From: Microbacterium sp. SORGH_AS_0969
GTDB taxonomy: Bacteria > Actinomycetota > Actinomycetes > Actinomycetales > Microbacteriaceae
Reading direction: 5' to 3'
DNA length: 64,000 nt
NCBI RefSeq assembly: GCF_030818255.1
Contig: NZ_JAUTAG010000001.1
Span: forward strand, 1,178,001-1,242,000
Shown: positions 1 to 64,000 of the stretch, piece after piece
How positions within the stretch are numbered: the first letter of the stretch is position 1
How the letters are laid out: each line of letters starts with the position of its first letter
Made by a program: the position numbers and the translations under genes
The notes under the pieces: model-generated
The model's input: only the letters and a program-made list of their open reading frames with translations
Told to the model about the DNA's origin: nothing
Databases searched by the model: none

Positions 1-1
1 T

Positions 2-364
2 CCCCGCGAGCTGTTCGAGGCCGCGCGCCTCGACGGCTGCAGTGCCTGGGGACTGTTCTGGCGGATCGCGATGCCCCTGTCGATCCCCTCGTTCGTGATC
101 GTGTTCCTCTTCGAGTTCCAGGCCAGCTGGAACAACCTGCAGGCGGCACTCATCTACCTCAACGCCGGCAGCGTCGAGGACTTCACCGCCCCGCTCGGCA
201 TCGCCTACGCGATGACGAAGTACAGCCCGAGCGCCGGCGGTCAGGGCGACTACCAGTACGTGATGGTCGCCTCGCTCCTCGTGACCCTCCCGATGCTCAT
301 CCTCTTCGCCTTCGGCCAGCGGTACTTCATCGAGGGCGTCGCCACCCAGGGCCGCAAAGGCTGA
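2..364 (+). CDS. Carbohydrate ABC transporter permease (3' part)
   Basis: This is the C-terminal 120 residues of a binding-protein-dependent sugar permease of the MalG type; the 5' part lies left of the window. The frame is open from the first bases and starts with the cytoplasmic EAA loop (ELFEAARLDGCSAWGLFW, then IAMPLSIPS), which docks on the ATPase subunit. Two further hydrophobic spans follow (about residues 30-50 and 85-110), and the protein ends in a short basic tail (FIEGVATQGRKG) typical of the family. The next gene, 30 bp downstream, is its lipoprotein, so the operon order is permease then binding protein. Substrate not readable. Confidence 0.9.
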   Translation, partial: PRELFEAARLDGCSAWGLFWRIAMPLSIPSFVIVFLFEFQASWNNLQAALIYLNAGSVEDFTAPLGIAYAMTKYSPSAGGQGDYQYVMVASLLVTLPMLILFAFGQRYFIEGVATQGRKG

Positions 365-394
365 CCATCCCCCCTGTCCGGAAAGGACCCCCTC

Positions 395-1756
395 ATGCGA
401 AAGCGTTCCCTCGCCGGTGTCGCCGCGTTCGCGGCATCCGCTCTTCTGCTCGCCTCGTGCAGCACCACGGTCAACGACCCGCCGGCCGATGTCGACTTCT
501 CCTCCACACCGTCAGGCACCCTCGCCGCGTGGGGCTTCGAGAATGCCGACGACGTCGGTCAGTCGCGTCTCGATTACGCGGCCGAGAAGCTCGGTGATGT
601 CGAGGTGACCCTGGATGCCACGGCCTTCGACGCCCAGAAGTTCACGACGCGCATCGCCGGCGGCAACGTCCCCGACGTCGTACAGATGGACCGCCGGTAC
701 GTCACGACGTATGCCGCTCAAGGACTCCTCATGCCGCTCGACGCATGCTTCGAGGCGAAGGGCGTCGTCCCCACCGACCGCTGGTACCAGAACGTGGTCG
801 ACGACGTCACGTATCAGGATGCCGTCTACGCGGTGTCGCAGTTCTACCAGCCGCCCGCGATCCTGCTGAACATGAACGTGCTGAACGAAGCGGGCGTGAC
901 GCCCGAGGAGTTCGACACCTCGAACATGGACGGCCTGCTCGCCGCCGTCGAGAAGATGTACCAGGGCTCGGGGAACACACCGACACGACTCGGCTTCGAC
1001 CCGGTCGCGACCGGCCAGGGCGGCCTCTGGGTGCTGGGCATGGGCGGACAGCTCACGGATGCCGAGGGCAAGCCGACGCTGGACGATCCGGCGAACGCGG
1101 CCGGCATCGACGCCCTCAAGCGCATCACCGACGCTCAGGGCGGCTACGCCGCGGTGAAGAGCTTCACCGACGCGTTCGACACCTTCGGCGACGCGAACCA
1201 GTTCGTGACGAACAAGGTCGGCGCGCAGGTCGCGAACCAGTGGTATCCGAACGTCCTCAGCGCCTACCGCGACCAGATCTCGTTGCAGGCCGTTCCGTTC
1301 CGGGATGCCGACGGCCAACCGTTCTCGGTCGCGTCCGGCACCGCGTTCGTCATTCCCGCCGGGGCGAAGAACCCCGCCGCTGCCTGCCAGTGGATGACCG
1401 ACCTCACCTCGACCGACGCCTGGATGGCGGCCGGGGCGGCCCGCGCGGAGACCATCGAAAGCAAGGGCGGACTCAACACGGGCCTGTTCACCGGCTCCCC
1501 CGGGGCCGACGAGATGATCCGCTCGCAGTACGTCACGCCGACCGGCGATGCCGGCTTCGACGAGGTCATCTCGACGTACTACGACGTGGTCGCCTCTGGC
1601 CGCTCGTTCGGATCCTCGCCCGCCGGGCAGGACATCCAGAACGAGCTGAACAACGCGATCACCGCCGCACTGCTGGGCGACAAGACGACCGAGCAGGCCC
1701 TGGCCGACGCGCAGCAGGCCGCGCAGCGCGCGTACGACAACGCGACGGCGGGCTGA
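395..1756 (+). CDS. Extracellular sugar-binding lipoprotein of an ABC importer
   Basis: 453-residue family 1 solute-binding protein that captures a sugar outside the membrane and delivers it to the permease encoded just upstream. The N-terminus is a lipoprotein signal: basic MRKR, a hydrophobic core, and lipobox LLASC with the lipidated Cys at residue 22. A GGNVPDVVQMD segment near residue 90 is the usual binding-protein family signature, and the length suits the family. A gaaagga Shine-Dalgarno precedes the ATG. The C-terminus is Ala/Gln-rich. It is the last gene of its operon, and a long inverted repeat follows. The substrate cannot be inferred. Confidence 0.92.
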   Translation: MRKRSLAGVAAFAASALLLASCSTTVNDPPADVDFSSTPSGTLAAWGFENADDVGQSRLDYAAEKLGDVEVTLDATAFDAQKFTTRIAGGNVPDVVQMDRRYVTTYAAQGLLMPLDACFEAKGVVPTDRWYQNVVDDVTYQDAVYAVSQFYQPPAILLNMNVLNEAGVTPEEFDTSNMDGLLAAVEKMYQGSGNTPTRLGFDPVATGQGGLWVLGMGGQLTDAEGKPTLDDPANAAGIDALKRITDAQGGYAAVKSFTDAFDTFGDANQFVTNKVGAQVANQWYPNVLSAYRDQISLQAVPFRDADGQPFSVASGTAFVIPAGAKNPAAACQWMTDLTSTDAWMAAGAARAETIESKGGLNTGLFTGSPGADEMIRSQYVTPTGDAGFDEVISTYYDVVASGRSFGSSPAGQDIQNELNNAITAALLGDKTTEQALADAQQAAQRAYDNATAG

Positions 1757-1764
1757 CGCCGAGA

Positions 1765-1873
1765 GCACCCGTGCGAAACTCCTGACTTCCGCTCGGCGAG
1801 CGGCGGGACGAACCGGAAGTCTGCTCCCGAGAGGGATCGGGGCTCGCGATTCTCAGGAGTTTCGCACGGGTGC
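1765..1873. repeat. Long perfect inverted repeat between convergent genes
   Basis: Two 21-base arms (1765-1785 and 1853-1873, core GTGCGAAACTCCTGA) are exact reverse complements. Inside lies a second stem, GACTTCCG (1784-1791) with CGGAAGTC (1814-1821). It fills the gap between the stop of the sugar-binding protein and the stop of the convergent Asp23 gene, so it may act as a bidirectional terminator. The 109-bp size and nested arms are more than a terminator needs and resemble a REP/MITE-like element. Confidence 0.75.
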
Positions 1874-1922
1874 CCGCGAGCCTGCATCGAGGCGGTGGAT
1901 GGCCGCGACCCGCCTCAGAACC

Positions 1923-2822
1923 TCAGGGTCGCGGCTTCTCGTCCTCCACGAGCGACTGGACCTCGTCCGTCGCTGACGTCTTGTCGTCGCCCCGAACCTC
2001 GTCGGCGGCGATCGCGATGTCGATCGCGGCGTCTTCCAGGGCCTCAGCGACGACGTCGCTCACGTCGGCGCGGTCGGCGGCGGGCGCGTTCGCGGACTCG
2101 GCAGAGGCGGTGGACGAAGCGGTTGCGCGGGCGTCCACGACGGCGTGATCGAGCTCGACACCCTCTGCCCGCGCGTCGTCCACCGCCACCCGCTCCCGGG
2201 CGGCCTTCACCGTCTCGTTCACGGCGGCAGCGGCACCGGCCGCGACGTCCTTGGTCTTGGCCACCGCGGCGTCGACGGTCTCGGCGGCGCTGGCAGCGAT
2301 GTCCTTCGACGCGGCCACCGCGCTGTCGGTCGCCGCCGAGGCGCGGGCTCTCGCGTCGTCGACCACCTCGGAGACCCGGGTCACGGCGGCATCCGTCCGC
2401 TCCCGCACGGTGGCGGCCGTCTCCCGCGCGCGGGCGGCGACGGCATCCGCCTTCTCCTCCGCCTCGGCGACGACGTCACGGTCGAACGGGCCGAAGACAC
2501 CGGTCACGATGACATCGACGTCGACCCGACCCCGCCCGAGCGGCTCGAGAGCCGTCCGCACGGCCGAGCGCACCGCGCCCGAGACCTCGCGCAGCTTGTG
2601 GGGGTAGTCCACGACGAGCGAGATGGTCGCCGTGACCGAGTCAGCGCGGTCGGTGTCGATCTTGACTCCGGGAACCGTGCTCGCGAGGCCGACGCGTTCA
2701 CGCACGGCATCCGAGGCCCGTCCGAGCAGGCTGCCGAGGGCGTGCACGCCGTCGACCGTCGCGGCGGCGGTGGCCGCGCGTTCGGCCGCCGCGTCGAGGG
2801 TGGGGGTGTCGATGGTGGTCAT
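1923..2822 (-). CDS. Asp23/Gls24 family envelope stress protein, long form
   Basis: 299 residues; the last gene of the six-gene operon running from 5061. Residues 1-115 carry an Asp23/Gls24-like domain (TISLVVDYPHKLREVSGAVRSAVRTAL, here written in part). The rest is a long Ala/Val/Asp/Glu-rich region with repeating TVDAAVAKTKDVA-like heptads that should form extended helix or coiled coil. A gaggag Shine-Dalgarno supports the ATG at 2822, and 17 bp separate it from the previous gene. Asp23 proteins are abundant, membrane-associated cell-envelope stress proteins; partners here are the membrane anchors encoded upstream. The long charged tail is unusual for the family. Confidence 0.75.
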   Translation of the reverse strand: MTTIDTPTLDAAAERAATAAATVDGVHALGSLLGRASDAVRERVGLASTVPGVKIDTDRADSVTATISLVVDYPHKLREVSGAVRSAVRTALEPLGRGRVDVDVIVTGVFGPFDRDVVAEAEEKADAVAARARETAATVRERTDAAVTRVSEVVDDARARASAATDSAVAASKDIAASAAETVDAAVAKTKDVAAGAAAAVNETVKAARERVAVDDARAEGVELDHAVVDARATASSTASAESANAPAADRADVSDVVAEALEDAAIDIAIAADEVRGDDKTSATDEVQSLVEDEKPRP

Positions 2823-2839
2823 GACGTCTCCTCGTGGGA

Positions 2840-3427
2840 TCAGTGCACGCGGGTGCTGTCGCGCGCGAGCTTGGCGCGCAGACCCGAGTGGATGGAGATG
2901 TAGGCGCGCAGGTTCTGCCCGGTGAGGGCGGCCAGGTTGGTCACGAGCGTGTCGATGTGCTCGGCCACCTGACGCGGCGACGTGTTCTGTCGCGGAGTGA
3001 CCGCGACGTGCAGCACCGACTCGCGCTGGATCTCGCCGGCGCTGATGCGCGACGAGAGGATCTCGTCACGCTCGGCGAGCGCGTTCTTGAGTGCCTCGGC
3101 AGCGAATCCGTCGGTGACGGTGATGCGTCCCTCGGCGCTGTCGCTGCCGGTCGACTGCAGGGGGGCCTGGCGACGACCCCGGACGGCGGCGGAGGCGATC
3201 ACGATGAGCACGAGAGCCAGCACCACGAAGGCGGCGACGGCGCCCCACCCGGCGGACTCACGACCGAGCGACTCGAGCCAGCCCTGGAAGCCGCCCATGA
3301 CGGTGGTCCAGGTGTCGGCTCCGCCGGGGAGCAGCGCCACGGCGAGCGCGAGGGCGCCTGCCGCCAACAGGACGACGCCGACGAGGAAGAGGACGAAGCG
3401 GTTGAGACCGCGGCGCGTGGCGTTCAT
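2840..3427 (-). CDS. AmaP-like membrane anchor of the Asp23 operon
   Basis: 195 residues. Two membrane spans (about residues 10-32 and 60-82) flank a short outer loop, followed by a cytoplasmic domain with an RITVTDGFAAEALKNAL motif and an Asp23-like alternation of strands and helices. This is the layout of alkaline-shock response anchor proteins (AmaP), which hold Asp23 at the membrane. The start codon shares one base with the stop of the upstream gene (TGATG), implying translational coupling. Family assignment is from topology and neighbours rather than a strong motif. Confidence 0.7.
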   Translation of the reverse strand: MNATRRGLNRFVLFLVGVVLLAAGALALAVALLPGGADTWTTVMGGFQGWLESLGRESAGWGAVAAFVVLALVLIVIASAAVRGRRQAPLQSTGSDSAEGRITVTDGFAAEALKNALAERDEILSSRISAGEIQRESVLHVAVTPRQNTSPRQVAEHIDTLVTNLAALTGQNLRAYISIHSGLRAKLARDSTRVH

Positions 3428-4008
3428 CAGGACTCCTTGGTGTCGGGGCGCTGCACGCGCACGTGGGTGCGCACGGCGGGCGAAAGCTTGTAGGTCGCGA
3501 TCTCGTCTTCGACGATCCGGCGCATCTGCGCCTCATCGACAGGGATGCCGACGGGCGGGCGCACGGTGACGTCGACGGTGCGATGGGCGACACCCACGAC
3601 GATGTCGTCACGAGCGATACCGGATTCGTTGCTGAGGTGCTGCGCGAGAGCGGAGGCCACGACGCCGTTGTCGACGACGACGGCCCGCTCTCCCCATGCC
3701 ATCTCGTGACGCGACAGGCGTCCGGGCTTGAGGGCGAGCACGAGCACGATGAGCCCGACGAGGGCGAGCACGATGCCGCCGACGATGAAGGCGACCGGCA
3801 GGAGGGCGGTCGGTGCCGCGACGACCGCGTTCAGAGCGGCGCCGGGACTGACGAGCAGCGGCGGCTGCCCGAGGAGGGCGAGGACGATCTCGACCGCGGC
3901 GTACGCCAGCGCGAGCAGCGCGAGGACGACCACGACGAGCATCGCCACGGTGCGCGGGGAGTGCGTCTCGCGACGCACGACGGTGCGGAGCACGGTATCG
4001 GTCATCAC
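3427..4008 (-). CDS. DUF6286-type membrane protein of the Asp23 operon
   Basis: 193 residues with two membrane spans (about 20-45 and 70-92), then a soluble C-terminal half that begins RHEMAWGERAVVVDNGVVASALA and alternates strands and helices (VDVTVRPPVG, RTHVRVQRPD) much like an Asp23 fold. This matches the DUF6286 proteins found with Asp23 genes in actinobacteria. It overlaps the preceding gene by 4 bases (ATGA). The likely role is a membrane platform for the Asp23 proteins; no enzymatic motif is visible. Confidence 0.7.
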   Translation of the reverse strand: MMTDTVLRTVVRRETHSPRTVAMLVVVVLALLALAYAAVEIVLALLGQPPLLVSPGAALNAVVAAPTALLPVAFIVGGIVLALVGLIVLVLALKPGRLSRHEMAWGERAVVVDNGVVASALAQHLSNESGIARDDIVVGVAHRTVDVTVRPPVGIPVDEAQMRRIVEDEIATYKLSPAVRTHVRVQRPDTKES

Positions 4009-4397
4009 AGCACTCGCTTTCGCTGGGGGACGCTGGCGCCCGAGATGGTCAGGTCGACCCGCGAGACGTCGCGTCCGAAGAGGTGTGTCAGACGAGACCG
4101 CAGGGCGGTCTGCGCGGTGCGCGCCGCCTCGAGGACGGGCGTGGCCGCGCCGACCGCGGCGGTGTCGTCGAGGCGCGGCACGGGGAACGGCGTGGTGACG
4201 CGCACCACGGCGGTGTCGCGGGCCGAGACGATCTCGACGCGGACGTTCTTGGCATCCACCCCGATGATCTCGGCTGCGGCGCGCTCCGCCGTCTTCTGCA
4301 GGACACGGTCGGCGACGTTCACGCGGCCCGCGGGGAGGCCGGGGCCGGCAACCGTGGTGCGGCTGCCGACCCCGGGGGAAGCGGTGACGGTGGTCAC
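4005..4397 (-). CDS. Small soluble Asp23-like protein
   Basis: 130 residues, no membrane span. After a Gly/Pro-rich start the core reads GRVNVADRVLQKTAERAAAEIIG, then strands VRVEIVSAR and AVVRVTTPFPVP, and a helix rich in Ala and Arg. This resembles a minimal Asp23/Gls24 domain. It overlaps both neighbours by 4 bases (ATGA), so it is translated as part of the stress operon. Function beyond membership of the complex is not readable. Confidence 0.7.
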   Translation of the reverse strand: MTTVTASPGVGSRTTVAGPGLPAGRVNVADRVLQKTAERAAAEIIGVDAKNVRVEIVSARDTAVVRVTTPFPVPRLDDTAAVGAATPVLEAARTAQTALRSRLTHLFGRDVSRVDLTISGASVPQRKRVL

Positions 4398-4582
4398 GAT
4401 GTGCTCCGACCCTTGAAGGCGTTGACGATGTTGCCGAAATCGATCTCGCCGGCGGTGATGCGCGCGACGACGATTCCGATGGCCATGAACAGGGCGACGA
4501 GGATGAATCCCCAGAAGCCGAAGATCAGGGCGCTGAGAGCGAGGACGAGCCCGACGAGCGCGCCCTTCGTGGTGGGGCTCAC
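4394..4582 (-). CDS. Small DUF2273-like membrane protein
   Basis: 62 residues, almost entirely two hydrophobic spans (residues 8-22 and 26-42: GLVLALSALIFGFWG and ILVALFMAIGIVVARI) with a short polar tail that includes DFGNIVNAFKGR. Small two-span proteins of this kind (DUF2273) regularly sit next to Asp23 genes. It overlaps the genes on both sides by 4 bases. It probably anchors or assembles Asp23 at the membrane. Confidence 0.75.
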   Translation of the reverse strand: MSPTTKGALVGLVLALSALIFGFWGFILVALFMAIGIVVARITAGEIDFGNIVNAFKGRSTS

Positions 4583-5061
4583 TGGACGCGCTTTTCGTTG
4601 CTGTCGTCGTCGTTGTTGTCGTCGCCCGGGATGTGGACGTCGTTCACGTCGACGTTGACCTCGACGACCTCGAGACCGACGAGACGGTTGATGGCGCCGG
4701 CCACGCGACCACGGACCTGGTCGGCGACCTCCTGGATCGGGGCGCCGTACTCGACGACGATCGTGATGTCGGCGGCGGCCTGCGTCTCGCCGACCTCGAC
4801 CTTGACGCCCTGCGTCAGGTCGGTGGCGTTGATCGCGTCGCGGATGGCGCCGAGGGCACGTGCTCCGCCGCCACCCAGGGCGTACACGCCGGCGACCTCA
4901 CGCGCGGCGATGCCGGCGACCTTGGCGACGACGCCGTCGGCGATCGTCGTCTTGCCCTCGGTGGGGGTCTCCGAGCCGCGGGCGTTGAGGGGGCGGTTGA
5001 CGCGCGACGCCGCCTGGGGGACGTTCTGCGCGGCGGGGGTGGTGGGGGCCTCGGTAGCCAT
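4579..5061 (-). CDS. Asp23/Gls24 family envelope stress response protein
   Basis: 160 residues and the first gene of the operon. The Asp23/Gls24 domain spans about residues 35-140: GKTTIADGVVAKVAGIAAREV, GVYALGGGGAR, then VEVGETQAAADITIVVEYG and VVEVNVDVNDVHIPG. The C-terminus is Asp/Asn-rich (DDNNDDDSNEKR). The ATG at 5061 is chosen because a gaaaggc Shine-Dalgarno precedes it; a longer open frame upstream has no ribosome site and untypical composition. This is the most canonical of the three Asp23-like proteins here. A 470-bp upstream region holds a 16-bp palindrome and a tandem duplication that may control it. Confidence 0.9.
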   Translation of the reverse strand: MATEAPTTPAAQNVPQAASRVNRPLNARGSETPTEGKTTIADGVVAKVAGIAAREVAGVYALGGGGARALGAIRDAINATDLTQGVKVEVGETQAAADITIVVEYGAPIQEVADQVRGRVAGAINRLVGLEVVEVNVDVNDVHIPGDDNNDDDSNEKRVQ

Positions 5062-5182
5062 GTCGGTGCCTTTCACGTGTGGTGCCCGGCGGGGCCGGGG
5101 TAAGCGATTTGGCCTACGTGGATAAGACGTACCGGGTGCGGGAAACGTCACGCGGGGATTGAAAAAAGTTCGGGATTCTGTA

Positions 5183-5198
5183 TTCGCATGAATGCGAA
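5183..5198. promoter_or_regulatory. 16-bp palindrome upstream of the Asp23 operon
   Basis: TTCGCAT-GA-ATGCGAA: two exact 7-base arms with a 2-base centre, about 120 bases upstream of the Asp23 start codon in a locally AT-richer stretch. Size and symmetry suit a dimeric regulator. No regulator gene for it is adjacent, so the assignment is an inference. Confidence 0.45.
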
Positions 5199-5239
5199 AG
5201 CCTGAAATCCGCGTCATCTCGTCGGTGTGCGCGCTCCCA

Positions 5240-5454
5240 CGCACCGTGCTTCAGCCCGGTTGCATGACCCGTATGCGACGCCCTCTCTCGCCTGCCCGAG
5301 CCGTTCACACGCGCCCCGCCGATCATGCAGATGGACCGCATCGCCACTCCCGCACCGCGCTTCAGCCCGGTTGCATGACCCGTATGCGACGCCCTCTCTC
5401 GCCTGCCCGAGCCGTTCACACGCGCCCCGCCGATCATGCAGATGGACCGCATCG
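5240..5454. repeat. Tandem duplication of a 104-bp non-coding unit
   Basis: Bases 5240-5343 recur at 5351-5454 with one mismatch (5247 T versus 5358 C), an offset of 111 bp. The copies lie in the intergenic space between the Asp23 operon and fdhD and include the partly symmetric element TTGCATGACCCGTATGCGA. No supported gene covers them. They look like a recent duplication of a regulatory segment. Confidence 0.9.
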
Positions 5455-5489
5455 ACGCTCCGGCGACCCGTGCGATGAGACCCCGGGCG

Positions 5490-5531
5490 TACGCTCGACG
5501 CATGTCCCCCTCTCCCGCGCGGCAGCCCTGA
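5490..5531 (+). promoter_or_regulatory. Leaderless promoter with a 9-codon upstream ORF before fdhD
   Basis: A TACGCT -10 box (5490-5495) lies 6 bases before an ATG at 5502, the spacing seen at other leaderless genes here. That ATG opens MSPSPARQP and stops at 5531, one base before the fdhD GTG at 5533. The short frame could couple translation into fdhD, which has no clear Shine-Dalgarno of its own. Confidence 0.4.
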
Positions 5532-5532
5532 C

Positions 5533-6423
5533 GTGGGTCGCCTGACCGCCTCGCGTCGCGTGACGCGCATCACCCTCGACGGGGTGAATCGACAGAGACC
5601 GGATGCCATCGCCGTCGAGGAACCACTCGAGATCCGCGTCGCGGGCTCACCGCTCGCCGTGACCATGCGCACCCCCGGACACGACATCGAACTGGCGGCC
5701 GGCTTCCTGGTGTCGGAGGGGGTGATCAGCCGCGGCGACCAGTTCGCCCGCGCGATCCACTGCGGCGGACCCGGCACGGGCGGCGCGGACGGCAACACCT
5801 ACAACGTGCTCGACCTCACCCTCGCCCCCGGGGTCGCGCTCCCCTCGCCCGATATCGCCCGCTCGTTCTATACGACGAGCTCGTGCGGTGTGTGCGGAAC
5901 GGCGTCGATCGAGGCGGTGGAGAAGGTGTCGACGTACGACGTCTCGACCGACGAGGTGCGCGTGGAGGCACGGGATGTCGCGGCCTTCCCCGACCGCCTC
6001 CGCGCGGGGCAGAAGGTGTTCGACAAGACCGGCGGGCTGCACGGCGCTGCTCTTTTCGACATCGAGACGGGCGAGATGCTCGTCGTCCGCGAAGACGTCG
6101 GTCGGCACAACGCGGTCGACAAGGTCGTCGGGTGGGCGCTGCTCAACGACCGACTCCCCCTGCGGGGCACCGTGCTGCAGGTGTCGGGGCGCGTGAGCTT
6201 CGAGCTCGTACAGAAGGCCGTGATGGCCGGCATCCCGATGCTGTCGGCGGTGTCGGCGCCGTCGTCGCTCGCGATCGAGCTGGCCGAGCGCGCGGGGCTC
6301 ACCCTCGCCGCCTTCGTGCGCGGGGGCAGCATGAACCTGTACTCCCGCGCCGACCGGATCGCGGTTCCCTCCACCGACGCGCCCACAACCCCCTCTGCCG
6401 CAGAGCCGTCGAGCGTACGCTGA
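5533..6423 (+). CDS. fdhD: Formate dehydrogenase accessory sulfurtransferase FdhD
   Basis: 296 residues. FdhD moves sulfur from a cysteine desulfurase onto the molybdenum cofactor so that formate-dehydrogenase-type enzymes become active in the cytoplasm. The family signature is complete: the catalytic pair in SCGVCG (Cys118, Cys121), MRTPGHDIELAAGFLVSEG near residue 45, and DVGRHNAVDKVVGWAL followed by VSGRVSFELVQKA in the C-terminal half. The GTG start gives VGRLTASRRV, which aligns with other actinobacterial FdhD N-termini. The target enzyme, a molybdopterin oxidoreductase, starts 60 bp downstream, so the pair forms one unit. Confidence 0.96.
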   Translation: MGRLTASRRVTRITLDGVNRQRPDAIAVEEPLEIRVAGSPLAVTMRTPGHDIELAAGFLVSEGVISRGDQFARAIHCGGPGTGGADGNTYNVLDLTLAPGVALPSPDIARSFYTTSSCGVCGTASIEAVEKVSTYDVSTDEVRVEARDVAAFPDRLRAGQKVFDKTGGLHGAALFDIETGEMLVVREDVGRHNAVDKVVGWALLNDRLPLRGTVLQVSGRVSFELVQKAVMAGIPMLSAVSAPSSLAIELAERAGLTLAAFVRGGSMNLYSRADRIAVPSTDAPTTPSAAEPSSVR

Positions 6424-6483
6424 CGAAGAGCGCGGGACGGGTGGATGCCACCGGCCCGGCACCGAAATCCACGGAGGGTGAGC

Positions 6484-8808
6484 ATGGGTGAATCGTTCGG
6501 CCTGATGACCGAGAAGCCCCGCCAGGGCGGCCTCGGACCGGCCGTGACGGGCGACTGGTCGAGCACCGGCGAGTACGAGCACCCCGCCGCCGGGTGGGGC
6601 GCCGCGCTCACCGTCGGCAAGGTGCTGCTCGAACAACGCCAGCCGATCGCGGGCACCAGGGCGATGTTCACGATGAACCACCCGAAGAGCGGTTTCGACT
6701 GCCCCGGGTGCGCGTGGCCCGACGACAAGGGTGTCGCGCTCGACATCTGCGAGAACGGCATCAAGCACGTCACCTGGGAGATGACGCACAAGCGCGTCGG
6801 CAAGGAGTTCTTCGCCGAGCACTCGGTGACAGAGCTGTCGCAGTGGACCGATTTCGCTCTCGAAGACGCCGGTCGCCTCGTCGGTCCGATGGTCTACGAC
6901 GCCGCCAGCGACCACTACGTGCCGATCTCGTGGAACGACGCCTTCCGCCTCATCGCCGAGCAGATCACCGCTCTCGACTCCCCCGACCAGGCGGCGTTCT
7001 ACACCTCGGGGCGACTCAGCAACGAAGCGTCGTTCCTCTACCAGCTGTTCGCGCGCGAGCTCGGCACGAACAACCTCCCCGACTGCTCGAACATGTGCCA
7101 CGAGGGCTCGGGGCGCGGGCTCACGGCATCCCTCGCCACCCCCAAGGGCACCGCCGACCTCGAAGACTGGGAGACCTGCGACGCCCTCTTCGTGCTCGGT
7201 GTGAACGCGGCTTCCAACGCTCCGCGCATGCTCACGAGCCTTGCCGAGGCGATCGACCGCGGCGCACAGGTGGTGCACGTCAACACGCTGCGCGAGGTCG
7301 CCGGCACGCGCACGATCGTGCCGCACGAGATCGTCGACATGGCGACGTTCCACAGCACGCCGACCAGCACGATGAACCTGCAGGTTCGCCCGGGCGGCGA
7401 CCTCGCTCTCGTGCGCGGCATGGCGAAGGTCGTGTTCGAGGCGTCCGAGACCGACCCGAGCGCCCTCGACCAGGCCTTCCTCGATCAGTACACGACCGGG
7501 CTCGATGAGTACCGCGCTCTGGTCGAAGCGACCCCGTGGGACCAGCTCGTCGAACAGGCGGGGCTCACCGAAGCCGAGATCCGCGGGGCGGCCGACGTCT
7601 ATCTCAGCGCCGACCGGACGGTCATCAGCTGGTGTCTGGGTGTGAGCCAGCACCAGCACGGCGTCGACACCGTGCGCGAGATCGTCAACCTGCTCCTGCT
7701 GCGCGGCAACGTGGGACGAAAGGGCACCGGACCCTCGCCGGTGCGCGGCCACAGCAACGTGCAGGGCAACCGCACGTGCGGCATCAACCACAAGCCCACC
7801 GAGCAGTGGCTCGCGAAGCTCGACGAGGTGTGCGGCATCACCTCGCCGCGAGAGCCCGGCCTCGACACCGTGCACACGGTGGCTGCGCTGCACCGGGGCG
7901 ATCTGAAGGTGTTCGTCGGCATGGGCGGCAACTTCGTCCGGGCTGCTCCCGACACGAAGCTCACCGCCGAGGGCATGGGCCGCTGCGAGCTGACCGTCCA
8001 CGTGAGCACCAAGCTCAACCGCAGCCACCTCACCCACGGCAAGCAGGCCCTCATCCTCCCGTGCCTCGGCCGCACCGAGCGTGACGTGCAAGAGGCAGGC
8101 CCCCAGTCGATCTCGACCGAGGATGCCATGAGCTCCGTCATGCTCTCGCTCGGCTCCCGCAAGCCCGCGTCTCCGCACCTGCTGAGCGAGCCCGAGATCA
8201 TCGCGCGCATCGCTCGCGCCACCATGCCCCACTCGGCGACGCCGTGGGAGTGGTACGTGGGCGACTACGACCGTATCCGCGACACCATGGCGAAGGTGCT
8301 GCCCGGGTTCGAGGGCTTCAACGAGCTCGTGCGCCAGCAGTACGGCTTCCGCATCCCGCAGCCGGCCCGCGAGCGCGACTTCCGGACGCCGTCGGGCAAG
8401 GCGGAGTTCTCGGATGCCGAGCTGCCGAACGTCATCCCCGAAGAGGCCGACGTGCTGGTGCTGCAGACCATGCGCTCCCACGACCAGTGGAACACCACGA
8501 TCTACTCGGCCGACGACCGGTACCGGGGCGTCCGCAACATCCGCGAGCTGGTGTTCATGCACCGCCGAGACATGAAGGACCGCGGCATCGCCGAGGGCGA
8601 CCTCGTCGACATCGTCGCGACCTCGCGCGACGGCTCGGTGCGCAGCGTCACGGGCTTCCGCGCGCTCGAGTACGACACCCCGCGCGGCAGCGCCGCCGGG
8701 TACTTCCCCGAGCTCAACGTGCTGCTCGGCCCCGACGACTACAGCCGCCAGAGCGACCAGCCGCTGATGAAAGACATCCGGGTCCGCATCGCGAAGACCG
8801 CGAGTTGA
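6484..8808 (+). CDS. FdhF/YdeP family molybdopterin oxidoreductase
   Basis: 774-residue bis-MGD molybdenum enzyme of the YdeP/FdhF (TIGR01701-like) family, related to the formate dehydrogenase H catalytic subunit. The N-terminus carries FDCPGCAWPD, where this family has few Cys ligands rather than a full 4Fe-4S site, then CSNMCHEGSGRGL near the cofactor site, GPSPVRGHSNVQGNRTCG, and a C-terminal molybdopterin dinucleotide-binding domain (QTMRSHDQWNTTIY). The ATG at 6484 is preceded by ggagggtg; a frame start 39 bases upstream lacks a site. FdhD encoded just upstream should sulfurate it. No electron-transfer subunit is present, so the reaction (formate oxidation or another) is not certain. Confidence 0.9.
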   Translation: MGESFGLMTEKPRQGGLGPAVTGDWSSTGEYEHPAAGWGAALTVGKVLLEQRQPIAGTRAMFTMNHPKSGFDCPGCAWPDDKGVALDICENGIKHVTWEMTHKRVGKEFFAEHSVTELSQWTDFALEDAGRLVGPMVYDAASDHYVPISWNDAFRLIAEQITALDSPDQAAFYTSGRLSNEASFLYQLFARELGTNNLPDCSNMCHEGSGRGLTASLATPKGTADLEDWETCDALFVLGVNAASNAPRMLTSLAEAIDRGAQVVHVNTLREVAGTRTIVPHEIVDMATFHSTPTSTMNLQVRPGGDLALVRGMAKVVFEASETDPSALDQAFLDQYTTGLDEYRALVEATPWDQLVEQAGLTEAEIRGAADVYLSADRTVISWCLGVSQHQHGVDTVREIVNLLLLRGNVGRKGTGPSPVRGHSNVQGNRTCGINHKPTEQWLAKLDEVCGITSPREPGLDTVHTVAALHRGDLKVFVGMGGNFVRAAPDTKLTAEGMGRCELTVHVSTKLNRSHLTHGKQALILPCLGRTERDVQEAGPQSISTEDAMSSVMLSLGSRKPASPHLLSEPEIIARIARATMPHSATPWEWYVGDYDRIRDTMAKVLPGFEGFNELVRQQYGFRIPQPARERDFRTPSGKAEFSDAELPNVIPEEADVLVLQTMRSHDQWNTTIYSADDRYRGVRNIRELVFMHRRDMKDRGIAEGDLVDIVATSRDGSVRSVTGFRALEYDTPRGSAAGYFPELNVLLGPDDYSRQSDQPLMKDIRVRIAKTAS

Positions 8809-9007
8809 GGGTCTGAGCTCATCCGGCCGTCATCCCCGCTGTCGACAACAGCAAGGGGCGGACGGAGACATCGTCGATGCGGGCCGCGTCAACACCCCGC
8901 AGTCTCACCCCGCAGTTCAAGGCGAGAGGGTGAAGGTCGTGGCATCACAGGGTGGACCACAGCCAGCAACGACTACACGAACGTTCTCCATCGCCAGAAT
9001 GGCGACC

Positions 9008-9466
9008 ATGATCGAACCGACGGGCACCCCATCCGGCCTGCTGACAACCCCGATCGGCATCGCGCGAGACATTCTCCGGCACTGGCTCGACGGCAAGGAA
9101 CGCAAACTCCGCATCCGCAAGCTGGAACTCGAGATCGAGCGCCTCACTGCTTCACATGGGTCGCCGGATCCGAACGCGGTGATCGACGCGGTCACCCGAT
9201 TGGTGGAAGGCATAGCGGGTCTGAGGATCTCCCCGTCCCTTCAAGGCCCCATCATCATCCGAGACGGCACGCCGATTGAAATTCCCGACATGCCTCCGAT
9301 CGCACCGCCTCCCGGACCCGCCCTGTCCGCGACCGGGTCGCCCGCGAACGGTGGCCACGACGAAGTGACGTGGATGGCACGCGCCATTTCTTCATCACCT
9401 TCGAAGAACTCTCTCGAGTTGCTGGCGGAACGCGTACGGAAGCGCCGAGAGGCGGATGCGCGATGA
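9008..9466 (+). CDS. Unrecognised protein of the activase-like cassette
   Basis: 152 residues from this ATG; family not recognised. An N-terminal amphipathic segment (IGIARDILRHWLDGKERKLRIRKLE, in part) leads into a charged helix likely to form a coiled coil (residues 20-45), then a Pro-rich linker (IPDMPPIAPPPGP) and a C-terminal helix ending ELLAERVRKRREADAR. There is no signal peptide or membrane span. The start is uncertain: GTG 8930 and ATG 8999 are in frame, but a CAGAAT box 7 bases before 9008 suits a leaderless start. It overlaps the AAA+ gene by 4 bases (ATGA), so the two products are made together and may interact. Confidence 0.6.
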   Translation: MIEPTGTPSGLLTTPIGIARDILRHWLDGKERKLRIRKLELEIERLTASHGSPDPNAVIDAVTRLVEGIAGLRISPSLQGPIIIRDGTPIEIPDMPPIAPPPGPALSATGSPANGGHDEVTWMARAISSSPSKNSLELLAERVRKRREADAR

Positions 9467-10281
9467 CGTCCCCGGTGCCACACCGCCTGCGTGAGCGGAT
9501 CGAGCTGCATCTTTTCCGCAACCTCGCCGCCGCCGCGCTGCGACACATCCCACTCATCCTCTGCATCGAGGGCGAGCCGGGAAGCGGCAAGACCTTCGCG
9601 GTCGACGCGGTCGCCGGCGACTCTGGGGTGAAAGTCTTCTCGATCGCGGGGGACCAACTTGAGAGCCCGAATGCCGGGTACCCCGCTCAACTCATTCGGG
9701 ACACGTACCGAGAGGCGGGCGAAGCGCTCAGGGGCGGAGCACTCGGTGCCGCCCTGGTCATCCACGACATCGACACCGCGCTCGGGAGCTGGGGCGCCAA
9801 CGTCCAGTACACGATGAACCGACAGATGGTCAACAACGCCCTCATGAACCTGTCGGACTCTCCGACCATCGTGGAGGGTTTTGACACCCGCCGGGTCCCC
9901 ATCATCCTCACCGGCAACGACTTCTCGCTTCTCCACGCGCCCGTCATGCGCACGGGTCGCTCCGACCTCTTCCGCTGGGAACCGACTGTCGCGGAGAGAA
10001 CGTTCGTCGTGGCGGACATCCTCCCGGCAGGGCTCGAAGGCCTCGCCGAGGTGCTCGTCACGAACCACCCCACGCAGCCCGTTTCCTTCTTCGCGGATGC
10101 CGTCGCCTTCGCGCAGAACACGTCGTTGTCGGATGCGATAGCAAAGCGCTCCCTCACGGAACTCCTCGCGCTCATCCGAGATGGACACGATCCGATCGTT
10201 CCACCGCCGACGGTCGAATCGATTCTTCGCAGCGCCGAGGTGCTCGCTTCGAGTCGACGAGACAGCAAGGAGGCCCTGTGA
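9463..10281 (+). CDS. Rubisco-activase-like AAA+ ATPase
   Basis: 272 residues. The AAA+ core is complete: Walker A GEPGSGKT (37-44), Walker B ALVIHDID (97-104), sensor 1 ILTGND (148-153), and arginines at MRTGR (163-166). Beyond the core, the protein follows plant and cyanobacterial Rubisco activase (RCA) closely as I recall it: LESPNAGYPAQLIRDTYREA (66-85; RCA has ESGNAGEPAKLIRQRYREA), QYTMNRQMVNNALMN (RCA QYTVNNQMVNATLMN) and RVPIILTGNDFSLLHAP (RCA RVPIICTGNDFSTLYAP). RCA-type ATPases thread and remodel an inhibited partner. No Rubisco or Calvin-cycle gene is in the window, so the client is unknown. ATG 9463 overlaps the upstream stop. The protein lacks the RCA N-domain and ends soon after the AAA lid. 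Confidence 0.85.
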   Translation: MTSPVPHRLRERIELHLFRNLAAAALRHIPLILCIEGEPGSGKTFAVDAVAGDSGVKVFSIAGDQLESPNAGYPAQLIRDTYREAGEALRGGALGAALVIHDIDTALGSWGANVQYTMNRQMVNNALMNLSDSPTIVEGFDTRRVPIILTGNDFSLLHAPVMRTGRSDLFRWEPTVAERTFVVADILPAGLEGLAEVLVTNHPTQPVSFFADAVAFAQNTSLSDAIAKRSLTELLALIRDGHDPIVPPPTVESILRSAEVLASSRRDSKEAL

Positions 10282-10835
10282 TGACCGGCTCCCACTCGCG
10301 ATCCTCCTCGAACTCGTCATCCCACGCTCGACTGTCGCTCTTGGTGCACCAGGTTCGAGTCGCTTTGCGCCGAGCGATATCAGCGAGCCCACGATCACTC
10401 GACCACGCGACGAAACTGGTCACGCGTCGCTGGGTCTCGCACTTCCTCCTTCGCGGGATGGATGCGGAGTCCAAGTGCTGGATCCAAGTGACGCTGCGTA
10501 TCGATTGGGCAGCTCACGCGTTGGCGATCGAACGCGGAGCCACGACTGTGACCATAGGTTCGTCGTGGATCGATTCCACGGCACCGGAGGTCACCGAAGC
10601 CATCGATCTCTTCTGCTCTGAGGTCTCCGAGCACGGGTTGACCCCGCTTCTCGCCTGGCAATGGAGCGACAATGTCGATGTGAAAGCTGCTCGTGCGGAA
10701 TTGGGTTCGTCCCCCACTCCGCCGATCGAGTGGGCGGGCGAGGTGATCTCTCTCACCCAAACCGTGCGCGAGATCCCCGAGTTCCAGGTCCGCATCGAAC
10801 AGGTCGCCAGTTCGGATGACGAGGAAGACGACTGA
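10281..10835 (+). CDS. Unrecognised acidic-tailed protein of the activase-like cassette
   Basis: 184 residues; no family recognised. A basic Ser-rich N-terminus (about 1-50) is followed by an alpha/beta segment (WIQVTLRIDWAAHALAIERG, then VTIGSSWIDSTAPEVTEAIDLF) and an acidic end, VASSDDEEDD. The ATG at 10281 shares its first base with the stop of the ATPase gene and has an aaggagg site 7 bases upstream; an in-frame GTG one codon earlier is possible. Tight coupling suggests it is a partner or client of the ATPase. An acidic C-terminal tail would be a plausible handle for an AAA+ pore, but that is inference. Confidence 0.7.
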   Translation: MTGSHSRSSSNSSSHARLSLLVHQVRVALRRAISASPRSLDHATKLVTRRWVSHFLLRGMDAESKCWIQVTLRIDWAAHALAIERGATTVTIGSSWIDSTAPEVTEAIDLFCSEVSEHGLTPLLAWQWSDNVDVKAARAELGSSPTPPIEWAGEVISLTQTVREIPEFQVRIEQVASSDDEEDD

Positions 10836-10900
10836 AGCTCCTCGTTCGCCCACCCAGTGAGCGGCACAGTCAATCCTTCGGCGATCGCGCTGCTCGGGTA

Positions 10901-11155
10901 TCAGAACGACGACAACGCGCGGGTCATGAACGATGCCCAGATGACGATGAACACGACATTTGCCGCTGTTCCGAGCGCCCCGATGATCATGGCCCACCGC
11001 GCGAACCCGACGCCCGCTTCGACGTTGTCCGGCCGCGCGAGCTGATTCCGCGCGACGATGCCGATCACGAGACCGGCGATCGGCACGATGAACGCCGCGA
11101 TGAAGCCGATCACCGCGAGAGTGCTCGTCCGCACCGGCGCCACGGGAGAGGTCAT
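10901..11155 (-). CDS. Small DUF4190-type membrane protein
   Basis: 84 residues with two membrane spans (about 10-33 and 52-76) joined by a short loop NQLARPDNVEAGVGFARW. The pattern, with an Ala/Gly-rich first helix ending VARNQLAR and a Gly just before the second, is typical of actinobacterial DUF4190 proteins. The function of the family is unknown. It is transcribed towards the activase-like cassette and ends 65 bp from it. Confidence 0.75.
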   Translation of the reverse strand: MTSPVAPVRTSTLAVIGFIAAFIVPIAGLVIGIVARNQLARPDNVEAGVGFARWAMIIGALGTAANVVFIVIWASFMTRALSSF

Positions 11156-11191
11156 GGCGCGATGGTAGCGGCACCCGCCCAGGCCGTGCGC

Positions 11192-11270
11192 GCCGGATCC
11201 GGATCACGAACGCAGATCCGGATCGAACTCACGATTCCGTCCGGATCTGGCGTGTGTCTCCGGATCCAGC
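11192..11270. repeat. Imperfect palindrome, GGATCCGGA/CAGATCCGGA type
   Basis: Outer arms 11192-11203 and 11259-11270 and exact inner arms CAGATCCGGA (11213-11222) and TCCGGATCTG (11240-11249) form a 79-bp hairpin-capable element in intergenic DNA. Related arms recur at 15756-15813 and 17815-17847. The rest of 11271-11437 holds no gene I can support. Confidence 0.55.
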
Positions 11271-11437
11271 GCATCTCGGGAACCGGCACCGCGCGCGTTC
11301 CGCCCGGATCGCCCCCGCGGGCCCCTCGGCCCCAGACGCCCGCCATCCCCCACGTGGCCCCGCTCAGTCGCTCTCGGGCCGCGCCCAGCTCGGCGCCCGT
11401 TCCGGCCGCGGGCCGACCCCGATGACGAACGCCGGAA

Positions 11438-11536
11438 TCACGCTTGAACCGTGACCCGGATGCCACTCCGCGCGAGCAGAAGTCCGAGCACCAGCCCCGC
11501 GGGTCCGCCGCCGACGATGGCGCACGTCGACGTCAT
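11438..11536 (-). pseudogene. N-terminal relic of an FAD-dependent monooxygenase
   Basis: A 32-codon frame opens with an AGGAGG Shine-Dalgarno and ATG at 11536 and reads TCAIVGGGPAGLVLGLLLAR then SGIRVTVQA before a stop. GGGPAGL with the following helix and second strand is the FAD-binding start of the UbiH/PHBH hydroxylase family, whose members run to about 400 residues. Nothing recognisable of the rest follows in any frame. It is therefore a decayed or truncated gene, next to copy 1 of the 78-bp repeat. Confidence 0.65.
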
Positions 11537-11595
11537 GTCGCCCTCCTTCTCATGCGATGCTTCTGCGCGGTGGCGTCGGGCATGACGCCCCGGAC

Positions 11596-11673
11596 CGTCA
11601 CGCGGAGATCATCGCCGACACGCCGTGCCGCGGCATCCTGAACCGGCGCGTCGCGCCCGGACTCCGCCTGACG
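11596..11673. repeat. 78-bp palindromic repeat, copy 1
   Basis: Begins CGTCACGCGGAG and ends CTCCGCCTGACG, which pair with each other. The interior carries GACACGCCG, GCGGCATCCTGAACCGG and GCGTCG. It is the most divergent of three copies of identical length and lies in intergenic DNA beside the flavoprotein relic. Confidence 0.8.
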
Positions 11674-11693
11674 GAACGTCGCGGCCGCCCGCC

Positions 11694-12074
11694 TCAGATC
11701 TTGCTGCTGACCAGGATGCCGCGGCCCTCGAGGTCGGCGGCGACCTTGCCGACCGCCTCTTTATAGGCGTCGTAGAGCCTCACCTGGACGAGACCGTCGT
11801 CGTTGCCGCCGCCCGGCTGGAAGATCGGGCGGTGCAGGTCGACCTGGACCGTGCCGCCGAGGTCGGTGAACTTCACATCGAGCACCTCGCGGAGCGAGTC
11901 CTCACTCGTGATGAATCCCTGGAACATCGTCCGGGCGATGCTGCCGTGCGCGGCCTTCCAGTGGTCCCCCTTGTCGGTCACGGTGAAGTCCGCTGCCTCG
12001 AGGGCCGACCGCGTGGCGTCCTGCGCCGCGGCGAGGTCGCCCGAGACGACGAGCTGGAAATTGAGGATGGCCAT
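11694..12074 (-). CDS. Hypothetical protein, 126 residues
   Basis: Soluble 126-residue protein, family not recognised. It starts MAILNFQLVVSGDLAAAQDA and alternates strands and helices (DFTVTDKGDHWKAAHGS, EVLDVKFTDLGGTVQVDLHRP, LVQVRLYDAYKEAVGKVAAD), which suggests a small alpha/beta domain. ATG 12074 is preferred to the longer frame because gaaaggc lies upstream. It is flanked on both sides by copies of the 78-bp palindrome (11596-11673 and 12156-12233), so it may be a monocistronic gene with repeats at both ends. Confidence 0.7.
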   Translation of the reverse strand: MAILNFQLVVSGDLAAAQDATRSALEAADFTVTDKGDHWKAAHGSIARTMFQGFITSEDSLREVLDVKFTDLGGTVQVDLHRPIFQPGGGNDDGLVQVRLYDAYKEAVGKVAADLEGRGILVSSKI

Positions 12075-12155
12075 GGCACGCCTTTCGGTCCGGTGCCGCT
12101 CAGCCTGTCGCCTTCCCCTTCCGGGCACAACCCGGGGCCGAGGCCCCCGACGTGC

Positions 12156-12233
12156 CGTCGCGCGGAGTTCTCCCCAGACACGCCGCCCCGCGGCATCCCG
12201 AACCGGCGCGTCGCTGCCGAACTCCGCACGACG
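12156..12233. repeat. 78-bp palindromic repeat, copy 2
   Basis: Arms CGTCGCGCGGAGTTC and GAACTCCGCACGACG match as reverse complements at 14 of 15 positions; the interior includes CCCCAGACACGCCG and CGGCATCCCGAACCGG. Same 78-bp length as the other two copies, and located between two small genes on the minus strand. Confidence 0.85.
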
Positions 12234-12302
12234 GTGCAGGCGGAAGAGGCCGGATGCCGGGAACCGGCCACCGCAACACGCGACGACCGGTTCCCGGCGC
12301 CG

Positions 12303-12572
12303 TCACGACGTCGACACGGCCTTTCGACGCCCGCGGAGCCACTTCACGCAGCCGTACAGGCTGATCAGAAGCCAGAAGCCCTCGATGATGGCCGAGGAGA
12401 GGTTCCAGTGGGCAGCGAGCGAGATCAGCACGAGGATCGAGGCAATCGCGTTGACGAGCGAGTACCTCAGTTGTTCGACGCGAAGCTTGCCGATCTGCAG
12501 CAGAAAGTAGCTGACGACGACGAGCGTGACGCCGGCGAGGCCGACGACGTTGGCGAAATCGGATGAAGACAT
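12303..12572 (-). CDS. CBU_0592 family small membrane protein
   Basis: 89 residues with three hydrophobic spans (about 8-26, 38-55 and 58-76). GLAGVTLVVVSYFLLQIGKL followed by YSLVNAIASILVLISL matches the CBU_0592-type membrane proteins, whose function is unknown. A short cytoplasmic basic tail (KWLRGRRKAVSTS) ends the protein. A possible leaderless promoter and 7-residue leader lie about 100 bp upstream. Confidence 0.8.
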   Translation of the reverse strand: MSSSDFANVVGLAGVTLVVVSYFLLQIGKLRVEQLRYSLVNAIASILVLISLAAHWNLSSAIIEGFWLLISLYGCVKWLRGRRKAVSTS

Positions 12573-12674
12573 GGCAGTAGTCCTGTTCGGTCATCCCACC
12601 CGACCGTCCGAAGGTCGGTGGGAACGCTGAAGAGGCGAGCGCCGGTCGGCGGTCGCGCGGGGGCCGAGGCCCGA

Positions 12675-12711
12675 TCAGCGTCCGAAGTCGTCGTACATGC
12701 GACGCACGCTA
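12675..12711 (-). promoter_or_regulatory. Possible leaderless promoter with a 7-residue leader peptide
   Basis: On the minus strand a TAGCGT box (12711-12706) sits 7 bases before an ATG (12698) that encodes MYDDFGR and stops at 12675. A GGGCC/GGCCC hairpin follows. This lies about 100 bp upstream of the 89-residue membrane protein gene and could be its leader. It may also be chance. Confidence 0.3.
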
Positions 12712-12810
12712 CCGCCGGTATGTCTCGAGCACGTTTCGGCGACGCCGTCACCCGCCGCGCGGTCCGGCGGCGCCCGCGGATCGCGACGGAACGGCAGCTG
12801 CCCCCTGTTC

Positions 12811-12888
12811 CGTCACGCGGAGTTGTCTCCAGACACGCCGCCCCACGGCATCCGGAACCGGTGTGTCGCCATCGAACTCCGCACGACG
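12811..12888. repeat. 78-bp palindromic repeat, copy 3
   Basis: Reads CGTCACGCGGAGTTG at the left end and GAACTCCGCACGACG at the right; the interior keeps AGACACGCCGCCCC and CGGCATCCGGAACCGG. It differs from copy 2 at few positions. It lies in the region upstream of purL; no gene is supported between 12712 and 13071. Confidence 0.85.
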
Positions 12889-13071
12889 GCGCGGGCACCG
12901 ACGGCGGCCCGCGCCGGCAGCCGCACCCGGGCCCACAGAACGGATGCCACACCCCACTGCTCCTCCCCAGCGGGGCCGAGGCCGCGACCTGTCCACGTCG
13001 GCGGCTCAGGATCGGCGGCCCCAACTAGACTGATGCCCGTCCGGCCCCTGCGATTCTTGGAGCTCAGCCGC

Positions 13072-15411
13072 GTGACCACCCCGAACCCCGCCGCCCGCAC
13101 AGCTCTTGCTGACACCGTCGAGAACGCCATCGCGACGCCCGAGAAGGATCAGCCGTACGGCGCCCTGGGCCTCAAGAGCGACGAATACGCGAAGATCCGC
13201 GAAATCCTGGGCCGCCGCCCCACCAGCGGCGAGCTGGCGATGTACTCGGTCATGTGGAGCGAGCACTGCTCCTACAAGTCGAGCAAGATCTACCTCCGTC
13301 AGTTCGGCCAGAAGGTCAGCGACGAGATGAAGACCCGGCTCATGGTCGGCATGGGGCAGAACGCCGGCGTCGTCGACGTGGGCGACGGCTGGGCGGTCAC
13401 CTTCAAGGTCGAGTCGCACAACCACCCGAGCTACATCGAGCCCTTCCAGGGCGCGGCCACCGGCGTCGGCGGCATCGTGCGCGACATCATCTCGATGGGC
13501 GCGCGCCCGGTCGCGGTCATGGACCAGCTGCGCTTCGGCGCGATCGACCACCCCGACACCCCGCGCGTGGTCCACGGCGTCACCAGCGGCATCTCGTTCT
13601 ACGGCAACTGCCTGGGCCTGCCGAACATCGGCGGCGAGACGGTGTTCGACGCCGTCTACCAGGGCAACCCGCTCGTCAACGCCCTCGCTGTGGGCGTCAT
13701 GCGCCACGAAGACATCAAGCTCGCCAACGCCACCGGTGTGGGAAACAAAGTCGTGCTGTTCGGTGCCCGCACGGGCGGCGACGGCATCGGTGGCGCGAGC
13801 ATCCTGGCATCCGACACCTTCGCCGACGGCGGCCCCACCAAGCGTCCCGCGGTGCAGGTGGGCGACCCGTTCGCCGAGAAGGTGCTCATCGAGTGCTGCC
13901 TCGAGCTCTACAAGGGCGACCTCGTCGAGGCCATCCAAGACCTCGGGGCCGCGGGCATCTCGTGCGCCACGAGCGAGCTCGCCGCCAACGGCAACAGCGG
14001 CATGAGGGTCGAACTCTCGAAGGTGCTGCTGCGCGACCCGTCGCTCACGCCCGAAGAGATCCTCATGTCGGAGTCGCAGGAGCGGATGATGGCGATCGTG
14101 GCTCCCGAGAAGCTCGACGCCTTCCTCGCGGTCGTCGGCAAGTGGGACGTCGAGACGAGCGTGCTCGGCGAGGTCACGGGCGACGGCCGCCTCGTCATCG
14201 ACTGGTACGGCGAGCGCATCGTCGACGTCGACCCCTCGACGGTCGCCGTCGACGGCCCCGTCTATGAGCGTCCCGTCGCCTACCCGACGTGGATCGACGC
14301 GCTGAACGACGACACCGCCGCGACACTTCCCCGGGCGTCGGATGCCGAGACCCTCCGCGAGCAGTTCACGACGCTGGTGGCGAGCCCCAACCTCGCCGAC
14401 ACCTCGTGGATCACGAACCAGTACGACTACTACGTGCTCGGCAACACCGCGCTGAGCTTCCCCGACGACGCCGGCATGATCCGCGTCGACGAGGAGACGG
14501 GTCTCGGCTTCGCGATCGCGACCGACTGCAACGGCCGCTACAACCAGCTCGACCCCTACAACGGCGCGAAGCTGGCGCTGGCCGAGGCGTACCGCAACGT
14601 CGCCGTCACAGGTGCCGTGCCTACCGCGGTGACCGACTGCCTGAACTTCGGCAGCCCCGAGAACCCCGAGGTCATGTGGCAGTTCAGCCAGGCCGTCGAG
14701 GGTCTGAGCGATGGATGCCTCGAGCTCGGCATCCCCGTCACGGGCGGCAACGTCTCGTTCTACAACCAGACCGGCGACCAGCCGATCCACCCGACCCCGG
14801 TGGTCGGTGTGCTCGGCATCATCGACGACGTCGCAGCCCGCATCCCGAGCGGATGGCAGGATGCCGGCGAGAACCTCTACCTGCTCGGCGTCACCGCCGA
14901 CGAGCTCGACGGCTCGCAGTGGGCGGGCACCATCCACGACCACCTCGGCGGTCGCCCGCCGAAGGTCGACCTCGCGCAGGAGCGCAAGCTCGCCGAGCTG
15001 CTCCAGGCCGCGGGGTCGCAGTCACTCGTCTCGAGCGCTCACGACCTGTCGTCGGGTGGTCTCGCCCAGGCCCTCGCCGAGGGCGTCATGCGCTTCGGCG
15101 TCGGCGCGCGCGTGTGGCTCACCGAACTCATGGAGCGTGACGGAGTGGATGCCACGGCCGCACTGTTCAGCGAGTCCACCGGGCGCGTGCTGGTGAGCGT
15201 TCCCCGCGAGGAAGACGTGAAGTTCCGCGGCCTCTGCGATGGCCGCGGATACCCGGTGCTCCGCATCGGCGTGACCGACGTCGAGCCCGGCACCGAGGCA
15301 TCCCTGGAGATCCAGGATGTCTTCACGGTGCCCGTCGCGGAGCTGCGTCGCCTGTCGACCGAGACGCTCCCCGCGGTCTTCGGTCCGACGGTCGCCGAGC
15401 CGGTGGCCTGA
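13072..15411 (+). CDS. purL: Phosphoribosylformylglycinamidine synthase subunit PurL
   Basis: 779 residues, the size of the small-type PurL that works with PurS and PurQ. It converts FGAR to FGAM with ATP and ammonia in purine synthesis. The N-terminal signature [17 protein letters not shown], the [28 protein letters not shown]-binding region (in part) and the second AIRS-like half ([21 protein letters not shown] region) are all present. GTG 13072 is chosen because a TAGACT -10 box at 13025-13030 places transcription between it and the in-frame ATG 13033; it has ggag 10 bases upstream. The purS and purQ genes are not in the window. Confidence 0.95.
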
Positions 15412-15479
15412 GGCTCGGCCCGCCGGACCCGAACCACTCGCCCGCCCCAAACCGCCCGCCCACACCGAGAGGAGACGCG

Positions 15480-15614
15480 GTGACGAACGACGACGACATG
15501 TCCGTGTTCGACGAGAAACGACAGCGCCGCGTGAAGGTGACCGCGTGGGTGGTGATCGCAGCCCTCGTTCTCACGGGCGGCGGCGCGACTGTGCTGACGC
15601 TGATCTTCGGCTGA
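15480..15614 (+). CDS. 44-residue single-span membrane peptide
   Basis: A short gene with a gagaggag Shine-Dalgarno before GTG 15480. The product has a charged start (TNDDDMSVFDEKRQRRVK) and one membrane helix (about residues 19-43, WVVIAALVLTGGGATVLTLIFG), ending at a TGA. It follows purL by 68 bp. Positive charges before the helix suggest the N-terminus stays inside. Function unknown; the ribosome site, composition and clear topology argue that it is real. Confidence 0.65.
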   Translation: MTNDDDMSVFDEKRQRRVKVTAWVVIAALVLTGGGATVLTLIFG

Positions 15615-15641
15615 CGCGAGGCGGGACGCCCGGCGCGCGCG

Positions 15642-15701
15642 GCTCCGGTGCGCGCTGCTCCGGTGCGCGCTGCTCCGGTGCGCGCTGCTTCCGCGCGCGT
15701 G
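15642..15701. repeat. 15-bp tandem repeat
   Basis: Three exact copies of GCTCCGGTGCGCGCT (15642-15686) and a degenerate fourth (15687-15701). It lies in a 450-bp intergenic stretch (15615-16055) with no supported gene, followed by an imperfect palindrome and the hexamer array. Confidence 0.85.
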
Positions 15702-15755
15702 ACTCCCGCGCTGCCCGCGCGCGCACGACCGCCCGCGCAGAATCGGACCGAGGCA

Positions 15756-15813
15756 GCAGATCCGGACGAAAACTCCGATCTCATCCGAATCCGCTGCACT
15801 GATCCGAATCTGC
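15756..15813. repeat. Imperfect palindrome related to 11192-11270
   Basis: Arms GCAGATCCGG (15756-15765) and CCGAATCTGC (15804-15813) pair at 9 of 10 positions, with further ATCCGAATC motifs inside. The arm sequence resembles the inner arm of the 11.2-kb palindrome. Confidence 0.45.
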
Positions 15814-15844
15814 GACCACGGATCGATGGGGTCCGCGTCTCCTG

Positions 15845-16010
15845 GCCCCGGCCCCGGCCCCGGCCCCGGCCCCGGTCCTGCCCCAGCCCCAGCCCCAGCC
15901 CCAGCCCCAGCCCCAGCCCCGGCCCCCACCCCGGCCACGGTCCCAGCCCCTGCCCCCGCCCCGGTCCTGCCCCCGCCCCGGCCCCTGCCCCTGCCCCAGC
16001 CCCAGCCCCT
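15845..16010. repeat. GGCCCC/AGCCCC hexanucleotide array
   Basis: About 165 bp of near-perfect hexamers: a run of GGCCCC units, then AGCCCC units, then mixed CCCCGG/CCCCTG/CCCCAG. The minus strand is thus a dense series of G4 runs (GGGGCC, GGGGCT) able to form G-quadruplexes. It ends 45 bp before the promoter of the 16068 gene. All frames through it give Pro/Ala/Gly repeats, but none has a credible start, so I treat it as non-coding. Confidence 0.9.
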
Positions 16011-16055
16011 GCGCGAATCCGGCCCGACGGCAAGCGACGCGTCGCATGCCCGACG

Positions 16056-16061
16056 TAGCAT
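16056..16061 (+). promoter_or_regulatory. TAGCAT -10 box, leaderless start
   Basis: TAGCAT ends 6 bases before the GTG at 16068, so the mRNA should begin at or next to the start codon. The same box occurs at 17025-17030 in front of the paralogous gene. Confidence 0.65.
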
Positions 16062-16067
16062 GGGAGC

Positions 16068-16994
16068 GTGGAGCCGCTGATGGTCTTGTTGGCCGAGTGG
16101 TGGTGGATCGGGCCCGCGGCGGCCGGTGCCGGCACACTCGGCTGGATCGGCGTGCGCCGCTCGCGCCAGCAGCGCGCCCTCCCCGCCGGCACTACCACGA
16201 CGGGGGACCGCGCGGCTCGCGCCTGGGCGTCCCGCCCGATGAGCAAGAACGCGGCCCGTCGACTCGAACTCGACGCGGCGCAGCTCGACCTCCTCACCGC
16301 ACGGCAGGCCATCACCCGCGGGCGAGCCGAGGTCAAGATCGCCGATGCCGAGGTGGTTCGCGCACAGGCGGAGCGGGCGGCATCCCGAGGCTCTTCCGAA
16401 GCCGTGTCGGCGGCGCGAGCGCGCCTCGTCGCGGCCCAGCACTCTCTGCGCGCCGCGACGGCCGATCTGCGGGCGCGACGAGCCGCAGTCAAGGCCGCGC
16501 AGGCGATGCTCCCGGCCATCCGTGGCGGGAGCGCGCCCCTGCCGGTCGACCGTCTGCTCGCTGAACACGACGCCGTTCTGGCGCGCTGGATGGCCTACGA
16601 GACCGATCCGGCGCTCGCGATCGACTTCCCGGGGATGTCGGATTCTCGGTCGCCTCTGCTCGCCGAGTTCCTCCGGGCACACGAGAAGGCGCAGTGGCTT
16701 CGCCCCGCATCGGCACAGACGCGCCTCGAACCCGCGGACTTCCTCGCGTACCGCGACGCGGTCCGCCGCACGGTGAACGCGTTCGACCACGCGGAGCGCA
16801 TCGCCCGACACGGTGACAAGAATCCGCCCCCGGCGTTCGACGGTTCCGACGCCTGGGGACGCATGGCATCCGATCTCGCCGAGTCCGCCCAGCGCGCCCT
16901 CGCCCGGTCGATGGAGTCCATGGGGCGGGCCGCCGCGCGCAGCTGGAACGAACGGAACACGAAGCGCGGCCGGAAGAGCGCCGACCCCGAGTGA
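16068..16994 (+). CDS. Membrane-anchored coiled-coil protein, paralogue A
   Basis: 308 residues; family not recognised. It has one N-terminal membrane span (residues 5-27, VLLAEWWWIGPAAAGAGTLGWIG), a long Ala/Arg/Glu helix likely to be coiled coil (60-145), then a domain shared with the next gene: RWMAYETDPALAIDFPGMSD, SPLLAEFLRAHEKAQWLRP, AYRDAVRRTVNAFDHAER. A Lys/Arg-rich tail ends it. The GTG start is leaderless behind TAGCAT. The adjacent paralogue and the identical promoter suggest the two products act together at the membrane; no enzymatic motif is seen. Confidence 0.75.
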   Translation: MEPLMVLLAEWWWIGPAAAGAGTLGWIGVRRSRQQRALPAGTTTTGDRAARAWASRPMSKNAARRLELDAAQLDLLTARQAITRGRAEVKIADAEVVRAQAERAASRGSSEAVSAARARLVAAQHSLRAATADLRARRAAVKAAQAMLPAIRGGSAPLPVDRLLAEHDAVLARWMAYETDPALAIDFPGMSDSRSPLLAEFLRAHEKAQWLRPASAQTRLEPADFLAYRDAVRRTVNAFDHAERIARHGDKNPPPAFDGSDAWGRMASDLAESAQRALARSMESMGRAAARSWNERNTKRGRKSADPE

Positions 16995-17037
16995 TCCCGG
17001 CGAGGTCGTCATCGCGGACCGGCGTAGCATGACGGGG

Positions 17038-17757
17038 GTGCACGACTTCTGGACATTCGCGGGCAGCTACTGGTGGCTCGTGTTTCCGCTCTTCGGGATG
17101 ACGATGGGGGCGGTGAACGGCGTGATCAAGCGCCGCGAAGTGCAGGCCCGCCGTCGGCACCGGGAGCAGATCGAGTTGATCCGCGCGCAGGGCGGAGCCC
17201 CCGCGGCTCCCCTCGCGGCAGCCCCCGTCGGCATCGACGACCAGCAGCGCATCATCGCCGCGCAGGACGCCGTGACGCACCGCTGGCTGGAGTACGAGCT
17301 CGACGCCGACAAGCTCATCACCTACCCGGCGATGAGCGACGGCCGCCAGCCGCTGACCGCCGCGTTCTTGCGCGCGAAGAAGGTCGCGGACAACCTCCGG
17401 CCCCGCGACGGTGAGACGCTCTCCCCCGAGCGGCTCAAGGAGTACCGCGACGCCGTCACCGACTACGAGGTCGCGTTCGAGGTGGCTGAACGCGATGCCC
17501 GCCGAGTGAAGGACGCTGCCTTCTCGCCCGATGAGCGCAAGCGTCTCGACACCGCGAAGCAGTTGCTCACGGTCGCGACCGACCAAGCCGCGACGCCGAA
17601 CGAGCGCCAGCTCGCGTACAAGCGCGTGCGCGAGGAGCTCGACGGCCTGATCTGGCTCTCGGACGACGCGGTCGAGGAGCTCGAGAAGAAGGTCGCGCTC
17701 GAGCTGCCGCGCGGCGCTGAGCCCGCACCGCGGACGCCGCCCGAGCCCGCGGTCTGA
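17038..17757 (+). CDS. Membrane-anchored protein, paralogue B
   Basis: 239 residues. One N-terminal membrane span (about 6-26, FAGSYWWLVFPLFGMTMGAV), a short basic linker, then the domain shared with paralogue A: RWLEYELDADKLITYPAMSD, PLTAAFLRAKKVADNLRP, EYRDAVTDYEVAFEVAER, and a final helical region (LDTAKQLLTVATDQAATPNE). Start: GTG 17038, 7 bases after a TAGCAT box (17025-17030), gives a leaderless mRNA; in-frame ATG 17029 overlaps the box and is less likely. The gene begins 43 bp after paralogue A. Function unknown. Confidence 0.75.
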   Translation: MHDFWTFAGSYWWLVFPLFGMTMGAVNGVIKRREVQARRRHREQIELIRAQGGAPAAPLAAAPVGIDDQQRIIAAQDAVTHRWLEYELDADKLITYPAMSDGRQPLTAAFLRAKKVADNLRPRDGETLSPERLKEYRDAVTDYEVAFEVAERDARRVKDAAFSPDERKRLDTAKQLLTVATDQAATPNERQLAYKRVREELDGLIWLSDDAVEELEKKVALELPRGAEPAPRTPPEPAV

Positions 17758-17814
17758 CCCCGCTCCGAGCCGCGCGGCCGCGCCTCACCGCGCCGGAGTC
17801 GGGGCACCGCACCA

Positions 17815-17847
17815 GAATCGGACGCGCGGCCCGGCGGCATCCGATTC
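17815..17847. repeat. Short palindrome, GAATCGGA/TCCGATTC
   Basis: Exact 8-base arms (17815-17822 and 17840-17847) with another TCCGATTC-like copy near 17859. It lies between the stop of paralogue B and the convergent DUF3253 gene, so a terminator role is possible. The arms resemble the palindromes at 11.2 and 15.8 kb. The rest of 17758-17939 shows nothing else. Confidence 0.4.
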
Positions 17848-17939
17848 CGGTTCACCTATCCGATTCCGCTCCATCCGCGCCCGCGGTCTGACCCCGCGGC
17901 AGTCCCGCCTGCGCTGCCGCACGGGAACCGCCGCGTAGC

Positions 17940-18200
17940 TCAGCGCTTCCGGCGGATCCGCACCGGACCCCGTGCCGTCATCACGTCGACGACCTCGCCC
18001 TTCTGCGTCACCTCGACCTCGCCGAGACCGACCAGCTCGTGCGCCGCGTCCCGCGCGGGCTGCATGAGGTCGCGCCAGTCGTCGCCGCCCACCGCGCGGG
18101 CGGCCTCCGACGGACAGATCGTCTTATCGGCATCCCGAGCCGCGAGCAGTTCGCGAATGGATGCCACGAGCCGAGGGTCCGCACCTGATGAGGGGGCCAT
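17940..18200 (-). CDS. DUF3253 family protein
   Basis: 86-residue soluble protein, of usual length for DUF3253. Features are SIRELLAARDADKTICPSEAAR, WRDLMQPARDAAHELVGLGEVEVTQKGE (in part) and a basic end GPVRIRRKR, together a winged-helix-like small domain. The family function is unknown. It is divergent from the DUF2071 gene, with 47 bp between the two starts that must hold both promoters. Confidence 0.85.
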   Translation of the reverse strand: MAPSSGADPRLVASIRELLAARDADKTICPSEAARAVGGDDWRDLMQPARDAAHELVGLGEVEVTQKGEVVDVMTARGPVRIRRKR

Positions 18201-18247
18201 CTGTCCAGTCTCCCTCCGCGCGGCGACGCCGTGGCCAGAATGAGCCG

Positions 18248-18979
18248 GTGGACACCGAACGACACGCCCCCGACCTGCCCGGCCGCGCGGTCATCGCGCA
18301 GCGGTGGAATCGCGCGGTGTTCGTGCACTGGCGGGTCGACCCGGCCGAGGTCGCGCCGCTCCTGCCGGCCGGAACCCGCCCCGACGTTCACGACGGTTCC
18401 GCGTGGGTGGGTCTCGTGCCGTTCGCGCTGAGCGAGTTCCGCTTCCTGCCGCTTCCGCCGGTGCCCCTCCTCGGCACCTTCACCGAGATCAACGTCCGCA
18501 CCTACGCCGTCGACGACGAGGGACGCCGCGGGGTCGTGTTCCGCACCCTCGAGGCCGAGCATCTCGCGCCGGTCCTCGCCGCCCGCGCGCTGTTCGGCCT
18601 GCCGTATCGGTGGGCGCGAGCGGGGGTACGCACCGACGGCGCGCGAATCGAGTTCCGGTCGCGGCGCCACGGGGGTCGGCATCCCGGAACCCGCGTGCGC
18701 GCGACACGGGGCACCGACACCGTCGACACTCCGCTGTCGCGCTTCCTGACCGCCCGATGGGGCTTCCACGAGCGCCACCTGGGCCGCACGATCTGGGCCG
18801 CGAACGCCCACGAGCCGTGGCCGCTCGTCGAGGCCCGGCTCGACGCGCTCGACGATGACCTCGTCGCGGATGCCGGGTTCCCTCAGCTCGCCGGTCGCGC
18901 GCCCGACTCGATGCTGGCGATGCCGGCCGGGCACCCGGGTTTCGTCACCAGGTTCACGGCCGCGCGCGCGATCCGCTGA
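18248..18979 (+). CDS. DUF2071 (YqjF-like) family protein
   Basis: 243 residues, cytoplasmic, matching the DUF2071/YqjF family related to acetoacetate decarboxylase folds: QRWNRAVFVHWRVDPAEVAPLLPAG at the start (in part), GTFTEINVRTYAVDDEGRRGVVF in the middle, and a WGFHERHLGRTIW segment near the end. Start: GTG 18248, 6 bases after a CAGAAT box, consistent with a leaderless transcript; the longer frame overlaps the divergent DUF3253 gene. Enzyme activity of the family is not established. Confidence 0.85.
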   Translation: MDTERHAPDLPGRAVIAQRWNRAVFVHWRVDPAEVAPLLPAGTRPDVHDGSAWVGLVPFALSEFRFLPLPPVPLLGTFTEINVRTYAVDDEGRRGVVFRTLEAEHLAPVLAARALFGLPYRWARAGVRTDGARIEFRSRRHGGRHPGTRVRATRGTDTVDTPLSRFLTARWGFHERHLGRTIWAANAHEPWPLVEARLDALDDDLVADAGFPQLAGRAPDSMLAMPAGHPGFVTRFTAARAIR

Positions 18980-19020
18980 CCTCCGGCGGCGCGGAGGGCG
19001 GCGCGCAACGAGTGGCGCGC

Positions 19021-19048
19021 GGCGGCGACCCCCTCACAGGGGGCCGCC
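19021..19048. terminator. GC-rich hairpin between convergent genes
   Basis: GGCGG..ACCCCC pairs with GGGGG..CCGCC around a 5-base loop (19034-19038), with a 3-base bulge. It sits between the stops of the DUF2071 gene and the glycine-betaine binding protein and can serve both strands. There is no U-tract, as is common in actinobacteria. Confidence 0.6.
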
Positions 19049-19061
19049 GCGGCGCGTCACG

Positions 19062-19961
19062 TCAGCGCTGCGTCGAGAACGCGCCGGGGTTCTGCTCGAG
19101 CCAGGCCTGCACGGCCTCGGGCTCCTTGCCCTCGCCGTACTCGTTGACCACGAGGTCTTCGAGGGATCCGTACTGCTCGTCGTCGAGCTGGATGCCGGCG
19201 ATGAGCTCGGCGGCATCCGGGTACTTCTCTTTGAAGCCCGAGGTGGCGAGGAAGTGCAGGGCCTCGGGCTTGCCCATCAGGCCCTGGGGGTCCTCGAGGT
19301 CCTTCACGTCGTACGCGTCGTTCGCCCAGAAGGGACGCCACAGGGTGACGGCGATGTCCTTCTGCGCCGCGATGGCGTTGTCGAGCTCGGTGAGCATCGC
19401 CGCGGTCGACGAGGTCACGAGCTCGAGGCCGTCGAGACCGTAACCGGGCATCGCGACCTCCTGCGTCTGCTTGGTCAGACCCGCTCCCGGCTCGATGCCG
19501 TAGATCTTGCCGTCGAAGCGCGCCGCGTTGTCTTTGAGCTGGTCGATCGAGTCGATGTCGACGTAGCTGGGCACCGCGATCGTGAGCTTGGCGTTGTCGT
19601 AGTAGGCGCCGAGGTCTTCGATGCTGTCGCCGTACTTCTTCATGTACTCGGCGTGCGTGAGCTCGGGCCATGCCGACGGGTAGATGTCGACGTCACCCTG
19701 CGCGAGGCCGGCGTACAGCGGACCCGCCTCCGTGAGGGTCTGCATCTCGACGGTGTAGCCGAGCTTGCCGAGCTGGTCCTCGAGCAGGTAGGCGGTGCTG
19801 AGGCCGTCGGTCCACGAGGGCAGGAAGCCGAGCGTGATGGTGCCCTTGCTGTCGTCGCCGCCCGAGCCGCCTTCGGCCTGGTTGCCGCTGGCGCAGCCGG
19901 CGAGAGCGAGGGCGCTGACGGCACCGAGGGCGAGGGCACTGGTGAGGTGTCGCTTGTTCAT
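19062..19961 (-). CDS. Glycine betaine/proline-type ABC substrate-binding lipoprotein
   Basis: 299 residues of the OpuAC/ProX family. The lipobox is LALAGC, with lipidated Cys at residue 23. The core begins ITLGFLPSWTDGLSTAYLLED and contains GDVDIYPSAWPELTHAEYMKKYGD, WRPFWANDAYDVKDLEDP and LTELDNAIAAQKDIAVTLW (in part); aromatic residues of this type box in quaternary ammonium ligands in the family. It is the last gene of the operon ATPase-permease-binding protein, 100 bp after the permease end. Likely osmoprotectant uptake. Confidence 0.9.
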   Translation of the reverse strand: MNKRHLTSALALGAVSALALAGCASGNQAEGGSGGDDSKGTITLGFLPSWTDGLSTAYLLEDQLGKLGYTVEMQTLTEAGPLYAGLAQGDVDIYPSAWPELTHAEYMKKYGDSIEDLGAYYDNAKLTIAVPSYVDIDSIDQLKDNAARFDGKIYGIEPGAGLTKQTQEVAMPGYGLDGLELVTSSTAAMLTELDNAIAAQKDIAVTLWRPFWANDAYDVKDLEDPQGLMGKPEALHFLATSGFKEKYPDAAELIAGIQLDDEQYGSLEDLVVNEYGEGKEPEAVQAWLEQNPGAFSTQR

Positions 19962-20061
19962 TGCTGTGTTCTCTTCCTTTTCGTCCGTGATTCCGTTGGT
20001 TCTTCCGCGTGAGGGGCCGGTGCACCCGACCCCTCACGAGGGAGAGAGGGATGCCGCTGAC

Positions 20062-21031
20062 TCAGGCGCCGGTCGAGACCGGGGTGCGCGATTCCGACGC
20101 CTCGGCAGCCGGCTCCGGTGCCGGAGCGGCGGGGCGAGCCGTGGCATCCGTCGATCCGGCGGCCCGACGACGGCCCAGGATCGCCAGCAGCGACGAGCGG
20201 TTGTCGGCGCGGTTGCCGAGGGCGGCGGTGAGGCGGTCGAGGTAGACGGCGAGGATGACGACGCTCAGACCGGCCTCGACGCCCTTGGGCAGGTTGACGG
20301 TCGAGATCGACTGCACGACCTCTTTGCCCAGGCCGTCGGCACCGACGATGCCGGCGACGACCGCCATCGACAGAGCGAGCATGATGACCTGGTTGACGCC
20401 GGCCATGATCGTGGGCATCGCGAGCGGGAGCTGGATGCCGCGGAGGATCTGTCCCGGCGTCGCGCCGAACGCCTGCCCCGCCTCGACGGTCTCGGAGTCG
20501 ACTACCGCGGATGCCGAGCTCGGTCAGACGCACCCCCGGGGGCAGCGCGAAGATGACGGTCGAGACGACACCCGGCACGACGCCGATGCTGAAGAACGTG
20601 ATCGCGGGGATCAGGTAGACGAAGGCGGGCATCGTCTGCATGAAGTCGAGGATCGGCTTGAGCACCGCGCGAACGGTCGCGTTCCGGGCCGACCAGATCC
20701 CCAGGGGAACCGAGATCGCCACCGCGACGACGGTCGCGACGAGCACGAGGGCGAGCGTCTGCATCGCGGTGACCCACTGCCCCATCGCGAGGATGAGCGC
20801 GAAGCCGATCACCGTGCCGAGGGCGAGCTTCCACGAGCGCAGGAGCCACGCGAGCAGGGCCGCGACGACGATCACGACGACGATCGGCGCGGCGAGCAGC
20901 ACGTCGCTCAGCCCGCCGACCAGGAAGCGAACGGTCACGGCGATGACGTCGAAGAATCCGGAGAGGTTGTCGCGGAGCCAGTCCACGCCGGCGTCGACCC
21001 ACGAGCCGACCGGGATACGGAAGCCGTCCAT
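20062..21031 (-). pseudogene. Glycine betaine-type ABC permease, frameshifted
   Basis: The reading frame from ATG 21031 encodes a normal ProW-like permease for about 174 residues (…GVRLTELGIR), then runs into Arg-rich out-of-frame sequence. The other frame resumes exactly where the EAA loop should continue: VVDSETVEAGQAFGATPGQI, LRGIQLPLAMPTIMAGVNQV, ending at 20062 with a Pro/Ala-rich tail. The junction lies near 20504-20509 on the plus strand, where one extra base (CGCGGTAG) restores the frame if removed. As read, the conserved ATPase-docking loop is split, so the importer would be dead unless this is a sequencing error. It shares one base with the ATPase stop. Confidence 0.85.
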
Positions 21032-22389
21032 CAGCGCACCCCCTCGGTCTCGGAGGCCGCGACCGGGGCCTCGAGCACCGCGTCGATCTCGGCGGAGGGC
21101 AGGGGCTGCGGGAGCACGGTGATCTCCTCCGTGGAGCTGGGGCCGGGGCCGAGGGCGGCGAGCAGCGTGACACGCGGGATGACGCCGGCCAGGCGTCCCT
21201 CCGCGTCGAGCACGGCGAGTGGCAGGGGCGATTCGACCGAGGGGACGAACAGGTTCATCAGCACGTCGTCCTCGCGGACGCTCTGCGGCAGCGGACGCAG
21301 CTTCGACGCGAGCGAGCTCTCGCCCGCGCGGACCAGCTTCATGGCATCCCGATCCGTGATGATGCCGAGCGGCTTGCGGTCGCGGTCGGTGACGTACACG
21401 GCCGACATGTAGGCGTCGCGCATCTGCCGCAGCGCGGTGCGCGGACCGGCCGAGGCGTCGACGCGCGGACGCGGACGCTCCATGACGTTGCCGGCGGTGA
21501 GCACCCGGGCACGGTCGACGTCCTGCACGAACTGCTCGACGTAGTCGTTGGCGGGGTCGGTGAGGATGTCTTCGGGCGTGCCGATCTGCACGATGCGTCC
21601 GTCGCGCATGACGGCGATGCGGTCGCCGAGGAACATCGCCTCGTTGAGGTCGTGGGTGATGAAGACGATGGTCTTCTTCAGCGTGCGCTGCAGCTCGATG
21701 AGCTGTTCCTGCATCTCGCGGCGGATGAGCGGATCGAGGGCGCTGAACGCCTCATCCATCAGCAAAATGTCGGTGTCGGCGGCGAGCGCGCGGGCGATGC
21801 CGACGCGCTGCTGCATGCCGCCCGACAGGGCCGAGGGGAGCTTGTCGCCCCATCCTTCGAGTCCCACAAGGGAGAGGATCTCGTCGGCCTTCGCGAGGCG
21901 CTCGGTCTTGCCGACGCCGCGGAGCTCGAGCGGGTAGGCGACGTTCGCGGCCACCGTGCGGTGCGGGAGGAGCGCGAAGTGCTGGAACACCATGGCGAGG
22001 CGCTCGCGGCGCAGAGACCGCAGACGCGAGGGGCCGACGCCGGTGAGGGCGTCGCCCTTCACCTCGACGGTGCCGGCGGTCGCCTCGTGCAGGCCGTTCA
22101 GCATGCGGATGATCGTGGACTTGCCGGAGCCGGAGAGCCCCATGATGACGAAGATCTCGCCGGGTTGGACCTCGAAGCTCGCGTCGATGACGGCGGCGGT
22201 CCCGTGGTCGGCGATCTCCTCGCGACGCGCGCCGGAGCGGAGCTTCTCGACGGCGGCCTGGGGAGAGCGGCCGAAGATCTTGAACAGGTTCTTCGCGGCT
22301 AGAGCCGGCGTCGCGGGAGTCTGCGGCGCGAGGGCAGGCGGATGTGTCACTGGTGCACCTCGGCGGCCTCGGGTGGCCGCATCGGTCAC
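21031..22389 (-). CDS. Glycine betaine/L-proline ABC transporter ATPase with CBS domains
   Basis: 452 residues of the ProV/OpuAA type. Walker A GLSGSGKST, the ABC signature LSGGMQQRV, Walker B ILLMDEAFSALD and the switch His in FITHDLNEA are intact. FKIFGRSPQAA near the N-terminus is the ProV-specific start. Two C-terminal CBS modules (about 290-410: MRDAYMSAVYVTDRDRKPLG, DDVLMNLFVPSVESPLPLAV) usually sense ionic strength and gate uptake. First gene of the operon; the next gene, the permease, is frameshifted. The start at 22389 could instead be the GTG 13 codons on. Confidence 0.92.
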   Translation of the reverse strand: MTDAATRGRRGAPVTHPPALAPQTPATPALAAKNLFKIFGRSPQAAVEKLRSGARREEIADHGTAAVIDASFEVQPGEIFVIMGLSGSGKSTIIRMLNGLHEATAGTVEVKGDALTGVGPSRLRSLRRERLAMVFQHFALLPHRTVAANVAYPLELRGVGKTERLAKADEILSLVGLEGWGDKLPSALSGGMQQRVGIARALAADTDILLMDEAFSALDPLIRREMQEQLIELQRTLKKTIVFITHDLNEAMFLGDRIAVMRDGRIVQIGTPEDILTDPANDYVEQFVQDVDRARVLTAGNVMERPRPRVDASAGPRTALRQMRDAYMSAVYVTDRDRKPLGIITDRDAMKLVRAGESSLASKLRPLPQSVREDDVLMNLFVPSVESPLPLAVLDAEGRLAGVIPRVTLLAALGPGPSSTEEITVLPQPLPSAEIDAVLEAPVAASETEGVR

Positions 22390-22760
22390 GCCCGGGTGGC
22401 AGTCGCCGGCGCTCAGGGGGGGTGGAGCGCGTTGGCGCGGGATGTCGGATCCCGCGGCCCCGACTGCCGACCGTACGCTCGCGGTGTCGACTCCCCCGAG
22501 TCGTCACCACGACCGCGGACTGGTCGAGTGGGCGGCCCAAAACCGGGCCGTCACTACGTTTTCATGCTGATGGATCGACTGGCAAGTTCGCGTACCGTCT
22601 TGCGATTCCGGATGCCGCGTGGCAGACGCGCGCGCGTGCGTCACCCTCTCAGCGGGTGCCGACACCGCCGACACCGCGGTTGTCCCGGGCGTGTCGCATC
22701 GCCCTGCGCGCGTCGCCCGAGCGTCCCGACGACGCGTCCCGTCGACGCGCGGACGGGTCG
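22390..22760. other. Non-coding stretch upstream of the ATPase gene
   Basis: About 370 bp between the ATPase start and the chorismate mutase stop, both on the minus strand. It should contain the promoter of the glycine-betaine operon; a TACGGT-like box on the minus strand near 22470 is a weak candidate. No gene or RNA is supported, and no repeat of the other families is seen. Confidence 0.4.
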
Positions 22761-23063
22761 TCAGTCCGCGGGGTGCGCGGCGGCCGAGCGGTGGTGACGG
22801 ATGACCTCCGCCACGACGAAGTTGAACCACTTCTCGGCGAAGGCCGGGTCGAGATCGGCGTCCTCGGCGAGTCGCATGAGGCGCGCGATCTGCTGCTCCT
22901 CGCGAGCGGGGTCGGATGCCGGCATCCCGTGCTTCGCCTTGAGCACGCCGACCTGCTTGGTGCACCGGAAGCGTTCGGCAAGCAGGAAGATGAGCGCGGC
23001 GTCGATGTTGTCGATGCTGCCCCGCAGGTTCTGCAGGATCGTCGTGGGGTCGGCGTCCGTCAT
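22761..23063 (-). CDS. Chorismate mutase, AroQ type
   Basis: 100 residues, all-helical. LRGSIDNIDAALIFLLAERFRCTKQVGVLK (in part) has the R..ID..D..L..LL.ER pattern of the AroQ fold, with Lys in VGVLKAKHGMPASDPAREEQQ and a third helix WFNFVVAEVIRHHR. It converts chorismate to prephenate for Phe and Tyr synthesis. A gggagga site lies 2 bases before the ATG (close), and a TAGTCT box (23090-23085) is a likely -10. It stands alone, divergent from the AI-2E family gene. Confidence 0.88.
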   Translation of the reverse strand: MTDADPTTILQNLRGSIDNIDAALIFLLAERFRCTKQVGVLKAKHGMPASDPAREEQQIARLMRLAEDADLDPAFAEKWFNFVVAEVIRHHRSAAAHPAD

Positions 23064-23144
23064 GTGTCCTCCCGAGTCGATCCGAGACTATCGCGCGGGC
23101 GCGCGCACGGTCGTCAGCTCTCAGCCGACCCCTACAGTGTGACC

Positions 23145-24269
23145 ATGAGCCGATCGACGCGTCCCGACCCGACTGCCGAAGGCGCCGACGCCGGCGAATC
23201 CACCTCGCGCGACCGTCCCGTCTGGTCCGCGATCTCACGGCCCTACGCGGCGGGCTTCTTCCTGACCCTCGGCGGCCTCACCGCGATCCTTCTCGGGCTC
23301 GCGCTCTCGAGTCTGTCGACCGTGCTCATCTACATCGCGATCGCGCTTTTCGTGGCTCTCGCGCTCGATCCCCTGGTGCGCATGCTCGTGCGCCGCGGGA
23401 TCTCCCGCGCGTGGTCGATCGTCATCGTGTTCGGCGGCCTCGCCGTCATCCTGGCCGCGGCGCTGTGGTTGCTGATCCCACCGGTCGTCCGGCAGGTCGA
23501 GCAGTTCGTCGGCGACATCCCGACCTTCGTCAACGATCTCATCAGCAGCGACGCCGTCCGCTGGGTCGAGGCGAATTTCGGCGACAGCCTGGGCGACGTG
23601 CTCAAAGAGGTGCAGAGTTTCGTCACCAACCCGACGAACATCGCGGCCATCGGCGGCGGCCTTCTGCAGGTCGGCATCACGATCGGCACCTTCGTCTCGG
23701 GAGCGATCATCGTGCTCGTGCTGAGCCTGTACTTCTTGGCAGCCCTGCCGAAGATGAAGAACAGCCTCGTTCGGCTGACTCCCGCCCGCAGCCGCGCGAC
23801 GGTCTCCGACATGACCGGACAGATCACCGACTCGGTCGGTGGCTACCTGGCCGGCATGGTGGTCCTCGCCCTGTGCAACGCCGTGTTCGCGTTCATCGTG
23901 CTGACGATCCTGCAGCAGCCCTTCGCGGCCCTGCTCGCCGCGCTCGCGTTCGGCATCACGCTCATCCCGCTCGTCGGCTCGGTGCTGTTCTGGGCGGTCG
24001 CGACGGTCTTCACGTTGATCGTGAGCCCGACCTCCGGACTCATCTTCGCGATCGTCTACCTCGTCTACATGCAGGTCGAGGCATATCTCCTCACGCCCCG
24101 CGTGATGAACCGGACGATCTCGGTGCCCGGCTCGCTCGTGGTGATCGGCGCGCTCGTCGGCGGAACGCTCCTCGGCCTGCTCGGTGCCCTGGTCGCGATC
24201 CCCGTGACGGCCTCGGTCCTGCTGATCATCAAGCAGATCGTCATCCCGCGACAGGATGCTAAGAAGTAG
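23145..24269 (+). CDS. AI-2E family transporter
   Basis: 374-residue polytopic membrane protein of the AI-2E exporter/YdiK superfamily. After a polar 30-residue start there are paired helices (FFLTLGGLTAILLGLALSS, LIYIAIALFVALALDPLV), a soluble helical insert (QVEQFVGDIPTFVNDLISSD), and a C-terminal helix set including ITLIPLVGSVLFWAVATVF and VEAYLLTPRVMNRTISVPG, the family signature. ATG 23145 follows a TACAGT box by 6 bases: leaderless. Substrates of the family vary (AI-2, Na+/H+ and others) and cannot be told here. Confidence 0.9.
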   Translation: MSRSTRPDPTAEGADAGESTSRDRPVWSAISRPYAAGFFLTLGGLTAILLGLALSSLSTVLIYIAIALFVALALDPLVRMLVRRGISRAWSIVIVFGGLAVILAAALWLLIPPVVRQVEQFVGDIPTFVNDLISSDAVRWVEANFGDSLGDVLKEVQSFVTNPTNIAAIGGGLLQVGITIGTFVSGAIIVLVLSLYFLAALPKMKNSLVRLTPARSRATVSDMTGQITDSVGGYLAGMVVLALCNAVFAFIVLTILQQPFAALLAALAFGITLIPLVGSVLFWAVATVFTLIVSPTSGLIFAIVYLVYMQVEAYLLTPRVMNRTISVPGSLVVIGALVGGTLLGLLGALVAIPVTASVLLIIKQIVIPRQDAKK

Positions 24270-24272
24270 CGC

Positions 24273-25142
24273 TCACGACAGCACTCCAGCCGGGACCGTC
24301 GAGGCCGCCGCTCGCGCCACGGCCTCCGGCACTCCCGCGGAGACGGCCGCGGCGACGGCCCGGTCCATCGTCAGGGTCGAGCCGGCAAGGGTGTCCGTTC
24401 CCGCGATCACGGGTTGCGCGGCGCGGACCTCGACGTCCAGTCCGCCCAGCCGGTAGAAGCCGTCCCCCAACCCCGTCGCCGACATCGCGTCGGTGACGAG
24501 CGCGACGCGGTCGGGAGCCGCGTCGAAGAGCGTCCGCATGACGACGGGGTGCACGTGGACACCGTCGGCGATCACCTCGAGCACGACGTGATCGCGCGCG
24601 AGAGCGGCTCCCACCGGCCCGGGCGCTCGGTGACCGAGGCCCGGCATGGCGTTGAACGCGTGCGTGAGGAGGCTCGCGCCGCGATCGAACGCGGCGGCCG
24701 CAGTGTCGTAGTCGGCCTCGGTGTGGCCGACCGCGACGACGACCCCGGCGGCGACGAACCGCTCGATCGCCTCGCCCGCGCCGGGAAGTTCGGGAGCGAT
24801 CGTCACCGAGCGCACGATGCCGTCCCCCGCCTCGATCAGACGCTCAGCGGCCTCCGACGAGGGAACGGTCAGAGCCGCCGGGTCGTGCGCGCCGCGACGG
24901 CCGGGGGCGAGGAAAGGTCCCTCGAGATGCACGCCCGCGACTCCGGGAAGCAGGGGGAGCATCTCGGCCAACTCGCTGAGACGGCGCGCGACGCGGTCGA
25001 CGCGGGCGCTGACGAGGCTCAGGAGCAGGGCCTGTGTCCCGTGCGCGCGATGGTGGTCCACCGCGGCGCGCACGCCGTCGAGGTCGGCGTCGTCGAAGCC
25101 GTGGCCGAGTGCTCCGTGGCAGTGCAGGTCGACGAACGGCAT
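24273..25142 (-). CDS. NagA-like N-acetylglucosamine-6-phosphate deacetylase, short
   Basis: 289 residues against about 380 for normal NagA. The TIM barrel is intact: VDLHCHGALGHGF (metal His-x-His), GVHLEGPFLAPGRRGAHDP (metal Glu), VAVGHTEADYD and LTHAFNAMPGLGHR (metal His) and the catalytic Asp in ALVTDAMSATGLGDG. What is missing is the N-terminal beta strand segment before DLHCHG and the C-terminal strands after the STVPAGVLS end, which together form the small beta domain. ATG 25142 has a gaggag site, so the short start looks genuine. It follows the lactonase gene by 22 bp. It would deacetylate GlcNAc-6-P if active. Confidence 0.8.
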   Translation of the reverse strand: MPFVDLHCHGALGHGFDDADLDGVRAAVDHHRAHGTQALLLSLVSARVDRVARRLSELAEMLPLLPGVAGVHLEGPFLAPGRRGAHDPAALTVPSSEAAERLIEAGDGIVRSVTIAPELPGAGEAIERFVAAGVVVAVGHTEADYDTAAAAFDRGASLLTHAFNAMPGLGHRAPGPVGAALARDHVVLEVIADGVHVHPVVMRTLFDAAPDRVALVTDAMSATGLGDGFYRLGGLDVEVRAAQPVIAGTDTLAGSTLTMDRAVAAAVSAGVPEAVARAAASTVPAGVLS

Positions 25143-25164
25143 CCAGGTCTCCTCGCGTGCCACC

Positions 25165-26364
25165 TCAGCGCATCGGCAGCAGCCGCGTCGGCGAGGGCGA
25201 CGCGGTGCGGTGACGAACGCGACCGGGCACGCCGGTGCGGGCATCGAGGGGGAGCGAGACGATCTCGTCGGCGAGCTGCCCGGCGACCAGGAGTGTGTCG
25301 TTCACGACCACGTGGTGCCGCGGCCAGTGGGTTCCCGCGTCGGCGAGAGCGGTGAACTGCAGCGCCTCGCCGGCCCCGCGCACGGCCAGCACGCCGATCG
25401 TGTCGCTGCCGCGCACCCCCGCGTACAGCGTGCTGCCGTCGCGGCTCGCGCACAGCTCGGCCGCGGTGTCGGTGTCGAGGCTGCCGAGGAGCGGCTGCCC
25501 CGAAACGACGCGCCAGCGGGTCTCGGCATCCGGAGCCAGGACGAACACCTCGCGACTGAGCTCGGTCACGACGTAGAGGTGACCGGACGGATGCCACAGC
25601 CCGTGCCGCGGGCCGCTGCCCTTCGGCAGCGCGACCTGCTGAACGAATCTCAGGCCGTCGCTGCTCGAGCGCCAGAACCGGACGAGGTCGAGGCCCATGT
25701 CGGTCGTCACGACGAGACCGCCGGGGAGGAAGATCGCCTGGTGCGTGCGCGACACGCGGGGGCCGATCGCGGCCTCCTCGGACTCGGCGTCGGTCTCGGG
25801 CACGGCGTCGTAGGCCGGCACGAGGTCGCCGTACTCGTCGCCGGCTGCCTCGCGCAGGGCGCGCGCGGCGGCGGCGAGGTCGGGGACCACGGCACCGGAG
25901 ACGCGCGCGCCGGTCGAGACGCCGGTCTCCGGGGAGTCGGAGCCCCAGGGATCGATGGCCTCGGCGGCGATCCGGGGCCGCGACGGGCGGCCCGTGGCAT
26001 CCAGGTCGATCCGGACGACCCGTCCGTCGCTCCAGCAGCTCGCGACGAGGAAACTCGCGTCGGGCGATACCGCGACGTGGCAGACCGACTCCCCCGCCTC
26101 GATCGCGGGGCCGACCGGGGTCAGGCGCGTCTCGCTCGTGCGACGGTAGGCCTGCACCGTGCCGTCGGATTCGAGCGCGGCATAGAGCAGGTCGTGCGTC
26201 GGGTGGGCGGCGAGCCACGACGCCGAGCCGGGCGCGGGCACGGCGGTGCCGACCATGCCGAGAGGACCCGATGCCCAGACCGAATCGGCGTCTCCGGCTT
26301 GCAGGATGCCGATGCCCTCGGCCGATCCCGCATCGCCCGCGTACGCCCCCACCCAGAAGCGCAT
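25165..26364 (-). CDS. Lactonase (6-phosphogluconolactonase-type beta-propeller)
   Basis: 399 residues, lactonase/YbhE family. Repeating blade motifs are visible: SWLAAHPTHDLLYAALESDG, VCHVAVSPDASFLVASCWSDG, PRHGLWHPSGHLYVVTELS and LCASRDGSTLYAGVRGSDT, with WPRHHVVVNDTLLVAGQLAD near the end. The family hydrolyses sugar lactones such as 6-phosphogluconolactone. It starts directly after the purA stop and precedes the NagA-like gene by 22 bp, so the three are probably cotranscribed, though no metabolic link is obvious. Confidence 0.85.
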   Translation of the reverse strand: MRFWVGAYAGDAGSAEGIGILQAGDADSVWASGPLGMVGTAVPAPGSASWLAAHPTHDLLYAALESDGTVQAYRRTSETRLTPVGPAIEAGESVCHVAVSPDASFLVASCWSDGRVVRIDLDATGRPSRPRIAAEAIDPWGSDSPETGVSTGARVSGAVVPDLAAAARALREAAGDEYGDLVPAYDAVPETDAESEEAAIGPRVSRTHQAIFLPGGLVVTTDMGLDLVRFWRSSSDGLRFVQQVALPKGSGPRHGLWHPSGHLYVVTELSREVFVLAPDAETRWRVVSGQPLLGSLDTDTAAELCASRDGSTLYAGVRGSDTIGVLAVRGAGEALQFTALADAGTHWPRHHVVVNDTLLVAGQLADEIVSLPLDARTGVPGRVRHRTASPSPTRLLPMR

Positions 26365-26365
26365 G

Positions 26366-27652
26366 TCAGTCGATCAGGTTGTGTCGCACGATCACCTGGT
26401 CGCGCGCCGGACCGACGCCGATAACCGAGATGCGCGTGCCGCTCATCTTCTCGAGCGCGAGGACGTAGTCCTGCGCGTTCTGCGGCAGGTCGTCGAAGGT
26501 GCGCGCGGTGGAGATGTCTTCACTCCAGCCCGGGTAGTACTCGAGGATCGGCTTCGCGTGGTGGAAGTCCGTCTGGTTCACCGGCAGGTCGTCGAAGCGC
26601 ACGCCGTCGACGTCGTAGGCGACGCAGACGGGAATCTGCTCGAGACCACCGAGGATGTCGAGCTTCGTCAGCACGAGGTCGGTGATGCCGTTGATGCGCG
26701 TCGCGTAGCGCGTGATCGGGGCGTCGTACCAGCCGACGCGGCGAGGACGACCCGTGGTCGTGCCGAACTCGAAGCCGCGCGAGCGCAGCCAGTCGCCGCT
26801 CTCGTCGAACAGCTCGGTCGGGAAGGGGCCTGATCCGACGCGCGTCGTGTACGCCTTCACGATGCCGACGATCCGGTCGAGGCGGTTCGGTCCGACGCCC
26901 GAGCCGGTCGAGGCGCCGCCCGCCGTCGCGGACGACGACGTGACGAAGGGGTAGGTGCCGTGGTCGACGTCGAGCATGGTGGCCTGGCCACCCTCGAAGA
27001 CGACGACGTCGCCGGCATCCAGAGCCTCGTTCAGCAGCAGCGACGTGTCGGCGACCATCGGGCGCACGCGCTCGGCGTAGGAGAGCAGGTCTTCGACGAC
27101 CTCGTCGACCGTGATGGAACGACGGTTGAAGACCTTGACCAGCAGGTGGTTCTTCTGGTCGAGGGCGCCCTCGACCTTCTGACGCAGGATGTTCTCGTCG
27201 AAGAGGTCTTGCACGCGGATGCCGACGCGGTTGATCTTGTCGGCGTAGGCCGGACCGATGCCGCGGCCGGTGGTGCCGATCATGCGCTTGCCGAGGAAGC
27301 GCTCGGTGACCTTGTCGAGCGTGCGGTGGTACTGCGTGATGATGTGCGCGTTGGCGCTGATCTTCAGGCGCGTGGTGTCGAGACCGCGCGCGTTCAGCGC
27401 CTCGAGCTCGTTGAACAGCACCTCGAGATCGACGACGACGCCGTTGCCGATGACGGGGGTGACCCCGGGAGACAGGATGCCGCTGGGCAGCAGGTGCAGC
27501 GCGTACTTCTCGTCGCCGATGACGACGGTGTGGCCGGCGTTGTTGCCGCCGTTGAACTTCACCACCCAGTCGGTGCGCTCACCGAGCAGATCGGTGGCCT
27601 TGCCCTTGCCCTCGTCGCCCCACTGGACGCCGACGATCACGATTCCGGGCAT
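26366..27652 (-). CDS. purA: Adenylosuccinate synthetase
   Basis: 428 residues, standard length. It couples IMP and aspartate with GTP, the first committed step to AMP. The P-loop [17 protein letters not shown] at the N-terminus, [22 protein letters not shown] and [13 protein letters not shown] are all PurA signatures, with the catalytic Asp in [11 protein letters not shown] 27652 is set by gaggag, and a TAGGAT box at 27693-27688 is a good -10. It heads the operon with the lactonase and NagA-like genes and is divergent from the cyclophilin lipoprotein. Confidence 0.97.
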
Positions 27653-27758
27653 GAGTGCTCCTCGCATGTTGTCCGGCGGTACACCCCATCCTATCGAGAG
27701 GGTCCGACACCGCCCCCGCAGGCCTGCACAGCGAGTGGATGCCACGCCCCGGGCGCTC

Positions 27759-27764
27759 TACCCT
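27759..27764 (+). promoter_or_regulatory. TACCCT -10 box, leaderless start
   Basis: TACCCT is followed by 7 bases and then the GTG of the cyclophilin-type lipoprotein at 27772, matching the leaderless spacing used elsewhere in the window. Confidence 0.5.
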
Positions 27765-27771
27765 GGAGCGC

Positions 27772-28434
27772 GTGCGCACGCGACTGATCTCGGCTGTTCT
27801 CTCCGCCTCCGCCCTGCTCCTGCTCGCCGGGTGCGCGGGTTCCACTCCTTCCGCACCGCCCGCGAGCGAACCGAGCGCGGCCGGCGCGTGCGCGTACCCC
27901 ACGTCGGGGAAGCCGTCGGTCGACGTCACCCCTCCGGCCGAGGGGACCGAGCGGCCCGCCGGGGACGTCGCGGTGACGCTCGAGACCTCGGCGGGGCAGA
28001 TCCCGATGACCCTCACGGGCGCGCGCACGCCGTGCACGGTCGAGAGCTTCGTGTCGCTCGCGCAGCAGCAGTACTTCACCAACACGCAGTGCCACCGCCT
28101 CACGACGCAGGGCATCTTCGTTCTTCAGTGCGGCGACCCCACGGGGTCGGGTCGCGGCGGCCCCGGGTACACCTTCGCGGACGAGCTCGACGGCGGCGAG
28201 ACGTATCCGGCCGGAACGGTCGCCATGGCCAACGCGGGCCCCGGGACGAACGGCTCGCAGTTCTTCCTCGTCTACGAGGACACGGAGCTGCCCCCGAAGT
28301 ACACGGTCTTCGGGAAGATGTCGCCCGAGGGCCTCGCCGTGGTCGAGAAGATCGGCCAAGCCGGGGTCTCGGGCGGAGGAGCCGACGGCGCGCCCGCGAC
28401 TCCCGTGGAGATCACCGCCGTCACGGTCGGCTGA
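27772..28434 (+). CDS. Cyclophilin-type peptidyl-prolyl isomerase lipoprotein
   Basis: 220 residues. The N-terminus is a lipoprotein signal (TRLISAVLSASALLLLAGC), Cys at residue 21, then a Ser/Pro/Ala-rich linker to about residue 60 and a cyclophilin domain: GQIPMTLTGARTPCTVESFV, CHRLTTQGIFVLQCGDPTGSGRGGPGY (in part), GTVAMANAGPGTNGSQFFLV and TVFGKM. The enzyme speeds proline isomerisation in proteins outside the membrane. The classic FHR motif reads CHRL here, so the catalytic Arg is kept. GTG 27772 is leaderless; the longer frame overlaps the divergent purA promoter. Confidence 0.92.
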   Translation: MRTRLISAVLSASALLLLAGCAGSTPSAPPASEPSAAGACAYPTSGKPSVDVTPPAEGTERPAGDVAVTLETSAGQIPMTLTGARTPCTVESFVSLAQQQYFTNTQCHRLTTQGIFVLQCGDPTGSGRGGPGYTFADELDGGETYPAGTVAMANAGPGTNGSQFFLVYEDTELPPKYTVFGKMSPEGLAVVEKIGQAGVSGGGADGAPATPVEITAVTVG

Positions 28435-28506
28435 CACTCCTCCTCCCTAGCCCGGGAACGGGGCGTGAGCCCTCCACACGGGTCGGGTCGCGGCATCCTC
28501 CCCCGA

Positions 28507-29961
<1,455 letters not shown>

Positions 29962-29973
29962 CGAAACGACTCG

Positions 29974-30011
29974 ACGAGAGCCCGCAGCGCTTCGGCGTCG
30001 CGGGCTCTCGT
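29974..30011 (+). terminator. Terminator hairpin after argG
   Basis: ACGAGAGCCCGC (29974-29985) pairs exactly with GCGGGCTCTCGT (30000-30011) around a 14-base loop. It is placed 13 bp after the argG stop, and no U-tract follows. It may also serve the convergent fucosidase transcript. Confidence 0.8.
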
Positions 30012-30107
30012 GCGTTCGCACCCCTGGTCACGCCCGCGCTTCGTCCGCCCTCGTCCCTCGACCGCTCATGATCCGTGAGAGCTCTCCCGCCATGACGGGG
30101 ATACCGG

Positions 30108-31457
30108 TCAGCCGGCATCCAGGGGAACGTCGATGCGGATGGGGCCGGGCACAGCATCGACCGCGGCGGTGACGACGATCACACCGTCTTCTACGGCGAG
30201 CCGCTCCACACCGGGACCCGCCGCCGCGTCACGAAGGAGCAGTTCCCTCGACGGGGCCGCGATGCGAGCGGTGCGCCCGGCGGGAACCTCCACGAACAGG
30301 TGCGCCGTGTCGTCCGACTGCGTCCAGCGGGTCCACGGCTCGTCGGTGGGTGCGACGTCGGCCCGCAGCGGACGCGACCCGAAGATCGCGTCGCCGTGCA
30401 CGGCGTTCCAGGCTCCCAGTGCATCCAAGGTGCGCGCCTGCAGCTCGGGGATCTCGCCCTCGGCGGTGAGACCGATGTTCAACAGCAGGTTGCCGCCGCG
30501 CGAGACCGTGTCGACGAACAGGCGGATGGCATCCGTCCCACTCAGCGAATGAGACGCGTCTTCGAGTCGGTTGTGTCCGAACGAGAAGCCGATGCCGCGG
30601 GTGTGCTCCCAGGCGCCCTCGTGGGCGGCGCTGCCCGCCTCGTACTCGGTGGTGCGGAAGTCCCAGTGCGTCATTCCCCACCGGTCGTTCACCACGCCGT
30701 CGGGCACCTCGGCGTAGTAGAGGTCGAGCATCTGGACCAGGCTGCGCTCGCCCTCGGGCTTGCCCGCATCGGGCCACTCGATGTCGCCCCACAGCACAGC
30801 GGGGTGGTACCGACGAATGAGGTCGGCCACGTGCTCGTAGGCGTAGTCGGCGTACGCCTTGTCGTTAGGACGATGCTCGTCACCGAGGTCGCCGCAGATC
30901 GGCGGGTTACCGCCGAAATGCCAGTCGAGCCCGCCCGAATAGTAGACGCCGAACCGCACGTCGTGCGCCACGGCGGCATCGTGGATCTCGCCGATCAGGT
31001 CACGGTGCGGTCCGCGGCGGACGGTGTTGCGCTCACCGGTGCCGGGGGCGTCCCACAGCGTCACGCCGTCGTGATGCTTCGAGGTCGGCACCACGTACCG
31101 CGCGCCGGTGCGGGCGATGGCATCCATCACCTTCGACGCGTCGAAGCGCTCGGCGGTCCACGTGTCGAGGAAATCGTCGTACGGGGCTCCGCCGTAGACC
31201 TCCTGCTGGTGGGCGTGGGCCGGGCTGCCCTCGATGCGCATGGTGTTGTAGTACCACTCGGCGTAGGGATTGTGCGTGTCCCAGTACACCTTGTCGAAGG
31301 TGCCGTGAGCACCGATCGGCTCCGCCCACGCGGGCACGGAGTAGGGGCCCCAATGGATGAAGATGCCGAGCTTGGCGTCTTGGAACCACTCCGGCGTCTC
31401 GTGCTCGAACCGCTGATACGGCTCGGGGCGGACGGGATTGTCAGCGAACATCGCCAT
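30108..31457 (-). CDS. Alpha-L-fucosidase, GH29
   Basis: 449 residues, glycoside hydrolase family 29. It removes terminal L-fucose with retention. The N-terminal WFQDAKLGIFIHWGPYSVPAW, the SKHHDGVTLWDAP loop, and the nucleophile region HPAVLWGDIEWPD (Asp in WGD) are diagnostic, with GNLLLNIGLTAEGEI before the C-terminal beta domain. There is no signal peptide, so it probably works in the cytoplasm on oligosaccharides brought in by the importer encoded just upstream. It is the last gene of the operon starting at 34582 and is probably under the adjacent GntR regulator. Confidence 0.94.
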   Translation of the reverse strand: MAMFADNPVRPEPYQRFEHETPEWFQDAKLGIFIHWGPYSVPAWAEPIGAHGTFDKVYWDTHNPYAEWYYNTMRIEGSPAHAHQQEVYGGAPYDDFLDTWTAERFDASKVMDAIARTGARYVVPTSKHHDGVTLWDAPGTGERNTVRRGPHRDLIGEIHDAAVAHDVRFGVYYSGGLDWHFGGNPPICGDLGDEHRPNDKAYADYAYEHVADLIRRYHPAVLWGDIEWPDAGKPEGERSLVQMLDLYYAEVPDGVVNDRWGMTHWDFRTTEYEAGSAAHEGAWEHTRGIGFSFGHNRLEDASHSLSGTDAIRLFVDTVSRGGNLLLNIGLTAEGEIPELQARTLDALGAWNAVHGDAIFGSRPLRADVAPTDEPWTRWTQSDDTAHLFVEVPAGRTARIAAPSRELLLRDAAAGPGVERLAVEDGVIVVTAAVDAVPGPIRIDVPLDAG

Positions 31458-31495
31458 GACTCAGGACCTTTCGAGAAGACAGGGGAAGGAGCGGG

Positions 31496-32401
31496 TCAGC
31501 GTCCGCCGAGGCCGGACGTGACGATGCCGCGGATCAGGTAACGCTGGAGCACGATCAGCAGCACGGTGGTCGGCAGCATCGAGATGACGGATGCCGCCAT
31601 GATCAAGTGCCATTGCGTGCCCTGCTGGCCGACGAACAACTGCAGACCGAGCGGGATCGTGCCGAGCTGGGTGACGTCGTTCACGACGATGAGCGGCCAC
31701 AGGAACGAGTTCCAGTAGGTGATGAAGGTGAACACCGCGAGCACCGCGAGGGTCGGACGCGCCAGCGGCAGCATGATGCGAAGGAACGTGGTGACCGTGC
31801 CGGCACCGTCGATACGCGCGGCGTCCTCGAGCTCCTGCGGCACCGTCATGAAGAACTGCCGCAGCAGGAAGGCGCCGAGAGCCGTGAAGGCCCACGGCAC
31901 GATGAGGGCCTGGTACGAGTTAACCCAGCCGAGTTCGCGCATCAACACGAAGGCGGGGACGATGATGACCTCCTGCGGCAGCATCATCGTGGCCAGGAAC
32001 ACGGCGAAGGTGGCTCCACGCCCGCGGAAGCGCAGCCTCGCGAAGGCATATCCGGACAATGCCGAGACGACCAGCGTGAGAAGTGTTCCACCGATCGCCA
32101 CGATCATGCCGTTGACGAGGTACCGGCCGAACGGGGCGTAGTCGAACACGTCGGCGTAGTTCGACCACTGAATGACCGAGCCGACGAGCGTCGGCGGCGA
32201 GGTGAACACCTCTGCCGGCGGCTTGAGCGAGGTGGCCACCATGAAGATGAGCGGCGAGAGGAACAGCAGCGCGACCAGGATCAGCAGCGCGTAGCCGATC
32301 GACGAGCGCACGCGAGACACGCTGCGGGATGCGACACGCGGCGCGTCTGTCGAGGCGGAGCGGCGCTGGGAGCCGCGCGTGCGGAGAGCGAGCTCAGTCA
32401 T
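31496..32401 (-). CDS. Carbohydrate ABC permease, MalG type
   Basis: 301 residues with a basic 30-residue start and six membrane spans. The EAA loop reads ELEDAARIDGAGTVTTFLRIMLPL (in part) in the second half, and the protein ends LQRYLIRGIVTSGLGG, the common MalG-type tail. It overlaps the upstream permease gene by 8 bases and precedes the fucosidase by 38 bp. It forms a heterodimeric channel with that protein. Confidence 0.93.
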   Translation of the reverse strand: MTELALRTRGSQRRSASTDAPRVASRSVSRVRSSIGYALLILVALLFLSPLIFMVATSLKPPAEVFTSPPTLVGSVIQWSNYADVFDYAPFGRYLVNGMIVAIGGTLLTLVVSALSGYAFARLRFRGRGATFAVFLATMMLPQEVIIVPAFVLMRELGWVNSYQALIVPWAFTALGAFLLRQFFMTVPQELEDAARIDGAGTVTTFLRIMLPLARPTLAVLAVFTFITYWNSFLWPLIVVNDVTQLGTIPLGLQLFVGQQGTQWHLIMAASVISMLPTTVLLIVLQRYLIRGIVTSGLGGR

Positions 32402-33326
32402 AGTGCACCCACTTCTTCTGGCCGAGGAACTGCACCGCGGTGACCCCCAGGATGACGACGAACAGGATGAAGGCGGCCGCGGCGGCGAGACCGAGCTTCT
32501 GGAAAGTGAAGCCCTGGTTGTAGATGAACTGCACCAGCGTGATGGTCGACTCGCCGGGGCCGCCCTTGGTCATGATGTAGGGCTGGATGAACACCTGGAA
32601 CGAGGTGATCAGCGTCATGACGGTGGCGAAGAACAGCGACGGAGAGATCAACGGCAGCTTGATGCGCCAGAACGTCGTCCACGGGCTCGCGCCGTCGAGC
32701 GCCGCCGCCTCGAGCTGGTTCTCGGGCACGGCATCCAGCGCCGATGAGAAGACGATCATGTTGTAGCCGAAGCCCTGCCAGACGCTCATGACGACGATGG
32801 CGATCATGGCCCAGTGCGGGTCGGCGAGGAAGTCGGGGGCCCGCAGCCCGAACAGGGTCTGCGAGGTCGCGTCGATGGCACCGCCGGGCTGATACAGCAT
32901 GCGCCAGACCACCGCGTTCGCAACGATCGGCGTCACGGTGGGCAGGAAGAAAAGCACGCGGAAGATCTGACGGTGCTTGATCTTGGGAGTCAGCCACGCC
33001 GCCATTCCGAGCGAAACGATCACGTTCAGGGGCAGGTACAGCACGACGAACAGCAGGGTGTTCAGCATCGCGGTGCGGAACGTTCTGCTGCCCAGCAGGT
33101 CGGTGAAGTTGTCGAGCCCGACGAACGTCGGCGATCCGATCATCGGCCAGTCATTGAGGCTCATCACGAGGGCGATGCCGATCGGGACGAGCGTGAACAG
33201 CGCCAGGCCGATCGCGTGGGGCGCGACGAAGATCGCGCCCCACGCGCCCCCGGTCCGCGACCGACGAGGACGGGCCCCGCCGGTAGGCGGTTTCGTCGTC
33301 GGCTGCGGCGCGAGGAGAGTAGTCAT
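32394..33326 (-). CDS. Carbohydrate ABC permease, MalF type
   Basis: 310 residues with six spans. The EAA loop is ENQLEAAALDGASPWTTFWR followed by IKLPLISPSLFF; an N-terminal basic Pro-rich stretch (about 25 residues) precedes the first helix, GAIFVAPHAIGLALFTLVP. It begins 35 bp after the binding-protein stop and overlaps the MalG-type gene. No ATPase gene is in this operon; such importers usually share a general MsiK-type ATPase encoded elsewhere. Confidence 0.93.
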   Translation of the reverse strand: MTTLLAPQPTTKPPTGGARPRRSRTGGAWGAIFVAPHAIGLALFTLVPIGIALVMSLNDWPMIGSPTFVGLDNFTDLLGSRTFRTAMLNTLLFVVLYLPLNVIVSLGMAAWLTPKIKHRQIFRVLFFLPTVTPIVANAVVWRMLYQPGGAIDATSQTLFGLRAPDFLADPHWAMIAIVVMSVWQGFGYNMIVFSSALDAVPENQLEAAALDGASPWTTFWRIKLPLISPSLFFATVMTLITSFQVFIQPYIMTKGGPGESTITLVQFIYNQGFTFQKLGLAAAAAFILFVVILGVTAVQFLGQKKWVHYD

Positions 33327-33361
33327 CGAGAAGTCACTCCTGTGTTCAGAGGGGGGCTATG

Positions 33362-34582
33362 TCAGTTGCCGAGCTGGGACGTGATCTCGTCGAGCACGTC
33401 CTGTGCGGGCTCCGTGCCGTTCACGGCCTGCGGACCGTACTGCGCGAGCAGTTGGTTGAACTGGTCGCTCTTGGTGCTACCGGGGAGGGCGACCGCGCTC
33501 TTGAGGGCGCTGGCGAAGGTGTCCTCGATGCCCTCGACTCCGGTGTTGTCGAACCACACCTTCTGAGCCGCTGTACGCGCCGGGAAAGCACGACCGTCAG
33601 CGGCGAGGGTGGACAGCGTCTCCTCCGAGGTCATCGCGGTGATGGCCTTGAAGGCGGCGTCGGGGTTGTTGCAGTTCTTCGAGATGCCGAAGCCGCTGCC
33701 GGCTGAGTACGTCTTCTGCTCGCCGGCGGCCGAAGGCACCGTCGTCACGCCGAGGGTGAAGGGCGCGCGGCTCTTCAGGTCGAGGACGAGCCACGGGCCG
33801 CCGACCATCGAGGCGACGGTGCCGCCCAGGAACGCGTTGTCTTCGGCGGTCGGGTCAGGGCCGTTGGCGGGGGCCGCGGTGCCGTCCTCGACCATGCCCG
33901 CAAGCCACTCCACGCCCTTCACGAACGAGGGATTGCTGACGTCGATCGTGCCGTCGGTGGAAACCGCCTCGCCGCCGTTGTAGGCCAGGATGCTGCTCTC
34001 CAGGTAGAGGTCTTCGACGGTGGTGCCGAAGGCGACCGTGCCCGCCGACTTCAGCTTGGCCGCGGCCGCCTCGAAGTCGTCGACCGTCCAGCCGGCTTCG
34101 GGCTTCACTCCCGCCTTGTCGAACAGGTCGCGGTTGTAGAACAGCACCATGGGACCGGTGTCGTACGGCAGGGCGTACTGCTGGTCGCCGACCGCCAGGG
34201 CCTTGAGGGCACCGGCGTCGAAGCCCGAGACGTCGGTGTCGGTCGACGAGATCAGGTCGTTCAGGGGCAGCAGCGAGTCGGCGTACTGGCTGACGCGCAG
34301 GCTCTGCATCGACACGATGCAGGGTGCGCTCGACGTACCCAGCTGCGTGCTGAGGCGGGTCCAGTAATCGGCGAACGGTGCGCCCTGCAGGGTGACCGTC
34401 GCGCCCGCCGCCTCGCCGCCGGCGTTACCGACGGCCTGCCACGCCTCCTGGTCTGCGGACGAGCCGACCCACATCGACCACACCAGGTCCTTGCTGTCGG
34501 AACCGCTCTGGCCGGAGCAACCGGACAGGGCGAGCAGTCCTACCGTGGTGACGGCGATTGCCGACGCCGTACGTGCTCTCAT
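33362..34582 (-). CDS. Sugar-binding lipoprotein of the fucoside importer
   Basis: 406-residue family 1 solute-binding protein, first gene of the operon. The signal ends in lipobox LLALSGC with Cys at residue 22. A mid segment ALPYDTGPMVLFYNRDLFDKAGV and the GTVASMVGGPWLVLDLK region are standard for sugar binders. A ggagatgtc site precedes the ATG. Co-transcription with a GH29 enzyme points to fucosylated oligosaccharides as ligand, an inference from context. The promoter has TTGACA and TTCAAT boxes with a GntR operator candidate between them. Confidence 0.93.
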   Translation of the reverse strand: MRARTASAIAVTTVGLLALSGCSGQSGSDSKDLVWSMWVGSSADQEAWQAVGNAGGEAAGATVTLQGAPFADYWTRLSTQLGTSSAPCIVSMQSLRVSQYADSLLPLNDLISSTDTDVSGFDAGALKALAVGDQQYALPYDTGPMVLFYNRDLFDKAGVKPEAGWTVDDFEAAAAKLKSAGTVAFGTTVEDLYLESSILAYNGGEAVSTDGTIDVSNPSFVKGVEWLAGMVEDGTAAPANGPDPTAEDNAFLGGTVASMVGGPWLVLDLKSRAPFTLGVTTVPSAAGEQKTYSAGSGFGISKNCNNPDAAFKAITAMTSEETLSTLAADGRAFPARTAAQKVWFDNTGVEGIEDTFASALKSAVALPGSTKSDQFNQLLAQYGPQAVNGTEPAQDVLDEITSQLGN

Positions 34583-34643
34583 GACATCTCCTTTGATATT
34601 GAGGCCTTGCGGCTTCCACGCGCCTTCGGGGAGCGCTGAACTG

Positions 34644-34672
34644 ATTGAACCATCCGATGTTTAGGGTGTCAA
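34644..34672 (-). promoter_or_regulatory. Promoter of the fucoside operon with internal operator
   Basis: Minus strand: TTGACA (34672-34667), a 17-base spacer, then TTCAAT (34649-34644), a canonical sigma-70 promoter 62 bp before the binding-protein start. The spacer contains ACATCGGATGG (34660-34650), matching at 10 of 11 positions the palindrome ACATCGGATGT found upstream of the GntR gene. Binding there would block RNA polymerase. Confidence 0.65.
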
Positions 34673-34867
34673 ACTGCAAATATCGCGCTTTCAGGGGAAG
34701 AAGTCGGCGAATTTGTAGGATGACTTGACCGACTCGATACGCGCCCCCTGCGCGCGCGCTCTCCGCGCAGGGTCGGGTTCGCGGTCGACGACGGCAGATG
34801 GCTCGATTTCGACCTCAGGGGATCCGGGCAAAGTGGCGCGGAACAGAAGAACGCCGACTGTTCGACA

Positions 34868-35047
34868 AACGGGTCGGATGCGATGAACCCCGACCCCGAC
34901 TCCTCCGCGGCTTACGTGGCGCTCGGCATCGACGCCGCCGACAGGCTCGAGGGCCACGCGTTCGCGTTCCCCATCGGCCGAGGTAACGACGTACAGGTCG
35001 CCGCCATCGAGTTGTTGCGCGGGCACATCGTGGGGCGCGACGTCGAA
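34868..35047 (+). pseudogene. Relic of L-fuconate dehydratase (enolase superfamily)
   Basis: Sixty codons translate without a stop to [20 protein letters not shown], then [20 protein letters not shown] and [20 protein letters not shown]. As I recall the family, fuconate dehydratases have [18 protein letters not shown] and TIGRGNDVQ at residues 20-60 of about 440. Sequence upstream is degenerate, and downstream the match stops abruptly. An earlier in-frame piece [13 protein letters not shown] (34780s) recalls fumarylacetoacetase-like hydrolases of the same pathway but is too short to claim. It lies between the fucoside importer and the GntR gene, so this locus probably once held fucose catabolism genes. 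Confidence 0.7.
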
Positions 35048-35085
35048 CCGCCTCGACATGCCCGCACCCGTACCGGTGAGACCGA

Positions 35086-35122
35086 CGGACGCGGTCTCAT
35101 CGATTCGGTGCAACCGCGTCCG
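35086..35122 (-). terminator. Terminator hairpin after the GntR gene
   Basis: CGGACGCGGT (35086-35095) and ACCGCGTCCG (35113-35122) are exact reverse complements with a 17-base loop, placed 31 bp past the stop of the minus-strand GntR gene. Confidence 0.65.
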
Positions 35123-35152
35123 AGCCGAACGCGCGGGGCCGGCCGACTCGCG

Positions 35153-35824
35153 TCACGACGCAGCGCGCAGCCAGTGCTCGACACCCGAGACATGCGCGAG
35201 CATGAGGGCCTCGGCGAGTTCGGCATCCCGAGCTCGGAGGGCGTCGAGGATGCGGCGGTGCTCGTCGATCGTGCGGTCGACCGAACCACCCTCGGTGATG
35301 CCGCGCCAGATGCGCGCGCGCACGGTCTGCCCCGAGAGCGTCTCGAGCAGACTCGCAAGGTAGGTGTTACCGGTGGACTCGGCGATGCGGCCGTGGAACT
35401 CGACGTCGTGGGCGACGAGCTGATCGATCAGCGTGTCGCCCCGCACACCCTCGATCATGTCGGTCAGTTCGGCGATCTGCGCGTCGGTGATCGCGCGGGC
35501 CGCCAGCGCCACCGCGCGAGGCTCGAGGAGACGGCGCACCGCGAGGACCTCCAGAATCGAGTCGTTCTGGTGGAGGTCGACGACGAAAGACATGGCCTCC
35601 AAGAGAAGGTCGGGCTGCAAGCTCGTCACATATGTGCCGTCGCCGCGGCGCACATCGAGCACCTTGATGACCTCGAGAGCTTTGACGGCTTCGCGCAGCG
35701 AGTTTCGGGACAGACCCAATCTCTCGCTCAGATCCTTCTCCGGAGGGAGGCGGCCACCCGGCCCCACCTCGCCCGACACGATCATGTCCTTGATCTTGAG
35801 GATCGCCTCGTCCGTGACAGCCAT
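35153..35824 (-). CDS. GntR family regulator with FCD domain
   Basis: 223 residues. N-terminal winged helix: [31 protein letters not shown] (in part), then RRGDGTYV. The C-terminal FCD ligand domain has metal-type residues in [20 protein letters not shown] and [15 protein letters not shown] [11 protein letters not shown]. The ATG 35824 is preceded by gaggggg; the upstream frame extension is arginine-rich and not credible. Next to the fucoside operon and a fuconate dehydratase relic, it probably senses a fucose-derived acid and represses the operon. A perfect 11-bp palindrome 40 bp upstream is its likely own operator. Confidence 0.92.
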
Positions 35825-35863
35825 CGGTGCCCCCTCTGCTTTCGCCCCTGAATGCGTCAGGAT

Positions 35864-35874
35864 ACATCGGATGT
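35864..35874. promoter_or_regulatory. Operator candidate ACATCGGATGT of the GntR regulator
   Basis: An 11-base near-perfect palindrome 40 bp upstream of the GntR start, repeated at 10 of 11 positions inside the promoter of the adjacent fucoside operon (34650-34660). FadR-type GntR proteins bind short palindromes of this size. Confidence 0.6.
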
Positions 35875-35910
35875 CTATCGAGCCCGAGCCGCCGAAACGC
35901 ATGCCTTGAA

Positions 35911-35943
35911 GTTGCACACACTCGTGCACTTTCGATGTACAGT
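35911..35943 (+). promoter_or_regulatory. TetR gene promoter with palindromic operator candidate
   Basis: A TACAGT -10 (35938-35943) lies 8 bases before the GTG at 35952. Upstream, AAGTTGCAC (about 35909-35917) and GTGCACTT (35924-35931) form a near-palindrome with one extra T in the left arm. This sits just 5' of the -10, where an autoregulating TetR protein would bind. Confidence 0.5.
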
Positions 35944-35951
35944 GGACGCTC

Positions 35952-36557
35952 GTGAGCACACCCACCCGCCGCGACGCCGTCGAGAACCGCGCCGGCATCC
36001 TCGACGCGGCGACCGCCGCGATCGGCCACGACCCCCGCGTCTCGATCGACGCGATCGCGCGCCGCGCCGGCCTCTCGCGCCGCGCCCTGTACGGCCACTT
36101 CGACGACCGCAACGCCATCATCCGCGAGGTCATCGCCGCAGGAGCCGTCCGCTTCAACGCGATTGCCGACCGCGTTGACGACACCGACTCCCGCGTGGCG
36201 CTCGCGCGCCTGGCATCCGAGCTCTGGGCCGAAGCCGCCTACGTGCAGGCCGCCGCCGCCCTCGCCCTCGACGACGCGCACCTCCCCGAAACCTCCGCGG
36301 CCCTCGCGCCGCTGCGCCGCCGGATCGACCAGATCGTCCGCCGCGGGCAGGAAGCCGGGGAGCTCCGCACCGACCTGCCCGCACCGACCCTGTCACGCCT
36401 GCTCGAAGAGACGGGCCGCACGGTCGTCAGCCGCGTGGACGCCGGCGCATCCACGGCACGCTCGATCGCCGTGCGCGCCGTGCTGGGCATCGCCGGGCTT
36501 TCCTGGACCGAGGCGCAGGCGATCCTCGCCGAGCACCCCGAACTGGAGAAGCAGTGA
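35952..36557 (+). CDS. TetR/AcrR family regulator
   Basis: 201 residues. The N-terminal helix-turn-helix reads ENRAGILDAATAAIGHDPRV, IDAIARRAGLSRRALYGHFDDR, a typical TetR motif with YGHF; the C-terminal all-helical half (WAEAAYVQAAAALALDD onward) should hold the ligand pocket. It is the first gene of a three-gene operon, overlapping the next gene by 4 bases (GTGA). Likely local repressor of the YhgE-type membrane protein and its own gene. Inducer unknown. Confidence 0.92.
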   Translation: MSTPTRRDAVENRAGILDAATAAIGHDPRVSIDAIARRAGLSRRALYGHFDDRNAIIREVIAAGAVRFNAIADRVDDTDSRVALARLASELWAEAAYVQAAAALALDDAHLPETSAALAPLRRRIDQIVRRGQEAGELRTDLPAPTLSRLLEETGRTVVSRVDAGASTARSIAVRAVLGIAGLSWTEAQAILAEHPELEKQ

Positions 36558-37183
36558 GAATCGTCCTGTCCGAGGTTGCGAAGGGCCGGGCCGAACGCGT
36601 CCTCCCCCCGACCTCCACCTCGTTCGAGACCGGCCGGGCGACCCTGGCCCTCGCCGAGACCGAGCAGCGCCCCACGGTGCTGGGCCTCGTGGCATCCGGT
36701 CGCATGAAGATCGACAGCGGCGAGGTCATGATCGACGGACGGACGGATGCGAAGGCCATCCGCCGCCGCGTCGCCTTGGTCGACGCCCCCGTCGTGTCCG
36801 AGCCCGAACCGAACGTCACCGTCACGGGCGTCGTCGCCGAGGAGCTGATGTTCGCCGGACACGCGCCCACGCCCTTCGCTGCGGCGCGGTGGCTCGAGGG
36901 GATCGGCCTCGACACGCTCGCCGGTCTGCCGATCGGCAACGTCGAGCCGACCGATCGCATCCGCCTCCTGCTCGAACTCGCCGCGCTGCGCAAAGACGTC
37001 GACGGCCTCGTGCTCGTGGCGCCCGACAGGCACGGCGGCGAGCCGGCCGCGTGGTGGCGCATCGCTCGCGAGTTCGCCGAGCGCGGGTACGCCGTGCTCG
37101 TCATCGCGGGCCAGGCATCGCAGTCGGCGCTCGAAGCCGCCGACGCACTCGACACCACCCCCGCCGAGGAGGAGGCGCGATGA
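36554..37183 (+). CDS. ABC-ATPase-like protein lacking a P-loop
   Basis: 209 residues, arranged like an ABC ATPase but degenerate. VLGLVASGRMKIDSGEVMIDG occupies the place of Walker A through the IDG turn, yet no GxxGxGKS/T exists. The signature region is only vaguely kept (EPTDRIRLLLELAALRKDVDGLVLVAPDRHGG, here in part), and the Walker B Asp-Glu pair is replaced by VLVAPDRHG. It cannot bind ATP in the usual way. Overlap with TetR (GTGA) and with the YhgE gene (ATGA) implies it is made with both and may be a structural partner of the membrane protein. Confidence 0.65.
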   Translation: MRIVLSEVAKGRAERVLPPTSTSFETGRATLALAETEQRPTVLGLVASGRMKIDSGEVMIDGRTDAKAIRRRVALVDAPVVSEPEPNVTVTGVVAEELMFAGHAPTPFAAARWLEGIGLDTLAGLPIGNVEPTDRIRLLLELAALRKDVDGLVLVAPDRHGGEPAAWWRIAREFAERGYAVLVIAGQASQSALEAADALDTTPAEEEAR

Positions 37184-39117
37184 AGATCCCGCAGATGATC
37201 ACCGCCGAGCTGCGTCGCCTCACTTCGACGCGCATGTCGGTGATCGCGCTCATCGCCCTGCTGTGCGTCCCCATCCTCTACGGCGGGCTGTACCTCTGGG
37301 CGAACCAGGACCCGTACGGCAACCTCTCGAGCGTCCCCGTCGCCCTCGTCGTCGACGATCAGGGCGCCCAGGTCAACGGCCAGCAGCGCAATCTCGGCGA
37401 CGAAGCAGCCGAGCAGCTTCTCGACAGCGACACCTTCGAGTGGCATCGGGTGTCCTCCGACGCGGCCGACGCCGGCCTCTCGGCGGGCGACTTCGACTTC
37501 ATCGTGACGCTCCCGGCGGACTTCACCGAGGCGGTGGCATCCCTCTCGAGCGATTCTCCGCGTCAGGCCGATATCGAGCTGCGTACGAACGACGCGAACA
37601 ACTACCTCGCATCCACGATCGGTACGCAGGCCGTGGCGCGCATCCAGGCGTCGGTGGCGAAGAAGGTCGTCGACGAGGCGGGGCTGTCGCTTCTCGACGC
37701 CCTGCACACGATCCGGGTCAGCCTGGTGGATGCCACGAACGGGGCGACGCAGCTCGTCGACGGTCTCGGCACCGCGAAGAACGGGTCGTCCCAGCTCGCG
37801 AGCGGTTCGGCGACCCTCGCCGACGGCTCGGCGCAGCTGGCGGACGGTACGGCGCAGCTGTCGAGCGGCGCGAATCAGCTGCGCGACGGCAGCGCCCAGC
37901 TGCGCGACGGCTCCGCCCGCGTGGCCGACGGCGCCCAGCAGGTCGCCGGCGGAGTGGACCGTATCGACTCCGCGGCCCGGGAGGTCGGGTCGATCGCCCA
38001 GGATGCGGCAGCGCGCCTGCCCGAGGCCCGCGCCGACATCGTCTCGGCTCTCGAGGCTGCACATGTGAGTCCGGAGCGTCAAGCCGAGATCCTCGCGCGC
38101 CTCGACACCGTCGGAGACCGCCTCACCGCAGCGAACGAGAAGGTCCAGAGCACGGTCGGCCAGATCAACCAGCTCGACGACGGCGCACGCCAGGTCGCCG
38201 ACGGCAGCGCCTCGGTGGCCAGCGGTGCGGACACCCTGGCAAACGGAGCCTCGACTCTGGCCGACGGCGCCGCGACGGCGGCATCCGGAGCCGCGCAAGT
38301 GCGAGACGGCTCGGCGCAGCTCCGCGACGGGGCGAGCCAGCTCGACAGCGGCATCGGCCAGCTCCAGACCGGCGCGACGCAGCTGCGCGACGGCCTCGCG
38401 TCGGGCGTGCAGCAGATCCCCGACTCCGACGACGCGACACGCAAGGCGCAGGCCGCGGCCATCAGCGATCCCGTCGCGGTCGGGACGAGCGCTGTCACCA
38501 AGGCGCAGAACTACGGCGCCGGCCTGGCCCCCTTCTTCGCCGCCCTCGCCGGCTGGATCGGGATCTACGCGCTGTTCCTCATCGTGAAGCCCGTGTCCAA
38601 GCGCGCGATCACGGCGCTGCGCTCGCCCGTCCGGGTGACGCTGGCGGGCTGGCTGACCCCCGCGGGACTCGGAGCCCTCCAGATGGTGGGGCTGTTCACG
38701 GTGCTCGCCATCGCGCTGCAGTTCTCGTTCGCGAATCCGTGGGCGGCCCTCGGCATCCTGTTGTTCGCCTCGGCGACGTACGCGGCGATCGTGTTGGCCC
38801 TGAACGTCTGGCTCGGCTCGGTGGGACAGTTCCTCGGACTCGTCCTGATGGTGCTGCAGCTCGTGACGGCCGGCGGAACCTTCCCGTGGCAGACGCTGCC
38901 CGCACCTCTCGCGGCCCTGCACCACGTGCTGCCGATGGGATACGTGGTGGATGCCATGCGCCAGGTCATGTACGGCGGAGACGTCTCACGCGTCGGGCCC
39001 GACCTGCTGGTGCTGGGCGCGTGGATGCTCGGCGGGGTGGCGCTGGCCGCCCTGGGGGTGACGCGGATGACGCACCACCGCACCCTGCGCGACCTGCAGC
39101 CGAGCCTGATCGGCTGA
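37180..39117 (+). CDS. YhgE/Pip family membrane protein
   Basis: 645 residues. One N-terminal span (IALIALLCVPILYGGLYLWAN) is followed by the YhgE signature NQDPYGNLSSVPVALVVDDQG (in part), a large outer region with many repeats of the type LADGSAQLADGTAQL and LRDGSAQLRDG (about 185-430) forming long amphipathic helix, and five to six C-terminal spans ending with a TM-rich ABC-2-type domain (VVDAMRQVMYGGDVSRVGPDLLVLGAWMLGG in part). Related proteins include the phage-receptor Pip and EsaA of type VII secretion. Coupled to a TetR repressor, it may act in export or envelope stress; function not proven. Confidence 0.88.
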   Translation: MKIPQMITAELRRLTSTRMSVIALIALLCVPILYGGLYLWANQDPYGNLSSVPVALVVDDQGAQVNGQQRNLGDEAAEQLLDSDTFEWHRVSSDAADAGLSAGDFDFIVTLPADFTEAVASLSSDSPRQADIELRTNDANNYLASTIGTQAVARIQASVAKKVVDEAGLSLLDALHTIRVSLVDATNGATQLVDGLGTAKNGSSQLASGSATLADGSAQLADGTAQLSSGANQLRDGSAQLRDGSARVADGAQQVAGGVDRIDSAAREVGSIAQDAAARLPEARADIVSALEAAHVSPERQAEILARLDTVGDRLTAANEKVQSTVGQINQLDDGARQVADGSASVASGADTLANGASTLADGAATAASGAAQVRDGSAQLRDGASQLDSGIGQLQTGATQLRDGLASGVQQIPDSDDATRKAQAAAISDPVAVGTSAVTKAQNYGAGLAPFFAALAGWIGIYALFLIVKPVSKRAITALRSPVRVTLAGWLTPAGLGALQMVGLFTVLAIALQFSFANPWAALGILLFASATYAAIVLALNVWLGSVGQFLGLVLMVLQLVTAGGTFPWQTLPAPLAALHHVLPMGYVVDAMRQVMYGGDVSRVGPDLLVLGAWMLGGVALAALGVTRMTHHRTLRDLQPSLIG

Positions 39118-39119
39118 CG

Positions 39120-39599
39120 TCACCCTCGCGCCGGAGCGGTGGCGACGACGATCATGAGGACGACCATGACGGTCGCCGCCGCCACCGAACGTCGGGCTCC
39201 CTCGATCTTCGCGGTGGAACGCCAGCACGCGAGGCGCAGAGCGACCCACCCGACGACGGCGACGGCCGTCATGACGTCCGGACCAGGCCCGTGAGACCCG
39301 GCACCATGCCCGGGGACGGCACCTGCGTCGTGGGCGGTGAGCGATGCGAGGGTCAGGACCACCATGACGCACGTATCGAAGAGCAGACCCAGCCGCGTCG
39401 GGTGACGACGCGCGGACCGCGCGTGCCATCCGCTCAGTCCGAGGAGAACGAGAAGTGCAACAAGGTGCAGGCCCCGGGAAGGGGCCGGCAGGAGGCACGG
39501 GACCATCGCCCCGCCCATCACGCCGTGATGCACAGCGACTCCGAGGATCGCCGCGCGATGACGCCCGACCGGACGAAGACGACCCTCAGAACCTGTCAT
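39120..39599 (-). CDS. Hypothetical membrane protein, 159 residues
   Basis: Four hydrophobic spans (about residues 15-35, 42-60, 75-95, 140-158) with His/Gly-rich loops (HDAGAVPGHGAGSHGPGP) and HHGVMGGAMVPCLLPAPSRG near the start. The His-rich loop might bind metal, but that is speculative. ATG 39599 overlaps the last codons of the GMC oxidoreductase gene by 14 bp, so it is the last gene of that operon. Family not recognised. Confidence 0.6.
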   Translation of the reverse strand: MTGSEGRLRPVGRHRAAILGVAVHHGVMGGAMVPCLLPAPSRGLHLVALLVLLGLSGWHARSARRHPTRLGLLFDTCVMVVLTLASLTAHDAGAVPGHGAGSHGPGPDVMTAVAVVGWVALRLACWRSTAKIEGARRSVAAATVMVVLMIVVATAPARG

Positions 39600-41100
39600 C
39601 GCGCGACGTCGCACGCAGCACATCGACAGCATGCTCCGCGATCGCCATGACCGTTCCCACGGGGTTGAGCGCGGTGACCGTGGGGAGGACCGAAGCGTCG
39701 ACGACGCGCAATCCGTCTACGCCTCGAACGCGAAGCTGACTGTCGACCACGGCGAAGGGATCGTCGCGAGCTCCCATCCGGCATGTGCACGACACGTGGT
39801 ACACCGTCTGGTGAGTCGCCCGCAGAATCGCTCCGAGGTCGTCCTCGCTCGTCACCTGCGGGCCGGGGAACACTTCTCGGAGCACATGCGACGCGAAGGG
39901 CTCCTGCTGGGCGACAGCGCGCGCACGCCGGACACCTTCGATCAGCATCCGTTCATCTCTCCCCTCCGCATCGGTGAAGGCCCGGTAGTCGATCATCGGA
40001 GCGGCCTCCGGGTCGGGGGAGGTGATCCACACCCTCCCGCGACTTCGGGGCTTGGCGACGTTGGGCGCGAAGGAGACGTTGTTCGGGGGAATGACCGCGC
40101 CGTGATCCTCGGCGTGGACGGTCCACGACTCGACCGGGATGTGGGTCGAGATGTCAGGGACGGTGCTGTCTGCGTCAACGCGGCACACGTAGCCGGCGTC
40201 CCACCCCGTCGCACAGACCCCGCTTCGCGGACGTTTCGTCTCCCAGACGATGAGCCCCTCGGCGTGGTCCTGCAGATTCTCCCCCACACCGGGAAGGTCC
40301 ACTCTCACCGCGATACCGGCCTCTTCGAGGACCGCGGCCGGACCGATCCCCGAGCGCATGAGAAGCGCAGGGGTGTCGATCGCGCCGCAACTGAGGATGA
40401 TGTCGCGACGAGCGCCGACACGGCGTACTCCGACGACGACGCCCACCGCGCGACCGCCGTCGAAGAGCACTCGATCGGCCGCGCCGTTCAGCATCAGCGT
40501 CAGGTTCGGCCGCTCCACCCCGTGGAGGTAGCTCCTCGAGGTGGATGAGCGCAGATTCGTCTCGGGGTCGTAGCCGATCTCGAAGAATCCTGCGCCCTCC
40601 GTGAACTCGCTGTCGTTCCACGTCTCGCGCCGCGTCAGCCCGAGTGCGGATGCCGCCGCCTCCACGGCGTCTGCGACGTCGGCGTTTCGATCGGCAGCCG
40701 CCACGGGAGTGATGGGACCGACGATGCGGTCGTAGGCGGACGAGAGCGTGTCGTAATCCCATCCCTCGACGCCCATCGCGGCCCACTCCTCGACGTCACC
40801 GCGCAAGGGTCGCCACGTGATCATCGTGTTTCCCGTCGAGCATCCACCGAGAATGCGCAGCCGCGCCTGCCGGATCGCCGAATTGCCGCGCTCTTGGGGC
40901 ACGCTGCGATAGTCGCGGTCGTACTCCCCCTCCAGCATTTCGGCCCATCTCCGGATCGCGCCCGCGCGCGGCTCGTGCTCATCGCTCGGCCCGGCTTCGA
41001 TCAGACACACCGAGACGGACAAGTCCTCGCTGAGGCGGGCGGCGAGAATGCACCCGGCGGTGCCGCCTCCGACGACCACGTAGTCGTAAACGTCATCCAT
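39586..41100 (-). CDS. GMC family FAD-dependent oxidoreductase
   Basis: 504 residues, choline dehydrogenase/glucose oxidase family. The FAD-binding start is DYVVVGGGTAGCILAARLSE; RILGGCSTGNTMITWRP is the GMC signature 1, GAIDTPALLMRSGIGPA signature 2, and the catalytic His lies in QTVYHVSCTCRMG with the second site Asn/Pro in VTALNPVGTVMAIAEHA. It oxidises an alcohol to an aldehyde. It overlaps the ABC ATPase gene by 8 bp and so belongs to the importer operon, suggesting that its substrate is imported by it. Confidence 0.93.
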   Translation of the reverse strand: MDDVYDYVVVGGGTAGCILAARLSEDLSVSVCLIEAGPSDEHEPRAGAIRRWAEMLEGEYDRDYRSVPQERGNSAIRQARLRILGGCSTGNTMITWRPLRGDVEEWAAMGVEGWDYDTLSSAYDRIVGPITPVAAADRNADVADAVEAAASALGLTRRETWNDSEFTEGAGFFEIGYDPETNLRSSTSRSYLHGVERPNLTLMLNGAADRVLFDGGRAVGVVVGVRRVGARRDIILSCGAIDTPALLMRSGIGPAAVLEEAGIAVRVDLPGVGENLQDHAEGLIVWETKRPRSGVCATGWDAGYVCRVDADSTVPDISTHIPVESWTVHAEDHGAVIPPNNVSFAPNVAKPRSRGRVWITSPDPEAAPMIDYRAFTDAEGRDERMLIEGVRRARAVAQQEPFASHVLREVFPGPQVTSEDDLGAILRATHQTVYHVSCTCRMGARDDPFAVVDSQLRVRGVDGLRVVDASVLPTVTALNPVGTVMAIAEHAVDVLRATSRDDRF

Positions 41101-41860
41101 GGTGGATGAGACCGAGGATGTCCGTGTAGTAGCGATGGAACTCGGGGCTGCCGATCACGTCGGGGGTGCGCGGGCGCGGGAGCTCGATGTCGAACTCCGC
41201 ACGCACACGACCGGGGCGTGGAGTCATCGCTACGACACGATCGGACAGGAAGACCGCCTCCTCGATGTCGTGGGTGATGAGCATCACGGTCATGCGGTTG
41301 CGCTCCCACACCGTGGTCAGCAGTTCCTGCATGGTGCGACGCGTGAGGGCATCGAGCGCTCCGAACGGCTCGTCCATGAGGAGGACCTCCGGGCCGTAGG
41401 CGAGCGAGCGAGCCAGGGCGACGCGCTGCTGCATCCCTCCGGAGAGCTGGGCGGGATACGCGTCCTCGAAACCCGAAAGGCCCACCTGCGAGAGGACATC
41501 GCGCGCGCGGTCGAAGCGCTCCCGGCGGCCCATACCCCGCTCGCCCCGGAGGGCGAACACGACATTGTCGATGGCCGTGAGCCAGGGCAGAAGGGTCGCC
41601 GATTGGAAGACGACTCCACGATCACGGCCCGGTCCGGAGATCGGGACGTCCTGAATGGACGCCTCGCCGCTGGTCGCCGCCTCGAGACCGGCGATGATCG
41701 ACAGGAGAGTGCTCTTGCCGCATCCGGACGCCCCGACGACCGAGACGAACTCCCGATCTCCCAGTGTCAACGACACGTCGCTGAGGGCGTGGACGTCACC
41801 GAAACTCTTGTCGACGTGCTCGAGACGGACTTTCGGAGAGAGAACGGCGGAGACGGACAT
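41093..41860 (-). CDS. ABC transporter ATPase, nitrate/sulfonate/taurine type
   Basis: 255 residues. Walker A GASGCGKST, Q-loop VFQSATLLPW, signature LSGGMQQRVALARS, Walker B VLLMDEPFGALD and switch LITHDIEEAV are complete. The Q-loop followed by LLPWLTA and the PGR..EFDIELPRPR tail are typical of the TauB/SsuB/NrtD group. It shares one base with the permease stop and overlaps the GMC gene. Powers uptake of the ligand bound by the protein at 42731-43741. Confidence 0.93.
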   Translation of the reverse strand: MSVSAVLSPKVRLEHVDKSFGDVHALSDVSLTLGDREFVSVVGASGCGKSTLLSIIAGLEAATSGEASIQDVPISGPGRDRGVVFQSATLLPWLTAIDNVVFALRGERGMGRRERFDRARDVLSQVGLSGFEDAYPAQLSGGMQQRVALARSLAYGPEVLLMDEPFGALDALTRRTMQELLTTVWERNRMTVMLITHDIEEAVFLSDRVVAMTPRPGRVRAEFDIELPRPRTPDVIGSPEFHRYYTDILGLIHHG

Positions 41861-42702
41861 CACGAACGACCCTTCAGATAACGGAAGAAACGACGGCCGA
41901 GTGTGCGCATGATCTGGTCGAAGACGAGACCGAGCAGGCCGAGGATGATGACGTAACCGATGATGAGGTCGGTCTCGAGGAACCGCTGCGCCTGCGTGAT
42001 GCGATAGCCCATCCCCGAGGTCGCGGCCACGAGCTCCGCGACCACGAGCCAGGTCCACGCCCACCCCAGGCTGATTCGCAGGGCGTCCCAGATCCGTGGA
42101 AGGGCGGAGGGCAACACGATTCGGACGAGGATCTGCGCACGCGTCAATCCGAGCGTCGCCCCGAGGTTTCGATACGACACCGGGACCCGACGGACCGCAT
42201 CGGAGAAGAGCAGCACCTGCTGGAAGAACGTGCCGAGGAAGATGATGAGGAACTTCTGCGAGTCATCGGTTCCCACCCAGAGGATCGTCAGCGGCACGAA
42301 GGCCACCACCGGCATGTAGCGGATGAAGTCGATGATGGGTTCGACCGCCGCTTCCACACGCACGAACGACCCGCAGAGCAGACCGATCGGCACGGCCAAG
42401 ACCGTGCTGGCGAGGAAGCCCAGCATGACCCGGTAGGTGCTCACGCCGATGTCGGACCACAGTTCGCCGTTGGCGGACTGCTCGATGAGTCGATCGACCA
42501 CAGCGACCGGCGAGGGCAGGAAGAGAGCGCTCACGATCCCGGACATGGACACAGCGGTCCACAGCGCGAGCAGGGTGGCGAAGCCGATGACGGCGGTGAT
42601 GAGGTACTGACGGCGTGAGAGTGGCACGCCTCCGACGGACCGGGCGGACTTCGTCGCAGGCGGACGACGCGCGACGGAGGTCGCGGAGGAGAGGGTCGTC
42701 AT
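41860..42702 (-). CDS. ABC permease, nitrate/sulfonate/taurine type
   Basis: 280 residues, six spans, TauC/SsuC-like. The EAA loop is SYRNLGATLGLTRAQILVRI followed by VLPSALPRIWDALRISLGWAW, close to the family norm. ATG 42702 lies 28 bp after the binding-protein stop; the longer frame overlaps that gene and lacks a site. A Ser/Arg/Pro-rich 30-residue N-terminus precedes the first helix. Confidence 0.93.
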   Translation of the reverse strand: MTTLSSATSVARRPPATKSARSVGGVPLSRRQYLITAVIGFATLLALWTAVSMSGIVSALFLPSPVAVVDRLIEQSANGELWSDIGVSTYRVMLGFLASTVLAVPIGLLCGSFVRVEAAVEPIIDFIRYMPVVAFVPLTILWVGTDDSQKFLIIFLGTFFQQVLLFSDAVRRVPVSYRNLGATLGLTRAQILVRIVLPSALPRIWDALRISLGWAWTWLVVAELVAATSGMGYRITQAQRFLETDLIIGYVIILGLLGLVFDQIMRTLGRRFFRYLKGRS

Positions 42703-42730
42703 GGGAGTCGACTCCACGCGGATTCCCGCG

Positions 42731-43741
42731 TCACGGCGCATTCTCGACGAAGGTGGAGTCGATGAGCTCCGCGAGATCGGTGTCACCCTTCAACAGGCCG
42801 ATCTGCATCGCGATGTCCTGCACGGTGGGCAGAACCGACGTCGCGTAGTCGCCCACCAGTCGCGTCTTGTTGTCGTCGAGGGGGAAGAACTCGACGCCGT
42901 CGAACGCACTCGTGAGGGCCTCGACGTCGCTGCCCACGTTCGTCGCGATGATGGAGCGGGCGTCGGCGGCATTGCTCTCGTAGTAGCTCACCGCCGGACC
43001 CCAGGCATTCACGACCTTCTGGACAGCGTCGGGATGGTCTTTGAGGTAGCCGTTGTCCACGACGAGGACATCGCTGATGAGGCCCGGCTTCTCGCCGGCT
43101 GTGAAGATCTTCTCGAGGGCCCCGCTGGCCTGCTGCGCTTCGGAGATGTAGGGCTCGTAGGTGACGGCGACCGGAACACTGCCGCCCACGAGGGCGGTGG
43201 CCGCTTCCGACGGATCCATCGGGACGGGCGTGATGTCGGAGAGACTCAGGCCCGACTGATCGAGCGCGTAGCCGAGAAGGAGGTTGCTCACCGAGCCCTC
43301 CTCGAATGCAACGCGCTGGCCTGCGAGATCGGCGACCTTGGTGATTCCCCCGTCGGAGAGGATCGCATCGGCGGTCAGAGAGGCATCCAGCAGCAGCACG
43401 ATGGAGATGTCGAGACCCTGCTCCTTCAGCTTCAGGGCACTGTGGCTCGCGACATTGGCGACCTGCACCCGATGGGATGCGAAGGCGGCGCTCATGTCGG
43501 CGTCGTTCGAGAAGTTCGTGATCTTGACGTCGACGCCCTGATCCCGGAAGTAGCCCTTCTCTTGGGCGATGTACCAGGGTCCGTAGCCGAGCCACGGCTG
43601 AATGGCCATTCCGACGGTCTCGTCGGACGTGCCGTCGGATGAGGCAGAAGTGGGGCCGGAGCAGGCGGCGAGTGCGACCGCGGCGGCCGCGGCGAACCCG
43701 ACGGCGGCGAGTGCGCGCGGGAAACGAGTGGAGCGGAACAT
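42731..43741 (-). CDS. NMT1/TauA-type substrate-binding lipoprotein
   Basis: 336 residues. Lipobox VALAAC places the lipidated Cys at residue 27. The mature part starts VGMAIQPWLGYGPWYIAQEKGYFRDQGVDV (in part), the NMT1/OMP-decarboxylase-like opening seen in NrtA, TauA, SsuA and ThiY, then GQRVAFEEGSVSNLLLGYAL. Such proteins bind small anions, sulfonates, or heterocyclic and aromatic acids and amines. A ggaagga site precedes ATG 43741. It heads the importer-GMC operon, divergent from the amidohydrolase at 43930. Confidence 0.92.
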   Translation of the reverse strand: MFRSTRFPRALAAVGFAAAAAVALAACSGPTSASSDGTSDETVGMAIQPWLGYGPWYIAQEKGYFRDQGVDVKITNFSNDADMSAAFASHRVQVANVASHSALKLKEQGLDISIVLLLDASLTADAILSDGGITKVADLAGQRVAFEEGSVSNLLLGYALDQSGLSLSDITPVPMDPSEAATALVGGSVPVAVTYEPYISEAQQASGALEKIFTAGEKPGLISDVLVVDNGYLKDHPDAVQKVVNAWGPAVSYYESNAADARSIIATNVGSDVEALTSAFDGVEFFPLDDNKTRLVGDYATSVLPTVQDIAMQIGLLKGDTDLAELIDSTFVENAP

Positions 43742-43929
43742 GGGTGTCCTTCCAAAGACGGTGTCGGGCGTTTCGACCAGCATCGGGAGCGGAAACCGGT
43801 CTTCGCAAATAGCAGAACGTGTCCTCGTTCATCAAAAAAAGAGATGCAATTCGAAGGAAATATCTCCGTTACAAATGTGAAATGTGCACCCCAAACAGTG
43901 AGGGGTCCCGATACGACCGGAGTGTCACC
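43742..43929. promoter_or_regulatory. AT-rich divergent promoter region
   Basis: 188 bp between the divergent importer operon and amidohydrolase. It is markedly AT-richer than the surroundings (for example ATCAAAAAAAGAGATG at 43832-43847). It contains AATGTGAAA (43874-43882); the reverse complement TTTCACATT recurs at 46492-46500, beside the LysR start. A shared LysR-type site is plausible. Confidence 0.45.
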
Positions 43930-45579
43930 ATGACCACCACGCTGTACACGAATGGCTTGCTCTATCTCGGAGGAGGAGTCGCCCGAGCGGGACACCTCCT
44001 CGTCGACGGCGAGCGCATCCGCCGCGTTCTCGCGGCCGAAGCGCCTGCACCCTCCGCCGACGAAGTGGTGGACCTCGAGGGAGGCACCCTCCTGCCGGGG
44101 TTCCAGGATGCCCACGTGCACCCGGTCCTGGCCGGGCTGCAGCTTCTCGGGATCGACCTGACGCCGGCCCACTCCCGTCAGGAATACCTCCACCTGGTGG
44201 AGCAGTTCGCCCGCGCCCATCCCGACACCGCGGTCCTGCGCGGTGGCGGGTGGTTCGGAGATGTCTTCCCCGGCGGCTTCCCCTCCGTGGCCGACCTCGA
44301 CGCCGTCGTCGCCGATCGCCCCGTGGTCCTCTACAGTCACGACGCGCACGGCGTGTGGGTCAACAGCGCCGCCCTCGCTGCCGCCGGTATCGACGCCCGA
44401 ACGCCTGACCCCGACGGCGGACGGATCTTCCGTGACTCGGGCGGAGCACCCACCGGCATGCTGGTGGAGGCGGCCGTGGGACTGGTGACCCCCCTCCTGC
44501 CCGAACCGGATGCCGAGACCCTCGTCGCCGCCCTGCTCGCCGCTCAGCGGCGTCTGCACTCCGTCGGCGTCACCACCTGGCAAGATGCGGCCGTCGGCGC
44601 TTCGGACATCGGGCCCGACGCGCTGCCCGCATACGAGGAGGCCGCTTCACGCGGCCTCCTGACCGCCCGGGTCATCGCCGCCCTCTGGTGGGATCGCGAA
44701 CGGGGCCTCGAGCAGATCGAGGACCTGTGTGCGACGCGCGACCGCCTCGCACGTGGCGGTCGCATCGACGGTGGAACCGTGAAGGTGATGGTCGACGGCA
44801 TGGTCGAGAATCGGACGGCCGCCATGCTGGACCCGTTCGAGGGACACTCCCACGATCGCGGAGTGCAGTTCATCCCTCAGGAGGATCTCGACGAACTGAG
44901 CGTGGCTCTGGACGCGGCCGGCTTCCAGATCCACTTCCACGCGGTCGGCGACGGTGCCGTCCGCAGTTGCCTGGACGCCCTCGCGATCGTCCGGCAGCGC
45001 CGTGGCGCGTCCCCGCACCGGCATCACATCGCTCACCTCGACATCGTGGACGACGCCGACATCCCCCGGTTCGCCGAACTCGACGCGAGCGCGAACGTGA
45101 CGGCCATCTGGGCCCGCAGGGATGAGGAGATCGTGACCCGCAAGCTGGCCCTCCTCGGCAGGCATCGCGAGCATCGGCACTTCCCCTTCGCCGCGATCGC
45201 GGGCGCCGGTGGCCGTATCGTCGGCGGGAGCGACTGGCCGGTCACCGATCCCAATCCCTTGTGGTCGGTACGCACCGCCGTCACCCGCACCGGCGTACCG
45301 GAGGATCCGCATGCGATCGGCGATGACGTGTTCACGACACCTCTTCTCGCCGAGCAGGCTCTCTCGCTCGGCACGGCACTGGACGCCTATCTGTCCGCGG
45401 CGGCATGGATCAATCGGTGCGAGCACGTGACGGGTGCCCTCCGCGAGGGGCTCCTCGCCGACCTGGTGTGGATCGACCGCGACGTGCGGGACGTAGCCGG
45501 TCTCGGTGCCGCGCGCGTGCGCCGTACGGTCGTGTCCGGACACGTCGTCTATGAAGCCGGCTCCGTGACGCGGCCGTGA
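43930..45579 (+). CDS. Amidohydrolase family 3 protein (YtcJ-like)
   Basis: 549 residues. LPGFQDAHVHPVLAGLQL supplies the His-x-His metal pair, GTVKVMVDGMVENRTAAMLDP the YtcJ-type central segment, FQIHFHAVGDGAVR and HRHHIAHLDIV further metal His residues, and GGSDWPVTDPNP the catalytic Asp. This group hydrolyses amide, formamide or cyclic amide bonds. The ATG 43930 follows TGTCACC; a longer frame runs into the AT-rich promoter. The 3' end overlaps the convergent LysR gene by 31 bp. It probably acts on the imported compound. Confidence 0.9.
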   Translation: MTTTLYTNGLLYLGGGVARAGHLLVDGERIRRVLAAEAPAPSADEVVDLEGGTLLPGFQDAHVHPVLAGLQLLGIDLTPAHSRQEYLHLVEQFARAHPDTAVLRGGGWFGDVFPGGFPSVADLDAVVADRPVVLYSHDAHGVWVNSAALAAAGIDARTPDPDGGRIFRDSGGAPTGMLVEAAVGLVTPLLPEPDAETLVAALLAAQRRLHSVGVTTWQDAAVGASDIGPDALPAYEEAASRGLLTARVIAALWWDRERGLEQIEDLCATRDRLARGGRIDGGTVKVMVDGMVENRTAAMLDPFEGHSHDRGVQFIPQEDLDELSVALDAAGFQIHFHAVGDGAVRSCLDALAIVRQRRGASPHRHHIAHLDIVDDADIPRFAELDASANVTAIWARRDEEIVTRKLALLGRHREHRHFPFAAIAGAGGRIVGGSDWPVTDPNPLWSVRTAVTRTGVPEDPHAIGDDVFTTPLLAEQALSLGTALDAYLSAAAWINRCEHVTGALREGLLADLVWIDRDVRDVAGLGAARVRRTVVSGHVVYEAGSVTRP

Positions 45580-46490
45580 AGGACGGAGTCCACGGCGCGG
45601 CGCGCCTCCGCGGCGAACAGACTCGCCTTGCGCGTGAGAGGGACCGAAGAACGTCGGGCCAGCACGATGTCGAGGGGCCTCGTCGGCTCCACGATGGCGA
45701 GCCGATGCAGCTCGCCGCCGGAGTAGGTGTAGCTCAACTTGGGCTGCTGATTGAGCAGCGTGAAGCCGTGACCGCTCGCCACCATCGCACGGACACCCTC
45801 GAAGTTCGCGAAGCGATAGCGCACGGACGGTCGCAGACCCTGGTCGGTGAACGCCTTCAAGAAGTAGTCCCGGCTCACCGGCAGGTCCAGCAGCACCATG
45901 GGTTCGTCCACGAGTTCGGCCAAACGTACGTGAGAGCGCGAGGCCAGCGGATGCTGCGCGCCCACCGCGACGTACAAGGGCACCGAGGACAACACCGTCC
46001 GGTCCACGTCGGCGGCCAGCCCCAGATCGTACGTGAGCGCGATCTCGATGGACTGCTCCCGGAGCGCGTCGTTCACCCCGTCGGCCAGCAGCTCGATGAC
46101 GTCGAGCTGAAGTTCGGGATGGCTGGCTTCGAGGGCACTGACGATATCGGGCAGATAGAACGGTGCCATTGTGCGGAAGCACCCGACGCTCACCCGCCCC
46201 GACGTGTTCTCGGGGCGCAACGCCTGGACGGCGTCGTCGACGGCCGCCAGGATGCCACGGCTGCGCTGGAGCAGTTCGATCCCCGCGGGCGTCAGCTGAA
46301 GACCTTTCGCCCGGCGACGGATCAGTAGCTGGGCACCGAGCGTCTTCTCGAGGTTGGCGATCGCGGTCGAGATCGCGGATTGTGCGATGAAGAGCTCGTC
46401 GGCGGCCCACGTCATACTCCCCTGCTCCGCGGCGACCACGAAGTAGCGAAGTTGGGCCAGTGAGATATCGGGCTTGGCGGGAGGACGCAT
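45549..46490 (-). CDS. LysR family transcriptional regulator
   Basis: 313 residues. The N-terminal helix-turn-helix is LAQLRYFVVAAEQGSMTWAADELFIAQSAIS (in part) followed by NLEKTLGAQLLIRR; the C-terminal half is the periplasmic-binding-like co-inducer domain (VGCFRTMAPFYLPDIVSALE). It is divergent from the catabolic operon at 46640 and lies 31 bp into the 3' end of the amidohydrolase gene. It most likely activates both operons when the pathway substrate or a product is present. Confidence 0.93.
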   Translation of the reverse strand: MRPPAKPDISLAQLRYFVVAAEQGSMTWAADELFIAQSAISTAIANLEKTLGAQLLIRRRAKGLQLTPAGIELLQRSRGILAAVDDAVQALRPENTSGRVSVGCFRTMAPFYLPDIVSALEASHPELQLDVIELLADGVNDALREQSIEIALTYDLGLAADVDRTVLSSVPLYVAVGAQHPLASRSHVRLAELVDEPMVLLDLPVSRDYFLKAFTDQGLRPSVRYRFANFEGVRAMVASGHGFTLLNQQPKLSYTYSGGELHRLAIVEPTRPLDIVLARRSSVPLTRKASLFAAEARRAVDSVLHGRVTEPAS

Positions 46491-46639
46491 GTTTCACATT
46501 TCCGATGTGTTTCACAGAAGTTTCTCTGCGGCTTGCATCTCAATTTTAGATGATGACCACCGTCGTCCACTATTTGCATGGACATCGCGTGTCTTCACAG
46601 ACTCGGGGGGACTTCTCTCCCGAACGAAAGCGCCGCGCC
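46491..46639. promoter_or_regulatory. Divergent promoter region, LysR gene and catabolic operon
   Basis: 149 bp, AT-rich by local standards. TTTCACATTTCCGATGTG (46492-46509) followed by TTTCAC gives two close half-sites of the type expected for a LysR protein, next to its own start. TTTTAGATGATG near 46543-46554 is a candidate -10 for the plus-strand operon. Confidence 0.45.
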
Positions 46640-47965
46640 ATGTCATCCATCCCGCAGACGAGCACCGTTCCCGACGACCGTGACGTGGAGGTGATCGTCG
46701 TCGGAGCCGGTCAAGCGGGTGTCGCGATGAGCGAGCACCTCACGCGCGCCGGTCTGCGTCATCTCGTGCTCGAGCGAGGTCGCATCGCCGAACGCTGGCG
46801 GTCGGAACGCTGGGACTCCCTCGTCGCGAACGGACCGGCCTGGCACGACCGATTCCCGGGTATGGAGTTCTCCGACGTCGCGCCGGACGAGTTCGCCACC
46901 AAGGATCAGGTCGCCGAGTACATGCGCGCGTACGCCGAGAAGTTCGCCGCGCCCGTGCGGTGCGGCGTCGAGGTGCACTCCGTTCGACGTATCGCCGGCG
47001 AGCCCGGTTTTCTTCTCGACACGTCGGACGGGGTGTACCGAGCGCGATACGTCGTGGCGGCGACCGGAGCGTTCCAGACCCCGGTCATCCCGCCCGTGCT
47101 TCCCGCGGACGCCGACGTCGTGCAGGTGCATTCCTCGGGATACCGCCGGCCGGACCTCCTCCCCGCTGGCGCGACGCTCGTGGTGGGCGCGGGCAGCTCG
47201 GGCGTGCAGATCGCCGCCGAACTGCAGAGATCGGGCCGGCAGGTGTACCTCTCAGTCGGCCCCCACGACCGGCCCCCCCGTCGCTACCGGGGGCGTGATT
47301 TCGTCTGGTGGCTGGGCGTGCTGGACAAATGGGATGCCGCTACCCCTCCGCGCGGAGCGGACCACGTCACCATCGCCGTCAGCGGCGCCGACGGCGGGCA
47401 CACCGTGGACTTCCGCTCGCTGGCCGCGGCAGGAGTGACCCTCGTCGGCCGGACGAACGCGTATCAGGACGGAATCGTGCAGTTCGGTGACGATCTGGCG
47501 CGCAACATCGCAGCGGGCGACGCGAACTACCTCGATCTGCTCGACGAAGCCGACGCCTACGCCGAGCGGATCGGACTCGATCTGCCAGAGGAGCCCGACG
47601 CACGCCAGTTCGGTCCCGACCCGGACGAGATGCGTCACCCCCTGCGCACCCTCGACCTGCGAGAAGCGGGCGTCACCTCGGTCGTGTGGGCGACGGGCTT
47701 CGCCTCGGACTACCGATGGCTGCCCGACGGAGCGGTCGACGACGACGGTCGGCCCGCGCACCGGCGCGGTGTCTCCGCCGAGCCGGGCATCTACTACCTC
47801 GGCCTGCCGTGGCAGTCTCGGCGCGGTTCGAGCTTCATCTGGGGCGTCTGGCACGACGCCAAGCACGTGAGCGACCACATCGCCGTTCAACGGATGTACG
47901 CCGACTACCGACCCACCGACGAGACCGCCTTCACCCCTTCCTTCGACTCGGAGATCGCCCGATGA
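46640..47965 (+). CDS. Flavoprotein monooxygenase (CzcO/FMO-like)
   Basis: 441 residues. Two Rossmann motifs are present: VIVVGAGQAGVAMSEHLTRAG for FAD near residue 17, and TLVVGAGSSGVQIAAELQRSG for NADPH in the middle; the linker ERWRSERWDSLVANGPAWHDRFPG is typical of CzcO/YUCCA-like flavin monooxygenases, and VVWATGFASDYRWL is the ATG motif. Such enzymes hydroxylate N or other heteroatoms or do Baeyer-Villiger oxidations. ATG 46640 has gaaag upstream; a longer frame lacks support. First gene of the six-gene operon. Confidence 0.9.
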   Translation: MSSIPQTSTVPDDRDVEVIVVGAGQAGVAMSEHLTRAGLRHLVLERGRIAERWRSERWDSLVANGPAWHDRFPGMEFSDVAPDEFATKDQVAEYMRAYAEKFAAPVRCGVEVHSVRRIAGEPGFLLDTSDGVYRARYVVAATGAFQTPVIPPVLPADADVVQVHSSGYRRPDLLPAGATLVVGAGSSGVQIAAELQRSGRQVYLSVGPHDRPPRRYRGRDFVWWLGVLDKWDAATPPRGADHVTIAVSGADGGHTVDFRSLAAAGVTLVGRTNAYQDGIVQFGDDLARNIAAGDANYLDLLDEADAYAERIGLDLPEEPDARQFGPDPDEMRHPLRTLDLREAGVTSVVWATGFASDYRWLPDGAVDDDGRPAHRRGVSAEPGIYYLGLPWQSRRGSSFIWGVWHDAKHVSDHIAVQRMYADYRPTDETAFTPSFDSEIAR

Positions 47966-48402
47966 CCGCGCACACTCGCATCCGGCCGTTCAACACACGG
48001 CTGACCTACCCCGAGCAGCACCTCGACAACGACCTCTGCCAAGCTGTCGTCGCCGGGGGTGTCGTGTACCTTCGAGGCCAGATCGGACAAGACCTCGACT
48101 CGCGCGAAAGCATCGGCATCGGCGACGTCGAGGCCCAGACGGAGCAGGCGATGGCGAACATCGACATGCTGCTGCGCGAGGCCGGCTCTCGTCTCGACGA
48201 CATCGTGAAGGTCGTCGTCTACCTCACCGACATCCGCTATCGCGAACCGGTCTACCGGGTCATGGGGCGTTGGATGAAGGGCGTCTACCCCGTATCGACC
48301 GGGCTCGTCGTCGATGCCCTGGCCCGCCCGGAGTGGCTCGTAGAAATCGACGCCACCGCCGTCATCAGCGATCCCGCCGACGATCACGAGGTGACGCTGT
48401 GA
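47962..48402 (+). CDS. RidA/YjgF family protein
   Basis: 146 residues with a RidA fold: QAVVAGGVVYLRGQIGQDLD, QTEQAMANIDMLLREAGSRLDDIVKVVVYLTD (in part), and VVDALARPEWLVEIDATAV, where the Arg in LARPEWLVEID-type motifs contacts the carboxylate of imine substrates. RidA proteins hydrolyse reactive enamines and imines to ketones or aldehydes plus ammonia. This fits a pathway that oxidises amines. It overlaps the monooxygenase gene by 4 bases (ATGA) and the next gene by 4 bases (GTGA). Confidence 0.92.
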   Translation: MTAHTRIRPFNTRLTYPEQHLDNDLCQAVVAGGVVYLRGQIGQDLDSRESIGIGDVEAQTEQAMANIDMLLREAGSRLDDIVKVVVYLTDIRYREPVYRVMGRWMKGVYPVSTGLVVDALARPEWLVEIDATAVISDPADDHEVTL

Positions 48403-49064
48403 CGTTGTCGTTGGCGGCGCATCTCGACGGTGCGTTCGGTCTGGTCATCTCCTCGTCGAGCCCCGCCGTGGCCTCCCGATGCTCCCACCTGCGCGCCGGA
48501 GTCGGTGCGGTCGCGTCGCAGAACGTGACGAATCCTGCGCTCGGGAGTGCGGTCCTCGACCTTCTCGCGAAAGAGCGAACCCCGGATGCCGCAGTCGCTG
48601 ATGCCCTGTCCGCCGACCCGTTCGCGGCCTATCGGCAAGTCACCGCGGTCGACCGCCACGGCCGCGTCGCCGTTCATTCCGGTCCGCTCGCGCTCGGCAT
48701 CCACGGAGCGCAGACGGGTGACGGGTGCGTCGCCGCGGGAAACCTCCTCGCGAGCGACGCGGTGCTGAACGAGATGGTCATCGCTTTCACCACGGCCGCG
48801 GGCACGCTGGAGGAACGTCTCATGACGGCGCTCGAAGCCGCCGCCGCGGCGGGGGGCGAAGCGGGTCCACTCCGATCCGCCGGTCTTGCCGTCGTCGAAG
48901 GCGCATCCTGGCGCGTGAGCGACCTCCGTGTCGACGACCACGACGATCCCGTCCGCGAACTGCGTCGTCTTCTCTCCCTGTGGATGCCGCAGAAGAACGA
49001 TTACCTGACACGGGCCGTCGCCCCCGCTTCGGCTCCCTCGTATGGGGTTCCCGGCGATGAGTGA
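48399..49064 (+). CDS. DUF1028 family protein
   Basis: 221 residues, DUF1028/COG3342, an uncharacterised Ntn-hydrolase-like family. GVGAVASQNVTNPALGSAVLDLL and GCVAAGNLLASDAVLNEMVIAF are its conserved blocks, with a final helical region (PVRELRRLLSLWMPQK). GTG 48399 overlaps the RidA stop. DUF1028 genes tend to occur with RidA and amidohydrolase genes, as here, and a role in hydrolysing an amide or modified amino compound is likely but unproven. Confidence 0.88.
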   Translation: MTLSLAAHLDGAFGLVISSSSPAVASRCSHLRAGVGAVASQNVTNPALGSAVLDLLAKERTPDAAVADALSADPFAAYRQVTAVDRHGRVAVHSGPLALGIHGAQTGDGCVAAGNLLASDAVLNEMVIAFTTAAGTLEERLMTALEAAAAAGGEAGPLRSAGLAVVEGASWRVSDLRVDDHDDPVRELRRLLSLWMPQKNDYLTRAVAPASAPSYGVPGDE

Positions 49065-50235
49065 GGAACTCGCGCAGCTCGCGGCGCAGACCGTGCTGCG
49101 TCACCGCGATCTCATCCTCGAGGTCAGTCACGCGCTGCATGCGGACCCCGAGACAGCGTGGCACGAGCACCGCTCCGTCGCTCTGCTCATCGAACGCCTG
49201 TATGGCCTCGCCATGAGCGTCGAACGCGGGGCAGGTGGCCTCGACACCGCCTTCGTCGCGCGCGCGGGGCGTGGCTCGCGGACCGTCGCCCTGATCGCCG
49301 AGTACGACGCGCTGCCCGGACTGGGGCACGCATGCGGGCACAACATCATCGCCGCCGCCGCCGTCGGAGCCGCCGCAGCCCTCATCCCGCTCGCGGACGA
49401 GCTCGACGCAACGATCATGGTGATCGGAACGCCCGCCGAGGAGGGCGGCGGCGGCAAGATCCACCTCCTCGATGCCGGCATCTTCGACGGGGTCGACCTC
49501 GCCGTGATGATCCACCCCGGACCCGCCGATGCCCTGTGGGCTCGCCCCCTCGCCGTCGCGCACTTCGACGTCGTCTTCACCGGCCGGGAATCGCATGCGT
49601 CGGCGTACCCCACGCTCGGGATCAACGCGGCCGACGCCTTCACGGTGGCGCAGGTCGCCATCGGGCTGCTGCGCCAGCAACTTCCCACCTCGGTCCGTGT
49701 GCACGGCATCGTGCGCACGGCAGGAACCGCACCGAACGCCATCCCGGGGTCGGCACGCGGCAACTGGTACGTCCGCGCTGAAACGCTCGAGGAACTCGAC
49801 GCGGCCTTTCGTCGCGTGACTGCGTGCTTCGAAGCGGGCGCGCTCGCCACCGGATGCACGCTCGACATCGACGAGACGAGCCCGCGGTACTCGGAGTTCC
49901 GCAACGACACCGAGCTCGCGCGGCTCTTCGCGGCCCGCGCTGCGCAACGAGGGCGGGACATGGATGCCGAAGAGCTGCGTCCCGCGGGGATGAACATGGC
50001 GTCCACCGACATGGGCAACGTCTCCCTGCGCGTCCGCTCGATCCACCCTTACCTGAGCATCGGATCCGCCCCGGCGGTCAACCACCAGGCGGCGTTCGCC
50101 GCCGCGACGATCAGCCCCGCCGGAGATCGCGCGGCGATCGACGGCGCGACACTGCTGGCGCAGACCGTCGTCGACGCCCTTGTCTCCCACCCCACGCCGC
50201 ACACACCCGAGGAGCCTGATGCGCACGCACGATGA
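49057..50235 (+). CDS. M20 family amidohydrolase (peptidase)
   Basis: 392 residues, M20D-like aminoacylase/amidohydrolase. VALIAEYDALPGLGHACGHN has the metal His-Asp pair, GTPAEEGGGGKIHLLDAGIFDG (in part) the catalytic Glu-Glu, and FTGRESHASAYPTLGINAADA opens the dimerisation domain; STDMGNVSLRVRSIHPYLSIG is near the C-terminal metal His. These enzymes release amino groups from N-acyl or N-carbamoyl compounds and indoleacetyl-type conjugates. ATG 49057 overlaps the DUF1028 stop. It would feed a free amine to the amine oxidase at the end of the operon. Confidence 0.93.
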   Translation: MSEELAQLAAQTVLRHRDLILEVSHALHADPETAWHEHRSVALLIERLYGLAMSVERGAGGLDTAFVARAGRGSRTVALIAEYDALPGLGHACGHNIIAAAAVGAAAALIPLADELDATIMVIGTPAEEGGGGKIHLLDAGIFDGVDLAVMIHPGPADALWARPLAVAHFDVVFTGRESHASAYPTLGINAADAFTVAQVAIGLLRQQLPTSVRVHGIVRTAGTAPNAIPGSARGNWYVRAETLEELDAAFRRVTACFEAGALATGCTLDIDETSPRYSEFRNDTELARLFAARAAQRGRDMDAEELRPAGMNMASTDMGNVSLRVRSIHPYLSIGSAPAVNHQAAFAAATISPAGDRAAIDGATLLAQTVVDALVSHPTPHTPEEPDAHAR

Positions 50236-51703
50236 CTGGATCCGTCTGGCCTCGACGATCGAGCCGCGCACGCGAGCATGGATCGACGGCGAGTTCGTCG
50301 ACGCCGCCGACGGCGCCACCTTCGAAACCGTCAATCCCGCCACGGGCGCGGTGCTGGCGCACGTCGCCCGTTGCGGTCCACGAGAGGTCGATCGAGCCGT
50401 CCTCGCCGCCCGACGCGCCTTCGACGCCGGGAGCTGGTCGCGCGCAGCACCGCGGGAACGCAAGCGGATCCTGTTCGCCGTCGCCGACGCGATCGAGGGC
50501 GCCACCGACGAACTCGCCCTGCTCGACTCGCTCGACGGCGGGAAGCGCATCGCCGATACGTCGACCATCGACGCACCCGGCAGCGCCGCCATCCTCCGGT
50601 GGTACGCCGAGGCCATCGACAAGGTCTACGGCGAGGTCGCGCCGACTGCGGGGACGGATCTCGCGATCGTCACGCGCGAGCCGGTCGGGGTCGTGGGGGC
50701 CGTCGTCCCCTGGAACTATCCGCTCGAAACCGCGATCTGGAAGATCGCTCCGGCCTTGGCAGCGGGAAACAGCGTGGTGCTCAAGCCCGCCGAGGACACA
50801 CCGCTGTCGGCGCTGCGTCTCGCGGAGCTCGCCGCCGCCGCCGGCCTCCCCTCGGGAGTGCTCAACGTCGTTCCGGGCTTCGGCCACGAGGCGGGCCAGG
50901 CCCTGGGAATGCACGACGACGTCGACGTGATCGCCTTCACCGGTTCGACCGAGGTCGGCAAGAAGTTCCTGGAATACGCGGGCCGTTCCAACGGCAAGGC
51001 CGTGTGGTTGGAGTGCGGCGGCAAGAGCGCGAACATCGTCTTCGCCGACGCAACCGATCTCGACGCCGTGGCCGACTTCGCCGCCGCCGGAATCTTCACA
51101 TGCAGCGGCCAAGTCTGCTCGGCCACCTCACGCCTCCTCGTCGAGCGGCCGGTGGTTGCAGAGCTCTCCGACCGCATCGCCGCTCGTGCGCGAGCGTTGA
51201 CCGTCGGGGACCCTCTCGATCCGCGCACCGGAATGGGGCCTCTCGTAAGCGGGCGTCATCTCGACCGCGTCCGCGGATTCGTCGACCGCGCCCGAGCGAC
51301 GGCGCACCTGATCGCAGGAGGCGACGTCGTCGCGGGGGCAGCCGGTGCCTTCCTGGAACCCACGGTGTTCGCCGACGTGCCCACCGACTCCGAGCTCTGG
51401 CGCGAGGAGGTGTTCGGGCCTGTCCTGGCGATCGTGCCGTTCGACGACGAGGCCCAGGCCGTGCGCCTGGCCAATGACAGTCCCTACGGGCTGGCGGCAT
51501 CCGTGTTCACCGACAGCGTCCATCGTGCCCTGCGCGTCGCACGAGCGCTCCAGGTCGGCACGGTCTCGGTCAACACCGTCGACGCACTCGATGTGACGAC
51601 GCCTTTCGGCGGGCGTAAACGGTCCGGCTTCGGTCGAGACCTCTCGCTCCACGCCTTCGACAACTACACCACCCTGAAGACGACCTGGTTCGCCGGGCGC
51701 TGA
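50219..51703 (+). CDS. Aldehyde dehydrogenase, NAD(P)-dependent
   Basis: 494 residues. VGVVGAVVPWNYPLETAIWK and FTGSTEVGKKF bind cofactor; the catalytic residues are Glu265 in LECGGKS and Cys300 in CSGQVCSATSR. The C-terminal KRSGFGRDLSLHAFDNYTTLK matches aminobutyraldehyde/gamma-glutamyl-aminobutyraldehyde type members. ATG 50219 follows gaggag and overlaps the M20 gene by 17 bp. In context it oxidises the aldehyde released by the copper amine oxidase to a carboxylic acid. Confidence 0.94.
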   Translation: MRTHDDWIRLASTIEPRTRAWIDGEFVDAADGATFETVNPATGAVLAHVARCGPREVDRAVLAARRAFDAGSWSRAAPRERKRILFAVADAIEGATDELALLDSLDGGKRIADTSTIDAPGSAAILRWYAEAIDKVYGEVAPTAGTDLAIVTREPVGVVGAVVPWNYPLETAIWKIAPALAAGNSVVLKPAEDTPLSALRLAELAAAAGLPSGVLNVVPGFGHEAGQALGMHDDVDVIAFTGSTEVGKKFLEYAGRSNGKAVWLECGGKSANIVFADATDLDAVADFAAAGIFTCSGQVCSATSRLLVERPVVAELSDRIAARARALTVGDPLDPRTGMGPLVSGRHLDRVRGFVDRARATAHLIAGGDVVAGAAGAFLEPTVFADVPTDSELWREEVFGPVLAIVPFDDEAQAVRLANDSPYGLAASVFTDSVHRALRVARALQVGTVSVNTVDALDVTTPFGGRKRSGFGRDLSLHAFDNYTTLKTTWFAGR

Positions 51704-51728
51704 CTTCCCGAGTGACAGGAACCTGACC

Positions 51729-53681
51729 ATGACGCACCCCCTCGACCGTCTGAGCGCGGCAGAGATCGAGATCAATCGCTCCGTCCTGCTGGACACGGGA
51801 TTCGACCATGAAGCGACAGCGTTCATGCTCGTGAACCTCATCGAGCCCGACAAGGCGGCCGTTCTCGACGGCACTGTCTGCGAACGTCTCGTGGGCAGTG
51901 TGCTGATGGATCGCCGCGACGGTACCGTCACCGAGGTGGTCGTGGATGTCACGGCCGGGCGGATCGTCTCGCGACGGACAGTCGACGTCGTCACGGAGGG
52001 ACAACCACCCATCGTGCTCGAAGAGTTCGATCGCATCGAGGAGCTGTTGCGTCGTCACGACGGGTGGGTGGCCGCGATGGCGCGGCGCGAGATCGATGAC
52101 GTCTCGCTCGTGCGCATCTCGGCACTGTCCGCGGGACGTTTCGGTTTCGCCGATGAGGACGGACGCCGTATCGTCCGCTGCCTGTCTTTTCTTCAGCTCG
52201 AACAGGACGACAACGCCTGGGCGCACCCCATCGACGGCGTGGTGGCCTACGTCGATCTCGTGACCGGCGAGGTGCTGAAGCTCATCGACGATCGCGTGTT
52301 CGAGGTGCCGAGAACTCCGTACAACTTCCATCGCGCCGACGGCCTCCCCGCACCGCGGACGACGCAGAAGCCGATCGTCATCACACAGCCCGAGGGCCCG
52401 AGCTTTCACGTCGACGGCGACGTCGTGGAGTGGGAGAAGTGGCGCTTTCGCATCGGCTTCAACCAGGTCGAGGGCCTCACGCTGCACGAGATCGGGTTCA
52501 CCGACGGCGAGCGCCATCGATCGATCATGTACCGCGCGTCGATCGCGGAGATGGTGGTTCCGTACGGCGATCCGAGTCCGGTGCGCTTCTGGCAGAACTA
52601 CTTCGACGCGGGCGAGTATTCACTCGGCAAGTCGGCGAACTCGCTGGCGCTGGGATGCGACTGCCTCGGTGAGATCCACTACTTCGACGCGACGATCGCG
52701 GCGACAGACGGGCGAGCGCAGACCATCCGCAACGCCATCTGCCTGCACGAGGAGGATGCGTCGATCCTCTGGAAGCACACCGACGAGTACTACCACTCGA
52801 CCGACACCCGCCGCAATCGCCGGCTGGTCGTTTCCTTCTTCATCACCGTCGGCAACTACGACTACGGCTTCTCCTGGTACCTGTACCTCGACGGGCGCAT
52901 AGAACTGGAATGCAAGGCCACCGGCGTCGTCTTCGCTTCCGCGTACCCGGGCGCGCAGCCCGACGGAAGCGACTACCCCTGGGCATCGCAGATCGCCCCG
53001 GGTATCGGCGCTCCCTACCACCAGCACCTCTTCTCGGCGCGTCTCGACGTGACTCTCGACGGCACGCGCAACGCGGTCGACGAGCTCGAGGCGCAGCGGG
53101 TGCCCGTGTCGGCGGAGAACCCGCACGGTAACGGCTTCACGCTCTCCACCCGCAGGCTGCGGAGCGAGAAGGAGGGGGTGAGGGATGCCGACGGCAAGCG
53201 CGGTCGCGTCTGGCACGTCGTGAATCCCGACGTGACGAACATCGTCGGTAAGCCGGTCGGGTACACGCTGCGCCCCGAGGGCCAGCCGAGTCTGCTCGCC
53301 GATGCGGGGTCGTCCATCGCCCGGCGCGCCGCGTTCACGACACACGATCTCTGGGTGACCCGGTACTCCCCTCGCGAGCGATTCCCCTCCGGGGAACTGG
53401 TCAACCAGAACGACGGGTACGGCGCAATCGACCGGTGGATCGAACGGGATGCCGATATCGATGGGCACGACATCGTGCTCTGGCACACTTTCGGGTTGAC
53501 CCACTTTCCGCGCACGGAGGACTGGCCCATCATGCCGGTGGACAGCACAGGCTTCTCCCTCGTGCCTCACGGATTCTTCGACCAGAACCCCACTCTCGAC
53601 GTTCCCGCACCTGCCGCGGCATCCGCGTGCTCGACCTCCGCACCAGCCTGCGGCTGCGGTCACACGAAGGAGTGCTGCTGA
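51729..53681 (+). CDS. Copper amine oxidase with Cys-rich tail
   Basis: 650 residues. The enzyme oxidises a primary amine to aldehyde, ammonia and H2O2 using copper and self-made topaquinone. The quinone precursor is Tyr377 in VGNYDYGFSW; the copper ligands are His431 and His433 (YHQHLF) and His592 (LTHFPRTEDWP); the catalytic base is Asp293 in YFDAGEYSLG. The motifs parallel Arthrobacter phenylethylamine and histamine oxidases. There is no signal peptide. The last 25 residues (ACSTSAPACGCGHTKECC) form an unusual Cys/His-rich tail that could hold copper. It ends the six-gene operon, with a strong terminator after it. Confidence 0.95.
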   Translation: MTHPLDRLSAAEIEINRSVLLDTGFDHEATAFMLVNLIEPDKAAVLDGTVCERLVGSVLMDRRDGTVTEVVVDVTAGRIVSRRTVDVVTEGQPPIVLEEFDRIEELLRRHDGWVAAMARREIDDVSLVRISALSAGRFGFADEDGRRIVRCLSFLQLEQDDNAWAHPIDGVVAYVDLVTGEVLKLIDDRVFEVPRTPYNFHRADGLPAPRTTQKPIVITQPEGPSFHVDGDVVEWEKWRFRIGFNQVEGLTLHEIGFTDGERHRSIMYRASIAEMVVPYGDPSPVRFWQNYFDAGEYSLGKSANSLALGCDCLGEIHYFDATIAATDGRAQTIRNAICLHEEDASILWKHTDEYYHSTDTRRNRRLVVSFFITVGNYDYGFSWYLYLDGRIELECKATGVVFASAYPGAQPDGSDYPWASQIAPGIGAPYHQHLFSARLDVTLDGTRNAVDELEAQRVPVSAENPHGNGFTLSTRRLRSEKEGVRDADGKRGRVWHVVNPDVTNIVGKPVGYTLRPEGQPSLLADAGSSIARRAAFTTHDLWVTRYSPRERFPSGELVNQNDGYGAIDRWIERDADIDGHDIVLWHTFGLTHFPRTEDWPIMPVDSTGFSLVPHGFFDQNPTLDVPAPAAASACSTSAPACGCGHTKECC

Positions 53682-53745
53682 GAGAACCGCGCCCACGCGG
53701 CTGACGCCTCAGGTGATCTCACCGGCGGTGACGAGCTGAGGGTCG

Positions 53746-53792
53746 GGGACGAGCGGAGGGCCGACACGCGGCATCCCTCCTCCGCTCGTCCC
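53746..53792 (+). terminator. Terminator of the amine catabolic operon
   Basis: GGGACGAGCGGAGG (53746-53759) and CCTCCGCTCGTCCC (53779-53792) are exact reverse complements with a 19-base loop, 64 bp past the amine oxidase stop. No U-tract. Confidence 0.75.
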
Positions 53793-53863
53793 TCGCCCTC
53801 CCTCCGTCGCGCCGCTCCGCGCCCCGCGCGTCAAGGCCCGAGACCCCCTCCCCACCCGCCCTC

Positions 53864-53890
53864 TAGAGTCGAGACACGCCGACCGGAGGG
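53864..53890 (+). promoter_or_regulatory. Promoter and ribosome site of the SRPBCC gene
   Basis: TAGAGT (53864-53869) is a likely -10; CGGAGGG (53884-53890) precedes the ATG at 53896. This gene therefore uses a leader with a Shine-Dalgarno rather than a leaderless start. Confidence 0.5.
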
Positions 53891-53895
53891 ATGCC

Positions 53896-54438
53896 ATGGC
53901 CGCCCGCAACACCCGCCTCATGCGCTGTACGCCCGACGACCTCTTCGCGGTGCTGTCGGACGGCTGGCTCTATCCCGTGTGGGTCGTCGGCGCGGCACGG
54001 ATGCGCGGCGTCGACGAGGAGTGGCCGAAGGAGGGCTCGCGCATCCACCACTCGCTCGGCGTGTGGCCCGTCATGATCCACGACCAGACCGAGCTCGTGG
54101 AGTGGGATCCTCCCCGACGCCTGCGTCTTCGTCCGGAGGCCGGCATCCTGGGCCGCGGAGTGATCCGTATCGACGTGCGCCCGCACGCAGACGGCATCGC
54201 GGTCACGATCGCCGAGGAGCCCGTGACCGGTGCCGCGTCGATTCTGCCGTCGGTGTTGTGGAAGCCGCTGCTCGTGGCACGCAATCACGAGTGCCTCAAT
54301 CGCCTGGCCTTCCTCGCCGAGGGTCGCCGCGAGGAGCGCGAGGCGCGCGAGCTCGACCACCGCACCGAGACCCCCGATCCGGAGGAGGGCACGCCTTCTC
54401 CCCAGGCTCAGGAGGACGTGCGCCGGTCCGGCGTCTGA
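53896..54438 (+). CDS. SRPBCC family protein
   Basis: 180 residues. It starts NTRLMRCTPDDLFAVLSDGWLYPVWVVGA and continues with RIHHSLGVWPVMIHDQTELVEWDPPRRLRLR (in part) and RIDVRPHADGIAVTIAEEP, the strand pattern of a START/SRPBCC (polyketide cyclase-like) domain with a hydrophobic cavity. The last 40 residues are Glu/Asp/Pro-rich and probably disordered. Ligand unknown. It stands alone, convergent with the Mnh operon. Confidence 0.85.
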   Translation: MAARNTRLMRCTPDDLFAVLSDGWLYPVWVVGAARMRGVDEEWPKEGSRIHHSLGVWPVMIHDQTELVEWDPPRRLRLRPEAGILGRGVIRIDVRPHADGIAVTIAEEPVTGAASILPSVLWKPLLVARNHECLNRLAFLAEGRREEREARELDHRTETPDPEEGTPSPQAQEDVRRSGV

Positions 54439-54448
54439 GCGCCCCCAC

Positions 54449-54515
54449 TGATAAACGCTGATCCTGCCGAGAAACACCGTGCCGCCGCGTGTCTGGGCAG
54501 AGATAGCGTTTCTCA
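54449..54515. repeat. 67-bp inverted repeat between convergent genes
   Basis: Arms TGATAAACGCT (54449-54459) and AGCGTTTCTCA (54505-54515) pair at 10 of 11 positions; inner parts also pair partly (CTGCCGAGAAACAC with GTGTCTGGGCAG). The minus strand carries CCCAGACACGC, the same core found inside the 78-bp repeats at 12 kb. It probably acts as a bidirectional terminator here. Confidence 0.6.
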
Positions 54516-54564
54516 CGCCATCGCCGTGGGGCGGTCCTGAGCTGTCGTCGCCGCGGGGCGGCTC

Positions 54565-54945
54565 TCAGCTCTCGGGCCGCGACTCGGTGTGCGTCGTCTG
54601 CGGTGACTCCGTGCTGTGGTTCAGCTCGTCGACGTAAAGGTTCTCTTCGTCGGTCGTCCGGTTGCGGTACGCGGCCCGGCCGACCATGTGCGCCGCGAGC
54701 GGCGCCGTCGCGAACTGGATGAGCACGATCGGGATGCCGAAGGCCAGGGCCTCCCACGACCGCAGAGCGAGCTCGACGGCGACGACGATGAGCAGCACGC
54801 CGAGCACCTGGGGCTTGGTCGCCGCGTGCAGACGGGTGGGGACGTCTTTCCAGCGCAGCAGTCCGATCGTCGCGGTGAGGCACAGGATCGCGCCGATCAG
54901 CACGAGGATCAGGGCGATCGTGTCGAGGACGCTCTCGAGGGTCAT
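54565..54945 (-). CDS. mnhG: Na+/H+ antiporter subunit G (MnhG/MrpG)
   Basis: 126 residues with three spans and the PhaG/MnhG/YufB signature: GAILCLTATIGLLRWKDVPTRLHAATKPQ, here in part, followed by FATAPLAAHMVGRAAYR. Last gene of the antiporter operon, overlapping the F subunit by 4 bases. The C-terminal 30 residues are polar, Ser/Thr/Glu-rich. Confidence 0.95.
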   Translation of the reverse strand: MTLESVLDTIALILVLIGAILCLTATIGLLRWKDVPTRLHAATKPQVLGVLLIVVAVELALRSWEALAFGIPIVLIQFATAPLAAHMVGRAAYRNRTTDEENLYVDELNHSTESPQTTHTESRPES

Positions 54946-55211
54946 CGCGGATTCTCCTTCCGCGCGACGAAACGAGCGACCGCGATCGATCCGAACACGC
55001 CGACCGCGGCGATGATGAGCATGGCCGGAAGCGACCGCGTGTGGTGGTTGATCACCATGTCGGCACCGAGGATGCAGACCACCTCGGTCAACAGCACGTC
55101 GGCGGCGACCGCACGGTCGAGGATCGAGGGACCGATCACGAGGCGGATGAGCGCCAGCACGGCCGCGGCGGCGAAAACGACCAGGATGACGACGACGAGG
55201 GCGGTGGTCAC
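54942..55211 (-). CDS. mnhF: Na+/H+ antiporter subunit F (MnhF/MrpF)
   Basis: 89 residues, three spans. VIGPSILDRAVAADVLLTEVVC is the MnhF signature. GTG 55211 overlaps the subunit E stop by 4 bases, which fixes the start; the longer open frame upstream is inside subunit E in another frame. Confidence 0.93.
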   Translation of the reverse strand: MTTALVVVILVVFAAAAVLALIRLVIGPSILDRAVAADVLLTEVVCILGADMVINHHTRSLPAMLIIAAVGVFGSIAVARFVARKENPR

Positions 55212-55822
55212 AGCGGGGTCCTCCCCTCTCTCGGCGACTCCGTGCTGCGGTGGGCATCGGCCTCGGACTCGGCGATCTTCGCGCGCAGCTCCTGCAGTTC
55301 TTCGCGGGAGCCGACGGCACGCGTGATGCGGGCCTCCCACCCGAGCACGACGCGGCGCTGGTGCTCGGCATCCTCGTCACTGCGGACGCCGATGGTGTGC
55401 AGGTACAGCGTCCGGTTCTCGCGGTCGACATCGACGATGAGTGAGCCCGGGATGAGGGATGCCGTGACGGCGGTGTGGGCCATGATCACGTCGTCATCGA
55501 CGCGCAGGGGCACCGCGATGATCGCGGCGCCCGGCTGCCGCCGGACGTCGAGCACCTGCCACGCGACGATGAGCGAACCCCGGATCACGGCGCCGAGGAA
55601 GGTGACGACGAAGATCAGGCCGTACCAGAGGTTGATGCGGCCCGACAGCTCGACAGGCGGGAGGCGGAAGACGCGTGTGACGACGATGGCGGCGACGAGG
55701 CCGGTGACGAAGGCGAGCCAGGTGAACTGCCCCCACAGCATCATCCACAGGGCGACGAGCCAGACCAGGAAGGGCAGCTGGTGCAGGAACAACGACACCT
55801 GGGAACGACGCGAAGGGCTCAT
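55208..55822 (-). CDS. mnhE: Na+/H+ antiporter subunit E (MnhE/MrpE)
   Basis: 204 residues. Membrane helices LPFLVWLVALWMMLWGQ and WLAFVTGLVAAIVVTRVF are followed by the soluble domain with TAVTASLIPGSLIVDVDRENRTLYLHTIG (in part), the MnhE hallmark. The C-terminal 50 residues add a charged helix. ATG 55822 overlaps the D subunit by 4 bases. Confidence 0.93.
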   Translation of the reverse strand: MSPSRRSQVSLFLHQLPFLVWLVALWMMLWGQFTWLAFVTGLVAAIVVTRVFRLPPVELSGRINLWYGLIFVVTFLGAVIRGSLIVAWQVLDVRRQPGAAIIAVPLRVDDDVIMAHTAVTASLIPGSLIVDVDRENRTLYLHTIGVRSDEDAEHQRRVVLGWEARITRAVGSREELQELRAKIAESEADAHRSTESPREGRTPL

Positions 55823-57375
55823 CCCTGGCCCCCCTGCTCCTGCAGCTGCACGAGGCTCACACCGTCGGTGATCGTCACACCCGCGCGCAGGCACATGTCG
55901 AGCAGCGGACCGGCGAAGACGGTGAGCGCAACCGTGACGACGACCATCCCCACTGTCGCGAGGGTCATGATCTTCGGGATCGTGCGGCGCTCGGTCGAGA
56001 TCGCCGCGGCGGGCGCGTTGCCGAGGTACGCGATGCGCTCCATGGTCTCGGTCGAGTCGTCGTCCTCACGCCAGAACGACAGGTTCCACGCGCGCATGAG
56101 GGCGTAGAGGGTGAGGATCGAGGTGACGATGCCGCCGACGATCAGCACCATCATCACGGGCGTGCCCACCTGCGCGGCGGCATCGAAGAGGGCGTACTTG
56201 CCGATGAAGCCCGAGAACGGCGGGAGGCCGCCGAGATTGATCGCCGGGATGAAGTACAGCACCGCGAGCACCGGGGCCGCCCGCATGAGTCCCTTCACCT
56301 TGAGGATCGACGTACTGCCCGCGCGGCGCTCGATGAGGCCGACGGCGAGGAACAGAGTCGTCTGCACGATGATGTGGTGGACGATGTAGTAGATCGTCGC
56401 GCCCACCGCGAGAGGCGTGTTGATCGCCAGCCCGAAGATCATGTAGCCGATGTGGCTGACGAGCGTGAACGACAGGATGCGCTTGAGCTCGGCCTGCGCG
56501 ACCGCGCCCAGGATGCCGACGATCATCGTCGACAGCGCCACCATCATCAGAAGGAAGTTCAGGTCGTTGTCGACGAACAGCTGCGTCTCGGTACGGATGA
56601 TCGCGTAGACACCGACCTTGGTGAGCAGGCCGGCGAACACGGCCGTGACGGGCGCGGGAGCCGTCGGGTACGAGTCGGGGAGCCAGAACGACAGCGGGAA
56701 CACCGCCGCCTTGATCGCGAAGGCGAGAAGCAGCATCAGGTGCAGGATCGTCTGCGTGTCCTGCGGCAGGAGTGCCATGCGCTCGCTGATCTGCACCATG
56801 TTCACGGTGCCCAGCGCGCCGTAGACCATGCCGATCGCGGCGAGGAAGAGGATCGACGACACCAGCGAGACGACAATGTAGACGACGCCCGTGCGGATGC
56901 GCGACTCGGTGCCGCCGAGCGTGATGAGCACGTACGAGGCGACGAGGAGGATCTCGAAACCGACGTAGAGGTTGAACAGGTCGCCCGCGATGAAGGCGTT
57001 GAAGATGCCCGCGCCGAGGATCAGGTACGCGGGATAGAAGATCGAGACCGGCGTGTCCTCGTCGTTGTCGGCCGCGCCCTGGCCGATCGAGAAGAGCAGG
57101 ACCGCGAGGAGCACGATGCTCGTGACGACCACGAGGAGGGCTGCGAGCACATCGACGTAGAGCACGATGCCGAACGGGATGTCCCACCCCGCAATCGCGA
57201 CGGCGAGAGGACCGTGCGCGTCGACCTCGACCAGCATGATCGCCCCGAGCACGAGCACGGCCGAGAGCGAGGCGACCGACACCGCGATCTGCGTCTTCTT
57301 GCGACGGCCGAAGACGAGGTTGATCGCAGCGCCGATGAGCGGGATGGCGACGAGCAGGGGAACGAGGGCGCTCAC
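55819..57375 (-). CDS. mnhD: Na+/H+ antiporter subunit D (MnhD/MrpD)
   Basis: 518 residues with about 14 spans, related to the NuoM/N proton-pumping subunits of complex I. FPLSFWLPDSYPTAPAPVTAVFAGLLTKVGVYAI (in part) contains the Lys and Pro residues of the conserved antiporter core, and LFNLYVGFEILLVASYVLI the Glu in the fifth helix. It works with subunit A as the ion-translocating pair. ATG overlap with subunit C. Confidence 0.95.
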   Translation of the reverse strand: MSALVPLLVAIPLIGAAINLVFGRRKKTQIAVSVASLSAVLVLGAIMLVEVDAHGPLAVAIAGWDIPFGIVLYVDVLAALLVVVTSIVLLAVLLFSIGQGAADNDEDTPVSIFYPAYLILGAGIFNAFIAGDLFNLYVGFEILLVASYVLITLGGTESRIRTGVVYIVVSLVSSILFLAAIGMVYGALGTVNMVQISERMALLPQDTQTILHLMLLLAFAIKAAVFPLSFWLPDSYPTAPAPVTAVFAGLLTKVGVYAIIRTETQLFVDNDLNFLLMMVALSTMIVGILGAVAQAELKRILSFTLVSHIGYMIFGLAINTPLAVGATIYYIVHHIIVQTTLFLAVGLIERRAGSTSILKVKGLMRAAPVLAVLYFIPAINLGGLPPFSGFIGKYALFDAAAQVGTPVMMVLIVGGIVTSILTLYALMRAWNLSFWREDDDSTETMERIAYLGNAPAAAISTERRTIPKIMTLATVGMVVVTVALTVFAGPLLDMCLRAGVTITDGVSLVQLQEQGGQG

Positions 57376-57941
57376 GGGCGATCACCATCCTGGGTATCGC
57401 GGGTGTCGTCGTCGGTGCGGCGCACGGCCACCCGATCGACCGGGGCGTCGTCGACGAGCTGCGACAGATCGCCCTGGTGCAGGACGCGGATCGGCGAGGC
57501 GACGTCGCCGACGAAGTCGGTGGTGACGTCCTCGTCGTCGGAGCGGGATTCTTCGTCCATCGCGTCGTCGGGCTCGTCGGCGGCGCGCGTGCGGAGTGCG
57601 ACGTCGTCGGCATCGTCGATCACGGTGTCGGCCTGGCCCAGCTGCCACGAACGGTAGATGAGCGCGAGCAGGAACGCGGAGATCGCGAACGTGATCACGA
57701 TGGCGGTGAGCGTCAGAGCCTGCGGGAGGGCGTCGGACATCTCCGCGGAATCGGTCTTTCCGCTGTCGTAGAACGGTGCCTTCCCCGGAACACCCATCAC
57801 GATCAGCAGCAGCAGGTTGGCGGCGTTGCCGAGCAGGAGGAATCCGATGAGGACGCGCGTGAGACTGCGCTCCAGCATCGCGTACACGCCGCACGCGAAG
57901 AGCACGGCCATGATGATGACCAGAACCAGCGAGATGCTCAC
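57372..57941 (-). CDS. mnhC: Na+/H+ antiporter subunit C (MnhC/MrpC)
   Basis: 189 residues. The first 115 are the NuoK-like MnhC with three spans (GVYAMLERSLTRVLIGFLLLGNAANLLLL, in part; PLPQALTLTAIVITFAISAFL-type DALPQALTLTAIVITF). A 70-residue very acidic extension follows (DDADDVALRTRAADEPDDAMD), which is longer than in most MnhC proteins. GTG 57941 overlaps the A subunit stop by 4 bases. Confidence 0.93.
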   Translation of the reverse strand: MSISLVLVIIMAVLFACGVYAMLERSLTRVLIGFLLLGNAANLLLLIVMGVPGKAPFYDSGKTDSAEMSDALPQALTLTAIVITFAISAFLLALIYRSWQLGQADTVIDDADDVALRTRAADEPDDAMDEESRSDDEDVTTDFVGDVASPIRVLHQGDLSQLVDDAPVDRVAVRRTDDDTRDTQDGDRP

Positions 57942-60865
57942 GGGGTGACCACCTCCGCGTCCTCGGGGTGCTGCGACTGACGGTCCACTTCGGCGCCGAG
58001 GCTCCGCAGGACATCGAGGACGAGGCCGATCACGACGAGGTAGACGCCGACGTCGAAGATCGTGCTGGTGACGAACTCCCAGTGCCCGATGAGCGGCAGC
58101 TCTCCTTCGAACGTGAAGCTCTGCAGCGGCGCATAGCCGAAGAAGAGGGGCACGACGGCGCACAGCACCGCGATCGCCATCCCCGCGCCGAGGAGTCGGC
58201 CGGCGTCGGTGGGAGCCGCCGCACCAAGTTCCCAGCGCCCGCCCGCGATGTAGCGCATGACCAGACCCATCCCCGCCACGAGGCCACCCGCGAAGCCGCC
58301 CCCGGGCAGGTTGTGTCCGGCGAACAGCAGATAGAGCGACACGATCATGATCGAGTGGAAGAGCACCCGGACGATGATCTCGAGCAGGATCGACCGGTTC
58401 TCGGGCTGCACCTTCGCGCCCGAGACCAGCCACGCCCGCGGAGCGCCGGTCTCACCGACGCGCTGCGCGCGGACGCCCTCTCCGGTCTCGACGAGCGGGC
58501 GGCGGCGACCGAGGCCGACGCGGGCGCGCGCGGTGCCCGAGCGGCGGGCGAGGTTGTCGCTGCGGTCGGTGATGAAGACGAGGGATGCCACGCCCGTGGC
58601 CGCGAGGACCAGCACCGACAGCTCGCCCATCGTGTCCCAGCCGCGCAGGTCGACGAGGGCGACGTTGACGACATTGCGTCCGTGACCGATCTCGTACGCC
58701 AGCGGGGGCCATTCGAGCGAGATGGGGAGGTCTTGCCGCGCTCCGGTCGCGACGATCGCGACGAGGGCCATGGTCAGACCCACGCCGACGCCGAGGATGG
58801 CACGGGCGATCGGGGCGACCGAGGCGTTCTGTTCGCCCATCCGCGCCGGCAGGCGGCGGAGGACGAGAGCGAACACGACGAGCGTCACGGTCTCGATGAG
58901 CACCTGGGTGAGGGCGAGGTCGGGCGCGCCGCTCGTCGCGAAGAGCACGACCATGCCGAGCCCCGTCACCGAGACCAGCGCCACACCCGTGTACCGCTTC
59001 CGTGCCCGCACGGCGAGGATGCCGGCGGCGATCATGAGCGGAGCGGAGATGAGCTGCGCGGGCGACTGCCACGCGTCGAGCTGGGCGCGCCACTCCTTCG
59101 ACGCGAGCAGCGCCGTTCCCTCGGCGACGACGAGGACGACGAAGATCGTCCCGACGTAGAAGGGCAGCGAGCCGCGCTGGAACCGTGCGGTCACCCACTC
59201 GGACGAGCGGTCGATCGCACGCAGCACGACGTTGTACGCGTCATTGGCGGTGAACGGCAGCACGCGGCGACGCTTGTGGAGCTGGGTCTTGCGCACGGCC
59301 CAGAACACCGCCGCACCCAGGACGAGCGTGCCGAGCGAGATGAACAGGGCGGGCTCGAGTCCGTGCCAGAGCGCGAGATGGTAGGGATAGTCGGGGGCGG
59401 CGACGCCCGGTGTCGCCTCGGGAAGCCCGTCGGCGTACGGCGCGAGCCAGTGGTCGACGATCGGTGCGAGGAACCCCAGCGTCAGCGACGCCGCGGCCAG
59501 CAGGACGGGTGCGGCGAGGAAGCCCATCGGGGGGTCGGGCCAGTCCGTCTTCTCGACATCGCGCTTGGTCCAGTACGCGCCCCAGAGGAACCGGATGCCA
59601 TAGGCCGCGGTCAGGGCCGATCCCACGACGATGCCGGCCAGGGCGACGATGCCCCACCCCGCTCCGGCCTCTGCCTCGTGCAGCAGCGCGCTGAGCGCGG
59701 TCTCTTTCGCGACGAAGCCGAGGGTCGGGGCGACGCCCGCCATCGACGCGATCGCGATGAACGAGGCGGTCGCCATGACCGGCGCCTGTCGTCCGAGGCC
59801 GGACAGTTCGCCGATGTCACGGGTGGAGAGCTGGCGGTCGATGACGCCGACGACGAGGAAGAGGCACGACTTGAACAGCGCGTGGCTGAGCAGGAGCGCG
59901 ACGCCGGCGAGAGCGGCATCCCTCGTTCCGTACCCGAGCATGACGGTCAGGAAGCCGAGCTGGCTCACCGTACCGAAGGCGAGGATGCGCTTGAGATCCC
60001 GTTCGCGCAGCGCCTGGAAGCCGCCGAGCAGCATCGTGAAGACGCCGAGCGTGATGAGGGTGGGACGCCAGAACGGCGTCTCGGCGAAGGCCGGCGACAG
60101 GCGCGCGATCAGGTAGATGCCGGCTTTGACCATGGCGGCGGCGTGGAGGTACGCACTCACGGGCGTGGGTGCCGCCATCGCGCCGGGGAGCCAGAAGTGG
60201 AAGGGGAAGATCGCGGACTTGCTCAGCGCCCCGACGAGCAGCAGCAGCACGGCGATGTCGACGACGGTGCCGGTGGGCGGGTCGGCGAGGATCGTCGACA
60301 GGCTCGAGGTGCCCGACTGCACCACGACCAGGACGACGCCGATCAGCATGACCAGGCCGCCGAGCGTCGTCACGAGCAAGGCTTGCAGTGCGGCACGGCG
60401 GCTTGCCGCGCGTCCGTGGTAGTAGCCGATCAGCAGGTACGACAGGACACTCGTGACCTCCCACAGCATGATCAGCACGACGATGTCGTCGGTGAGCACG
60501 AGACCGTACATCGCGCCGGCGAAGGCGAGGAGGACCGCCGAGAACTGCCCGACGCCGGTGGTTTTGCCGCGGAAGTACCAGCGGCAGTAGAGCATCACCA
60601 GGGCTCCGACACCCGTCACCACGAGGGTGAGAAGCCAGCTCAGGACGTCCATCCGCATCGAGAGCGAGACGTCGATGGCGGGAATCCAGCGGTATTCCTC
60701 GAAGGGAATGTTGGCGGAGAAGGCGGCAGGAGCGGCGAAGACCGCCTGCACGAAAGCGACGGCGGGAAGCAGTGCCGCGACATAGAACGCCCGTGCTCCG
60801 ATGCGGCCGACGAGCCACGGGAGAATCAGGGGGACGAGAGCGAACGCGCTGAGGAGTACCAACAA
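57938..60865 (-). CDS. mnhA: Na+/H+ antiporter subunit A fused with subunit B
   Basis: 975 residues. The N-terminal two-thirds are NuoL-like MnhA (SKSAIFPFHFWLPGAMAAPTPVSAYLHAAAMVKAG in part, the core antiporter motif), then a DUF4040 segment (ALTQVLIETVTLVVFALVLRR), and finally a full MnhB domain (about 830-960: LFAGHNLPGGGFAGGLVAGMGL). Such A-B fusions are known in actinobacteria. The start is TTG at 60865, with gaggagg 6 bases upstream; no better ATG or GTG fits. First gene of the operon; the complex exchanges cytoplasmic Na+ for external H+ and supports salt and alkaline tolerance. Confidence 0.95.
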   Translation of the reverse strand: MLVLLSAFALVPLILPWLVGRIGARAFYVAALLPAVAFVQAVFAAPAAFSANIPFEEYRWIPAIDVSLSMRMDVLSWLLTLVVTGVGALVMLYCRWYFRGKTTGVGQFSAVLLAFAGAMYGLVLTDDIVVLIMLWEVTSVLSYLLIGYYHGRAASRRAALQALLVTTLGGLVMLIGVVLVVVQSGTSSLSTILADPPTGTVVDIAVLLLLVGALSKSAIFPFHFWLPGAMAAPTPVSAYLHAAAMVKAGIYLIARLSPAFAETPFWRPTLITLGVFTMLLGGFQALRERDLKRILAFGTVSQLGFLTVMLGYGTRDAALAGVALLLSHALFKSCLFLVVGVIDRQLSTRDIGELSGLGRQAPVMATASFIAIASMAGVAPTLGFVAKETALSALLHEAEAGAGWGIVALAGIVVGSALTAAYGIRFLWGAYWTKRDVEKTDWPDPPMGFLAAPVLLAAASLTLGFLAPIVDHWLAPYADGLPEATPGVAAPDYPYHLALWHGLEPALFISLGTLVLGAAVFWAVRKTQLHKRRRVLPFTANDAYNVVLRAIDRSSEWVTARFQRGSLPFYVGTIFVVLVVAEGTALLASKEWRAQLDAWQSPAQLISAPLMIAAGILAVRARKRYTGVALVSVTGLGMVVLFATSGAPDLALTQVLIETVTLVVFALVLRRLPARMGEQNASVAPIARAILGVGVGLTMALVAIVATGARQDLPISLEWPPLAYEIGHGRNVVNVALVDLRGWDTMGELSVLVLAATGVASLVFITDRSDNLARRSGTARARVGLGRRRPLVETGEGVRAQRVGETGAPRAWLVSGAKVQPENRSILLEIIVRVLFHSIMIVSLYLLFAGHNLPGGGFAGGLVAGMGLVMRYIAGGRWELGAAAPTDAGRLLGAGMAIAVLCAVVPLFFGYAPLQSFTFEGELPLIGHWEFVTSTIFDVGVYLVVIGLVLDVLRSLGAEVDRQSQHPEDAEVVTP

Positions 60866-60960
60866 GGTGGGCCTCCTCGGGGTCGACGGGCTCTGGGCCT
60901 CGGCTCTCGGGGTGTCGCTTCTATTCTATGCGAAGCATGAGAGTCCCGGCACCGGCGGGA

Positions 60961-62010
60961 TCATGTGGTACGCGGCGGAGCAGTCGTCGTGCCCGCGCGG
61001 AAGGTGCACGCGAGATCGAGTCCCGACGGGGGTTCGTCCTGCAGCATCGCCGCGACGGCCTCACCCGCGGCCCGTCCTTTCGCGGTGGCGGGCTGGACGA
61101 GCGTCGTCAGCACGTGCGGAGCGAGACCGTCGACCACGACGCCGTCAAACCCGGTGACGCTGATGTCGTGTGGCACGCGGAGTCCCGCCTCTTCGGCCGC
61201 GCGGATGATCCCTGCGGCGAGCAGGTCGCTCTGCGCGATCACCGCGGTCGGGCGGGAACCGGGGTCGGCGAAGATCGTCCGACCCGCGATCATGCCCTCG
61301 TCGATCGAGCTCCCCGCCGCGGCGAGCGCCCGCGCCCCGGGGAAGATCTCCCGCGCCCCGGCGAGCCGATCCGCCGTCACGTCGACGCGGACCTCCGCGT
61401 CGTCGGCGATCCATCGACGCTGACGCGCGGCATCCGTCGGCAGGGTCACGATGACGACGTCGCGGTGTCCCAGGTCGGCGAGGTGGCGAGCGGCCTCACG
61501 CTGGGCCTCGACGTTGTCGAGCAGTACGCGCGGAATGCCCTCGCCCGCGTCGCCCTCGATGACGACGACCGGGATGCCGCGAGCCCGGACGATCTCGAGA
61601 GAGTCGCGCATGCGAGGGCTGCACCCGATCAGCACCGCGGCGTCGATCGGCGCCGTGTGGAGCGAGGGCTCGCTCACCGTCTCGCCGTCGTCGCGAAGGA
61701 GGAGAAGGGCCGCACCGAGCCGGGAGACACCGTCGGCGAGCCCGTCCATCATGTGCGTGGTGACCGGATCGAGGAACGCCGTACCGAGGTGCTCGTCGAA
61801 CACGACCCCGACGATGCCCGATCGACCGCGACGCAGCGACGCGGCGCGAGGGTCGGGGCCGGTGTAGCCGAGCTCCGCGGCCGCGGCGAGAACGCGAGCG
61901 CGCGTCGCCTCCGACGTCGGCGTCTTGCCGCTGAAGACGACCGAGGCGGTCGACGCCGAGACGCCCGCCGCGCGGGCGACGTCGCTGATGGTCGCCCGTC
62001 GCGTGCTCAC
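60961..62010 (-). CDS. LacI family transcriptional regulator
   Basis: 349 residues. The helix-turn-helix and hinge, TISDVARAAGVSASTASVVF then TRARVLAAAAELGYTGPDPRAASL, are classic LacI; the sugar-binding-like core has GIVGVVFDEHLG, FDGVVVDGLAPHVLTTLVQP and an AQSDLLAAGIIRAAEEAGL segment. GTG 62010 follows a TACGAT box by 6 bases and is leaderless. Two identical operators lie between it and the divergent MFS gene, so it should repress that transporter and itself. Confidence 0.93.
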   Translation of the reverse strand: MSTRRATISDVARAAGVSASTASVVFSGKTPTSEATRARVLAAAAELGYTGPDPRAASLRRGRSGIVGVVFDEHLGTAFLDPVTTHMMDGLADGVSRLGAALLLLRDDGETVSEPSLHTAPIDAAVLIGCSPRMRDSLEIVRARGIPVVVIEGDAGEGIPRVLLDNVEAQREAARHLADLGHRDVVIVTLPTDAARQRRWIADDAEVRVDVTADRLAGAREIFPGARALAAAGSSIDEGMIAGRTIFADPGSRPTAVIAQSDLLAAGIIRAAEEAGLRVPHDISVTGFDGVVVDGLAPHVLTTLVQPATAKGRAAGEAVAAMLQDEPPSGLDLACTFRAGTTTAPPRTT

Positions 62011-62016
62011 GGGCCG

Positions 62017-62022
62017 ATCGTA
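62017..62022 (-). promoter_or_regulatory. TACGAT -10 box of the LacI gene
   Basis: On the minus strand TACGAT ends 6 bases before the GTG at 62010, giving a leaderless transcript. The proximal operator begins 20 bp upstream, over the expected -35 region. Confidence 0.65.
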
Positions 62023-62042
62023 CCCGCGACACGCCCTCTGGC

Positions 62043-62074
62043 CGAATCGATTCGATTCACGTCGAATCGATTCG
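62043..62074. promoter_or_regulatory. Two LacI operators CGAATCGATTCG
   Basis: The perfect 12-bp palindrome CGAATCGATTCG occurs at 62043-62054 and again at 62063-62074, exactly 20 bp apart, in the gap between the divergent LacI and MFS genes. A central CG within a longer palindrome is typical of LacI family sites. The second copy touches the MFS -10 box (TACAGT, 62076-62081). Confidence 0.8.
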
Positions 62075-62075
62075 G

Positions 62076-62081
62076 TACAGT
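62076..62081 (+). promoter_or_regulatory. TACAGT -10 box of the MFS gene
   Basis: TACAGT is followed by 7 bases and the ATG at 62089, so the transcript is probably leaderless. The distal operator ends one base before it. Confidence 0.65.
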
Positions 62082-62088
62082 GAGGCGC

Positions 62089-63327
62089 ATGGACACCGCC
62101 CTCACCCGTTCTCAGCTCGTGCGCTGGCACATCGCGATTTGCGCGATCTTCCTGGCGAGCGGATTGAGCATCTCGACGTGGGCGTCTCGCGTCCCCGCGA
62201 TCCGCGCGTCCCTCGACATCGAGAACTCGGGCGTGGGCCTGCTCCTGCTGGGCATGGGCGTGGCATCCATCATCGGCCTCTCGGTCGCCCCGGCCGTCCT
62301 TGCGCGTCTCGGCGCCCGCACCGGCATGCTCACCGCTCTCGTCCTCGTCGGAGTGGGGCTCGCGATCATCGGGTTCGGCGCCGACGCCCTGCAGGTGTTC
62401 GGGGTCGCCCTGGTGGGACTGGCGCTGTTCGGGTTCGGCAACGGAGCGGTCGACGTGATGATGAACGTCGAAGGCGCCGCGCTCGAGAAGGCCACCGGCC
62501 GCACGATCATGCCGCTGCTGCATGCCTTCTTCAGCTTCGGCACCGTCATCGGCGCCGGGCTCGGATTCGTCGCGGTGAGCATGGGCATCTCGGTCTTGGC
62601 GCACTGCGTGGCGATGGCGGTGGTGATCCTCGTGGTCGCGTTCGTCTCGATCGCCAACGTCCCGCGCCGCGAGGTGGCGATGGACGCCCCTGCCGCCGAG
62701 GAGCGCGCGCATTGGCGCGAGCGCCTCAGCACCTCTCTCCAGGCGTGGAAGGAGCCGCGGACCTACACGCTCGGCGTCATCATGCTCGGTATGGCCTTCG
62801 CCGAAGGCAGCGCGAACGACTGGCTTCCGTCGGCCGTCGTGTTCGGTCACGGCGCGCCCGAAGAGGCCGGACCCGCCGTCCTCGCCGTCTTCTCGGTCGC
62901 CATGACGATCGGCCGTATCGCGGGCGGCCCCGTCGTCGACCGTCTCGGCCGCGTGATCGTGCTGCGCGTCCTCGCCGCGACCGCTGCGGCGGGACTCCTG
63001 CTGTTCATCGTCGCGCCGTTCGGGCCGCTGGTCTTCATCGGCGCCGCCCTGTGGGGCCTCGGTGCGTCGCTCGGTTTCCCGATCGGCATGTCCGCCGCCG
63101 CCGACGACCCCGCGAAGGCGGCCTCCCGCGTCGCCGCCGCGGCCACGATCGGCTACGTCGCCTTCCTCTGCGGTCCCCCGATCCTCGGCTGGATCGGCGA
63201 CCACATCGGGCTGCTCCCGACGCTGTTCATCGTGGTCGGCCTGATCGTGGCATCCGGGCTCTTCTCGGGGGCGGCCAAGCCGCTCACCGTCGAGAGCGCC
63301 GAGACCGAGAAGGTCCGGCGCGGCTAA
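62089..63327 (+). CDS. MFS transporter
   Basis: 412 residues, 12 hydrophobic spans, major facilitator superfamily (YbjJ/FucP-like group). FLASGLSISTWASRVPAIRA in helix 1, GNGAVDVMMNVEGAALEKATGRTIMPLLHAFFSFG (in part) and LGMAFAEGSANDWLPSAVVF in helix 7 are typical of this group. Divergence from a LacI repressor and the shared operators suggest a sugar or sugar-derived solute. The stop overlaps the convergent surface-protein stop. Confidence 0.9.
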   Translation: MDTALTRSQLVRWHIAICAIFLASGLSISTWASRVPAIRASLDIENSGVGLLLLGMGVASIIGLSVAPAVLARLGARTGMLTALVLVGVGLAIIGFGADALQVFGVALVGLALFGFGNGAVDVMMNVEGAALEKATGRTIMPLLHAFFSFGTVIGAGLGFVAVSMGISVLAHCVAMAVVILVVAFVSIANVPRREVAMDAPAAEERAHWRERLSTSLQAWKEPRTYTLGVIMLGMAFAEGSANDWLPSAVVFGHGAPEEAGPAVLAVFSVAMTIGRIAGGPVVDRLGRVIVLRVLAATAAAGLLLFIVAPFGPLVFIGAALWGLGASLGFPIGMSAAADDPAKAASRVAAAATIGYVAFLCGPPILGWIGDHIGLLPTLFIVVGLIVASGLFSGAAKPLTVESAETEKVRRG

Positions 63328-64000
63328 CGCGCGACCGCGGTCGTGGCTTTCGACGTCACGCTCTTCGAGGTGTAACCGGCCTTCGTGCCGGTCACCGTGA
63401 CGGTGAGCTTCGCGCCGCGCTGCGCGCTGGTCGGCGTGAACGATGCGGACGTCGCCCCGCGGATCTTCCCCCCGCTCGCGAACCACTGGTAGGTGAGCGT
63501 CGTCCCGCTCGTCCACGAACCCGGGACGGCCGTGAGGGTCGACCCGACACGGGCGATGCCGCGGATCGTCGGGGTGGGAGCGGTCAGGATGCCGGCCGCC
63601 ACCGCCGCCGTCGGCTTCGAGGTCTTCGACACCGACGTGTAGCCCGCGAGCGTCCCGGTGACCGTCACGGTGATGGACTTGCCCTTCTGCGCGGCACCCG
63701 GGGTGAACGACGTGGCGGTGGCCCCCCGCACCGCCACGCCGTCGGCGGACCACTGATACTTCAGCGTCGCGCCTCTCGCCCATGCCCCCGTGGTGACCGT
63801 CAACGCGCGTCCGACGCGGGCGGTGCCCGAGACGGTCGGCGTCGACGAGGCGAGCTTCGGGGCCGCGGCCGCGGCCCAGTCCATGGTCAGACGGGTGAAC
63901 GACCACACGCCGATCGAGACGGCGACCGCGCGAGCGGGATCGCTCGTTCCCTTGGCGGTCCCGTCGTAGTAGACGACCCGACCGTCGGTGTACTGCGCTC
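63324..64000 (-). CDS. Surface protein with Ig-like repeats (3' part)
   Basis: The C-terminal 224 residues of a larger protein; the frame is open to the right edge of the window, beginning QYTDGRVVYYDGTAKGTSDP. Two repeats of about 84 residues follow, each with VSGTARVGRALTVTTGAW / IRGIARVGSTLTAVPGSW, then YQW, GAT, SFTP and LTVTVTGTKAGYTSKS. Such Ig-like repeats are common in secreted actinobacterial proteins, where they serve as spacers or carbohydrate-binding modules. No sorting signal is seen at the C-terminus. Confidence 0.8.
   Translation of the reverse strand, partial: AQYTDGRVVYYDGTAKGTSDPARAVAVSIGVWSFTRLTMDWAAAAAPKLASSTPTVSGTARVGRALTVTTGAWARGATLKYQWSADGVAVRGATATSFTPGAAQKGKSITVTVTGTLAGYTSVSKTSKPTAAVAAGILTAPTPTIRGIARVGSTLTAVPGSWTSGTTLTYQWFASGGKIRGATSASFTPTSAQRGAKLTVTVTGTKAGYTSKSVTSKATTAVAR

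Follow-up and report, generated by a model that had tools for sequence, protein, structure and literature searches.

An AAA+ ATPase of the Rubisco activase (Rca) type is encoded directly upstream of a protein with a predicted HORMA fold, within a compact accessory cassette of three genes. The pairing recurs in five phyla, sometimes beside genes of immune type, which points to a motor that serves to reset a switch of immune type.

The cassette was found in a stretch of 64,000 nucleotides, referred to here as the window, that corresponds to positions 1178001-1242000 of a host genome assembled as one contig of 3.94 Mb and 98% complete. Its three ORFs run in the same direction and, as an earlier sequence-only reading had reported and the ORF coordinates confirm, overlap by 4 bases (gene 1 and the ATPase gene) and by 1 base (the ATPase gene and gene 3). 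The features are as follows.

8802..10924, no strand: accessory stretch containing the cassette (no blastn match in six same-genus genomes; lower G+C from 9001 on)
9008..9466, + strand: gene 1 (152 aa), an ORF whose product is a probable output, anchor or client
9463..10281, + strand: Rubisco-activase-type AAA+ ATPase (272 aa), from phmmer against the PDB, Pfam AAA and the tree
9568..9591, + strand: Walker A, GEPGSGKT, residues 36-43 of the ATPase, with G37, P39, G40, G42 and K43 invariant in 8 sequences
10281..10835, + strand: gene 3, predicted HORMA-fold protein (184 aa), from an AlphaFold2 model and its VIA-align and Foldseek matches
10281..10328, + strand: N-terminal tail of the HORMA protein, Ser/Thr-rich and acid-poor, the proposed handle for the motor (tail composition, low pLDDT)

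The activase-type ATPase and the absence of Rubisco

The likeness of the ATPase to Rca is, at the level of sequence, far beyond chance. The matches that head a phmmer search of the PDB are all Rcas (6z1d, 1.9e-42; 3t15, 1.3e-40; 4w5w, 8.2e-39), and the next family, VCP-like, follows at 3.8e-11 among the best 60 of 188 matches. No TRIP13 or Pch2 name occurs among those 60, in which Rca is far ahead, and PADLOC gave no match. The protein is colinear with the Nostoc and plant Rcas over approximately residues 8-233, a span that includes LESPNAGYPAQLIRDTYREA, QYTMNRQMVNNALMN and RVPIILTGNDFSLLHAP, the blocks that had originally been singled out as Rca-matching. K43, D102, N152, R163 and R166 are invariant in 8 sequences, and represent an intact Walker A (K43), the Walker B aspartate (D102), the sensor 1 asparagine (N152) and an arginine pair (R163/R166). 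General AAA is the only Pfam family over its cut-off, and neither NCBIfam nor PADLOC supplies a family name. PF21228, a module of canonical Rca that was found on canonical relatives such as P0030 and P0061, has no match in the window ATPase at E up to 1.

When CbbX and FtsH serve as outgroups in a tree of 60 rows, the Rca-like proteins cluster with canonical Rca (98/99), separately from both outgroups, and a CbbX or FtsH placement is ruled out. Canonical Rcas make up one clade (95/92), and the window ATPase joins P0002 (100/100) before falling within a set of 16 Rca-like rows (98/95). Six long-branch Rca-like rows (L066, L067, L072, L073, L074 and P0003) and 10 near-duplicate cyanobacterial rows were dropped from this tree, and TRIP13 is not among its rows; a first ATPase tree, with no CbbX row, already omitted 12 rows of FtsH-like type and 3 partial rows of Rca type (L071, L077 and P0074). 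Because the root of the 60-row tree lies on a very long branch and several of its deep forks are unsupported (7/0, 11/63, 26/57), with the program warning that long branches meet, canonical Rca cannot be placed firmly inside the Rca-like stock. The PDB matches and the tree nevertheless bear out the initial recognition of the protein, and the ATPase is almost certainly of Rca type.

The distribution of this ATPase is patchy. Of the 398 family genomes searched, 41 have a match with E no higher than 1e-8, and only the window's own, G352 (39%) and G367 (37%) do so below 1e-36; the remaining 38 have a best E of 2e-10 to 1e-8 across the AAA core, and we read these as FtsH-like. One further relative, G681 (38%), appeared among 396 genomes of the order, and none beyond the window's own among 396 of the phylum. 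A scan of species genomes with one degenerate peptide pattern, the results of which are therefore a sample, yielded 52 loci, comprising 20 canonical cyanobacterial ones and 32 non-canonical, a division based on the first ATPase tree for 19 of the canonical loci and on the organism for L071, a partial match. The non-canonical loci belong to Actinomycetota, Cyanobacteriota, Chloroflexota, Armatimonadota, Bacillota and Campylobacterota. Phage and plasmid records gave no ATPase match, and a scan of viral contigs gave one locus, L077 (IMG/VR). At L077:7446-9483, a gene 1-like ORF, the motor and the HORMA gene stand in a row, and the flanking genes look terminase-like by eye.

The cassette had been described as one without Rubisco, and this proved correct: PF00016 finds no rbcL in the host genome (control positive in 5/14 genomes). 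An Rca-like relative occurs in 36 genomes (35 when G367 and L065 are counted as one), of which six have rbcL, namely L025 (Planktothricoides), L044 (Fischerella), L031, L061, L066 (Actinomadura) and L040 (Nocardia). All six belong to the 25 distinct carriers of motor and HORMA gene, 19 of which have no PF00016 match, several carrier genomes being metagenome assemblies that may be incomplete. For the four rbcL-bearing carriers that are actinobacteria, the rbcL match has a CbbX-type match 0.6-0.7 kb away (three over the family cut-off, the fourth just under), so that their Rubisco has a likely activase of its own.

An ATPase that serves Rubisco or a Rubisco-like protein as its activase would be in keeping with Rcas as its closest solved relatives, but PF00016 is absent from the host and from most carriers, a CbbX-type gene sits beside rbcL in the four actinobacteria, the PF21228 match borne by canonical Rcas is missing from the window protein, and none of the 20 canonical loci has the HORMA gene. 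We regard this explanation as very improbable, and on the first three of these grounds a working Rubisco activase was rejected as a candidate. The motor-HORMA pair and Rubisco occur together in the cyanobacteria L025 and L044. Rca-like ATPases with no nearby HORMA gene are found in rbcL-less genomes of Campylobacterota (L041, L047, L048) and Anaerolineae (L028, L029, L035, L039), and are another unexplained use of the Rca family.

The predicted HORMA fold and its linkage to the motor

Both genes flanking the ATPase had been called unrecognised. That description still fits gene 1, which has no family match, and no longer fits gene 3, the product of which is predicted to adopt a HORMA fold. The AlphaFold2 model of gene 3 has a pLDDT of 91.3 and a pTM of 0.85, and HORMA proteins occupy every listed row of two structure comparisons, made with VIA-align and Foldseek, the TM-scores in one of the two being modest (0.38-0.50). 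The matches include 6f0x, a structure of TRIP13 with p31comet and C-Mad2. On the strength of the model, the HORMA assignment is very probably correct.

Sequence comparisons are silent on this assignment. Gene 3 has no match in Pfam, NCBIfam or PADLOC at E up to 1 and only chance-level rows in PHROGs, and no HORMA profile matches it when 16 members are scanned against Pfam (E up to 10) and PADLOC (HORMA and defence models). Searches of solved structures with gene 3 or with the gene 3 of L060 returned nothing or chance-level rows, and a profile search with the gene 3 alignment was empty. The bacterial HORMA model PF18173 had no matches in 246 genomes, an uninformative result since the controls also gave none. 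When protein collections were searched with the gene 3 alignment, 225 relatives came up; of the 120 listed, not one carries a Pfam domain.

The two ends of the protein differ in how widely their composition is shared. N-terminal tails of 15 sequences from several phyla are 45% serine plus threonine, with 1 acidic residue of 201, and the model has low pLDDT in its first 10 residues. The acidic C-terminal tail noted in the sequence-only reading is real (DDEEDD), though not general, as a comparable acidic end is present only in L040 and L067 among 15 other aligned relatives.

Neighbours that varied freely between genomes would speak against a dedicated system, and gene 3 does not vary in this way. 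A gene 3 profile built from 14 seeds and iterated over the 6366 open frames of the fetched loci (E below 1e-3) matches at 26 places: the window, L022, L023, L077 and 22 of the 32 non-canonical loci. The HORMA gene lies directly downstream of the ATPase gene on the same strand, behind 22/32 non-canonical motors as against 0/20 canonical cyanobacterial ones (Fisher 2.6e-7), and the pair is found in Actinomycetota, Cyanobacteriota, Chloroflexota, Armatimonadota and Bacillota. Ten non-canonical loci have no HORMA gene at E below 1e-3 (L028, L029, L035, L039, L041, L047, L048, L068, L073 and L072, the last with a borderline match at 0.006). Furthermore, ATPase and HORMA distances correlate over 25 loci (r 0.946, with 0/5000 permutations as high), and the correlation is 0.72 over the 278 pairs with an ATPase distance over 0.5, although joint transfer alone could produce such a correlation. 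Chance adjacency of gene 3 is rejected by the locus counts together with the distance correlation. We consider it likely, with good confidence, that the HORMA protein is a client or adaptor of the Rca-like motor.

The variable third gene, its surroundings and the insertion site

Gene 1 has an amphipathic N-terminal region, a possible coiled coil, a proline-rich linker and a basic C-terminus, the coiled coil being plausible from the stretch KLRIRKLELEIERL. Pfam, NCBIfam and PADLOC have nothing that matches it at E up to 1, PHROGs gave chance-level rows only, and sequence searches of solved structures gave nothing or chance-level rows. In many loci the position of gene 1 is taken by a small protein, and some of these share a hydrophobic or amphipathic N-terminus, a helical middle and a basic end. 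Identity between gene 1 and 8 other proteins from the same position is 16-24%. The best 19-residue hydrophobicity mean of the window gene 1 is 1.09, low for a membrane helix, and the corresponding N-termini of L066, L069 and L072 reach 2.2-2.5 and are membrane-helix-like. A profile built on five relatives of gene 1 finds those five again, and L061, but misses the window gene 1.

As far as these sequences can tell, gene 1 has been replaced in relatives or is too divergent for homology to be demonstrated, and the cassette is therefore better described as a pair that is conserved, to which a third, variable gene is added, than as a strict trio. Apart from this change, the checks proposed in the original reading favoured it, and its proposal of a dedicated system for another client, possibly one of the neighbours, stands with respect to gene 3, which stays with the motor and is a plausible client. 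In the host genome, gene 1 probably serves as output or anchor.

Immune-type genes neighbor the pair in some relatives, a context that the sequence-only reading had not recognised. One protein family follows the pair in eight loci, seven of them distinct (L022, L023, L024=L065, L062, L063, L064 and L076), and the two members tested are both ThsB_TIR (1.9e-16 and 4.5e-17). Ten further neighbors were picked by eye; eight matched a family, several of them under the cut-off, and two of L067 matched none. The neighbors of L052 match TIR_2, Peptidase_C14 and, in a second protein, ThsB_TIR (under the cut-off), and those of other loci match TIR_2 (L062, just under the cut-off), Pkinase (L046), PIN (L044, just under the cut-off), DEAD helicase (L040) and, on the opposite strand, NB-ARC/NACHT (L025). 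At L052:2945-7008, from a member of the Clostridia, a gene 1-like ORF, the motor, the HORMA protein, two TIR-like proteins and a caspase-domain protein are encoded in one direction. Most loci with HORMA and motor have no immune-type gene next door, and within the window cassette Pfam and PADLOC find no known effector domain and no TIR match in any of the three genes. SMODS (PF18144), the only CD-NTase model run, had no match in 24/25 carrier genomes, the host's included (control positive in 3/14), the exception being G367, where the match is on another contig. CBASS membership was rejected on account of this missing SMODS-type nucleotidyltransferase.

The ThsB_TIR loci also bear on what the motor acts upon. 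HORMA proteins are both clients and adaptors of TRIP13, and the true substrate of the motor could be gene 1, or an effector, that the HORMA protein only presents; the occurrence of 6f0x among the structure matches fits such an adaptor, and the basic ends frequent in gene 1 and its positional counterparts would be a possible handle. Yet the ThsB_TIR loci show no gene 1-like ORF upstream and keep both motor and HORMA gene, which makes the HORMA protein the constant partner, and the common composition of the HORMA tail is unusual. We therefore favor the HORMA protein itself as the substrate, and judge the adaptor-only explanation to be quite improbable.

The cassette is an accessory element, absent from the corresponding site in six genomes of the same genus (L078 and L087-L091; blastn). 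Five of the six keep a formate dehydrogenase-like gene up to 8798-8801, which L087 lacks, and all six keep purL from 13012-13022, with differing sequence between the two genes. L078 has a small membrane gene 114 bases further on, as against approximately 2.1 kb in the window, and beyond it, in the same interval as the cassette (L078:2146-5421), lie Cas7-, Cas5-, Cas6e-, Cas1- and Cas2-type genes that we read as type I-E. The G+C content of the cassette is 61-65%, compared to 67-72% around it. Two repeats were observed elsewhere in the window: a 111-base unit in two copies, 97% alike, at 5240-5461, between an operon ending near 4579 and an fdhD-like gene, and the hexamer GGCCCC in approximately 28 copies (82% matches) at 15844-16009, downstream of purL, where there are open frames with Gly/Pro repeats.

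A motor-HORMA switch could also work outside immunity, for instance in stress signalling or protein assembly, just as HORMA switches in eukaryotes have roles in mitosis, meiosis and repair, and the many carrier loci with no adjoining immune-type gene would be expected from this explanation. It sits poorly, however, with a distribution as rare and patchy as that seen here (3/398 family genomes at E below 1e-36, 1/396 more in the order and 0/396 more in the phylum), with variable neighbors that include TIR and caspase proteins, with a variable site at which a relative has cas genes, and with a copy on a viral contig. We consider a non-immune process unlikely, and hold with fair assurance that the cassette has a role in conflict.

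A candidate switch and its known counterparts

HORMA proteins control the spindle checkpoint, meiosis and some of CBASS immunity. TRIP13/Pch2 is the only dedicated HORMA motor known to us, TRIP13 acting from the HORMA N-terminus, and the HORMA-TRIP13 module of type III CBASS was reportedly described by Ye et al. in 2020. The combination of an Rca-type motor with a HORMA protein that has a flexible, acid-poor tail fits a single act, namely threading from the N-terminus to open the fold.

In the proposed mechanism, the safety belt of the HORMA protein would close around a peptide from gene 1, from an effector or from an intruder, and thereby hold a response complex together. The Rca-like ATPase, presumably ring-shaped, would grip the HORMA protein by its N-terminal tail, which is flexible and rich in Ser/Thr, thread this tail and open the fold, whereupon the complex would be taken apart, a threshold set and the switch reset by the motor. 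TRIP13/Pch2 acts on HORMA proteins in this way. Gene 1 would provide the output or anchor in this host, a part that may fall in relatives to TIR, caspase, kinase or PIN-like proteins. With moderate confidence, we propose the cassette as an accessory immune-type switch, probably directed against phage, that works through a HORMA adaptor and an Rca-type motor in the manner described.

A more tentative proposal, and one that we put forward as possible rather than probable, is that Rca itself descends from a bacterial HORMA-remodelling motor of immune type, the HORMA-linked ATPases of five phyla being the older stock and the photosynthetic Rcas one derived clade in which the N-terminus of RbcL replaced the HORMA tail. 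If so, HORMA switches would have acquired an AAA+ motor on two or more occasions, TRIP13 in one case and the Rca type in another. The origin of Rca is at issue here, as a review has the Rca gene begin in cyanobacteria (PMC9951593), as against relatives in five phyla beside a different likely client.

Among the open-licence literature searched, none of the matches listed joins Rubisco activase with HORMA, TIR or phage defence. The chaperone-regulated NTP-dependent conflict systems of Kaur et al. (2020, PMC7159879) resemble the cassette in their AAA+ chaperone-like switches and variable effectors, and the words Rubisco, activase and RCA never occur in the text of that paper. The likeness to Thoeris lies in the ThsB_TIR proteins of some relatives; unlike Thoeris, the window cassette has no TIR gene, and motor and HORMA protein are not Thoeris components. 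Cyanobacterial and plant Rcas belong to the same AAA+ family, and the cyanobacterial enzyme, according to the review, draws the N-terminus of RbcL through its central pore (PMC9951593), so that an N-terminus is the point of attack there as well. In contrast to these Rcas, the cassette ATPase has neither PF21228 nor a small-subunit-like part, is partnered with a HORMA protein, and is mostly carried by Rubisco-free genomes.

The closest comparison is with type III CBASS, where HORMA binds the CD-NTase and TRIP13/Pch2 dismantles the complex (PMC10419184, PMC7159879). Common to both is the pairing of a bacterial HORMA protein and an AAA+ ATPase into a threshold switch (a proposed one in the cassette), in the case of CBASS within a system that bears effectors. 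The cassette differs in having an Rca-type motor instead of TRIP13, no CD-NTase, other neighbors, and a HORMA protein whose sequence escapes the Pfam and PADLOC models. A bacterial HORMA protein with an AAA+ ATPase is thus a known kind of arrangement, and it is the motor, the missing CD-NTase and the neighbors that are new as far as the literature searched shows. A second HORMA motor, of Rca type, would mean that the HORMA switch is modular, and that the cassette is a new immune-type system with testable parts.
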